The notes under the pieces are model-generated. The model was not told the origin of the DNA. It did no database searches and worked only from the letters and a program-made list of their open reading frames with translations. Made by a program: the position numbers and the translations under genes. 41,151 bases of DNA, taken from positions 1,617,711 to 1,658,861 of the forward strand of contig LS998015.1 in NCBI GenBank assembly GCA_900498245.1. The letters run 5' to 3'. The stretch is from Candidatus Zixiibacteriota bacterium. GTDB taxonomy: Bacteria; Zixibacteria; MSB-5A5; GN15; PGXB01. Shown piece by piece: positions 1 to 41,151 of the stretch (its first letter is position 1; every line of letters starts with the position of its first letter).

Positions 1-672
1 TATTATGACGCCGAATCTCCGGAAGCATCGGAATTCAGGCGCCTGCTTCATAATATAAACGGCAACCTCTCCGAGGGTGGGCGGAAATCGCTTCTGGTGA
101 CATCGGCCATGACATCGGAGGGGAAGTCGATAATTTCGACTTTCATCGCCCTGACATCGGCCCGGCACAAAAATAAAAAGACCCTTTTGATCGATTTTGA
201 TCTGCGCCGCCCGAGAATTCATCGTCTTTTCAATCTTCCCCGCGAAAAAGGCGTGTCCGAGATACTGGAAGAAGGAGTGCCGGTAAGAAATCTGATCAAA
301 CCGACTTCTCTGGATAAATTGGATATCCTGACGGCCGGGAAGCCGATTCCCAATCCGTCCGATCTGATTAACGGGCCCGCCGTGCATAAGATTATCGAGG
401 AAATGAAATTTTATTATGACCTTATCGTGATCGATACTTCGCCGGTAATTCCCGTCTCCGATCCGATGCTCCTAATCGAGGAAGTCGACGCCGCTCTTTT
501 GGTCGTGAAGGCCGGCGTCACTCCTAAAGGCGTGGTGAGCCGGGCCTGTGGCCTTTTGGCTCCGAATCGGAAGAAACTGCTGGGAGTGGTGATCAACAAT
601 CTGGAGAGCACCCTGCCATATTACTACAATTATAATTATTACGGATATCACTATAAACCATCCAAACATTGA
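1..672 (+). CDS. BY-kinase-type (CpsD/CapB) tyrosine kinase / ExoP-like ATPase domain, 5' end cut off
   Basis: The reading frame is open to the window edge, so the N-terminus (perhaps a Wzz-type chain-length domain or another part of a longer protein) is missing. The visible part is the P-loop kinase domain that controls exopolysaccharide polymerisation and export in this family. I see a Walker A-like TSAMTSEGKS, slightly degenerate compared with the usual TSxxPGEGKS, then a Walker A' LLIDFDLRRP and a Walker B DLIVIDTSPV. The C-terminus is a tyrosine-rich tail (YYYNYNYYGYHY), the autophosphorylation cluster expected of a BY-kinase. It lies 36 bases before a polysaccharide deacetylase, which fits the end of an exopolysaccharide gene cluster. 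Family assignment is strong. Whether this is a stand-alone kinase or the cytoplasmic half of a fused Wzc-like protein cannot be seen. Confidence 0.88.
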   Translation, partial: YYDAESPEASEFRRLLHNINGNLSEGGRKSLLVTSAMTSEGKSIISTFIALTSARHKNKKTLLIDFDLRRPRIHRLFNLPREKGVSEILEEGVPVRNLIKPTSLDKLDILTAGKPIPNPSDLINGPAVHKIIEEMKFYYDLIVIDTSPVIPVSDPMLLIEEVDAALLVVKAGVTPKGVVSRACGLLAPNRKKLLGVVINNLESTLPYYYNYNYYGYHYKPSKH

Positions 673-708
673 CGGCCCGAAACGGTCCGTGGCTCGAAAA
701 GAGTGGTC

Positions 709-1572
709 ATGACTACCAATATTCTCACGGTCGATCTCGAAGATTGGTTTGTCGTTGAAAACCTCAAAGGCAACATCGACTATCGCAAATGGGACGAATT
801 GCCGTCGCGCGTCGTGGTCAATACCGACCGGCTCCTTAATCTTTTCGAAAAATTCGATGTCCGGGCGACCTTCTTCGTTCTCGGATGGATTGCGGATCGT
901 TTCCCCAAACTGATCGAAACCGTGGCCGCCGGAGGACACGAAATAGCGTGTCATAGTTACCGTCACATAATGGTGAAGAAGGTCGATCAGGAGACTTTCC
1001 GTTCCGATACCGAAATGGCGATTCGCGTCATCCGCAATGCCTGCGGCCTGGCGCCAATCGGCTATCGCGCCCCGAGTTGGTCCATTGATTCCTCCACGCC
1101 ATGGGCATTTGAGATCCTGGCCGACCTTGGATTCGTCTATGATTCTTCGCTGTTTCCGGTGAAGCACGATATTTACGGCGACCCCGGGGGGCCGAAAGAA
1201 ATATTCCGCATGAAACTGGAAAGCGGGCGGAATATTTTTGAGATTCCCGCCTCGACTCTGCCCTTATGGGGCAAAAATCTTCCTGTCTGCGGCGGCGGTT
1301 ATCTCCGTCATTCCCCCCTCTGGTACACGGCCGGAATTATTCGCCGGCTCAACCGGATCGGCCGTCCCGCCGTAGTTTATGTACATCCGTGGGAAGTGGA
1401 TAATAAACTGCCCCGAATGAAAGGTTTGAACCTCTTGCAGAAGTACCGCCAGTACGGTTCTATCAACACGATGATGCGCAAACTGGAACGGCTCCTGCTC
1501 GAATTTCAATTTTGCCGGGCCCGCGATTATATTGAGAGTCTGGCCCGCAAACCGATAGGATTTGAACGATGA
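709..1572 (+). CDS. polysaccharide deacetylase, exopolysaccharide (XrtA/DUF3473) type
   Basis: 287-residue NodB-fold deacetylase. Near the N-terminus LTVDLEDWF carries the catalytic/metal aspartates. CHSYRH at about residues 81-86 is the metal-binding H(S/T)xxxH motif. GYRAPSWS and VYVHPWEVD are the later active-site motifs. The C-terminal HPWE...YRQYGS segment is typical of the DUF3473 extension found in deacetylases next to PEP-CTERM/exosortase exopolysaccharide loci. It probably removes acetyl groups from the exported polysaccharide or its precursor. I chose ATG 709 over GTG 703 because a purine-rich GAAAAGAG sits at a suitable distance upstream; the two starts differ by two residues. Its stop overlaps the next start by 4 bases (ATGA), so the two are translationally coupled. 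Confidence 0.88.
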   Translation: MTTNILTVDLEDWFVVENLKGNIDYRKWDELPSRVVVNTDRLLNLFEKFDVRATFFVLGWIADRFPKLIETVAAGGHEIACHSYRHIMVKKVDQETFRSDTEMAIRVIRNACGLAPIGYRAPSWSIDSSTPWAFEILADLGFVYDSSLFPVKHDIYGDPGGPKEIFRMKLESGRNIFEIPASTLPLWGKNLPVCGGGYLRHSPLWYTAGIIRRLNRIGRPAVVYVHPWEVDNKLPRMKGLNLLQKYRQYGSINTMMRKLERLLLEFQFCRARDYIESLARKPIGFER

Positions 1573-2657
1573 GTTATCGCAGTAAAGTCGCCGTTTTGAA
1601 AACCGATTCGACCCGGGTGGTGGCCGATTACCGCCGCCTTCTCGAACTGATCGACTATAAATCGATTATAAGCCCCGAAAAAGAGACTGTCATTAAACTT
1701 AATCTTTCCTGGACCAAGTATTTTCCGGCCTGCTCGTCGCAGCCGTGGCAACTGGAAGGTGTCGTCAGGACCCTGATAGAAGATAAATATCGCCCCGATA
1801 AATTATTCCCCCTTGAAAACAAGACCGTCGTCACCAATCCGGTCAAGGGCGCGAAGAATAACCTCTGGATGCCGGTCCTTAACCGCTACGGCTTAAACTT
1901 CACTCCGCTCCCGGACGTGGAATGGATCAAGTACCATTTCAAAGAACCGCTTTTGAGGTTGAATGAAATTTTCCCGGAGGGGATCGAAATACCCAAAATG
2001 TATGTCGGCAAGCAGATCATTCACCTGCCGACCGTCAAAACCCACGGCCACGCGGTAACAACCGGGGCGATAAAAAACGCTTTCGGGGGGCTCCTGAAAG
2101 AGGTGCGCCATTACGCCCATAAATATATGCACGAGGTTCTGGTCGACTTGATGATTATGCAGAAAGAACTTCATCCCTCGATTCTGGCCGTCATGGATGG
2201 TACCGTCTGCGGCGACGGGGCCGGGCCGCGCACCATGACACCCCGCGCCAAGAATTATATCCTGGCGTCGGGCGATTCGGTCGCTATCGATGCCGTAGCC
2301 GCCAAAATGATGGGGTTCGATCCGAAGCAGATACCGTACATCAGAATGTGCCACGAACGGGGGTTGGGGGTGGGACGAATCGATGAAATCGAATTTCTCG
2401 GCGAAAATATCACGGATATTAATTTCGGATTCAAGACGAAGAAATCGTTTGTGATCTGGGGTGACCAACTTCTGAGAAAAGGGGCGCTCCGCTCCCTGGA
2501 AAAAATCGCCCTTCATTCACCCCTGGTTTTCTGGGCCCCGATGGCGAGTAATATCTATCACGACTGGCTCTGGTATCCCACTGTGGGAAAATCGATAATC
2601 AGAAAATTCTCCGGGACCGAATGGGGCCGCCTGTTCGAGCAATATAAAAGTAAATAA
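1569..2657 (+). CDS. DUF362 domain-containing protein
   Basis: 362 residues with the features of the DUF362 family: an early VIKLNLSW strand, the HLPTVKTHGHAVTTGAIKNAFG segment, VMDGTVCGDGAGP and SGDSVAIDAVAAKMMGFDP. Family members are of uncertain biochemical role and often occur beside exopolysaccharide or cofactor genes. Many carry a ferredoxin-like cysteine cluster, but I see none here. It overlaps the deacetylase stop by 4 bases and is the last gene of the apparent polysaccharide operon. No signal peptide is visible, so it is probably cytoplasmic. Function unknown; family call confident. Confidence 0.82.
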   Translation: MSYRSKVAVLKTDSTRVVADYRRLLELIDYKSIISPEKETVIKLNLSWTKYFPACSSQPWQLEGVVRTLIEDKYRPDKLFPLENKTVVTNPVKGAKNNLWMPVLNRYGLNFTPLPDVEWIKYHFKEPLLRLNEIFPEGIEIPKMYVGKQIIHLPTVKTHGHAVTTGAIKNAFGGLLKEVRHYAHKYMHEVLVDLMIMQKELHPSILAVMDGTVCGDGAGPRTMTPRAKNYILASGDSVAIDAVAAKMMGFDPKQIPYIRMCHERGLGVGRIDEIEFLGENITDINFGFKTKKSFVIWGDQLLRKGALRSLEKIALHSPLVFWAPMASNIYHDWLWYPTVGKSIIRKFSGTEWGRLFEQYKSK

Positions 2658-2741
2658 TTGCCCCCGATCTGCGCTTTTGGCCGTTTAACGGCCGGCGCCT
2701 CAAAAGCAAAATCGATATCGGCGTTTTTTCCGAAATATATC

Positions 2742-2768
2742 TTGACTACCAAGTGTATAATCTATAAA
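2742..2768 (+). promoter_or_regulatory. probable sigma-70-type promoter of the 2798 gene
   Basis: TTGACT at 2742-2747 and TATAAA at 2763-2768 with a 15-base spacer, followed by an AT-rich leader and a strong GAGGAGG ribosome binding site just before ATG 2798. The spacer is short, so the call is moderate. Confidence 0.45.
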
Positions 2769-2797
2769 TAGTTAGATATAATTTTGAGGAGGCAGAG

Positions 2798-3457
2798 ATG
2801 AAAAGGTTTTTAATTGCATTGTTCCTGGTGGCGTTAATTTTCGATTTGGCATCAGCCAGGAAAAAGGATCTGGCCGGCTCAGTAGAAAATGCGACTTATG
2901 TCGATGATACCTATAATGTATCTATGGCGATTCCCGACGGCTGGGACTGCTCCGTAAAAAAGAGCAAGAGCCCGGTCCGCATGATACTGATTAAGAAGCA
3001 GTATGACGTCCCGATCCAGTTTCAGAACGCCCCCAATTTCACCACGATTCCCAAGGTCGTCTTATATATTGATACGACCAGCCTGACCGTGGACCAGTTC
3101 GTTGATTCCCTGCTGTCGGACCAGTACAAATCCAAGCAGAAAAACGAGGTTTTATCGCAATTCAAATCGCTTTACGGTAATACTCTGGTGAAAAGAAGAA
3201 CCAAACAGTCGATCGGTGACATTACCGGGGTTAGGATAGCGACTCAATTGAGATATACGGTGGAAGTCCCCTGGGCCGGTTCGCAGTCGGATCGGGCCGA
3301 TGTGGTGACCGATTTTTACGGCGGTTCCACCTTCTTCGCCAAGGACGGCAATAATATAATTATGCTCCAGTTAGTTTGTGAATGGCGATATTTTGACGTC
3401 CTTGAGCAGGATTTTGTTAAGATGTTGGACGGGTTGAAGTTTACCAGTAAGAAATAG
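2798..3457 (+). CDS. exported protein of unknown function
   Basis: 219 residues. The start has a clean signal peptide (MKRFLIALFLVALIFDLASA) and is preceded by GAGGAGG. The mature part opens with a segment resembling the 'F.v.iP.gW....' start of small secreted or periplasmic domains (YNVSMAIPDGWDCSV) and is rich in beta-strand-like stretches. I cannot assign it to a named family. It stands alone, with a promoter upstream and a palindrome downstream, between the polysaccharide locus and the lapA/lapB operon. It is probably periplasmic or outer-membrane associated. Confidence 0.75.
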   Translation: MKRFLIALFLVALIFDLASARKKDLAGSVENATYVDDTYNVSMAIPDGWDCSVKKSKSPVRMILIKKQYDVPIQFQNAPNFTTIPKVVLYIDTTSLTVDQFVDSLLSDQYKSKQKNEVLSQFKSLYGNTLVKRRTKQSIGDITGVRIATQLRYTVEVPWAGSQSDRADVVTDFYGGSTFFAKDGNNIIMLQLVCEWRYFDVLEQDFVKMLDGLKFTSKK

Positions 3458-3466
3458 ACCTCTCCG

Positions 3467-3482
3467 GCGTCGCCCGCGACGC
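3467..3482. repeat. short palindrome followed by AATTTCC
   Basis: GCGTCG, loop CCCG, CGACGC, then AATTTCC. The palindrome-plus-GCAATTT layout resembles elements at 37614-37645 and 37748-37765, so it may belong to the same repeat family. No T-tract follows, which argues against an intrinsic terminator. Confidence 0.4.
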
Positions 3483-3560
3483 AATTTCCATTGACTGGCC
3501 CCGGCATCTTTATTATTATCAACGGACTAAATTTATGGAAATTCATTCCAAGGAGGATAC

Positions 3561-3896
3561 ATGTGGGTCTTCAGGTCGATCCTGATTCTGATAATAATCG
3601 TTATTATTATCGGATTTGCTGTTTATAACAGCGGACCGAGCCAAACCGTTGATATTGATTTGATCTGGGCCAAGCGCTTTGCCGTGCCGGTCATTACGGT
3701 AGTTTTCTGGTCCTTCATCCTCGGCTCCCTGGTTTCCCTCCTTCTCTTCATATCCGTTTACCTCAAGCAGTCGGATCAATTGCGGGAAGCCAATAAATCT
3801 ATCAAGGGTCTGATTTCGGAGGTGACGCTTCTGCGCAATCGGCCGATCGAAGAGGCCAAGGATCTTCTGAAAAAACCTGGCGGGACACAGGAGTAG
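3561..3896 (+). CDS. lapA: LapA-like (DUF1049) membrane protein
   Basis: 111 residues with two membrane segments, roughly residues 4-25 and 43-66, and a charged, probably coiled C-terminal tail (KQSDQLREANKSIKGLISEV). The FAVYNSG...V.ID..W pattern after the first segment is characteristic of the DUF1049/LapA family, which in proteobacteria is encoded directly before lapB and takes part in LPS assembly control. Here a LapB-like gene starts three bases downstream, so the classical gene pair is intact. AAGGAGG lies 6-12 bases before the ATG. Confidence 0.82.
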   Translation: MWVFRSILILIIIVIIIGFAVYNSGPSQTVDIDLIWAKRFAVPVITVVFWSFILGSLVSLLLFISVYLKQSDQLREANKSIKGLISEVTLLRNRPIEEAKDLLKKPGGTQE

Positions 3897-3899
3897 GCG

Positions 3900-5039
3900 A
3901 TGGAAAGTATTGTTGTCATTTTCTTATTGGCTCTTATTTCGCTGATTTTCATCTATATCTATTATGACCGCATAAAAAAGGAAAAGAAAGTCAAGGATCC
4001 GACCACCTACATTGAGGCCCTCAAATCGCTTCTCGACGGGCAGGAAGAAACCGCGTTCGCCGGGTTCCGCGAGGTTGTCGCCGAAGACAGCACTAATGTC
4101 GACGCCTACGTCCGTATCGGGGATATCCTGCGCAAGTATGGCAAGCCGGACAAGGCCCTGCAAGTGCACAAGGATCTGACTCTCCGTCACGGACTTTCAT
4201 CCGGGGAAAAATCGACCATTCTGCGCTCCCTGGCGGATGATTTCTTTGCCCTCGGGGATATGGCTTCGGCCATGGCGGCCATCAAAGAGTTGATATCGAT
4301 TGACGGCAATAATAAATGGGCGACCGAAAGAATGCTTGATGTCTATGCCCAGACCGGCGACTGGGACGCGGCCTTTGAAATGAAAGAGAAATTGACCAAG
4401 ATAGAAGGCGGTAAAGGGAAGAAGGAACTGGCCTTTTACAAATTTTTCCAGGGCGAGAAACTGACCGCTCAGAAAGAATATCACAAGGCCCGTTTGCATT
4501 TCAAAGAGGCGATCGGCATCGATCCCGCCTGTGTCCCGGCCTATATCTATATCGGGGATTCTTATCTTTCGGAAAACCGGGAAGAGGATGCGGTCGAATT
4601 CTGGCAGAAATTGATCAAGGTTATGCCCGATGCCTCCAAGTACGTTCTGGGCCGCCTGAAAAAGGCCCTGTTTGATCTGGGGCGGTTCGGTGAAATATCG
4701 TCGATCTGCACGGAAATACTCGAGGTCTCGCCCAAGAATCTGGAAGCGCGGATGACCCTGGCCGAGTATCACTACAAGAAAGGGGAATATTCGATCGCGT
4801 CCGAACATCTCAGCCAGGCCGCCGAGGATCATCCCGATTCCTATCTTCCCATCCTGGATCTGGCCAAACTTTATCTGACCATCGGCGACAAGCGTCATCT
4901 CGGAGAGTTAATCAATAAACTGGAAGATCGCCGCGAGTTGATTGAAAATCAATATCATTGCGATCGCTGCGGCTACAAATCGAAAACCAAAAAATGGTTC
5001 TGTCCTTCATGCAAGGCGATTGATAGTTTTGTAGTTTGA
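3900..5039 (+). CDS. lapB: LapB/YciM-like TPR protein with C-terminal rubredoxin-type zinc ribbon
   Basis: 379 residues, close to the 389 of E. coli LapB and with the same architecture: an N-terminal membrane anchor (residues 4-22), a tandem of TPR helices through the middle, and a C-terminal metal knuckle YHCDRCGYKS...WFCPSC with two CxxC pairs. In E. coli LapB adjusts LPS synthesis by steering the FtsH protease towards LpxC. That role is known for the family and inferred here. The LapA-like gene is three bases upstream. The stop TGA shares its last base with the next start (TGATG), so translation is probably coupled. Confidence 0.88.
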   Translation: MESIVVIFLLALISLIFIYIYYDRIKKEKKVKDPTTYIEALKSLLDGQEETAFAGFREVVAEDSTNVDAYVRIGDILRKYGKPDKALQVHKDLTLRHGLSSGEKSTILRSLADDFFALGDMASAMAAIKELISIDGNNKWATERMLDVYAQTGDWDAAFEMKEKLTKIEGGKGKKELAFYKFFQGEKLTAQKEYHKARLHFKEAIGIDPACVPAYIYIGDSYLSENREEDAVEFWQKLIKVMPDASKYVLGRLKKALFDLGRFGEISSICTEILEVSPKNLEARMTLAEYHYKKGEYSIASEHLSQAAEDHPDSYLPILDLAKLYLTIGDKRHLGELINKLEDRRELIENQYHCDRCGYKSKTKKWFCPSCKAIDSFVV

Positions 5040-6031
5040 TGTGCCGTTTTCTTTCTGCTCTTATCGTTACCCTGACTTTTACCGTCCCGGCCGGCGGGTC
5101 GGAATTGATCAATCTCATCAGGCAGGGCCAAATGGAAGCGGCGCGGCGTATCATGGACAGCACGGCCTCGGCGGTTCATCGCGACGGCAACCGCATATTT
5201 GCTCAGGCCATTCTGGAACCGGACGGTCCCCGGGCGATGACCCTTCTGGAGACCGCCCGGCAGGCCGGTATCGACCCGGCTGACGCGGAATATCTCTCAC
5301 TGGAGAAGGCCCTTTTCTATTTCGCCGCCGGATGGCCCGATAGTGTCCTGAATGAGACTCAATCGTACCTGCGCCGGTGGGAAAACGGCCGCTACCGCGC
5401 CGAAATGATGTCTTTGGAGGCCCGCGCCGGCGAGATATTAAAGGACAGTCAGACGACCAATCGTCTGCTGGAATTAACGGCTCGAGAAAATCCTGATTCC
5501 CTGACCGGTTTGAACGCTCGACTCCAACAGGCAAGAATTATGGCGCAACAGGGGAAATATACCGAAGCACGAAAAGTACTGAAGAGACTGATTAAATCTT
5601 CATTTGACAATATTGCGTCATCCTCACTTTATCTGCTGTCGCAAATGGCGCTGGAACAAAAGAGAAATGATGATGCGCTTTTCTATTTCAATCTGCTCAA
5701 AGAGGAGTTTCCGGACGCGGTCGGCCTGGATGATTTGAGCGACCAGTTGAGCAATTTTCAAGCGAGCGGGAATGATCAGAGTGCGGAGAAGATTACCGGT
5801 ACGACTTATGCCGTGCAGGTGGGGGTATTTTCGGTGAGAGATAACGCCATGAAGATGACGGATCGCATGAAAAAATATAACCAGAAAGTGGAAATTCTGG
5901 AAAAGACCATCTCCGGCAAAAAATATTATGTCGTTTGGGTGGGCAAATTTCTTTCCTCGGATCAGGCGATGGTGTTCAAAGCCCGGCTTGAAACGGCCGA
6001 AAACGAGACTTTTCAGGTTGTCGCGCGATGA
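5039..6031 (+). CDS. exported SPOR-domain protein with TPR-like repeats
   Basis: 330 residues from ATG 5039, which I prefer to the in-frame TTG at 5036 because of the TGATG overlap with lapB. A hydrophobic signal-like N-terminus is followed by a helical region with TPR character (for example AEYLSLEKALFYFAAGWPDS and ARIMAQQGKYTEARKVLKRL). A SPOR domain occupies about residues 253-328: YAVQVGVFSVRDNAMKM...KYYVVWVGKFLSSDQA. SPOR domains bind denuded septal peptidoglycan, so a cell-division or envelope role is likely. Its stop overlaps the mutS start by 4 bases, linking an envelope gene to a repair gene in one transcript. Confidence 0.82.
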   Translation: MCRFLSALIVTLTFTVPAGGSELINLIRQGQMEAARRIMDSTASAVHRDGNRIFAQAILEPDGPRAMTLLETARQAGIDPADAEYLSLEKALFYFAAGWPDSVLNETQSYLRRWENGRYRAEMMSLEARAGEILKDSQTTNRLLELTARENPDSLTGLNARLQQARIMAQQGKYTEARKVLKRLIKSSFDNIASSSLYLLSQMALEQKRNDDALFYFNLLKEEFPDAVGLDDLSDQLSNFQASGNDQSAEKITGTTYAVQVGVFSVRDNAMKMTDRMKKYNQKVEILEKTISGKKYYVVWVGKFLSSDQAMVFKARLETAENETFQVVAR

Positions 6032-8643
6032 AAAAAGGCTCCGGCGGACATGATGGCATCACGCCCTTGATGCGCCAATACAACAAAATCAAGGAGCAGT
6101 ATCCCGACAAGATTCTCTTTTTCCGGATGGGCGATTTCTATGAGATGTTCGGCGATGACGCCGTGAAGGCGGCGCCGATTCTGAATGTTGCCTTGACCTC
6201 CCGCGGCCATATGAACGGGGCCCGCATTCCTCTGGCGGGAGTCCCGTACCATGCCATGGATAAGTACCTGGCCCGCCTCCTTGAAGCCGGGGAAAAAGTG
6301 GTCGTGGTGGAACAGGTCGAAGATCCCAAACTGGCCAAAGGGGTCGTCAAAAGAGAAGTTGTTGAGATTATTACTCCCGGTACCGCCACGATTGACGGGG
6401 TCGCCGATATCGCCAGCCCTCTTTATCTGGGGGGGATCTATCAGGATAATGACGCTTCCGCGGCCGGAATCGCCTACATCGATTTACTCAGCGGGAAATT
6501 CTATCTCGATGAAGGCACCAGCGAAAAAATGATTGAGAAATTGCGGGTGCTCTCTCCTCAGGAAATAATCTTTCCTTCGGGCGAAAGTGTTCCGGATTTG
6601 ATCGAGGTCCTGAAACGGAGCGGCGAGCGCCGCCTGACTCCGTTCGACGGCTGGAATTTTGACTATCAAACGGCCGTCCGCGAATTAACCGCTTTTTTTG
6701 GGGTTGGGACTCTCGACGGATTCGGCGTTGCCCCATTTCATCGCGGCCTGACCGCGGCCGGCGCCATATATCGATATCTCCGGGAGGCCAACCGCAATCA
6801 TCTTGACCATGTCACCAAAATTACCGTAGCCGCCTCCGATGATTATATGGCTCTGGATTACAGCACGGTCAGGAATCTCGAACTGGTCAAGAATCTCTCC
6901 GAAAGCACCGAAAAAGATTCCCTCTTTTCCGCTGTCAATTTGACCCTAACCGCGGGGGGAGCGCGACTCCTGAAAGAAAATATTCTTCATCCTTTTTGCC
7001 GTCCGGAGCCGATTTTGCACCGCCAGAAAGGCGTGAAGGAATTATTTCTTCAGAGAGAAATATCACTCCGTCTGCCGCCGCTTCTAAGAAAATTTCCCGA
7101 TCTGGAGCGACTGGCCGGCCGGCTGGGGATGAGAAAACTCAATCCCCGTCAACTGGCTTCCCTTCGCGAGGGCCTTCTAGTGGCCGACGAATTAATGACT
7201 ATCGTCAGGGATTTGCGGAGCCCGGTATTTCAGGATATGGTACAATCTTATCCCGCGACGATGGAACTATCACGTTTGATAGAAAAAGCGCTCACCGACG
7301 AACCGCCCCTGGTTTCCAACAAGGGTAATGTCATAAGAGCCGGCTACTCGGCCGAACTTGACAACCTCAAAGATTCGATCAAATCGGCCCGTGTCTTTAT
7401 CGCATCGTTACAGCAGAAAGAGCGGGAACGTACCGGCATCCCGTCGCTGAAAGTGGGATACAATCAGGTCTTCGGGTATTATATCGAAATTACCCGCACT
7501 CATCTGGAAAAGACTCCGTCCGATTATATCCGCAAGCAGACGCTGGTCAATGCCGAACGGTTCATCACCCAGGAATTAAAGGAAAAAGAAGAACTGATCG
7601 CGGCGGCCGAAGAGAAAATTTTCGCCCTCGAAGAACGTCTCTATAACGAGTTAGTGGAAAATGCGGCCGAATCTCTGAAAGATATTATAGCCGTCGCCGA
7701 AATTATTTCTGAGTTCGATTTAATCGCCGCGCTGGCCGATCTGGCGTCGGCAAGAATGTACTGTTGCCCCGATATCGACGAAAACACCGCTCTGGAAATA
7801 ATCGGCGGGCGCCATCCGGTCATCGAAAATATTCTCCCGGCGGGAAATTTTATCGCCAACGACCTCTCTTTGGCGGCTGATACCGACCGGATTATGATTC
7901 TGACCGGCCCCAATATGTCGGGCAAATCGACTTATTTAAGACAAATCGGATTGATAGTGATTCTGGCACAGATCGGTTCTTTCGTACCGGCCGAGTCGGC
8001 CCGGATCGGTCTGGTCGATCGTGTGTTCACCCGTGTCGGGGCCATCGATAATCTGGCCCGCGGACAATCGACTTTTTTGGTCGAAATGATTGAAACTTCA
8101 AATATTCTCCACAACGCCACGGAAAAATCGCTACTTCTCCTGGATGAGGTTGGACGAGGGACGTCCACTTTCGACGGGCTTTCCATTGCCTGGGCGGTGG
8201 TCGAATTTATCAACGAAAATATCAGGGCGCGGACCGTTTTCGCCACCCATTATCATGAATTGACCGGCCTGGCGGCGTTGTATGATCGGGTCAGAAATTA
8301 CCAGGTCTCGGTCAAAAGATGGGAAGACACCATTATTTTCCTGCACAAAATCATTCCCGGGGGATGTGACGATTCCTACGGCATCGAAGTGGCTCGTCTC
8401 GCCGGGGTGCCGCGATCCATTGTCGGCCGCTCACGGGAACTTCTGCACCTTCTGGAGTCGGGGAAATTCTCGCAGTCGGAACTGGCCCGGGGGATCCATA
8501 AAAATATGAATCAGCGATCCCTTTTCGATAGTCCGCCCTCGCCAGTGGAGGAGGAATTGCGCGAGATGAATATTGATTCTCTTACTCCTCTGGAGGCCTT
8601 GCGTATATTGAGTGAGATGAAAAGGAAACTCGATGACAAATAG
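6028..8643 (+). CDS. mutS: DNA mismatch repair protein MutS
   Basis: 871 residues, full length for MutS1. The mismatch-reading Phe-x-Glu motif is present in MGDFYEMFGDDA (Phe37, Glu39). The ATPase has Walker A GPNMSGKST at about residue 626 and the DEVGRGTSTFDG Walker B/signature at about 704, followed by FATHYHEL. It recognises mispairs and small loops and recruits MutL, encoded immediately downstream with an 11-base overlap. The start ATG overlaps the preceding stop (ATGA), so the whole lapA-miaA run may be one operon. Confidence 0.97.
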   Translation: MKKGSGGHDGITPLMRQYNKIKEQYPDKILFFRMGDFYEMFGDDAVKAAPILNVALTSRGHMNGARIPLAGVPYHAMDKYLARLLEAGEKVVVVEQVEDPKLAKGVVKREVVEIITPGTATIDGVADIASPLYLGGIYQDNDASAAGIAYIDLLSGKFYLDEGTSEKMIEKLRVLSPQEIIFPSGESVPDLIEVLKRSGERRLTPFDGWNFDYQTAVRELTAFFGVGTLDGFGVAPFHRGLTAAGAIYRYLREANRNHLDHVTKITVAASDDYMALDYSTVRNLELVKNLSESTEKDSLFSAVNLTLTAGGARLLKENILHPFCRPEPILHRQKGVKELFLQREISLRLPPLLRKFPDLERLAGRLGMRKLNPRQLASLREGLLVADELMTIVRDLRSPVFQDMVQSYPATMELSRLIEKALTDEPPLVSNKGNVIRAGYSAELDNLKDSIKSARVFIASLQQKERERTGIPSLKVGYNQVFGYYIEITRTHLEKTPSDYIRKQTLVNAERFITQELKEKEELIAAAEEKIFALEERLYNELVENAAESLKDIIAVAEIISEFDLIAALADLASARMYCCPDIDENTALEIIGGRHPVIENILPAGNFIANDLSLAADTDRIMILTGPNMSGKSTYLRQIGLIVILAQIGSFVPAESARIGLVDRVFTRVGAIDNLARGQSTFLVEMIETSNILHNATEKSLLLLDEVGRGTSTFDGLSIAWAVVEFINENIRARTVFATHYHELTGLAALYDRVRNYQVSVKRWEDTIIFLHKIIPGGCDDSYGIEVARLAGVPRSIVGRSRELLHLLESGKFSQSELARGIHKNMNQRSLFDSPPSPVEEELREMNIDSLTPLEALRILSEMKRKLDDK

Positions 8644-10468
8644 CCGTAGTCCCGAAGTCTCGCAGAGATGGATTAAACCGCTGCCGGAAAGGTTAATCAA
8701 TAAAATTGCGGCCGGCGAGGTAATCGAGCGCCCCGCGGCGGTGCTCAAGGAACTGGTCGAAAACTCTCTTGATGCCGGGGCGACAAAGATCGACATAATT
8801 GTCGAGAAATCCGGGACCAAATCGATAACCATCCTCGATAACGGCTGCGGTATCCCGGCCGAGCAAATGGAAATCGCCTTTTCCCGCCACGCCACCAGCA
8901 AAATCAGAGACTTTTCGGATTTGGAAAATTTGACCAGTTTCGGGTTTCGGGGCGAGGCCCTGCCATCGATAGCGTCGATATCGAAAACCCGTATGGTGTC
9001 CCGGACCGCCGAAGCCGACAGCGGGACGGAAATAATTATTGAGGGAGGGGTCGTCCAAAGTCTCAAGCCGGTGGCCGCCCCGCCTGGAACCAAAATTGAG
9101 GTGGGAGAACTTTTTTTCAATACCCCTGCGCGGCGCAAATTCCTGAAAGCCGAAGTGACCGAAGCGCGGCATTTGACCCGCAACGCGGTCGCCCTCGCCC
9201 TGAGCGCGCCCTCGGCCCGTTTCTCCTACTCCTTGAACGGCCGGGCGATTTATTCTGTCGATGATGATTCTAACAATATGAAACGCCGCGCCGGACGGCT
9301 CCTTCTCGGCGAAAAATATGAGCGCCTTCTCGAGATAACATCTATCGGCGAAAATATTGAAATCACCGGCTTTGTCAGTTATCCCGATCAGGGCCGCCAG
9401 AATCAGTACGGGCTGTTTCTTTTTATTAATAATCGATATATCAAATCCCAGAGTCTGACTCATGCCGTTATCTCCGGTTATGGGGAACTCCTGCCGCGCG
9501 GCAATTATCCCCTCGGGGCGGTATTTCTGAAAATCGACCCGGTCCGGGTTGATGTCAACGTGCATCCCACCAAGGCCGAAGTGCGACTGTCCGAAGAAAC
9601 GCTGGTGCATGATATTCTGCATCATGCCGTCAAGCAGGCCCTGCGGCAGTCGGGGGCTCTTGGGCCGGCCGTCATTACTTCAACCGCGGCCCGGCCGGAA
9701 AGTCAATGGAGTGCCCGAGAGGCGATCCGCCGAATTGTCGATTTTAGCCCCCACCCGCCGATTCCCTCGCAGACAGCATTGAACGAATTGTACGGCAGGC
9801 AGGAATCCGGAATGCCCCCAAAGCCAAATCCTATCGAGGACGAGAATCCGCTATCCGGAATCGACTTAATTACTGAAAAACCGCCGGTCGAGTATCCGGG
9901 CGGAGTCAGTTTTCTGGGGCAATTTGCCGAACTGTATCTGGTCTTTCGGGATCTTGATACTATAACCATTATGGATCAGCACGCCGCGCATGAACGAATT
10001 CTCTATGAAGAAAATCTTCGCCTGATGAACTCCGGCGGTGGGATATCGCAAAGCCTGCTTTTTCCCGTTACGGTTGAATTATCACCGGAACGATATCTTC
10101 TCTTTGAAGAATCCGCCAATTATCTAAATAAAGTCGGTTTTCTCGCTGAACCGTTCGGAGCCAACGCTGTTTTGATTTCGACCGTCCCGGTCGCCCTGTC
10201 ACGCAAATCGCCGGAAAAGATATTTGAGTCGGTTCTTGATGATATAGATTCAATACGGGCCGCCGGGGCCGATTTAATCAAGGCCGTGGCGCAATCTTTG
10301 GCCTGCCGGTCGGCGGTGATGGCGGGGGACCGCCTTGGCCCCGACGAAGCCATGGCCCTGTGGCGGCAGTTGATGAACACCGAAAATAAACATTGCTGTC
10401 CCCACGGCCGGCCGACCTTTTTGACAATTTCCCGGAACGAACTGGATGTCAAATTCGGCCGCAAATAG
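8633..10468 (+). CDS. mutL: DNA mismatch repair protein MutL, endonuclease-type
   Basis: 611 residues. The GHKL ATPase motifs are all visible: IAAGEVIERPAAVLKELVENSLDAGA, DNGCGIP and GFRGEALPSIAS. The C-terminal domain carries the nuclease motif DQHAAHERILYE (DQHA-x2-E-x4-E), beginning at about residue 448, plus ACRSAVMAGD and CPHGRPT. This MutL should therefore nick DNA itself, as in bacteria without MutH; that is established for the family and inferred here. It overlaps mutS by 11 bases and miaA by 23 bases. Confidence 0.96.
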   Translation: MTNSRSPEVSQRWIKPLPERLINKIAAGEVIERPAAVLKELVENSLDAGATKIDIIVEKSGTKSITILDNGCGIPAEQMEIAFSRHATSKIRDFSDLENLTSFGFRGEALPSIASISKTRMVSRTAEADSGTEIIIEGGVVQSLKPVAAPPGTKIEVGELFFNTPARRKFLKAEVTEARHLTRNAVALALSAPSARFSYSLNGRAIYSVDDDSNNMKRRAGRLLLGEKYERLLEITSIGENIEITGFVSYPDQGRQNQYGLFLFINNRYIKSQSLTHAVISGYGELLPRGNYPLGAVFLKIDPVRVDVNVHPTKAEVRLSEETLVHDILHHAVKQALRQSGALGPAVITSTAARPESQWSAREAIRRIVDFSPHPPIPSQTALNELYGRQESGMPPKPNPIEDENPLSGIDLITEKPPVEYPGGVSFLGQFAELYLVFRDLDTITIMDQHAAHERILYEENLRLMNSGGGISQSLLFPVTVELSPERYLLFEESANYLNKVGFLAEPFGANAVLISTVPVALSRKSPEKIFESVLDDIDSIRAAGADLIKAVAQSLACRSAVMAGDRLGPDEAMALWRQLMNTENKHCCPHGRPTFLTISRNELDVKFGRK

Positions 10469-11390
10469 ACCGGTGATTCCGATTTTGACCGGCCCCACGG
10501 GGGCGGGAAAAAGCGCCGCGCTTTTGCCGTTTTTGGAAAAATGTCCGTCGCTTGAAATTATCTCCGCCGACTCGCGGCAGATTTATAAATACCTCGACAT
10601 CGGCACCGATAAGCCGTCGCAGGAGTTAAGGTCAAAATACAAATTTCATTTTATCGACCGGGTGGAACCGGGGGAGAGGTTCACCGCTTTTGATTTTGTC
10701 CGGGAATCGGAAATGATTATCGCCGAGAATTTGGCCAAAGGGCGGAGGCCTCTTATCTGCGGCGGGACCGGCTTATATATAAAGGCCCTTGTTGAAGGGA
10801 TTGTCGAGATACCGGAAGACGACCTGCAGGTGCGGAGTCGTCTGGAAAGTGATGTCCTCGAAAAAGGACCGCAATATCTATTTGAAAGGCTCCAGGCCAT
10901 AGACCCGATAGAAGCCGAAAAGACGCATCCTCACAATATCAGGAGGATAATCAGGGCTCTGGAAATTTTTGAAGTCTCGGGCAAAACCAAATCCGAGTTT
11001 ATGAAGGAAGGGCAGGAGGCTCTTCCAAAATATAATTATGAAATTATCTGCCTGTTGCCGCCCCGGGAATTACTCTATAAACAGATTAATGACCGGGTCG
11101 ATAAGATGATGGAGGGCGGCCTTCTGGCCGAAGTGGAAGACTTACGCGACCGGGGACTCGAAGAAAAAGTGATTGCCGTGAACGTAATCGGGTATAATGA
11201 ATTGTTTGATTATTTAAATGACCGGATTTCGCTGGCGGGAGCGGTCAATTTGATTAAGCAGAATTCGAGGCGTTTCGCCAAAAGGCAGATTACCTGGTTT
11301 CGCGGCATGGAGGAGTTGAAATTTGCAGAATCGGGCCAAATGGCCGAAAATTATCTTAATGATTTGCTAAACGGGGAAATTAAATCTTGA
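10446..11390 (+). CDS. miaA: tRNA dimethylallyltransferase MiaA
   Basis: 314 residues, normal for MiaA. It transfers a dimethylallyl group to A37 of tRNAs reading UNN codons. P-loop TGPTGAGKS at residues 15-23, SADSRQIYKYLDIGTDKP for tRNA/substrate recognition, CGGTGLYI, and the C-terminal QNSRRFAKRQITWFRG. The start lies inside the end of mutL, the common mutL-miaA order in many bacteria. The TGA stop lies inside the -35 box of the next promoter (TTGACA at 11387). Confidence 0.96.
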   Translation: MSNSAANRPVIPILTGPTGAGKSAALLPFLEKCPSLEIISADSRQIYKYLDIGTDKPSQELRSKYKFHFIDRVEPGERFTAFDFVRESEMIIAENLAKGRRPLICGGTGLYIKALVEGIVEIPEDDLQVRSRLESDVLEKGPQYLFERLQAIDPIEAEKTHPHNIRRIIRALEIFEVSGKTKSEFMKEGQEALPKYNYEIICLLPPRELLYKQINDRVDKMMEGGLLAEVEDLRDRGLEEKVIAVNVIGYNELFDYLNDRISLAGAVNLIKQNSRRFAKRQITWFRGMEELKFAESGQMAENYLNDLLNGEIKS

Positions 11391-11414
11391 CACCGTTTGA
11401 GGCAGTTTTATATA
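11387..11414 (+). promoter_or_regulatory. distal promoter of the lytic transglycosylase gene
   Basis: TTGACA at 11387-11392, 16-base spacer, TATATA at 11409-11414 inside a TATATATATATA run. The -35 matches the consensus fully and the -10 well. Confidence 0.6.
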
Positions 11415-11453
11415 TATATATCAATGAGTTAGGCTGATAGGGCGGTTAAGACT

Positions 11454-11481
11454 TTGACTGTTCCGGCCGATAATGTATTTA
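11454..11481 (+). promoter_or_regulatory. second, proximal promoter candidate of the lytic transglycosylase gene
   Basis: TTGACT at 11454-11459, 16-base spacer, TATTTA at 11476-11481, placing a start about 28 bases before ATG 11516. Together with the upstream box this looks like a tandem promoter. Confidence 0.42.
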
Positions 11482-11515
11482 TGGGTTTGAATCCCTCAAT
11501 TTTTGGTGGAAGGTT

Positions 11516-13621
11516 ATGTATAGAAAAGTATTAGCGGGATTGCTGGTGGTGGTGTTAGCGGCGATATTTCTATCGTGTGCTGGTCCATTCACAAAGAAGC
11601 CGGCCACGGAGGCCAATTCGGGATATGATTATGAATCTGACTCGGCGTATGCAGATAATATCAGTATCGATTCTTTGATAGCCCTGGACCGGGTAGGTCA
11701 ATCAGTCTATGATGATGCCCAAGCCGCCGACAGTGGCGGCGATTCCGCGGCCGATATCGATGACTATATCTGGCGCGAATTGAAAGTCGCCGAGGAATAT
11801 TGTACGATGGGGGTTCTCGCCAATCGGGAGACGGCATGGGAAGAGGCCGCCTATTATTTTGAAAAAAGTCTGGCCATTTTGGGCGATCTCGATATTGACA
11901 CGGAAAGTGATTCCCTGACCGATTCGGCCGTCAAATACAACCGCATTCTGGCCGAAGTTGCCGCCAATTATCGTTCTACTCTGGTGTCCTTGGGACAATT
12001 ATCCGGCGATGTCTCCCCGGATATTCTTATCTCGCGCTTTTCCGAAATAAATCATATCAAGGTCGATTCCTCCGAAATGAAGCGCCTCGAGGCCTTTGCC
12101 CAGGAAAAAAACTCATACAATGTCCCGATCGTGATGAACGACCGGGTCAAGACTTGTATTGTCTACTACCAGACGGTTGCCCGCGACGCCATTGTCCGTT
12201 ATCTGTCGCGCATGACCCGGTACCTGCCGATGATCCAGAAAATATTTCAGGAGTACGGATTGCCGACCGATCTCGCTTATCTGGCGATGGTCGAATCCGG
12301 TTTCAATAACCATGCTTATTCCTGGGCACGCGCCATGGGGATGTGGCAATTTATCGCGGAGACCGGCCGTCTTTACGGGATGAACCGCACCTGGTGGTAC
12401 GACGAGCGCAAGGACCCGGTCAAATCGACCCATGCGGCCGCCCGATTTCTGAAGGACCTTTATAATGAATTCGGGAGTTGGGAACTGGCCCTGGCGGCCT
12501 ATAATGGCGGCCCGCAGCGGGTACGTAATGTTACCAAGAAGCAGAAAACCAACGACTTCTGGAAACTGAAACTTAAAAAACAGACCATGGATTATGTCCC
12601 ATTTTTCATGGCCGCCACGATGATCTGCAAGAACCCCGAAAAATTCGGCTTTGCCAATATTGATTATCAGCCGGAGGTTTCTTACGACGAGGTGCGTATT
12701 AACAAGAGCCTCGACCTGAAAGTGGTGGCCGATGCCATCGGATGCAGTCTGACCGAATTGCAGGACCTGAATCCGGAACTTCTGCGCCGCTATACGCCGC
12801 CCAATATCAGCCAGTACGTTTTAAGAATTCCCGGCGGGCGACAGGAGGCATTTCTGGCCTCCTATAGCGATATGCCGGTGGCGCAGCAGACCAGCTGGGT
12901 TCAGCACAAGATTCGGCGCGGCGAAAATATCGCCTCCATCGCCCGGAAATACGGTATCTCACAGTACGCTCTCATGGAAGCCAATAATCTGAATCGCCGT
13001 TCCCGGATCATCGCCGGGCGCAACCTGATTATTCCGGTTCCGGGCGGAAGCGCCCCGACCCGGGAAAGCCGGAGAAGAGCGTCATCGTATGACAGTGATG
13101 ACGGCGTCTATGTTGTCCGGTCGGGGGACACGGTTTCCGATATCGCCCGGGCCTTCGGAGTCTCCGCGGATCAGATCCGCCGTCTCAACAATCTGGGACG
13201 AAGTTCCCGCATCTATGTCGGTCAGCGGCTGAAAATCCGCCACGAAGCCGATCAGCAGAGCCGTATCGACTCTTCCAAAAAATCGAATAAATCTTCCGGT
13301 CAGTCACGGACTTCATACATCGTCAAAAAAGGCGATTCAATTTGGGACATAGCGCGCCGCTTCGGAATCACCACACAGGCCCTTCAGGAATTGAACGGGC
13401 TGAACCGGCGCAGCCGCATATATCCCGGACAGAAGTTGCTTATCAATAGTCTGGAAGCGGATCGGGGCCGTTTTAAAACATACACGGTTCGGCGGGGTGA
13501 CACCATTTACGGCATCGCCGGACAATTCAATACGACCATGTCCCAACTGGTTTCGTGGAATGATCTGGATAATCCGGAGATACTTCACGTGGGACAGAAA
13601 ATCAGGATCTACTCCGATTGA
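11516..13621 (+). CDS. lipoprotein membrane-bound lytic transglycosylase (MltD-like) with four LysM domains
   Basis: 701 residues. The N-terminus is a lipoprotein signal with lipobox FLSC (Cys21). A helical linker leads to a Slt-type domain at about 235-345: the catalytic glutamate lies in YLAMVESGFN (Glu260), followed by AMGMWQFI and LALAAYNGGP. Four LysM peptidoglycan-binding modules follow at about 462-507, 531-575, 600-644 and 655-700. It should cleave murein glycan strands from the outer-membrane side. E. coli MltD is shorter with fewer LysM copies, so the C-terminus is expanded here. RBS GGTGGAAGG. It is followed 11 bases later by sppA, probably in the same transcript. Confidence 0.92.
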   Translation: MYRKVLAGLLVVVLAAIFLSCAGPFTKKPATEANSGYDYESDSAYADNISIDSLIALDRVGQSVYDDAQAADSGGDSAADIDDYIWRELKVAEEYCTMGVLANRETAWEEAAYYFEKSLAILGDLDIDTESDSLTDSAVKYNRILAEVAANYRSTLVSLGQLSGDVSPDILISRFSEINHIKVDSSEMKRLEAFAQEKNSYNVPIVMNDRVKTCIVYYQTVARDAIVRYLSRMTRYLPMIQKIFQEYGLPTDLAYLAMVESGFNNHAYSWARAMGMWQFIAETGRLYGMNRTWWYDERKDPVKSTHAAARFLKDLYNEFGSWELALAAYNGGPQRVRNVTKKQKTNDFWKLKLKKQTMDYVPFFMAATMICKNPEKFGFANIDYQPEVSYDEVRINKSLDLKVVADAIGCSLTELQDLNPELLRRYTPPNISQYVLRIPGGRQEAFLASYSDMPVAQQTSWVQHKIRRGENIASIARKYGISQYALMEANNLNRRSRIIAGRNLIIPVPGGSAPTRESRRRASSYDSDDGVYVVRSGDTVSDIARAFGVSADQIRRLNNLGRSSRIYVGQRLKIRHEADQQSRIDSSKKSNKSSGQSRTSYIVKKGDSIWDIARRFGITTQALQELNGLNRRSRIYPGQKLLINSLEADRGRFKTYTVRRGDTIYGIAGQFNTTMSQLVSWNDLDNPEILHVGQKIRIYSD

Positions 13622-13632
13622 GGTAAAAGAAC

Positions 13633-14529
13633 TTGGCAACCAAAAAAGATATTGCGATCGGAATAATCATCGCCTTTTCCTTTGTCATCGCTATCGGCTT
13701 TTTCGGTCTTATGCTGGTCGGGGCATTTTCCGCCGAATCCGATTTTTCCCTGAGCGGTTTCGGCTCCCGGATAGCGGTTGTTGATGTTGTAGGCACCATA
13801 ACCGATGCCGAACCGGTGGTCAAGCAGATCAAGAAATGGGGGAAATCGCCGAGTATCAAGGCGATTGTCGTGCATGTCGATTCTCCCGGCGGTGGCGTGG
13901 CCGCATCGCAGGAAATATATGATGAGATAAAACGGGTCAGGGAAGAGGACGGGAAACTGGTGGTCGTGTCGATGGGTTCGATGGCGGCCTCCGGCGGATA
14001 TTATATCTCCTGTGCGGCCGATAAAATTATGGCCGATCCCGGAACTCTCACCGGCTCAATAGGTGTTATAATTCAATTTTATAATGCCGGACAACTTCTG
14101 GACAAAATCGGGATTCAAATCGAGAAGGTTAAATCGGGGGAATTGAAGGATGTCGGATCGTTCGACCGCCGTATGACCGACCGGGAGCGGCAGATGCTGT
14201 CGGCGGTCATTATGGATACTTACGAGCAGTTTGTTGAGGTTGTCTCCCAGGGACGGAATTTGGACAAGGAAAAAGTCTATCCTCTGGCCGACGGCTCTAT
14301 ATTTACGGGGCGCCAGGCGGAACGTCTGGGGCTGGTTGATACCCTCGGCGGTTTTGAAGATGCCGTCCGGTACGCCGCCCAACTGGCGGGACTGACCGGC
14401 GAACCGCATCTGGTTAAGGATGTGAAGCCCAAAGCCGGCCTTTTGGACTTGCTCGGCTCGGCCTCGGGGAAAATTAAAGAAGTCACATCCGGCGATATGG
14501 GCGGCCCGAGAGTCATGTATTTATATTGA
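13633..14529 (+). CDS. sppA: signal peptide peptidase SppA (short, single-domain type)
   Basis: 298 residues with one membrane anchor (about residues 8-32) and one S49 peptidase domain, the Gram-positive/archaeal length rather than the doubled 67-kDa E. coli form. The catalytic serine is in SMAASGGYY (Ser120) and the lysine in KSGELKDVG (Lys172). HVDSPGGGVAAS forms the oxyanion region. It degrades signal peptides left in the membrane. The only suitable start is TTG 13633, with GAGG ten bases upstream; no in-frame ATG precedes the anchor. Confidence 0.93.
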   Translation: MATKKDIAIGIIIAFSFVIAIGFFGLMLVGAFSAESDFSLSGFGSRIAVVDVVGTITDAEPVVKQIKKWGKSPSIKAIVVHVDSPGGGVAASQEIYDEIKRVREEDGKLVVVSMGSMAASGGYYISCAADKIMADPGTLTGSIGVIIQFYNAGQLLDKIGIQIEKVKSGELKDVGSFDRRMTDRERQMLSAVIMDTYEQFVEVVSQGRNLDKEKVYPLADGSIFTGRQAERLGLVDTLGGFEDAVRYAAQLAGLTGEPHLVKDVKPKAGLLDLLGSASGKIKEVTSGDMGGPRVMYLY

Positions 14530-14624
14530 GGGATAATAAAAATTCTTGATTTAACAAAGGCAATATTATACCTTAATGCGATTTATAGCAAAGGCTTAAA
14601 TGAATTGGAGCGGTTTTGGACCGG

Positions 14625-14653
14625 CTGACGAGTACGATTGATTTATATATACT
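14625..14653 (+). promoter_or_regulatory. probable promoter of the HU gene
   Basis: CTGACG at 14625-14630, 17-base spacer, TATACT at 14648-14653. This would start transcription about 55 bases before the HU ATG, which has its own GAGGGAGGA ribosome binding site. Confidence 0.5.
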
Positions 14654-14714
14654 GTAACACGGGAAAAAATGAAATTAAACATCTATAAACCAGAAGTTAC
14701 CGAGGGAGGATGAG

Positions 14715-14999
14715 ATGACCAAGGCGGATCTGGTAGAAAAAGTCGCCGAGAAAACCGGACTGACCAGAACTGATGTGGCTGTGGTTGTTGATGCATTCCT
14801 GGAGACGGTCAAGAAAGCCATGGAGACGGGCAATAATATCGAAATCCGTGGCTTTGGGACCTTTAAGGTAAAATTGCGCAAGTCAAGGAAGGCCCGCAAT
14901 CCCAGGACCGGCGATGTCGTTCCGGTGCCCGGTCGGAAAGTTCCGGTGTTTAAACCCTCTAACGAGTTCAAGAATCTGATAACCAAGCTCCCTGTCTGA
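14715..14999 (+). CDS. HU-family DNA-binding protein
   Basis: 94 residues, standard HU/IHF size. MTKADLVEKVAEKTGL at the N-terminus, the signature IEIRGFGTFKVKLRKSRKARNPRTG, and a proline-containing DNA-binding arm. It bends and compacts DNA as a dimer. I cannot separate HU from IHF subunits on sequence alone. It is preceded by its own promoter and by GAGGGAGGATGAG. A 31-residue ribosomal-type protein follows 29 bases downstream and probably shares the transcript, which then ends at the hairpin at 15154. Confidence 0.95.
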   Translation: MTKADLVEKVAEKTGLTRTDVAVVVDAFLETVKKAMETGNNIEIRGFGTFKVKLRKSRKARNPRTGDVVPVPGRKVPVFKPSNEFKNLITKLPV

Positions 15000-15028
15000 G
15001 GCGGACAGAAAGCGATGATGGAGGATTA

Positions 15029-15124
15029 ATGCCCAGCGGTAAGAAAAGAAAACGGCAGAAGATTAAAACTCACAAGCGGAAAAAACGTAGAAGAGCGGAC
15101 CGTCACAAAAAGAAACTCAGATAA
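15029..15124 (+). CDS. 31-residue basic protein, AURKAIP1/COX24 (mS38-like) family
   Basis: A very short gene reading MPSGKKRKRQKIKTHKRKKR and continuing RRADRHKKKLR. The 'MPSGKKRKR..K..THKRKKRRR..RHKKK' pattern matches the AURKAIP1/COX24 domain proteins annotated across Bacteroidetes and relatives, related to mitochondrial ribosomal protein mS38. More than half the residues are Lys or Arg, as expected for an rRNA-binding ribosomal subunit protein. GGAGG lies four bases upstream of the ATG and a strong terminator follows. The family recognition is from memory of its signature; the ribosomal role is inference. Confidence 0.8.
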   Translation: MPSGKKRKRQKIKTHKRKKRRRADRHKKKLR

Positions 15125-15153
15125 TCTCTCGGTATAAAAGATTGTCTTATAAG

Positions 15154-15197
15154 AAACGGAAAGTCGTTCCTGATAGAAAGGAACGCCTTTCCGTTTT
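15154..15197 (+). terminator. rho-independent terminator after the HU/mS38-like genes
   Basis: Nested hairpin: outer arms AAACGGAAAG (15154-15163) and CTTTCCGTTT (15187-15196), inner arms CGTTCC and GGAACG, ending in TTTT. The stem is long and nearly perfect. Confidence 0.85.
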
Positions 15198-15306
15198 AAT
15201 TTTCAAACCGCTTTCCCGACATTTCCTTTCTTGTTTTCACGTCATCTAAATAATTACATTACATTAGTTTGCCGGGGGCAAGATTAAATAAACGCCGGTG
15301 CCGAAA

Positions 15307-15322
15307 TGGCATCGCTCTTGCT
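15307..15322 (+). promoter_or_regulatory. sigma-54 (RpoN) promoter
   Basis: TGGCA at 15307-15311 and TTGCT at 15318-15322. The invariant GG and GC are separated by exactly ten bases, as in the TGGCAc-N5-TTGCa consensus. The predicted transcription start is near 15333, just ahead of the ribosome binding site and ATG 15342. Confidence 0.7.
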
Positions 15323-15341
15323 TTCAATTGGGAGCGGAGTC

Positions 15342-18194
15342 ATGCTAAAAATGCGTTCGGTAATTTATTTAATATTATTTCTGGCCAGCACGGTGTTGGC
15401 CGGCGATAAATATGATATTCAGGTAAACGACGACCGGACCTCCACCGATCAACTTTACCCGCGAGTCGCCGCCGGAGATAACGGCCGCTGGGCGGTCCTT
15501 TGGGTCGATAAGCGAAACGGCACCAATGACATTTACTGCCAGTTTCTTGACAGTACCGGCAATCGCCTGGGACAAAATTTTAAAGTAAATGACAATGATA
15601 ATGGCGTCCCCCAATTTGAGTCCGCGATCGACGGCAACCGTTCCGGACAATTTTCCTCGGTCTGGCAGGATTACCGCAACGGCAGCTACCCTTTTCACCC
15701 TGACATTTATTTTTCGAGAATAGATACTCTCACGAACTATAGTGATCATAATGTCACCTCCGAACAACCGGATACCTCGGTGGAATCGCCCGATATCGGC
15801 ATCTTCTTCGATGGTTCAGCGGTGGTGGTCTGGGCCGATTACCGCAACAGCAATTGGGATATCTACGGCCAGCGCATAAGTTCTGCCGGAGAACCGGTCG
15901 GAGCCAATTTCAAAATTAACGATGAGGCCGGCGCTTATCAGCAGCATTCTCCCCGGGTCGCTTCATTCCCAAACGGCGGATTTATTGTCGTCTGGTACGA
16001 CAACAGGTTCGGCAACGATGACATTTTCGGGCAGAGGTACGATGCCTCGTTCAATCGTGTCGGGACCAATCTTAGAATAAGCGATGACGCCCTTTCGTCG
16101 CGCCAGGCCTTTCCGGTTGTCGCCGGCGATAACAACAATCGCTTCTTTGTCGCCTGGGTCGATTGGCGCAACGGCACCTATCCCCAGAATCCCGACATCT
16201 ATATGCGGCGCTTCAAGGCCGACGGTTCACCCTATGCGCCGTCGATGAGGATAAATCTTAATGACGGCGGACGGGCCCAAAAAGATGTTTCCATCTGTGC
16301 CGACCTCCTGGGGGATCTTTGTATTGCCTGGGCCGATTCTGTCTCCAGCGGTCAGTGGGACGCGTTGGCGCAAATCGTGACCGAGAACGGACAGCTATCG
16401 GGCTCAAATTTTAAAATCCACCAGTTGGACGACGGCAAGCAACTTCAGCCCGATGTCGCCACCGACGGATATAAGTTATTTTTTGTCTGGGCCGATTCGC
16501 GCGCCGGAAATTTCGATATTTACGCCACCGTGAAACAATATAACAGCCCGGCTTTGATCCCATCGCCGGCACGGCTCGATTTTACTATGGAAGCAGGCGG
16601 TGCTGTCCCTTCTCCGCAAACGGTGGAACTGCTCAATGCCGGTTACGGCTCACTGGCCTGGACCGTAAATCCGGGGGTCGATTGGATAACGGTGTCACCC
16701 TCGAGCGGCGGTACACCCGATACTCTGACCGTTTCCATCACAACCGATACTCTGACATACGGCAGTTATTACGTCGGACTGCGTTTCATCCGAACCGACA
16801 ACGGCGATTCATCACTTTTAGTTCCGGTTTATCTCAACGTGACCGCTCCGTTAATCAAAATTGAACCCGATTCTCTTTTTTTCAGAGTCTTTGCGGCTCT
16901 GGGAAATCCGCTTCCGCGGGCATTTCAAATAGAAAACGCCGGCACCGGCAATTTCACCTGGACGGCGGCCGAAAACAGCGCTTGGCTGACCCTTGATAGG
17001 TCCTCGGGAGATTCTCCCGATACAGTTTTCATCCAACCCGATATTGGCGGCCTCTCCTTCGGCGATTATCGGGACCCGGTAATATGGGAATCACCCGAAG
17101 CCGCCAATTCTCCGGAGACCGCCTGGGTACATCTGGAATTGGTCGGCAATATGCCCTTTATTTCCGCTCAGCCGGAGACCCTCAGCCTGACAGGGGATGT
17201 CGGCGACAATCTTCAGACCCGCATAAAAATAATCAATCTCGGTGAAGGGGTCCTGAATTGGCAAGCCGCACCGTCGGACGCGGCGCTTTATCTCGATAAA
17301 ACATCCGGAACTGATGATGACAGCATCACCATCGGTCTGGCCACTGCCGCGATGGTTCCCGGCCTTTATAATTACTCCGTTACCGTCTGGGACAGCGCTT
17401 CCTTCAACCAATCGATAAATATGCCGGTGACCGTCCGTCTGCTTTCATCCGATACGGTTCAATTTTTAAACACCAATCTGCTTCCGAATGAAAGCGGTGT
17501 CATGCCGATATCGCTTCGATTGACCGGACCATCCAAAGGCGGGTATATCCCGTTCGCCTTTGATTCCTCTTATATTAGACTCGATTCGATCACCTTTGAC
17601 TCCGCCAACATGCCCTCCTGCATGGAATATTATACTGCATCGGCAACAACCGGTCGGGGTGAACTGGGCTTCAGAATCAATACCGCTCATTTTGACGACA
17701 GTCTCATTTCTCCCGGCGAATATCCATTTGCCCGGTTTTATTTCACCGCCAATTCGGCCGAGGCCGTGATTGCGGTCGATACCGCTTCGTCCGACAGTTC
17801 CGGTGCTTATCTTTTGGATAGTCTGGGAAATCGCTATGTCCCGGTCATCATTCCGGGTCTGCTTTCTGTTGGCAATCATACCGGAATAAATGACCCAGTC
17901 GATGATCGGCTCCCGCGCGAAATTTTTCTCAGCCAGAATTTCCCCAATCCCTTCAATTCCGAAACCGTTATCGAGATCGCTCTTCCGCGCGCTGGGAATG
18001 CCCGCCTTGAACTATATAATATTCTGGGACAGACGATATCGGTTCTGCATGACGGCATTTTACCGGCCGGCCGGTGGCGGTTCCGCTGGAACGGCTCGAT
18101 AACCGACGGCCGTCCCGCCCCGAGCGGCATCTATTTCTATCGCCTGGATATTTCCGGTACGAGCCGCACCAAAAAACTTGTCCTGCTTAAATAA
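15342..18194 (+). CDS. large secreted protein: seven-repeat propeller, three BACON-like domains, C-terminal sorting domain
   Basis: 950 residues from ATG 15342. The earlier in-frame ATG 15306 is rejected because it overlaps the sigma-54 promoter, whereas 15342 follows GGGAGCGGAG and gives a clean signal peptide (MLKMRSVIYLILFLASTVLA). Residues ~25-400 hold seven copies of a motif like W-x-D-x-R-x-G-x-x-D-I-Y, as expected for a seven-bladed beta-propeller. Three domains of about 95 residues follow, each with the W..V.P.SG..PDT pattern of BACON-like Ig folds. Then comes a cohesin-like beta segment (VQFLNTNLL...ISLRLTGP). The last ~85 residues are the FlgD-like/type-IX-like sorting domain (LSQNFPNPFNSET, GIYFYRLD, KKLVLLK). 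It is probably secreted or surface-attached; the ligand is unknown. Confidence 0.85.
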   Translation: MLKMRSVIYLILFLASTVLAGDKYDIQVNDDRTSTDQLYPRVAAGDNGRWAVLWVDKRNGTNDIYCQFLDSTGNRLGQNFKVNDNDNGVPQFESAIDGNRSGQFSSVWQDYRNGSYPFHPDIYFSRIDTLTNYSDHNVTSEQPDTSVESPDIGIFFDGSAVVVWADYRNSNWDIYGQRISSAGEPVGANFKINDEAGAYQQHSPRVASFPNGGFIVVWYDNRFGNDDIFGQRYDASFNRVGTNLRISDDALSSRQAFPVVAGDNNNRFFVAWVDWRNGTYPQNPDIYMRRFKADGSPYAPSMRINLNDGGRAQKDVSICADLLGDLCIAWADSVSSGQWDALAQIVTENGQLSGSNFKIHQLDDGKQLQPDVATDGYKLFFVWADSRAGNFDIYATVKQYNSPALIPSPARLDFTMEAGGAVPSPQTVELLNAGYGSLAWTVNPGVDWITVSPSSGGTPDTLTVSITTDTLTYGSYYVGLRFIRTDNGDSSLLVPVYLNVTAPLIKIEPDSLFFRVFAALGNPLPRAFQIENAGTGNFTWTAAENSAWLTLDRSSGDSPDTVFIQPDIGGLSFGDYRDPVIWESPEAANSPETAWVHLELVGNMPFISAQPETLSLTGDVGDNLQTRIKIINLGEGVLNWQAAPSDAALYLDKTSGTDDDSITIGLATAAMVPGLYNYSVTVWDSASFNQSINMPVTVRLLSSDTVQFLNTNLLPNESGVMPISLRLTGPSKGGYIPFAFDSSYIRLDSITFDSANMPSCMEYYTASATTGRGELGFRINTAHFDDSLISPGEYPFARFYFTANSAEAVIAVDTASSDSSGAYLLDSLGNRYVPVIIPGLLSVGNHTGINDPVDDRLPREIFLSQNFPNPFNSETVIEIALPRAGNARLELYNILGQTISVLHDGILPAGRWRFRWNGSITDGRPAPSGIYFYRLDISGTSRTKKLVLLK

Positions 18195-18295
18195 CCATCA
18201 CAATTTCCGCCTATACCTTTATCGCGGGCCTGAAACTTATTCCCCTCTGATTACGTCAAATATTCAGGAGCAACCAAAATTTCGGGAGACCGCGC

Positions 18296-19537
18296 ATGAA
18301 GAGTTTATTAATTGGGCTTTTAATCGGAATCGGGGCGGCCTTTCTGACGGCCCCGGTCTTCGCCAGGCAGGGGGAAATCTACGGAAAGATTTATACGGTT
18401 GATAACGATGTCCTGGAGGGGTTCATTCGCTGGGACAAAAATGAAGCGTCATGGACCGATGTCTTCGACGGCCTGAAAGATCGCGGCTCGGAACGGGTTA
18501 ATCGGACCCGGGAAGATCGCCGCAAAGAATATGACCGTACCGTCAAAATATTCGGAATCTCCATTTTCCGGGAAACGGGCGACAACACCAAACTTTTCGA
18601 CAGCGATCAATCCCAGTCAGGAATACGATTCGGTCAGATCAGGAGCATTATCCCTGATGGGGATGATGCTGTCAGGTTAATCCTGAAATCGGGGGAGAAG
18701 GTGGAATTTCGGAACGGTTCGACCGATTTCGGCAGTGGCATTCGAGGGGTCGTCATTGACGATAAAAAGGACGGGCCGACCGAGTTATACTGGGAAGATA
18801 TTGATAAAATCGATTTGGAGGAAGCACCGAAAGTTGAGTCGAAAATGGGGAAACGGCTCTATGGCAAAGTGATCACGCGGCAGGGGGCCGAATTCACCGG
18901 TTTTGTGGCCTGGGATTCGGATGAAGTTTATGATACCGATATCCTTGACGGTCGTGACCGTCACCGGGGACGCAAGATCGAGTTCGCGAATCTGAAGTCG
19001 ATAGAAAGAAATTCCTCGCGGTCATCGATGGTCGCTCTGAAAGACGGACGGGAACTGCGGCTCGAAGATTCAAACGATATCGATTCCGGCAATCGCGGTA
19101 TTTGCGTCTCCGACCCCAAATTGGGACGGATCGAAATCAGCTGGGACGAATTCGATATGATTGACTTCATGGATCCCCCGCCGGGAATGCCCTATGCGGC
19201 TTTTGACGGCGGAAAAAGACTTCACGGCACGGTTTATACCGATGGGGGTGAAAAGTATACCGGCGACATCAGGTGGGATGACGACGAAGAAAGCACCTGG
19301 GAACTGCTGAACGGGATTTACGAAGATGTCGATATGGCGATTGAATTCGGCGAGGTCAAGTCGATCGAGAAAATTTCATCGCGGACCAGCCTTGTGACTC
19401 TAAAAGATGGCCGCTCTTTCCGGCTCAAGGGTTCCAATGATATCGACAGCGGTAACCGCGGCATTTTTGTCGATAGCGGAAAAGATAAAACCTGGATCAA
19501 TTGGGACGAGTTTGAGAAGGCGGAATTTACGAACTGA
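18296..19537 (+). CDS. exported protein with a triplicated domain of unknown function
   Basis: 413 residues. A signal peptide (about 1-23, ending in VFA) is followed by three related blocks of about 110-155 residues, at ~26-180, ~187-290 and ~302-411. Each block has the pattern G-x-[IV]-x-T...[FLY]-x-G-x-[IV]-x-W-D, then F..[IL]KSI, VxLK[DS]Gx..[FL]R, DSGNRGIxV and a closing WxxxDxx(D/E)F. Repeats two and three are closest to each other; the first carries an extra insertion. I do not recognise the family. The alternating hydrophobic pattern suggests small beta-barrels. RBS GGGAG lies eight bases upstream. It follows the large secreted protein by 101 bases and ends at a terminator at 19562. 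Confidence 0.75.
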   Translation: MKSLLIGLLIGIGAAFLTAPVFARQGEIYGKIYTVDNDVLEGFIRWDKNEASWTDVFDGLKDRGSERVNRTREDRRKEYDRTVKIFGISIFRETGDNTKLFDSDQSQSGIRFGQIRSIIPDGDDAVRLILKSGEKVEFRNGSTDFGSGIRGVVIDDKKDGPTELYWEDIDKIDLEEAPKVESKMGKRLYGKVITRQGAEFTGFVAWDSDEVYDTDILDGRDRHRGRKIEFANLKSIERNSSRSSMVALKDGRELRLEDSNDIDSGNRGICVSDPKLGRIEISWDEFDMIDFMDPPPGMPYAAFDGGKRLHGTVYTDGGEKYTGDIRWDDDEESTWELLNGIYEDVDMAIEFGEVKSIEKISSRTSLVTLKDGRSFRLKGSNDIDSGNRGIFVDSGKDKTWINWDEFEKAEFTN

Positions 19538-19561
19538 AAACATTATCTCCTCCATTCTGAT

Positions 19562-19597
19562 AAAAGGCCGCCGGGTGCCGCAATCCGGCGGTCTTTT
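19562..19597 (+). terminator. rho-independent terminator after the triplicated-domain gene
   Basis: AAAAG-G-CCGCCGG, ten-base loop, CCGGCGG-T-CTTTT. The A- and T-flanks make it usable in both directions. Confidence 0.82.
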
Positions 19598-19604
19598 CAT
19601 TGCT

Positions 19605-19639
19605 AAAAAAAAAGGGAGCCAACTTAGCGATTGGCTCCC
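19605..19639 (-). terminator. rho-independent terminator of the minus-strand purD-purE-TPR block
   Basis: Read on the minus strand: GGGAGCCAA, eight-base loop, TTGGCTCCC, then nine T residues. It sits 34 bases beyond the stop of the TPR gene, back to back with the plus-strand terminator at 19562. Confidence 0.88.
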
Positions 19640-19672
19640 TTGATTAATTCCAGGACCGACTAAAGCAATATA

Positions 19673-20572
19673 CTAATTGGCGCCCTTAGCGGCCTGAAGG
19701 TCTTTAACGTGGGCCTCGGCTTCCTGTACCAGGTTTTTTGCCCGCGGATTATTCCGAGCGGCCTTGATGAATTTGTTCCAGTAGGCCACGACCTGATCGG
19801 TCTTGTCCTGATTGATCTGCTCGAAGGAAATGGCCAGATCCCGGGCCGCCAGATAATTGTCCGGTTTAATTCTCGTGGCTTCTTCGAACATCTTGACGGC
19901 GCCGGCATAATTTTCCTGAACCTGATAAATCTTACCGATAGCGCTATAGGCGAAGAAATTGTCCTTATTCAATTCGATCGCCTTATTATAGGCCGCAATC
20001 GCTTCAGGATACTTTTTCAGGCTCTGATATCCTTTCCCCAAGAGATAAAATCCCATATCATCGGTCGGAACCTTTTCGGTGTAAATTTTCATATTGTCGA
20101 CCAATCCCGGCCAATTTCCCTGGGCATGATACAAGAGACCGATATCCTTATAAACATCGTAATAATCGGGCTTATTTTTAAGAGCGGCCTTGTAGGCGGC
20201 GTCGGCTTCGGCATTTTTGTCGAGTTTGAAATAGGTCCGCCCCAGATTGGCCCAGGCATCGCCGCTGTTGGGATTCAATTCCGTGGCTTTTTTGAAATTT
20301 GTCAAAGCGTCATTGTACTTCTCACTCTTGAAATATAACGAACCCAGATTGATATAGGCGTCGGTATACTGGGGATCCTCCTTAATGGCGGCATCGTATT
20401 CCGAGATGGCGAGAGAATCCTTATTCTCATTGCTGTAATTGATGGCGTTGTTGAAATGCTCCTTCGCCTTTTCCGCATCACCCGAGAAGGCCGTTCCGGC
20501 CATCAGGATGACGCCGGCCAGTATCATAGGAATGATGATAAAAGCCTTGGAGAGGTGAAATCGATCTGACAT
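19673..20572 (-). CDS. exported TPR protein
   Basis: 299 residues. An N-terminal signal or anchor segment (hydrophobic ~9-30, ending TAFSGDA) is followed by about seven consecutive 34-residue TPR units with the usual W/G/Y/A/P positions, for example YTDAYINLGSLYFKSEKYNDALTNF and AWANLGRTYFKLDKNAEADAAY. TPR arrays are protein-binding scaffolds; no partner can be named. AGGAG lies six bases before the ATG. The gene starts 63 bases after purE on the same strand and ends at its own terminator, so it may be the last gene of the purD operon or have a weak promoter of its own. Confidence 0.85.
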   Translation of the reverse strand: MSDRFHLSKAFIIIPMILAGVILMAGTAFSGDAEKAKEHFNNAINYSNENKDSLAISEYDAAIKEDPQYTDAYINLGSLYFKSEKYNDALTNFKKATELNPNSGDAWANLGRTYFKLDKNAEADAAYKAALKNKPDYYDVYKDIGLLYHAQGNWPGLVDNMKIYTEKVPTDDMGFYLLGKGYQSLKKYPEAIAAYNKAIELNKDNFFAYSAIGKIYQVQENYAGAVKMFEEATRIKPDNYLAARDLAISFEQINQDKTDQVVAYWNKFIKAARNNPRAKNLVQEAEAHVKDLQAAKGAN

Positions 20573-20635
20573 TTGTTACTCCTTTCTTTTATTATTTATT
20601 CTACACTTATTTCAATCCAAAATTCCCGCTAATTA

Positions 20636-21076
20636 TCAATTTTCATAGCGGGGTAACCGGGCCCGGATCCGGTCATCCTTGAGAGCCAGAATACGGGCCG
20701 CAAGATAGGCGGCATTTTTGGCGCCGGCCGTACCGATACTCATGGTCGCCACGGGAACTCCCGAGGGCATCTGGGCGATAGCCAGAAGGGAATCTAGGCC
20801 GTTCAGCGATGCCGGGAGGGGAACACCGATAACCGGCAGGGAGGTCTGGGCCGCCACTACGCCGGGCAATGCCGCCGCCATTCCGGCCATGCAGATTATC
20901 ACTTCAAATCCGTTTTGAGCCGCCCTTCCCGCCAGTTCGCCGGTCCTTTGAGGCTGCCGATGCGCCGAAGATACCTCAATTACCCCTTCAATACCGAGCT
21001 CCGTGAGGACCGTCCGGCATTCCTCCGCGTATTGCATGTCCGATTTCGAGCCGATCATAATTAAAACTCTGGCCAT
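20636..21076 (-). CDS. purE: 5-(carboxyamino)imidazole ribonucleotide mutase / AIR carboxylase PurE
   Basis: 146 residues. GSKSD near the N-terminus binds the phosphate, and SSAHRQP (His39) provides the conserved purine-pathway histidine. The second loop reads AGMAAALPGVVAA where E. coli PurE has AGGAAHLPGM, so the second histidine is an alanine. That may place it with the PurE forms that use CO2 directly, but I am not certain. No purK is present in the window. The gene begins two bases after the end of purD and is surely co-transcribed with it. Role: the carboxylation step of de novo purine synthesis. Confidence 0.92.
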   Translation of the reverse strand: MARVLIMIGSKSDMQYAEECRTVLTELGIEGVIEVSSAHRQPQRTGELAGRAAQNGFEVIICMAGMAAALPGVVAAQTSLPVIGVPLPASLNGLDSLLAIAQMPSGVPVATMSIGTAGAKNAAYLAARILALKDDRIRARLPRYEN

Positions 21077-21078
21077 AA

Positions 21079-22368
21079 TTAAAATCCAAATCCTTTCATC
21101 CGCGCCAATCCCTTGGAAGCGATATCGCTTCTGTAAATCATGCCGTCGAATTTAATCCCCTCTATAATTTCATACGCCTTGGCCACCGCCGAGTGAAGAT
21201 CTTTATCCACCGATGTTACGCCGACTACCCGTCCCCCGGCGCTTATCCAATCCTTATTATCCCGCCTCGTGCCGGAATGGAACAACTGCACATTTCTGGC
21301 GCCATAGTTCCTTAAACCGAAAATTCTCTTTCCGGTTTCCGGTTTATCGGGGTAACCTTTGGACGCCAGAACCACGCAGGCCGCCGCCCCGGTATCCCAT
21401 TCCAGTTCATCGATAATCGAGAGGTTGCCGTCGACAATGGCAATGAAAATATCCGCCAGATCCGATTTCAGAAGCGGCAGGACAACCTGTGTCTCCGGGT
21501 CCCCGAATCGGCAGTTGAATTCCATGACTTTCGGCCCCGCCGGCGTCATCATGAGTCCCGCGTAAAGAACGCCCTTGTAATTTCGCCCTTCTTTCTCCAG
21601 GCCGAGAATGGTCGGTTCAAGTATATGCTCCTTAATCAGAGTTAGGGTTTGCTCGTCGATGATCGGCACGGGACTATAAGCGCCCATGCCGCCGGTATTC
21701 GGCCCGGTATCCCCGTCGCCGACCCGTTTATGATCCTGCGACGGCAGCATTACCTTAACGGTCTTGCCGTCGGTGAACGCCATGACCGAAACTTCCTCGC
21801 CTTCGAGAAAATTTTCCACCACGACACTGCTGCCGGCTTCGCCGAAAACTTTTTGGGCCATGATCATCTCGACCGCTTTCGTGGCTTCCTCGGTCGTATG
21901 GGCCACTACCACCCCTTTGCCGGCCGCCAGTCCGCTGGCTTTTATCACCACCGGCAGGGCGGCGTCGCGAACAAACGCCATCGCTTCCGACAATTCCGAA
22001 AAAATCTGAAACGGAGCCGTCGGGATATGATACTTCCTCATGAATTCCTTGGAGAAGGCCTTGGAACCCTCGATTTCCGCCGCAGTTTGAGTCGGGCCGA
22101 AAATTCTCAGGCCCCGCTGGTTGAATTCATCGACAATCCCCAGTGTCAGGGGGAGTTCCGGGCCGACCACTGTCAAATCAATATTGTGCTTCTGGGCGAA
22201 ATCGGCCAGGCCGGTAATATCATCGGCTTTGATTTCGACTGTTTCGGCGATAAGGGCTATCCCGGCGTTGCCCGGAGCGGCGTAGATTTTGCTTATCAGG
22301 GGAGATTGTTTTAACTTCCAGATAATAGCATGTTCCCGGCCGCCGGAGCCGACCACTAATATTTTCAT
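21079..22368 (-). CDS. purD: phosphoribosylamine-glycine ligase (GAR synthetase) PurD
   Basis: 429 residues, normal for PurD. ATP-grasp enzyme joining glycine to phosphoribosylamine. MKILVVGSGGREHAI at the N-terminus, GLAAGKGVV and GDGDTGPNTGGMGAYSP in the ATP-grasp core, EFNCRFGDPETQVVLP near the metal site. AAGGA lies about ten bases before the ATG, and a good promoter (22400-22427) lies just upstream on the same strand. It is divergent from lexA. Confidence 0.96.
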   Translation of the reverse strand: MKILVVGSGGREHAIIWKLKQSPLISKIYAAPGNAGIALIAETVEIKADDITGLADFAQKHNIDLTVVGPELPLTLGIVDEFNQRGLRIFGPTQTAAEIEGSKAFSKEFMRKYHIPTAPFQIFSELSEAMAFVRDAALPVVIKASGLAAGKGVVVAHTTEEATKAVEMIMAQKVFGEAGSSVVVENFLEGEEVSVMAFTDGKTVKVMLPSQDHKRVGDGDTGPNTGGMGAYSPVPIIDEQTLTLIKEHILEPTILGLEKEGRNYKGVLYAGLMMTPAGPKVMEFNCRFGDPETQVVLPLLKSDLADIFIAIVDGNLSIIDELEWDTGAAACVVLASKGYPDKPETGKRIFGLRNYGARNVQLFHSGTRRDNKDWISAGGRVVGVTSVDKDLHSAVAKAYEIIEGIKFDGMIYRSDIASKGLARMKGFGF

Positions 22369-22399
22369 AACATTGTGTCCTTAAAAAATATAAACCACA

Positions 22400-22427
22400 A
22401 TTATAAGCGATTGACTCGATTTTTCAA
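22400..22427 (-). promoter_or_regulatory. promoter of purD-purE
   Basis: On the minus strand TTGAAA (22422-22427), 16-base spacer, TATAAT (22400-22405). The perfect -10 lies about 32 bases ahead of the purD ATG. No PurR-like box or purine riboswitch is visible in the short leader. Confidence 0.65.
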
Positions 22428-22516
22428 TACTTTTTTTGCCGGGTAGGCCGTCCCGGCAATATCACATTTTTAATATCACATCTTAAGTTTCAAATGGTCC
22501 GGGTCGAGAATTATTA

Positions 22517-22545
22517 TTGACATCTGAACATCTGTGCAGTAGTTT
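22517..22545 (+). promoter_or_regulatory. promoter of the lexA-dinB operon
   Basis: Perfect -35 TTGACA at 22517-22522, 17-base spacer, weaker -10 TAGTTT at 22540-22545. The spacer is filled by the LexA-box-like dyad. Confidence 0.6.
22524..22539. promoter_or_regulatory. putative LexA operator (CTG-N10-CAG dyad)
   Basis: CTGAACATCTGTGCAG: twelve of sixteen positions are symmetric, giving CTG-x-ACA-xx-TGT-x-CAG. It has the same outline as the gammaproteobacterial SOS box and lies exactly between the -35 and -10 of lexA, the right place for autorepression. This is the only such box I have verified in the window. Confidence 0.6.
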
Positions 22546-22641
22546 GTGTTGGGTAAATAAGGACAGGTTTTGAAGATTCGGCGGGCAAAGCCCTTCGGAT
22601 TTAACGGTTGAAATGAAAGTTGAGATAATACAGGAGGTAAT

Positions 22642-23262
22642 GTGACGGTCAGGGAACGGTTAACCAGGCGGCAGAAAGAGATACTCGAATATATCGAGAG
22701 TATGATTACCGAGCACGGCAAGTCGCCGACCATCCGGGAGATCGGCGAGAAATTCGACATCAGTTCCACCAACGGGGTCCGGGCTCATCTGGAGGTGCTG
22801 ATGAAAAAAGGGTATATCCGGCGGGAGAAATTGATTTCGCGCGGGATTGAACTGGTGCGCTCCCTGGCCGGGCCGGTTCGGCGGATTCCTCTGGTCGGCG
22901 CGGTTCCGGCCGGTAATCCGATTACGGCGGTGGAAAATATCGAGGGGGAGATCGCGGTTGATACCAGTTTCCTCCCCTCGGGGGATACTTTCACGCTCCG
23001 GGTCACGGGGGAGTCGATGATTAACGCCGGGATATACGATGGCGATCTGGTGCTGGTGAAACGGCAGAAATCGGCCGAGCCGGGCGATATTGTCGTGGCG
23101 GTGATCGGTGATGAAGCGACCGTAAAAAGATATTTCCCCGAAGAGGGGAGAGTGCGCCTTCAGCCGGAAAACGAGACTTTCAAGCCGATTATGGTCGATA
23201 AACGTTCCCCCGATTTTTATATCGCCGGGAAAGTGGTCGGGCTGATGCGGAGGATTCAATGA
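22642..23262 (+). CDS. lexA: SOS repressor LexA
   Basis: 206 residues. N-terminal winged helix (RERLTRRQKEILEYIESM, PTIREIGEKF) and C-terminal S24 self-cleavage domain. The cleavage bond is Ala90-Gly91 in GAVPAG; the catalytic serine is Ser125 in TGESM and the lysine Lys162 in ATVKRY, so RecA-stimulated self-cleavage should work. Start GTG 22642 follows AGGAGG by four bases. The last bases overlap the start of a hydrophobic 31-residue reading frame (ATGA), and dinB follows, so LexA heads its own damage-response operon. Confidence 0.96.
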   Translation: MTVRERLTRRQKEILEYIESMITEHGKSPTIREIGEKFDISSTNGVRAHLEVLMKKGYIRREKLISRGIELVRSLAGPVRRIPLVGAVPAGNPITAVENIEGEIAVDTSFLPSGDTFTLRVTGESMINAGIYDGDLVLVKRQKSAEPGDIVVAVIGDEATVKRYFPEEGRVRLQPENETFKPIMVDKRSPDFYIAGKVVGLMRRIQ

Positions 23263-23354
23263 GTTTGAGAAAAATTCTGTCGATGGTGCTGATCCTGCTC
23301 CTGATGCCGGTCGGCTTCGAGCCGGTGATGGAACTCTTGCGAAGGATATTGTAA
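23259..23354 (+). CDS. 31-residue hydrophobic peptide between lexA and dinB
   Basis: ATG overlaps the lexA stop (ATGA) and has GGAGG five bases upstream, a better ribosome binding site than many genes here. The peptide begins MSLRKILSMVLILLLMPVGF and ends EPVMELLRRIL, so it has one membrane-length hydrophobic helix with basic residues at both ends. I know no family for it. Size, hydrophobicity and position under a LexA-type promoter recall SOS-induced membrane peptides such as TisB, but there is no sequence match I can claim. It could be a small stress peptide, or a chance frame that only serves translational coupling. Confidence 0.45.
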   Translation: MSLRKILSMVLILLLMPVGFEPVMELLRRIL

Positions 23355-23362
23355 ATGGTAGT

Positions 23363-23635
23363 TTGGCTGGGTTGGTGATTGAAACTATGTACCAGGATAT
23401 GGATGAACCGGTCGAAGTGGTCGCCCTCTTCGAAAAACATAAAATGAAACCGGTCCGGTTTCGCTGGAACGGCCGTATCTATAAAATCAGCGAGGTCACC
23501 GGCGACTGGCTGACCGATATCGGCAATTACAAGATTCATCATTACGCGGTGGTCGACAGTTCCTCCAATTTTTTCCAGTTGACCTACGATGAACGTCAGA
23601 CCATCTGGATAATAAGCAAAATATGGGTGGAATAG
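23363..23635 (+). CDS. small protein resembling DUF6504, polymerase-associated
   Basis: Up to 90 residues. The core from about residue 14 (EPVEVVALFEKHKMKPVRFRW, then GRIYKISEVTGDW, ending in an RQTIWIISKIWVE strand) resembles the small DUF6504-type proteins often encoded with Y-family polymerases, from memory of the pattern PxRFRWxGRxYxV. No start is well supported: TTG 23363, GTG 23375 and ATG 23387 are all in frame, and none has a convincing ribosome binding site. The frame is open back to about 23246 without another start codon. It overlaps dinB by 13 bases. Role in the SOS operon unknown. Confidence 0.65.
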   Translation: MAGLVIETMYQDMDEPVEVVALFEKHKMKPVRFRWNGRIYKISEVTGDWLTDIGNYKIHHYAVVDSSSNFFQLTYDERQTIWIISKIWVE

Positions 23636-24822
23636 ACCGAACTCGCGAGTGGGAAAAAGTAATCGCCCATGTTGATATGGACGCCTTTTTCGCCGCTTTC
23701 GAAATTCGCAACGCCCCCCACCTGAAAGGGAAACCGGTTATTGTCGGGGGCGACCCCCGGCACCGCAGTGTGGTCACCACCTGTTCCTACGAAGCCCGCA
23801 AGTTTGGGGTCAAATCGGCCATGCCGATGGCCCAGGCCCTGCGCCTCTGCCCGCAGGCAATTGTCATTTCGGGGAACCTGAGCGGCTATGTCTATACCGC
23901 GTCGGTCCTGATGGAAATTTTCGAGCATTACTCCCCGATAGTCGAACCGTTCTCGGTCGATGAGGCCTTTCTCGATATCACCGGCTGTCACAAAATTTAC
24001 GGCTCCGTGGAGAATCTGGTCAAGACCATGAAAGAGGAGATCCATCAGAAACTGGCCCTGACCTGCTCGGTCGGCATTGCACCGTGCAAATGGCTGGCCA
24101 AAATGACCTCGGGGGAGAATAAACCCGACGGGCTGACCATTGTCGACCGCGATGATTTCAAAACCATGTTCTATTCCCGTCCCGTCAATGCCCTCTGGGG
24201 CGTGGGGGAGGCCACGCAGGAAGCGATGAATAAAATCGGCATTATTACCGTGGGGGAACTGGCCCAAAAAGATTTAAAAGAACTGAAACGATATTTTGGT
24301 AAGGGCGGGGAGTATCTCTACAATATTTGCCGGGGCATTGACCCCTCCGAGGTCTGTTCGTTCGAAGATCGTCCCCTCGATAAATCGATGTCCCACGAAA
24401 CCACTCTGTCAGCGGATCTGTCCGACATTGACAAAATATATTCCACCATCCTCTGGCTCTCCGATAAAGTTGCCCGACGGTTGCGTCAGGATAATTATCA
24501 AGGGAGGACGGTCTCGGTTAAGATCCGCTCCTCCGATTTTAAAACCATAACCCGGGATAAGACCTTGGTTTTGCCCACCGACCAGGGGAAAGTCATTTTT
24601 GAAACCGCGCGGAAATTGATTCCCCGGGATTATGGCCCGCGCCTCCGGGTTCGCCTTCTAGGGGTACGGGTCTCGAATCTGGAGAAAAATAAGATTGATT
24701 CCCAATTGCCATTATTGGATGACCGGGAAAAAGATAAACTTCAAAAAAGCAATCAGGCCGTCGATAAAATTCGCGACCGCTTCGGCGAAAGTGCCATCAA
24801 ATTGGCCGGAACCCAAATCTGA
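23623..24822 (+). CDS. dinB: DNA polymerase IV (Y family), DinB
   Basis: 399 residues. Error-prone translesion polymerase. Catalytic motifs HVDMDAFFAAFE (residues ~16-27) and FSVDEAFLDITG; CSYEARKFGVKSAMPMAQA in the fingers; helix-hairpin-helix region around GVGEATQEAMNKIG. The C-terminus contains SQLPLL, fitting the QLxLF-type sliding-clamp motif. It is the last gene of the lexA-headed cluster, with its start inside the previous gene. Probably LexA-controlled. Confidence 0.95.
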   Translation: MGGIDRTREWEKVIAHVDMDAFFAAFEIRNAPHLKGKPVIVGGDPRHRSVVTTCSYEARKFGVKSAMPMAQALRLCPQAIVISGNLSGYVYTASVLMEIFEHYSPIVEPFSVDEAFLDITGCHKIYGSVENLVKTMKEEIHQKLALTCSVGIAPCKWLAKMTSGENKPDGLTIVDRDDFKTMFYSRPVNALWGVGEATQEAMNKIGIITVGELAQKDLKELKRYFGKGGEYLYNICRGIDPSEVCSFEDRPLDKSMSHETTLSADLSDIDKIYSTILWLSDKVARRLRQDNYQGRTVSVKIRSSDFKTITRDKTLVLPTDQGKVIFETARKLIPRDYGPRLRVRLLGVRVSNLEKNKIDSQLPLLDDREKDKLQKSNQAVDKIRDRFGESAIKLAGTQI

Positions 24823-24831
24823 ATTACACCG

Positions 24832-24859
24832 TTGACTTTCCTATCCTTTTTGCTATTTT
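24832..24859 (+). promoter_or_regulatory. promoter of the aminotransferase gene
   Basis: TTGACT at 24832-24837, 16-base spacer, TATTTT at 24854-24859. The gene has a leader of about 40 bases and an AGGGACG ribosome binding site. Confidence 0.5.
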
Positions 24860-24904
24860 CACTTATAGATATGACTTAACTTAAATACATATAGGGACGA
24901 CGGT

Positions 24905-26125
24905 ATGAGTAAAGAATTATTTGCGGCCGTTATCAAGGCCGATCCCGAAAAATGGCACTATGCCCCTCATGTTCTTTCCCTCGAAAGTTCCATCATTCGT
25001 GAAATCCTGAAAATTTCCTCAAAACCGGGTGTTATTTCTTTTGCCGGCGGCTATCCCGGCCCGGAGATGTTTCCCACCGAAGAGATGAAAAAAGCGGCGG
25101 CGGAGATGATCGACGAATACAAATCGACCGCTTTGCAGTATTCTCTTTCCATGGGAATAAATCAACTCCGGGAAGCGATCGCGGCTCGTGAGACACGTCT
25201 CGGCTCGCCCACCAAAATGGAAAATATCATCGTGACTTCCGGCTCCCAGCAGGGAATCGATGTCTGTGCCCGGACCTTTATCGACCCCGGCGATTACATC
25301 ATCACGGAATATCCCACTTATGTCGGGGCCCTGCAGGCCTTCAACTTCTATCAGGCCCGCTACGCCACTGTGGATATGGATCATGACGGTATGCTGGTCG
25401 ATCAGGTTGAAGCCGCCATCAAGAAATATAACCCCAAGATGATTTACACTGTCTCCAATTTCCAGAATCCGACCGGTATCACTATGTCGCTGGAACGGCG
25501 CCGCGCTTTGGTTGATATTGCTCTCAAATACAATGTCCCGATTATCGACGACAACCCCTACGGGGAACTGCGCTACGCCGGTGAGGATGTCCCCTCGATG
25601 AAATCAATCGGCGGCGATATCGTTATATCGCTGGGAACATTTTCAAAAATTCTGGCCCCGGGGCTCCGGATCGCCTGGATGAATGCCTCCGAAAAGGTCC
25701 TTCCGACATTTGAACGGGTCAAGCAATCCGGCGATTTGCACACCAATACCTTCACCCAGTTCATGGTCTACGCGTTCTTGAAATCGGGCAAACTCGAAGG
25801 ACATATCCAGAAATTGATCAAAGGTTACGGCGAGAAGCGCAATACCATGCTCCGTGAAATGGAGAAAAATTTCCCGGCCGAACTGAGTTGGACCAAACCC
25901 GACGGCGGTTTGTTCCTCTGGGTCGATATGCCCAAGCATATCTCCGGCTCCAAGATGCTTCCTCTGGCCATCGAAGAGAAAGTAGTTTATGTCTATGGCG
26001 CCCCGTTCTATCCCGACGGCCGCTATGACAACAACATGCGCCTGAATTTCTCTCATGCCACCCCCGAGACCATAGTCGAGGGCATAAAGCGGCTGGGCAT
26101 TGTTATCAAGAAATTCATGACGTGA
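24905..26125 (+). CDS. PLP-dependent class I/II aminotransferase (LysN / 2-aminoadipate type)
   Basis: 406 residues, fold-type I. The PLP lysine is Lys248 in GTFSKILAPGLRIAW. SQQGIDVCARTFIDPGD, NFQNPTG and DDNPYGELRY are the usual cofactor-contacting motifs. The N-terminal ISFAGGYPGPEMFP and the ALQYS segment are typical of the branch that includes 2-aminoadipate and aromatic aminotransferases. The substrate cannot be fixed from sequence. It is a single-gene unit with its own promoter and a perfect terminator. Confidence 0.9.
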   Translation: MSKELFAAVIKADPEKWHYAPHVLSLESSIIREILKISSKPGVISFAGGYPGPEMFPTEEMKKAAAEMIDEYKSTALQYSLSMGINQLREAIAARETRLGSPTKMENIIVTSGSQQGIDVCARTFIDPGDYIITEYPTYVGALQAFNFYQARYATVDMDHDGMLVDQVEAAIKKYNPKMIYTVSNFQNPTGITMSLERRRALVDIALKYNVPIIDDNPYGELRYAGEDVPSMKSIGGDIVISLGTFSKILAPGLRIAWMNASEKVLPTFERVKQSGDLHTNTFTQFMVYAFLKSGKLEGHIQKLIKGYGEKRNTMLREMEKNFPAELSWTKPDGGLFLWVDMPKHISGSKMLPLAIEEKVVYVYGAPFYPDGRYDNNMRLNFSHATPETIVEGIKRLGIVIKKFMT

Positions 26126-26146
26126 TCGGATCTGAAAATTATATCG

Positions 26147-26173
26147 AAACCCCGCCCCAAAGCGGGGTTTTTT
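26147..26173 (+). terminator. rho-independent terminator of the aminotransferase gene
   Basis: AAACCCCGC, loop CCCAAA, GCGGGGTTT, then TTT: a nine-base perfect stem with a T run. Confidence 0.9.
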
Positions 26174-26189
26174 ATGCCGATGAGTTTCT

Positions 26190-26218
26190 TTGACTTTGGA
26201 CGGCATTTCTATTATAAT
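26190..26218 (+). promoter_or_regulatory. near-consensus promoter directly abutting the lpxH start codon
   Basis: TTGACT at 26190-26195, 17-base spacer, perfect TATAAT at 26213-26218. The ATG is at 26227, so transcription should begin within about two bases of the start codon. Confidence 0.75.
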
Positions 26219-26226
26219 CTTCGGCT

Positions 26227-26946
26227 ATGGCAGTCTACTTTTTTTCCGATGTTCATCTCGGGGCCGCCGACAGAGCCGGTGAGCAACTCAAAATTGAGAA
26301 ATTGAATCTTCTTTTGGAAAAGATACGTCAGGATGCCACCAAGATTTTCATCCTCGGCGACCTTTTTGATTTCTGGTTCGAATACAAGCACGCCATTCCC
26401 AAGGATCATTTGAAAATCATTTTCCAATTGGCCGCCCTGGTCGATAAGGGAAAAGAGGTGCATTATATAAGCGGCAATCACGATTTCTGGCTGGGTGAAT
26501 TCCTGAGCCGCGAGGCCGGGATAATTATCCATCGTGATTTCTATGAACTGACTGAACAGAACAAGGGAATTTACTTGATTCACGGCGACGGCATCTCGCC
26601 TTCGGACTGGGGCTACCGCATCCTCAAAAAAATCCTGCGCAACCGCGTCAATATCTGGCTGTATCGCAAGATTCCTCCCGACTGGGGTATCCCTCTGGCC
26701 AAGTATGTTTCCAGTTCCTCACGTGGATATACGGCGGGACGCGAACCGAAATTTATCCGTGATTACGAAATATTTGCCGCCGCGAAAATAAAGGATGGCT
26801 ATGATATCGTGGCGATCGGCCATCTCCATTTGCCGGTGATGAAAGAAATTGACGGCGGAATCTATTTGAACACCGGTGATTTCATCAATCATTTCAGTTA
26901 CGGCAAATTGGATAACGGCACCTTGACCCTTGAGTACATCAAATAG
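26227..26946 (+). CDS. lpxH: UDP-2,3-diacylglucosamine diphosphatase, LpxH-like
   Basis: 239 residues, metallophosphoesterase. The di-metal site residues are all visible: SDVHLG (Asp8, His10, the same numbering as E. coli LpxH), GDLFDFW (Asp45), GNHDFW (Asn84), HGDG (His119) and GHLHLP. It cleaves UDP-diacylglucosamine to lipid X in lipid A synthesis. There is no Shine-Dalgarno before ATG 26227, and the -10 box is eight bases upstream, so the mRNA is probably leaderless. panC follows after five bases. Close relatives in this fold may have other substrates, so lpxH is the likely but not certain identity. Confidence 0.87.
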   Translation: MAVYFFSDVHLGAADRAGEQLKIEKLNLLLEKIRQDATKIFILGDLFDFWFEYKHAIPKDHLKIIFQLAALVDKGKEVHYISGNHDFWLGEFLSREAGIIIHRDFYELTEQNKGIYLIHGDGISPSDWGYRILKKILRNRVNIWLYRKIPPDWGIPLAKYVSSSSRGYTAGREPKFIRDYEIFAAAKIKDGYDIVAIGHLHLPVMKEIDGGIYLNTGDFINHFSYGKLDNGTLTLEYIK

Positions 26947-26951
26947 GTAAT

Positions 26952-27800
26952 ATGGAAATCATCAGAAATATCAAGCGGATGCAATCCTCCTGCCGGAAAC
27001 TGGCGGCGCGGGGTAAGACTATCGGACTGGTCCCAACCATGGGATTTTTGCATGACGGCCACTTGTCGCTGGTTAAAATTGCCCGACGGCACGCTGATAT
27101 TGTCATCGCCACCATTTTCGTAAATCCGGCCCAGTTTGCCCCAAACGAAGATTTCAGCCGCTATCCCCGCGACGAGAAAGGGGATCTGGAAAAATTGCGC
27201 CGGGCCGGCACCGATTTCGTTTTTATCCCGAAAGCGTCTGATATCTATCCCGAGGATTTTGAATCGGCGGTGAGCGTCGAAAAAATCACCGGGGTGCTGG
27301 AAGGGGAATCGCGCCCCGGGCATTTCCGGGGGGTCACGACCATTGTCGCCAAATTGTTCAATATCACCCGTCCCGATGCGGCGGTTTTCGGAATGAAAGA
27401 TTTTCAGCAGGCGGCGGTTCTCAAACGGATGGTTATCGATCTCAATTATCCCATCAAAATTATTATCACTCCGACCGTCAGGGAGAAAAGCGGGTTGGCG
27501 ATGTCATCGCGAAATAAATATTTCAATACTGAACAAAAAAAAGAAGCCGTGTGTCTGTATCAGGCGTTGACGACCGCAAAAAAGATGATCAAACGTGAGA
27601 AAATTCTGCGATCCGGAATTTTGAAAAAACGGATGATTCATATCATTAAAGAAATCTGCCCGACCGCTGAGATTGACTATATTGCCTTCACCGATATGAA
27701 TACTCTGGCGCCAATGAAATCCGTGCAACCGGGCTGTGTCAGCTCGCTGGCGGTCCGGGTTCATGGGGTCCGACTGATTGACAATATGAGACTTTTATAG
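26952..27800 (+). CDS. panC: pantothenate synthetase PanC
   Basis: 282 residues, normal for PanC. It condenses pantoate and beta-alanine with ATP. VPTMGFLHDGHLSLV contains the HxGH nucleotide motif; FVNPAQFAPNEDF, FRGVTTIVAKLF and FGMKDFQQ line the active site; KSGLAMSSRNKYF is the KMSKS-like loop. It starts five bases after lpxH and shares its transcript. panB and panD are not in the window. Confidence 0.96.
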   Translation: MEIIRNIKRMQSSCRKLAARGKTIGLVPTMGFLHDGHLSLVKIARRHADIVIATIFVNPAQFAPNEDFSRYPRDEKGDLEKLRRAGTDFVFIPKASDIYPEDFESAVSVEKITGVLEGESRPGHFRGVTTIVAKLFNITRPDAAVFGMKDFQQAAVLKRMVIDLNYPIKIIITPTVREKSGLAMSSRNKYFNTEQKKEAVCLYQALTTAKKMIKREKILRSGILKKRMIHIIKEICPTAEIDYIAFTDMNTLAPMKSVQPGCVSSLAVRVHGVRLIDNMRLL

Positions 27801-27830
27801 CGGGCCGGGGAAAATGCTGATGGAGACAAA

Positions 27831-28682
27831 TTGTACGCTATAGCAAGAACCGTCCCATTTCTCGCGGGGATATCCTCCGGAGTCGCGGCCCAGAGCGGCG
27901 CCGTATCCTATTTCCGCATGGAGCGTCTGCCGATTCTGATATTTGTTCTTGTTTTCTCTATCGTCATTCTCGTTTACACCAGAATGGCCAAAAAAGGGAA
28001 GTCACTTTTCATTCGGAAAATAGCCGGGCTGGATGCGGTCGAAGAGGCCGTCGGCCGCGCCACCGAAATGGGCCGTCCGGTCTTATTTGTCCCCGGAATT
28101 CAGGAATTGGATGATATTCAAACTATTGCGGGGGTTTCCATTCTCGGCCGAGTCGCCAAAATTACGGCGCAATATGATACACCCTTAATTGTCCCCGTCA
28201 ATTATCCTCTTGTGCTCGCGGCCGGTCAGGAAATCGTGGAGCAGGCCTATACCGAGATGGGGAAGAAGGATGCTTATAACCGGGATATCGTTCGCTATGT
28301 GGCCGGAGAGCAGTTCGCCCTGGCGGCCGCCATCAACGGTATCATGATGCGGGATCGGCCTGCCACTAATATCTTCATGGGAGCCTTCTTCGCCGAATCG
28401 TTGCTTCTCACCGAGACCGGCAACGCCGCCGGCTCGATTCAGATTTCAGGCACCGCCGAGCCGGAACAACTGCCGTTTTTTATCGCCTCGTGCGACTATA
28501 CCCTCATGGGCGAGGAATTATACGCCGCCTCGAGTTATCTGAGTCACGAGCCGAAACTTCTCGGGGGCCTCAAAGGTCAGGATTTCATAAAATTAATTTT
28601 GATTATTTTAATAATTATCGGCGTTATTATGGCCACTTTCGGCGCCGGTGATTGGTTTCATTCTCTCTTTTCAACCGGCTGA
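27831..28682 (+). CDS. membrane-anchored protein, first of two close paralogues (possibly DUF6754)
   Basis: 283 residues from TTG 27831, preceded by GGAG; no in-frame ATG fits. An N-terminal hydrophobic stretch and a membrane segment (~residues 36-52, ILIFVLVFSIVILVYT) lead to a soluble domain: IAGLDAVEEAVGRATEMGRP, GVSILGRVAKITAQYDTP, ETGNAAGSIQISGT, DYTLMGEELYAASSYLSHEP. A second membrane segment lies near the end (LILIILIIIGVIMATF). About four-fifths of the core is identical by eye to the product of the next gene. The pattern matches, from memory, the uncharacterised DUF6754 family known also from Chloroflexota. Function unknown; first gene of the five-gene membrane cluster. Confidence 0.78.
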   Translation: MYAIARTVPFLAGISSGVAAQSGAVSYFRMERLPILIFVLVFSIVILVYTRMAKKGKSLFIRKIAGLDAVEEAVGRATEMGRPVLFVPGIQELDDIQTIAGVSILGRVAKITAQYDTPLIVPVNYPLVLAAGQEIVEQAYTEMGKKDAYNRDIVRYVAGEQFALAAAINGIMMRDRPATNIFMGAFFAESLLLTETGNAAGSIQISGTAEPEQLPFFIASCDYTLMGEELYAASSYLSHEPKLLGGLKGQDFIKLILIILIIIGVIMATFGAGDWFHSLFSTG

Positions 28683-28696
28683 TAGATTTTATATTC

Positions 28697-28725
28697 TTGG
28701 TATTTGGGAAACTTTTAACTATTTT
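28697..28725 (+). promoter_or_regulatory. possible internal promoter before the second paralogue
   Basis: TTGGTA at 28697-28702, 17-base spacer, TATTTT at 28720-28725, with GTG 28732 six bases further on and no Shine-Dalgarno. Another leaderless-looking arrangement. Confidence 0.35.
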
Positions 28726-28731
28726 TGATTT

Positions 28732-29607
28732 GTGAAAGCCAGACTCCGTTCGATCATATTCTCCCTTGCATCCCTCACGGCAATGGTAATCTTGTTTCTT
28801 CCGTCTTCGGCGGGTGCCGAGCCGGACGGCGGCCTATTCCGGGTGGAAAGAACCTCGGTATTGATTTTTGTCATACTTTTCTCGGCGGTAATTCTCACCT
28901 ATACCCGCTGGGCCAAGCAGGGGAAGAAGTTATTTATCCGGAAAATCGCCGGTCTTGACGCGGTCGAAGAGGCCGTCGGACGGGCCACGGAGATGGGTAA
29001 GCCGGTCCTTTTTATCCCCGGTATTTCCGAAATCGATGAAATTGAAACGATCGCCGGGGTCTCCATCCTCGGCCGGGTTGCCCGGATTACGGCCCAGTAC
29101 GATACCCCTTTGATTGTGCCGGTCAGATACCCCATGATTCTGGCCGCCGGTCAGGAAGTGGTCGAGCAGGCCTATACCGAAATGGGAAAGAAGGACTCTT
29201 ACAATCAGGATATAGTTCGCTATGTCGCCGGTGAGCAGTTCGCTTTCACTGCTACTGTCAATGGTATCATGATGCGCGATAAACCGGCCGCCAATATTTA
29301 TATGGGGGCCTTTTTTGCCGAATCGCTCCTTCTGGCCGAAACCGGCAACGCCGCCGGATCGATTCAGATTGCCGGAACCGCCCGTCCCGAGCAGTTGCCC
29401 TTCTTTGTCGCCGCCTGCGACTATACCCTGATGGGTGAGGAGTTATTTGCGGCCTCCAGTTATCTGAGTCACGAGCCGTTGCTTCTCGGCGGCCTTAAGG
29501 GCCAGGATTTTATCAAGGTCCTGTTGGTGGCGGCCGTGGCGATCGGCACTATTTTAATGACTTTCGAGGCCGGTGAAACCTTTAAAAAATTATTCACCGC
29601 GGGATAA
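28732..29607 (+). CDS. membrane-anchored protein, second paralogue (possibly DUF6754)
   Basis: 291 residues from GTG 28732. A signal-like N-terminus (to about residue 29, SSAGA) is followed by a membrane segment (~42-58), the same soluble domain as the gene before (AGLDAVEEAVGRATEMGKP, GVSILGRVARITAQYDTP, SYLSHEP) and a C-terminal membrane segment. The N- and C-terminal ends differ most from its paralogue; the middle is nearly the same, so the two arose by tandem duplication and may form a hetero-oligomer. Function unknown. Confidence 0.78.
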   Translation: MKARLRSIIFSLASLTAMVILFLPSSAGAEPDGGLFRVERTSVLIFVILFSAVILTYTRWAKQGKKLFIRKIAGLDAVEEAVGRATEMGKPVLFIPGISEIDEIETIAGVSILGRVARITAQYDTPLIVPVRYPMILAAGQEVVEQAYTEMGKKDSYNQDIVRYVAGEQFAFTATVNGIMMRDKPAANIYMGAFFAESLLLAETGNAAGSIQIAGTARPEQLPFFVAACDYTLMGEELFAASSYLSHEPLLLGGLKGQDFIKVLLVAAVAIGTILMTFEAGETFKKLFTAG

Positions 29608-29608
29608 G

Positions 29609-30316
29609 ATGCGTAATACTCTGCCCATAATAATCGCATTTCTGTCCGGCCTTATCATGGTGGTCGGCTTCTTTCTCAATCCGGCGACCACCTTTCTGGG
29701 CAACACCGAAGAGGAAGTCCTTCAGTGGGCCTCCATTGTTGGCGGTTTTACCCTGCTTTTGGGAGTCGTCTCCATAGTCCGGGTGAATGCCAAAACGGTA
29801 AGTCAGAAAAAAAAGGGGTGGCTCTTCAATCTGGCGACTCTGATTTCGATTTTTGCCATGGCCATTCCCTCCGTTGTGCCCTTCACTACGACATCGAATT
29901 TCGGGAAGGTCCTATATAAAATTTTCCCTGAAAGTTGGGCCTCGCTTTTCGGAACCGCTCCCGGTTCCATTTATGACTGGCTGTTCAATTATATGGATTC
30001 GCCGATGATGGCGACCATGTTTGCCATGCTGGCCTTCTATATCGCCTCCGCCGCCTACCGGGCTTTCCGCGCCCGTAATGCCGAGGCAACGCTACTGCTT
30101 CTGACCGCTGTATTGGTTATGCTCTGGCGCATTCCAATGGGAGAGGCCTTCCTGAAATTGTTCAGCGACAATATTCCGGTGTATATAAATACCTATATCA
30201 TGAATGGCGCCAATGCCGCCGTCCAGCGCGGCATTGTAATTGGGGCCGCTCTGGGTGCCGCCTCCATGTCGCTTCGCATCATGCTCGGTATTGAGCGTAC
30301 CTATATGGGGAAATGA
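29609..30316 (+). CDS. polytopic membrane protein of unknown function
   Basis: 235 residues from ATG 29609, one base after the previous stop. About six hydrophobic segments are visible (for example ~5-24, 40-60, 72-92, 131-150, 158-176, 209-225). The loop between segments three and four has an aromatic-rich FPESWASLFGTAPGSIYDWL. No known family recognised. Its tight spacing to both neighbours makes it part of the same membrane complex or pathway. Confidence 0.75.
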   Translation: MRNTLPIIIAFLSGLIMVVGFFLNPATTFLGNTEEEVLQWASIVGGFTLLLGVVSIVRVNAKTVSQKKKGWLFNLATLISIFAMAIPSVVPFTTTSNFGKVLYKIFPESWASLFGTAPGSIYDWLFNYMDSPMMATMFAMLAFYIASAAYRAFRARNAEATLLLLTAVLVMLWRIPMGEAFLKLFSDNIPVYINTYIMNGANAAVQRGIVIGAALGAASMSLRIMLGIERTYMGK

Positions 30317-30320
30317 CAAA

Positions 30321-31160
30321 ATGGGCTTTTGGGAAAAATTGTCTAACATGGATCGCCGCTGGATTTATCTGCTGGTGGCCATTTCCGTGATAATCCCCAT
30401 GCTGGTCGTCATTAAATTCCCCATCGAGATTTCCCCCGAGGCCCGCCAGTTGTATAATGCCGTCGAGTCCCTGCCGGACAGTTCCGTGGTTTTTCTGACT
30501 TTCGATTATTATCCGTCGACACTGGCCGAAACCGAGCCGATGTCGATCGCCGCCCTGAACCAGATGTTCCGAAAAAATATGAAAGTGATTACGATGACTA
30601 CCATTCCCCTGGGGGGCCCATCGATTGCCGAAAGGGTGACCCGTATGGTGGCCCAAAAATATAATAAAGTCTACGGTGTTGATTACGTGAATCTCGGCTA
30701 CAAGGCCAATTATGTCGCCGTCCTTAAGGGCATGGGAAGTTCCATCGAATCGATTTATCCTTCGGACAATACCGGGACTCCTCTCGCGGACCTGCCTCTT
30801 ATGAGAAATGTGAAAAATTATGCTGATATAAAATTCATTTTTGTCGTCGCCGATAACGCCATTGTCGATTACTGGATTTCGATTGTCAATGCCCAGTACA
30901 AAACCCCGGTCGGGGCCGGCATGACCGCTGTCATGGCGCCAAAAATGTATTCTTTCGTCCAGGCGGGCCAATTGACCGGACTACTGGGGGGAATGAAAGG
31001 GGCGGCCGAGTACGAGGAACTGGTCGGGGTTAAAGGAAACGCCACCCGCGGAATGGACGCCCAGTCGCTGGTTCATCTTTTGATTATCGGTTTCGTGATT
31101 CTCGGGAATATAAGTTATTTTGTCACCAAAAAGAAAACCGAACGGAGAAAGACCCCATGA
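30321..31160 (+). CDS. bitopic membrane protein with a soluble alpha/beta domain, unknown function
   Basis: 279 residues from ATG 30321, four bases after the previous stop; upstream in-frame starts fall inside that gene and are rejected. One membrane segment near the N-terminus (~14-32), a soluble part of about 200 residues with alternating strand/helix pattern (SSVVFLTFDYYPS, MKVITMTTIP, IKFIFVVADNA), and a membrane segment near the C-terminus (~251-269) followed by a lysine-rich tail. Its stop overlaps the next start by four bases. Not recognised. Confidence 0.75.
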   Translation: MGFWEKLSNMDRRWIYLLVAISVIIPMLVVIKFPIEISPEARQLYNAVESLPDSSVVFLTFDYYPSTLAETEPMSIAALNQMFRKNMKVITMTTIPLGGPSIAERVTRMVAQKYNKVYGVDYVNLGYKANYVAVLKGMGSSIESIYPSDNTGTPLADLPLMRNVKNYADIKFIFVVADNAIVDYWISIVNAQYKTPVGAGMTAVMAPKMYSFVQAGQLTGLLGGMKGAAEYEELVGVKGNATRGMDAQSLVHLLIIGFVILGNISYFVTKKKTERRKTP

Positions 31161-31795
31161 CCCTTTTCCAGCAGTTCCAGATCTGGCTCGGGGCTTTCCT
31201 GGTTCTATCGCTCTTTTCGTTTCTTTACAAGGATAATCCCTTTTACAAACTGGCCGAGCATATTTTCGCCGGGCTTTCGGCCGGTTACTATATCGGGCTC
31301 ATCTGGCAGAATGTCATCATCCAGCAGTTAATCGATCCGATGTTCGATCAGGGCCGCTGGTGGCTGGTTTTTCCCGGCATTCTGGGACTTTTGATGTTCA
31401 CCCGCTTCTTCCCCAAATGGTCCTGGGTCAGCCGGATATCATTGGCTTTTATCATGGGCAACACCGCCGGTGTCTTTCTTATTTCGCAATTGCACGGCAT
31501 AGTCCTTCCCCAGACCGTCGCCACCATGCTGTCTCTAAATCCCCGCAACGGTTTCGGAGCCGTTCTTCTCGCCCTGGTTATTTTCTGCGGGGTCATCTCG
31601 ACTTTAATTTACTTTTACTTCTCCAAGGAACACAAGGGTGTTCTCGGGGCGACTGCCAAAGTCGGCATCTGGTTCATTATGATTTCCTTCGGCGCCCACT
31701 TCGGCTATACCGTCATGGCCCGTATTTCCCTTCTTATCGGTCAGGTCCGCTTTCTTCTCTTTGATTGGGGCGGCGCCATCAAACAACTTTTCTGA
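31157..31795 (+). CDS. polytopic membrane protein of unknown function, last gene of the cluster
   Basis: 212 residues starting in an ATGA overlap. About six membrane segments, one containing FAGLSAGYYIGLIWQNVI. The first loop (YKDNPFYKLAEHIFAGLSAG) is well defined and may be a family signature, though I cannot name it. Ends 90 bases before the nucleotidyltransferase. Confidence 0.75.
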   Translation: MTLFQQFQIWLGAFLVLSLFSFLYKDNPFYKLAEHIFAGLSAGYYIGLIWQNVIIQQLIDPMFDQGRWWLVFPGILGLLMFTRFFPKWSWVSRISLAFIMGNTAGVFLISQLHGIVLPQTVATMLSLNPRNGFGAVLLALVIFCGVISTLIYFYFSKEHKGVLGATAKVGIWFIMISFGAHFGYTVMARISLLIGQVRFLLFDWGGAIKQLF

Positions 31796-31843
31796 TTTTC
31801 ATTCTCATCGGCATCTCCGAAATAATTTTCCTGCAAAAATCGA

Positions 31844-31873
31844 TTGAAATTATCGTTTAATTGTATCTATATT
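31844..31873 (+). promoter_or_regulatory. probable promoter of the nucleotidyltransferase gene
   Basis: TTGAAA at 31844-31849, 18-base spacer, TATATT at 31868-31873. ATG 31886 follows 12 bases later without a Shine-Dalgarno, so the leader would be only a few bases. Confidence 0.42.
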
Positions 31874-31885
31874 GACGCCACAGCT

Positions 31886-32869
31886 ATGTCAAACGGACTT
31901 AAAGTTATAATTCCGGTGGCCGGAATCGGCACCAGGATGCGGCCGCATACATATTCTATCCCCAAACCGCTCCTGCCGGTGGCCGGCAAACCGGTGCTGG
32001 CCCACGTGATCGACCCGCTTCTCCCGCTGGAGCCGGAGGAAGTGGTCTTTGTTATCGGGCATCTCGGTATTCAGATTGTCGATTTTGTTCAATCCAATTA
32101 CTCTTTCAAGGCCGTTTTCGTGGAGCAGGAGCATCTTCTTGGGCTCGGTTATGCCATTCATCTGGCCGTGGAAAAAATCACCGACGGCCCCGTCATGGTG
32201 GTCCTTGGTGATACCATCGCCCGCACCGATTTCCCGGCCTTTGTCCGCCACGGCGGCAATGTGGTCGGCCTCAAAGAAGTTGCCGATCCCCGGCGGTTCG
32301 GGGTCGCCGTCGTCGCGGACGGCCACCTGATCTCGCTCGAAGAAAAACCGAAAAAACCGAAATCGACTCTGGCCTTAATGGGGCTCTATTATTTTGAACA
32401 GCTCGAACCCCTCAAATCGCAGTTGGCCCGCCTGGTTTCGCTCGGACAGAAAACCAGCGGGGAGATTCAATTGACTGATGCTCTTCAGTTCATGATTCAG
32501 GACGGCGCGATTCTGAAACCGTTCCTGGTCGATGGCTGGTACGATTGCGGCAAACTGGAAACTTTTCTCGAAACCAACCGCCGCCTGCTTGATCTTACCG
32601 CGCCGCCGACCGTATATCCCGGCTCGGTCATAATTCCGCCGGTCAGTATCGCCCCGTCGGCGGTAGTCGAAGAATCAATCATCGGGCCGTATGTTTCCAT
32701 TTCCGACGGCGCCAGAGTGCGGCGATCCATCGTTCGTGATACCATCATTGCCGGCGATGCCGTGGTGGAGACAAGTTTGCTGGAATCATCGATCATCGGC
32801 GAGAAGACCGCTGTCCGCGGCAAACACGGGCGGCTCAATATTGCCGGCTCAACCGAATTTGGAATTTAA
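31886..32869 (+). CDS. sugar-phosphate nucleotidyltransferase with left-handed beta-helix tail
   Basis: 327 residues from ATG 31886; the in-frame TTG at 31844 is rejected because it lies in the -35 box. The signature GIGTRMRPHTYSIPKPLLPVAGKP at residues 10-33 is that of glucose-1-phosphate thymidylyl/uridylyl-type enzymes, and VVLGDTIA holds the metal aspartate. The C-terminal ~75 residues show hexapeptide repeats (VSIAPSAVVEESIIGPYVSI). It makes an NDP-sugar, probably for LPS or polysaccharide; the base and sugar are not determinable here. Confidence 0.87.
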   Translation: MSNGLKVIIPVAGIGTRMRPHTYSIPKPLLPVAGKPVLAHVIDPLLPLEPEEVVFVIGHLGIQIVDFVQSNYSFKAVFVEQEHLLGLGYAIHLAVEKITDGPVMVVLGDTIARTDFPAFVRHGGNVVGLKEVADPRRFGVAVVADGHLISLEEKPKKPKSTLALMGLYYFEQLEPLKSQLARLVSLGQKTSGEIQLTDALQFMIQDGAILKPFLVDGWYDCGKLETFLETNRRLLDLTAPPTVYPGSVIIPPVSIAPSAVVEESIIGPYVSISDGARVRRSIVRDTIIAGDAVVETSLLESSIIGEKTAVRGKHGRLNIAGSTEFGI

Positions 32870-32896
32870 TAATTATAGTCATACAGGAGAAATTTA

Positions 32897-35328
<2,432 letters not shown>

Positions 35329-35447
35329 TGGTTCATAAAGACCATAATGAGACGCAGACATTCATTATTACTACAATGCCCTTTTGGATTCAAAATTCTA
35401 ATAATGTTGTCTTTGGAATTATGCAAGTTTAATTGATCAAAAATAAA

Positions 35448-36863
35448 ATGGATGACGAATTATTAAAAATCTGGCCAAAAGAGAAATTTTATAATCGTGT
35501 TGAATTTATTGGCCGATTGGAGGCTGCTGGTAAATCATTGGACAAACTGCATATCATAATTCAATATTCACAATTAACTAGCAAGCCCATAAGAGGGATT
35601 ATTATAGGAAATATTGCAACGTTTGGCAATTTGATAGATTTTATGAAATTGCCAACGCGAAAATTTATACTTAAATCATCTGATGATAGTGGCAATAGAA
35701 TTTTCAGCGATGCTGTTTATATATCTCGCGCCCACTCGTCCGGATCAAGTGAAAACCTCAGGTTCGTTGCCGGTGAATTAATTCTCGATAATCTGCAAAT
35801 TCGGAATGAGATTAGAGCAAATCAAACTGGAGAGCGCCATCTAACTTTCTACATTTCTGGACCGCGACAGTTATGGCCTTCTTATGGTATATTGTCCACT
35901 TCATTTCTGGGCAATATGAATTATGACGTGCATGAGACTCTCCTCGAAGTTGCCCCGGATCTGCCATGTTCAATAGAGGCAAGGCCGGTATTTAAGTTTG
36001 AGCAAGATGTGCGCGAGGACATTAATGTAAGCGTTAAGGATGTATATGCATTACACTTGACCACAGCCGAACCTATCAATAATTTGACAAATGAACAATA
36101 TATTGATTTGGGTAAGGCGTTGGCCGATGACCTAACCCTTCTTCTTTCTTTCATTGCTCGGGAATGGATATCATGGTTCTCGTATGCATTTGAAGGCGCT
36201 GGTGAGATTTCTGAATATATAAGGGAGTCCAGAGAACGTAAGGAATCAAAAATTGATATAAATAATATAGCAGTCCCATTGCATAGAATTCGAGAATTTC
36301 TGAAAATAGGATTAGGAAATTTGCGATTACTGCGAGAAAGCGGGATTGATCTTAGCACTGCAATTGCGTATTTGATTAACGGAAACCAACTCTATTATGT
36401 TCAAGAGAGATTTAGCGCATTCTTTATGTCCTTGGAAATTATTAAAGATTACTTTGCATCGGAAAAAAATCTCTACAATGTACTACCTAATAAGGAATTC
36501 AATAAATTAAAGGTAAAATTAAAAGAATTTATAAGGCAGGAAGTGCCCAGCGAATCCGCGGCCAAGAAAATGCAAGGGAAAATTAACGAGTTGAATAGAG
36601 TTTCATTTCGCGCTCTTTTTGACGCGATGTGTGAGCATTATGATGTAATTTGGCAGGATTTATATCCTGACGGAAGCAGCCTGAGCGTTATTGAGACGCG
36701 CAATATCCTTTTCCATACAGGTAAGAAGATTGACATTGAATTGCTTTATAAAGACGAAATTAGAATACATTCCTTTGTTGAGCGGTTGATTTTGAAAATA
36801 CTTGGTTGGAACGAAAAAGTGAGCGTTCCTAACGAGGCTATTAGGATGTGGCTAAGTTCCTGA
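35448..36863 (+). CDS. HEPN-motif protein resembling the anti-phage nuclease ApeA
   Basis: 471 residues from ATG 35448; an in-frame TTG at 35433 is possible and neither has a clear ribosome binding site. The N-terminal ~220 residues are beta-rich with an EARPVFKFEQDVRED-like segment. The C-terminal half is helical and ends with ETRNILFHTG, the R-x4-H catalytic motif of HEPN ribonucleases (Arg418, His423). The layout matches what I remember of ApeA-type abortive-infection proteins (ApeA N-terminal domain plus HEPN). It is clearly AT-richer than both flanks and is probably a horizontally acquired defence gene. Family assignment is by pattern and should be tested by profile search. Confidence 0.7.
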   Translation: MDDELLKIWPKEKFYNRVEFIGRLEAAGKSLDKLHIIIQYSQLTSKPIRGIIIGNIATFGNLIDFMKLPTRKFILKSSDDSGNRIFSDAVYISRAHSSGSSENLRFVAGELILDNLQIRNEIRANQTGERHLTFYISGPRQLWPSYGILSTSFLGNMNYDVHETLLEVAPDLPCSIEARPVFKFEQDVREDINVSVKDVYALHLTTAEPINNLTNEQYIDLGKALADDLTLLLSFIAREWISWFSYAFEGAGEISEYIRESRERKESKIDINNIAVPLHRIREFLKIGLGNLRLLRESGIDLSTAIAYLINGNQLYYVQERFSAFFMSLEIIKDYFASEKNLYNVLPNKEFNKLKVKLKEFIRQEVPSESAAKKMQGKINELNRVSFRALFDAMCEHYDVIWQDLYPDGSSLSVIETRNILFHTGKKIDIELLYKDEIRIHSFVERLILKILGWNEKVSVPNEAIRMWLSS

Positions 36864-37053
36864 TTGGCCCAGGGTAGATCAAGACTCCGATTGGTGCGGT
36901 TGGGTGAATTGAAGGGGGCGGTTTTGAATTTTCTTATTGTATCCCCTCAAAGCCGCTTTCCATTGGGCCGGCTCGGTGCCTGACTATTTCCCCATCCCAA
37001 TCCCTCTACTAATCTCGACCCGTCCCTCGTATATCATACCAAAAGGAATTATC

Positions 37054-37464
37054 ATGTCTCGATGGGCTCCCTATTTGTTGAGCATCCTCCGCATCACCTC
37101 GGCCTTCATGTTTATTCAGCCGGGGATGATGAAACTCTTCGCTTTCCCGATCGGCATTCCGCCCAACGGCGGCACCGTCCCTCTGGTATCGGAACTGGGA
37201 CTGGCCGGCATTCTCGAAGTTTTTGGCGGGGCGTTGCTTCTGGTTGGTCTCTTCACGCGCCCCGTGGCCTTCATTCTATCGGGCGAAATGGCCGTGGCCT
37301 ACTTCCAGGGGCATTTCCCGCAAAGTTTCTGGACAGTCGTGAATAACGGCTTCGCGGCGGTCCTATTTTGCTTTGTCTGGCTGTACATCTCCGCCGCCGG
37401 CCCCGGTCCCTGGAGTCTTGATGCCTGGCGCGAAAAAAGAAGGAGACGTCCGCGATATTTCTGA
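37054..37464 (+). CDS. DoxX family membrane protein
   Basis: 136 residues from ATG 37054, preceded by AAAGGAA; an in-frame TTG far upstream is rejected. Four membrane segments and the family pattern of R.t.a..fi.pG..KL (RITSAFMFIQPGMMKLF), LGLAGILEVFGGALLLVGLFTR and MAVAYFQGHFPQ. DoxX-type proteins are linked to thiol or quinone redox and detoxification, but the role here is not clear. A basic tail (REKRRRRPRYF) closes the protein. It sits alone between the HEPN gene and the repeat region. Confidence 0.85.
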   Translation: MSRWAPYLLSILRITSAFMFIQPGMMKLFAFPIGIPPNGGTVPLVSELGLAGILEVFGGALLLVGLFTRPVAFILSGEMAVAYFQGHFPQSFWTVVNNGFAAVLFCFVWLYISAAGPGPWSLDAWREKRRRRPRYF

Positions 37465-37545
37465 TTGCGAAAAATTTGTAGGTCGGCGTTCCGAATCCGG
37501 CAATTGCCGGATGAGAAACCCGACGCCTTTCCTTGATTCGTGCGC

Positions 37546-37564
37546 GGCAGGTATCTTACCTGCC
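37546..37564. repeat. palindromic element, arms GGCAGGTA / TACCTGCC
   Basis: Perfect eight-base arms around TCT. It has the same layout (arm-TCT-arm) as the element at 38171-38193. Confidence 0.65.
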
Positions 37565-37613
37565 CGCCTGCCCAATCCCTTTCTTTTGTCCCCATTAACC
37601 CTTTCCTGTGCCC

Positions 37614-37645
37614 GGCAGACGTCCCCGTCTGCCGCCTCGCAATTT
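37614..37645. repeat. palindromic element, arms GGCAGACG / CGTCTGCC, followed by GCCTCGCAATTT
   Basis: Perfect eight-base arms around TCCC (37614-37633), then GCCTCGCAATTT. The right half, TCTGCCGCCTCGCAATTT at 37628-37645, recurs with one change at 37748-37765, exactly 120 bases on. Confidence 0.7.
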
Positions 37646-37666
37646 TAATACTTCATGCCTTGCGCC

Positions 37667-37686
37667 GCCGGGAGTCCCTCCTGACG
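37667..37686. repeat. decayed copy of the TCAGGAG palindrome
   Basis: GCCGGGAGTCCCTCCTGACGG followed by AAAA, compared with the perfect element at 38171. The right arm and trailing AAAA are kept and the left arm is degraded. It lies in the 353-base gap 37465-37817, which otherwise holds only repeats. Confidence 0.5.
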
Positions 37687-37695
37687 GAAAAGTCC

Positions 37696-37734
37696 CGCAG
37701 GGTCTGAGACGCCCGCGGGCGACGTGACCCTGCG
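37696..37734. repeat. long-arm palindrome, CGCAGGGTC / GACCCTGCG
   Basis: Nine-base arms enclosing a loop that contains the perfect ten-base palindrome GCCCGCGGGC (37711-37720). No T-tract follows. Confidence 0.55.
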
Positions 37735-37747
37735 ACCGGCGTTCCCA

Positions 37748-37765
37748 TCTGCAGCCTCGCAATTT
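37748..37765. repeat. second copy of TCTGC(C/A)GCCTCGCAATTT
   Basis: Seventeen of eighteen bases match 37628-37645. The left palindrome arm upstream is degraded. Confidence 0.6.
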
Positions 37766-37817
37766 CCACAACTTTTTGATATTGATTTCATACCGCGCTA
37801 TTATAGGAGGAGATATC

Positions 37818-38303
37818 ATGCCTACGAGGTTTTATAATATTGCCTATTTCGAGACCAACCGATCAAAACGCGCCCAAACATTCCCGCAATTTCATCTGTT
37901 CCATATTATTGCAAAAAAAGCATCAAAAAATGGGGCCCCCGATTTTTTTTCACAAAATGAACCCAAATTCCTCGCATCCAATTACTCCACAATCGCTTTC
38001 CCCGAATTTCGTTCGGTTTCGTTTTCCACCGCCTGTTACAGCCCAAGAACTTATCCCGGCTATTCGGAGACTTTGTGGGAGTATAATGCACCTTACGCGT
38101 GTGATCGGTCGGTTATCAGATCGACCGCAGATCTTAAATATTCAAAATGTGATAACAAATTCGTTCTGCGCCGTCAGGAGTCTCTCCTGACGGAAAAAGC
38201 TTTTGAGGGATTTTCCGATCCTTGGCAAGGCCAAAATCCCGCGCAACCTAAATGTGATACTGATAATGAATTTAAAATTGCCTTAAAAACGCAATTTGCG
38301 TAA
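37818..38303 (+). other. doubtful 161-codon open frame in the repeat region
   Basis: An ATG at 37818 with a good GGAGGAG ribosome binding site opens a 161-codon frame. The protein, however, has no domain or hydrophobic pattern I recognise, is rich in Ser, Lys, Asn, Phe and Tyr, and lacks the codon pattern of the neighbours. A perfect ten-base-arm palindrome (38171-38193) of the local repeat family lies inside it. Low-complexity runs (eight T, seven A) also occur near its start. I think it is repeat-derived or decayed sequence rather than a working gene, though the ribosome binding site leaves some room for a short peptide. Confidence 0.3.
38171..38193. repeat. perfect palindrome, arms CCGTCAGGAG / CTCCTGACGG
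   Basis: Ten-base perfect arms around TCT, followed by AAAAA. It is the best copy of the element degraded at 37667. A dispersed repetitive extragenic palindrome is the likely nature. Confidence 0.7.
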
Positions 38304-38312
38304 ATAAATTAA

Positions 38313-38906
38313 ATGACTATGGAAGCAATCAATCCAAAATCTGTCAAATTTCGGCCCCTGGATAACTCCACCTGGAAAGATTTCGAGAAACTTATGGGGG
38401 AGAAGGGGGGATGCGGAGGATGCTGGTGCATGAGTTGGCGAGTGGTGCCGAAAGTTTTCCGCGCCCAATCCGGCGGCGGCAACAAAAAGGCGATACGCAA
38501 ATTAGTCAGAGCCGGCGAACCGATCGGCGTCATCGGCTATTTCAAAAATGACCCGATCGGCTGGTGCGCGGTGGCCCCGCGCGAAAAATACCCCCGGCTG
38601 GAAAACTCCAAAGTTCTCGCGCCAATAGATGACAAGCCGGTCTGGTCGGTCTCCTGTCTCCTCATCAAAAAAGAGTATCGCCGTAAGGGCGTTTCCTCTT
38701 TGATTATCAGGGCCGCGGTGGATTACGCTAAAAAAATGAAGGCTCAAATTGTCGAAGGGTATCCGTCGGTACCGTATGCCGAAAATATTCCGGCCGCTTT
38801 CGCCTGGACCGGGATTCCCTCGGCCTTCGAAAAAGCCGGGTTTGCCGAAGCCGCCCGGCGCTCCAAATCCCGCCCGATTATGAGAGTCTATCTCAAGAAG
38901 AAATAA
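38313..38906 (+). CDS. GNAT family N-acetyltransferase
   Basis: 197 residues. The acetyl-CoA loop lies in VSCLLIKKEYRRKGVSSLII, the usual V-x-x-x-x-R-x-x-G-V/I pattern. A cysteine-rich N-terminal CGGCWCMSWR is shared by a subgroup of GNAT proteins related to YjcF/yoaP-like families. The substrate cannot be told. Two ATGs six bases apart (38313, 38319) could be the start; neither has a Shine-Dalgarno. It follows the repeat region and precedes an intergenic stretch of 216 bases in which I see nothing definite. Confidence 0.82.
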   Translation: MTMEAINPKSVKFRPLDNSTWKDFEKLMGEKGGCGGCWCMSWRVVPKVFRAQSGGGNKKAIRKLVRAGEPIGVIGYFKNDPIGWCAVAPREKYPRLENSKVLAPIDDKPVWSVSCLLIKKEYRRKGVSSLIIRAAVDYAKKMKAQIVEGYPSVPYAENIPAAFAWTGIPSAFEKAGFAEAARRSKSRPIMRVYLKKK

Positions 38907-39122
38907 ATCCCCAATTCCCTGAATCAATCCGGCTGAATAGCCAATTTCCCCGGATGATTAGTTTCTATCTTCCCACATCTCAGGCGATGGTTTAGATAAT
39001 CTGCGTAATATATTGCATAATAACATATTATAGTCGTATATGCTTTTCTGACAAATTCGGCATCCTAAATGCCTTACCGGTTCTTGAAGGCATCTTAAAC
39101 AGCCAGATAGAGAGGTGAAATT

Positions 39123-39890
39123 ATGGTAAAGCATTGGCGACTGCAATCAGCCGGCCATATAATTGCCGGTTCAATACTGTCCTTATTGCTTCTGATGAAT
39201 TTAGGCGGATGCACCGCCGTTGGTCTTGGCATCGGGTCGCTCATCGATAATGGCAGGCCGGACTATTCACCGGTTCGCGACGGCAGACTGGGTGAGGTCG
39301 GTCACGGCAGCAAAATCACCGTGGAACTTGCCGACAGTTCCAAAATTCAGGGAGAATTTTCCGGCCTTGTCATTGATACCGGTTCGGATTATAGGAAAAA
39401 GTATGCGGAGGCCAGACTGGCCGCGGAATCAAGTATTGTCCTTCCGCAGATTGGTGAAAGCGTCGATTTCAGTTATGTATCCGGGGTACGCCTGAAAGGC
39501 AATTTTGAGGGATTTGACCAGAGATTCCCGTCTCTGCCATGTTCAAGTCTTGTGGTCGTCAAACCGGCGATAAATGAGAGCATTTCCCGCGAGAAGTTGT
39601 GTTTCCTGCCATATTTGCATACTTCCGCGGGCGATAGTGTCGGGACCGGCGCCATCTGCGAATTAATCGGGAAACGGCAAATCCCCTTGATGTCTCAAAT
39701 GGTCATAAATCACGGCGGACGTCTTGATAATGTCCCGCTCGAAAAAATACGAGAAGTGCAGGTAAAAAATCGGAAAAGCGCCAAATGGGTAGGATTGGGA
39801 TTGGGGTTTGCCATCGATGTCACTTTGGTCATTTTCATGATCAGTCTGAATGATATGGCAATTATGGGTGACGCCAGTTGGGGAGGCTGA
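39123..39890 (+). CDS. probable lipoprotein of unknown function
   Basis: 255 residues. The N-terminus has a hydrophobic segment ending in a lipobox LGGC (Cys at about 30), so it is probably lipidated. The mature part contains the pattern ITVELADSSKIQGEFSGL and later VSGVRLKGNFEGFD and VPLEKIREVQV, suggestive of Sm-like or small beta-barrel units, then a C-terminal hydrophobic stretch (SAKWVGLGLGFAIDVTLVIFMI). A GAGAGG ribosome binding site precedes the ATG. The next gene starts two bases after its stop and shows the same kind of pattern. Function unknown. Confidence 0.75.
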   Translation: MVKHWRLQSAGHIIAGSILSLLLLMNLGGCTAVGLGIGSLIDNGRPDYSPVRDGRLGEVGHGSKITVELADSSKIQGEFSGLVIDTGSDYRKKYAEARLAAESSIVLPQIGESVDFSYVSGVRLKGNFEGFDQRFPSLPCSSLVVVKPAINESISREKLCFLPYLHTSAGDSVGTGAICELIGKRQIPLMSQMVINHGGRLDNVPLEKIREVQVKNRKSAKWVGLGLGFAIDVTLVIFMISLNDMAIMGDASWGG

Positions 39891-39892
39891 CT

Positions 39893-40360
39893 ATGAAATA
39901 TTTTCTATGGAGCCTGGCCATTTTCTGCGCCGTTTCAAGCAGTTTTGCCGGCGACAAAACCTGTGAAGAAAAATTGGCCGACAGTTCCCTTATCGGGCGG
40001 ACTATTACCCTGAGAGATCTTGACGGGCTTACTATCAAGGGCAAGTTACTGGGATTTGACAGTCAAAATTCGACGCTCCTTTTCGCCTCGCCCATTCGAG
40101 GACGGGGACAAGATTCAGCGATCGGCCTGAGGGAAATTACATCAATTAGCTACAGTCGGTTTGGGAAATTCAACGGCTATGGGGCGCTTCTCGGAATGGC
40201 TCTGGGAGCCACAGTCTTCGGAATTGCGAGTATGGATGAAAGCGGGCTACAAGTCATAAGCCCTGGCGAAATGATCCTGACTGGAGCGATTTTTGGATTT
40301 GTCGTCGGGGCGATATTTTCGCCTTTGATTCCGACCAATGAGGAAATTAAGTGTCGCTGA
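39893..40360 (+). CDS. small exported protein of unknown function, partner of the preceding lipoprotein
   Basis: 155 residues from ATG 39893, chosen because GGGAGG lies six bases upstream; an in-frame upstream TTG overlaps the previous gene. Signal peptide to about residue 20 (SSSFAG). One beta-type unit follows, ITLRDLDGLTIKGKLLGFD...IGLREITSISY. Two hydrophobic, glycine-rich segments near the C-terminus (YGALLGMALGATVFGI and MILTGAIFGFVVGAIF) may insert in a membrane. Same logic as the neighbour, so the pair probably works together. It converges on the LptF/LptG gene, with only 8 bases between the stops and no terminator. Confidence 0.72.
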   Translation: MKYFLWSLAIFCAVSSSFAGDKTCEEKLADSSLIGRTITLRDLDGLTIKGKLLGFDSQNSTLLFASPIRGRGQDSAIGLREITSISYSRFGKFNGYGALLGMALGATVFGIASMDESGLQVISPGEMILTGAIFGFVVGAIFSPLIPTNEEIKCR

Positions 40361-40368
40361 CAATAGCG

Positions 40369-41151
40369 CTATTTTTTGGCGCGGAGAATTATGACTAGAC
40401 CTATAAGCAGAAAAATTCCATTTATCAGCCAGGCCGCCAGGTCGGGGGAGAGTTTGCCGTTATATCCGAAGGACTGGGTAATCTTGAAGGCCACAAAATA
40501 GGTCAGGGCGATTCCCGCGCCGACCGCGAAAGAAACCGCAATCCCCCCGCGCTTGGGATTCGAGGCAATCGGGACACAAATGAGTATGACAATAAATGAC
40601 GAGAAAGGATATGCCAGTTTTATTTTCAAATCGACCGTTTCGCGCAAAAATGGCCCGCCCGTCCGTTTCATCACCTCAATATAATGGGCCAGTTCTCGAT
40701 ATCCCATATCTTCGGGATTTCCGATCGGCTTATTGAAATCGGACGGCTTGTCTTTTATGTATCCAACCACCAGAGAATCGAATTTTGAAAAAGACTCCGT
40801 GGAATCCTGAAAGACCCTGTCGATACCATCATACAGAACCCAGCCGCGTTCCGTGTAGGCAATCTTGCGGGCGGTAACGAGTTCGGCCAATTTGTCATTT
40901 TTGGAATGATATATTTTAATGTCGTTGCCGTCCCGTCGAGCAATATTATAGGAGCCGATGACAAAATACAATTGGGGGGATACCTGGCGATAGACATTGG
41001 AGACGACCGCATCGGCATCCTTGGGCCGGCCTTTGAAAGAATATTGCTTCATCTCAACCCTTTTGCGATTCGGTTCCGGGAATAATTCTTCGTTGTAATA
41101 AATGTGGGCGAGACTCAGTAAGAATGAAAAAATGAGAAATGGCGCGGTGAT
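40369..41151 (-). CDS. LptF/LptG family (YjgP/YjgQ) LPS export permease, 5' end beyond the window
   Basis: Open from the right window edge to the stop at 40369; 260 residues of the C-terminal part are visible, and an internal ATG at 41052 is not the true start. The visible start (PFLIFSFLLSLAHIYYNEELFPEPNRKR) is the membrane-helix-to-periplasm junction typical of the family. A periplasmic beta-jellyroll follows, then the last transmembrane helices (FSSFIVILICVPIASNPKRGG, FAVGAGIALTYFVAF, AAWLINGIFLLIGLVIIL). LptF and LptG pull LPS from the inner membrane together with LptB. Which of the two this is cannot be told. Confidence 0.85.
   Translation of the reverse strand: MTAPFLIFSFLLSLAHIYYNEELFPEPNRKRVEMKQYSFKGRPKDADAVVSNVYRQVSPQLYFVIGSYNIARRDGNDIKIYHSKNDKLAELVTARKIAYTERGWVLYDGIDRVFQDSTESFSKFDSLVVGYIKDKPSDFNKPIGNPEDMGYRELAHYIEVMKRTGGPFLRETVDLKIKLAYPFSSFIVILICVPIASNPKRGGIAVSFAVGAGIALTYFVAFKITQSFGYNGKLSPDLAAWLINGIFLLIGLVIILRAKK

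Follow-up and report, generated by a model that had tools for sequence, protein, structure and literature searches.

The five-gene membrane cluster described here is one copy of a conserved membrane cassette, A-B-C-D. Zixibacteria genomes carry about five such cassettes each, diverged from one another, and the cassette is linked to another four families (E, F, G and H) through shared gene order, co-occurrence and the fusion of E with F. The cluster lies in a window of 41,151 nucleotides (the whole stretch of DNA that was analysed) from contig LS998015.1 of a Candidatus Zixiibacteriota bacterium, and consists of the following genes:

27831-28682, plus strand: A1, DUF6754 protein of 283 aa; TTG start; PF20539 E 1e-120
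28732-29607, plus strand: A2, DUF6754 paralogue of 291 aa with the same architecture; GTG start; PF20539 E 2.5e-119
29609-30316, plus strand: B, polytopic protein of 235 aa, ~6 TM helices (family hydropathy)
30321-31160, plus strand: C, protein of 279 aa, TM-Rossmann-TM
31157-31795, plus strand: D, polytopic protein of 212 aa, ~7 TM helices (family hydropathy)

Please note that the TTG of A1 is only the first possible start, and that the true start is uncertain. Membership of DUF6754 (PF20539) was judged by the Pfam curated cut-off of 27 bits together with a match across most of the profile, and both A1 (402 bits, positions 4-253 of 257) and A2 (398 bits, positions 4-254) qualify; no other family scored above cut-off for either protein in Pfam, NCBIfam or PADLOC. 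The same three collections gave no match above cut-off for B, C or D, nor was any Pfam match above cut-off noted among 52 homologues of C. From its TM segments and positive-inside pattern, A1 has an N-terminal signal-like segment, a TM helix at ~35-53, a cytoplasmic Rossmann-like core and a C-terminal TM helix at ~252-270, while C has an N-in TM helix, an extracytoplasmic Rossmann-like domain and a C-terminal TM helix. The alignment of C shows invariant D63, E71, D122, D150 and E233 (numbering of window 30318-31157). B adjoins A throughout the loci examined and carries the conserved motifs ASAAYRAFRAR and, at its C-terminus, LGIERTY; those of D are SFLYxDN and FGAxFGxTVMxRxSLLIG.

The original prediction, made from sequence alone, had given spacings of 1, 4 and -4 bases for A2-B, B-C and C-D, which held exactly (A1 and A2 are 49 bases apart). 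It had put the paralogues at about four-fifths identical in the soluble core, and the measured value of 74% over 280 codons is a little under that. The claim of shared motifs held in part: GLDAVEEAVGRATEMG is the same in A1 and A2, whereas the second motif is GEELYAASSYLSHEP in A1 and GEELFAASSYLSHEP in A2. The proposed topology, soluble domains on TM helices for A and C and two polytopic proteins, was borne out, except that C, with a TM helix at each end, is not strictly bitopic. The guess of DUF6754 was correct, as was the statement that no known system is recognisable, since no member matched a described system in Pfam, NCBIfam or PADLOC. A profile search and a search for a conserved neighbourhood had been suggested as checks; both were run, with the family results given above and a gene neighbourhood that is kept across phyla. 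The further claim that tight spacing indicates a complex or pathway has not advanced as far, and a single complex of the products remains an inference. Overlooked altogether were the other cassettes of this genome, of which the window holds one of five, and the four partner families, which are encoded at other loci.

All five genes are real and under strong purifying selection, because they are 89-92% identical to those of their nearest relative, L044, with dN/dS of 0.03-0.06 (0.056 for A2). These dN/dS values are rough, as synonymous sites are near saturation.

The window genome (3.5 Mb, single contig) holds six A genes and five C genes, arranged in five A-B-C-D cassettes:

Window 27831-31795, plus strand: cassette with duplicated A (A1-A2-B-C-D), the only A duplication in the genome
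L042:5810-16589: three tandem A-B-C-D cassettes
L043:7018-9933: fifth A-B-C-D cassette

Each of the three tandem cassettes forms its own clade across Zixibacteria families. Their A proteins carry an extra ectodomain of ~120-130 aa ahead of the first TM helix, which looks FN3-like by eye and matched no Pfam family. The A protein of the fifth cassette (L043:9067-9933) is very diverged, and its branch of 1.7-1.8 on the tree suggests that it may be a specialised class. In a tree of 67 DUF6754 cores, the A1 proteins of the window, L044 and L045 form one clade (support 100/99) and the A2 proteins of the window and L044 a separate one (support 100/98). L044 and L045 have all five genes in the order seen in the window, and dozens of other loci have that order with an unduplicated A; at the locus matching the window, only one A is present in other Zixibacteria. 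The tandem duplication, seen in the window, L044 and L045, was therefore added within one lineage and has since been retained. It is real, as originally predicted, but local, and does not define the system.

DUF6754 was found in 132 of 132 Zixibacteria genomes, including all 78 of good quality, at 4-6 copies in most genomes, and was absent from the control genomes (0/14). A single species-genome scan also recovered it from records labelled Acidobacteriota, Planctomycetota, Coatesbacteria, WOR-3, Fermentibacteria, Eisenbacteria and Zipacnadia (Armatimonadota), as well as from one 'Bacillota' assembly and a rumen bacterium, and some of these labels are doubtful. Using our own family profiles, the A-B-C-D order was kept in 121 of the 134 cassettes with readable neighbours; several of the exceptions come from one deep Zixibacteria group, in which B and C are separated by insertions.

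Some record labels appear to be mistaken: the cassettes of L045 ('Ignavibacterium') and L063 ('Calditrichaeota') are of the Zixibacteria type, and L105 carries a Zixibacteria label, falls with Coatesbacteria in the tree and shares its gene order with L106. In many Zixibacteria (L072, L084, L101, L103) a single ABCD cassette sits directly behind genes for PTS enzyme I (with HPr) and a bifunctional sugar-phosphate isomerase, identities that were read by eye, and often overlaps these genes or starts within a few bases of them. Upstream of the first ABCD cassette, L105 (1354-1773) and L114 (2298-2717) have a divergently oriented gene that is bactofilin-like, again by eye.

In distant phyla, ABCD adjoins the four additional families, often within one operon. 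E (~600-620 aa) is a member of the MutL family (PF13941, 431.9 bits) of ASKHA ATPases, with phosphate motifs DCGSTTTK and DIGGATTD that are nearly or fully invariant in the alignment; its ATPase function is inferred from these motifs only, as there are no activity data. F (~375 aa) has weak barrel-sandwich similarity to the N-termini of RnfC and NqrA, G is a small soluble protein of ~100-150 aa, and H is a two-TM protein, one member of which has sub-threshold similarity to YcxB. The order H-G-E-F-A-B-C-D is contiguous in L119 and L109, and A-B-C-D-H-G-E-F in L107 and L117. Some complete planctomycete genomes have G-E-F-A-B-C-D as a single run. Within Zixibacteria, L204 and L206 have the full set in an uninterrupted or almost uninterrupted run, and L172 has it with a few genes in between. 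The window genome has these parts scattered, with one match each of E, F and G, and with H next to G:

L126:8263-10116: E
L126:10953-12080: F
L190:7719-8246, minus strand: H
L190:7255-7716, minus strand: G

Of the 78 good Zixibacteria genomes, all have G and 77 have F, nearly always as a single full copy, whereas A is present in 4-6 copies. E (in the window genome), F and G are single-copy. The presence of A and F also coincides in Planctomycetota: A occurs in 67/214 genomes and F in 63/214, with 62 having both, 5 only A, 1 only F and 146 neither (Fisher p 1e-46, without correction for phylogeny). Two diverged paralogues join a MutL part to a following F-like (barrel-sandwich) part, one of 947 aa in Zixibacteria (L185:3965-6808, minus strand) and one of 824 aa in Planctomycetota (L187:5275-7749, minus strand). 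It is important to remember that such a fusion bears on the link between E and F only, not on ABCD. Taken with the planctomycete co-occurrence and the gene order shared across phyla, it indicates that the link of E-H to ABCD is real.

Several observations around these loci can be recorded here. The fused E-F versions have no ABCD alongside. Between E and F in several Zixibacteria lies a gene for a 266-aa protein (L126:10130-10930 in the window genome) with a signal sequence and a C-terminal TM helix, for which no Pfam family scored above cut-off. TolQ, TolR, TonB/TolA-like and TolB-like genes follow directly after this E-x-F run (L126:12324-15461), an order that recurs in other Zixibacteria families, and in planctomycete L145, L147, L148 and L150 a TolQ/ExbB-like gene and two TolR/ExbD-like genes lie upstream of G-E-F-A-B-C-D.

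The AlphaFold2 models of A2 (pLDDT 88) and C (pLDDT 94) are both confident, and the soluble domains of A and C are both Rossmann-like. The closest fold to the A core is Sir2 (Z 12.0, 3.5 A over 141 residues), followed by RCK/TrkA/GsuK domains (Z ~10); C is closest to MT0777 (Z 10.0) and the CODH epsilon subunit (Z 9.6), with generic Rossmann and sugar-binding folds at Z 8-10. Foldseek searches of A and C against the PDB returned only generic Rossmann-type matches and none at E<=0.001, and searches of PDB sequences with A, C, E and F, as single proteins and as profiles, gave nothing significant. Homology between the soluble domains of A and C was rejected, as profile comparison aligned only the C-terminal TM helix. 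By the positive-inside pattern of TM-flanking charges, the A core is cytoplasmic and the C domain outside. In an alignment of 57 sequences drawn from several phyla, 46 columns of the A core are invariant; the core is ~50% identical between phyla, and the ectodomains differ. Many copies have ~120-190 aa upstream of the core, and in L117 the ectodomain is BamB/PQQ-like; this variable ectodomain is absent from A1 and A2 of the window.

As an explanation, we propose that the cassettes encode paralogous inner-membrane complexes served by one shared, ATP-driven E/F engine, a proposal that we consider rather more open to doubt than to belief, and in which the complex, the docking, the use of ATP and the envelope role are all inferred. 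B and D would form the membrane-embedded part. The Rossmann-like domain of C would sit on the outer side of the inner membrane and the near-invariant one of A on the inner side, with many copies of A adding a variable ectodomain outside. E (ASKHA, actin/Hsp70-fold, MutL/GlmL family) and F (as a barrel-sandwich hub), together with G and H as peripheral parts, would make up a single cytosolic or peripheral engine; this engine would dock onto the conserved A domain of every cassette and spend ATP to load, remodel or drive the cassettes. Cargo would be chosen by the variable A ectodomain and C, and the likeliest role would be ATP-dependent export, assembly or organisation of envelope material.

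This proposal is made without any known cargo, substrate or phenotype for ABCD, and the contact of E/F with A is inferred in the absence of physical-contact or co-folding data. Choice of cargo by the ectodomain cannot be general, because A1 and A2 of the window have none. The A ectodomains (BamB/PQQ-like in L117) and the nearby TolQ/TolR-family genes may be hints of an envelope role; it is also possible that the TolQ/TolR neighbourhood is ordinary synteny. A bolder reading, which we would back with no more assurance than the proposal itself and which falls slightly short of probable, is an undescribed type of envelope machine in which E and F power or remodel several paralogous four-subunit ABCD complexes, throughout the phylum and in distant phyla.

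The rival that survives best, and that remains possible, is a ligand-gated channel or transporter, in which A would be an RCK/Sir2-like nucleotide or metabolite sensor gating a B-D pore, C a periplasmic solute-binding protein, and E/F regulators. In its favour are the likeness of the A core to Sir2 (Z 12.0) and RCK/TrkA/GsuK (Z ~10), that of C to generic Rossmann and sugar-binding folds (Z 8-10), and the polytopic nature of B and D. However, these are common Rossmann-type likenesses with no PDB sequence match, neither B nor D has a match to any channel or transporter family, and five ancient classes per genome together with an ASKHA ATPase would be unusual for a channel.

Less likely is a transmembrane sensor, in which C and the A ectodomain would sense the envelope and the A domain would relay to an E/F response unit. 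The pattern of a variable outside and near-constant inside fits, as do several paralogous inputs with one common partner set, but no known signalling output domain is present, two polytopic subunits per cassette exceed the needs of a receptor, and phylum-wide presence at fairly steady copy number is unlike typical receptor repertoires. The last rival, in which E would assist or reactivate a cobalamin mutase as GlmL does and its link to ABCD would be incidental synteny, rests on the place of E in PF13941 (MutL) and its 236 bits to GlmL. It can be all but dismissed, since that score is far under the 475 set for the GlmL equivalog, the glutamate mutase E chain passes its cut-off in only 5/132 phylum genomes and was not found in the window genome, E-F adjoins ABCD in several phyla, and A and F co-occur.

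The domain (DUF6754) is already named; the system apparently is not, and within the openly licensed literature it appears to be new as a system. Of the eight families, only A has so much as a DUF name, and E is distantly related to MutL. With the system in every Zixibacteria genome searched and an A core ~50% identical between phyla, it is likely to have a basic role in these bacteria, which are largely uncultured. If the ATPase link is true, this would be an ASKHA-driven membrane complex, of which no described example is known to us. The annotation 'glutamate mutase MutL' is a misleading label for E in these genomes. The planctomycete genomes with G-E-F-A-B-C-D in one run mean that the system may be open to genetics. 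Elsewhere in the window, a 962-aa protein (15306-18194) with BACON and weak FlgD-Ig/type IX sorting-domain matches is likely a secreted surface protein, and a 476-aa protein (35433-36863) has no Pfam match.

Turning to known systems, A1 and A2 are full-length members of PF20539, an entry for a domain of unknown function that does not cover B, C, D or the partners E-H. No paper naming DUF6754 was found in the openly licensed literature searched, which also held nothing relevant on MutL/PF13941, GlmL, the Zixibacteria core genome or Planctomycetes.

The GlmL/MutL accessory proteins (glutamate mutase, Or-4; PF13941, NF040745, NF040744) belong to the same Pfam family as E, which is an ASKHA ATPase. 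Compared with them, E is longer (600-620 aa against ~450) and has a C-terminal extension, usually has F nearby, and has paralogues fused to an F-like part; it falls under all cut-offs for GlmL, Or-4 and the GlmL-family models. A role as GlmL or another glutamate-mutase helper was rejected, with 235.8 bits being about half of the cut-off and GlmE (PF06368) showing the sparse distribution given above. F resembles the N-terminal barrel-sandwich domains of RnfC/NqrA below threshold (E 6e-4 to 2e-3; 5e-5 in an E-F fusion), but stays under the Pfam cut-offs and has no iron-sulphur or flavin domain family, and no match was found for the remainder of F.

The A core and C ectodomain are alike in overall fold to Sir2, RCK and CODH-epsilon Rossmann folds, without sequence similarity. 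A sirtuin was rejected for A: no Sir2 family appeared among its Pfam matches at E<=1, leaving fold likeness only, and the invariant columns have one Cys and no His, so that the catalytic histidine and the four zinc cysteines are missing. For RCK-gated transport, none of A, B and D had a match to an RCK or channel family, and the fold list (Z ~10 for A) cannot exclude RCK. An anti-phage defence system or defence island was also rejected, as none of the nine proteins (A1, A2 and B-H) had a PADLOC-DB match at E<=0.01.

The closest working analogy, and it is one of operation only, may be with the ECF transporters. No ECF family was matched, no ABC gene recurs in the cassette neighbourhoods examined, F matches no ABC family, and the energiser E would be an ASKHA rather than an ABC ATPase; the likeness lies in one shared energiser for several membrane modules.
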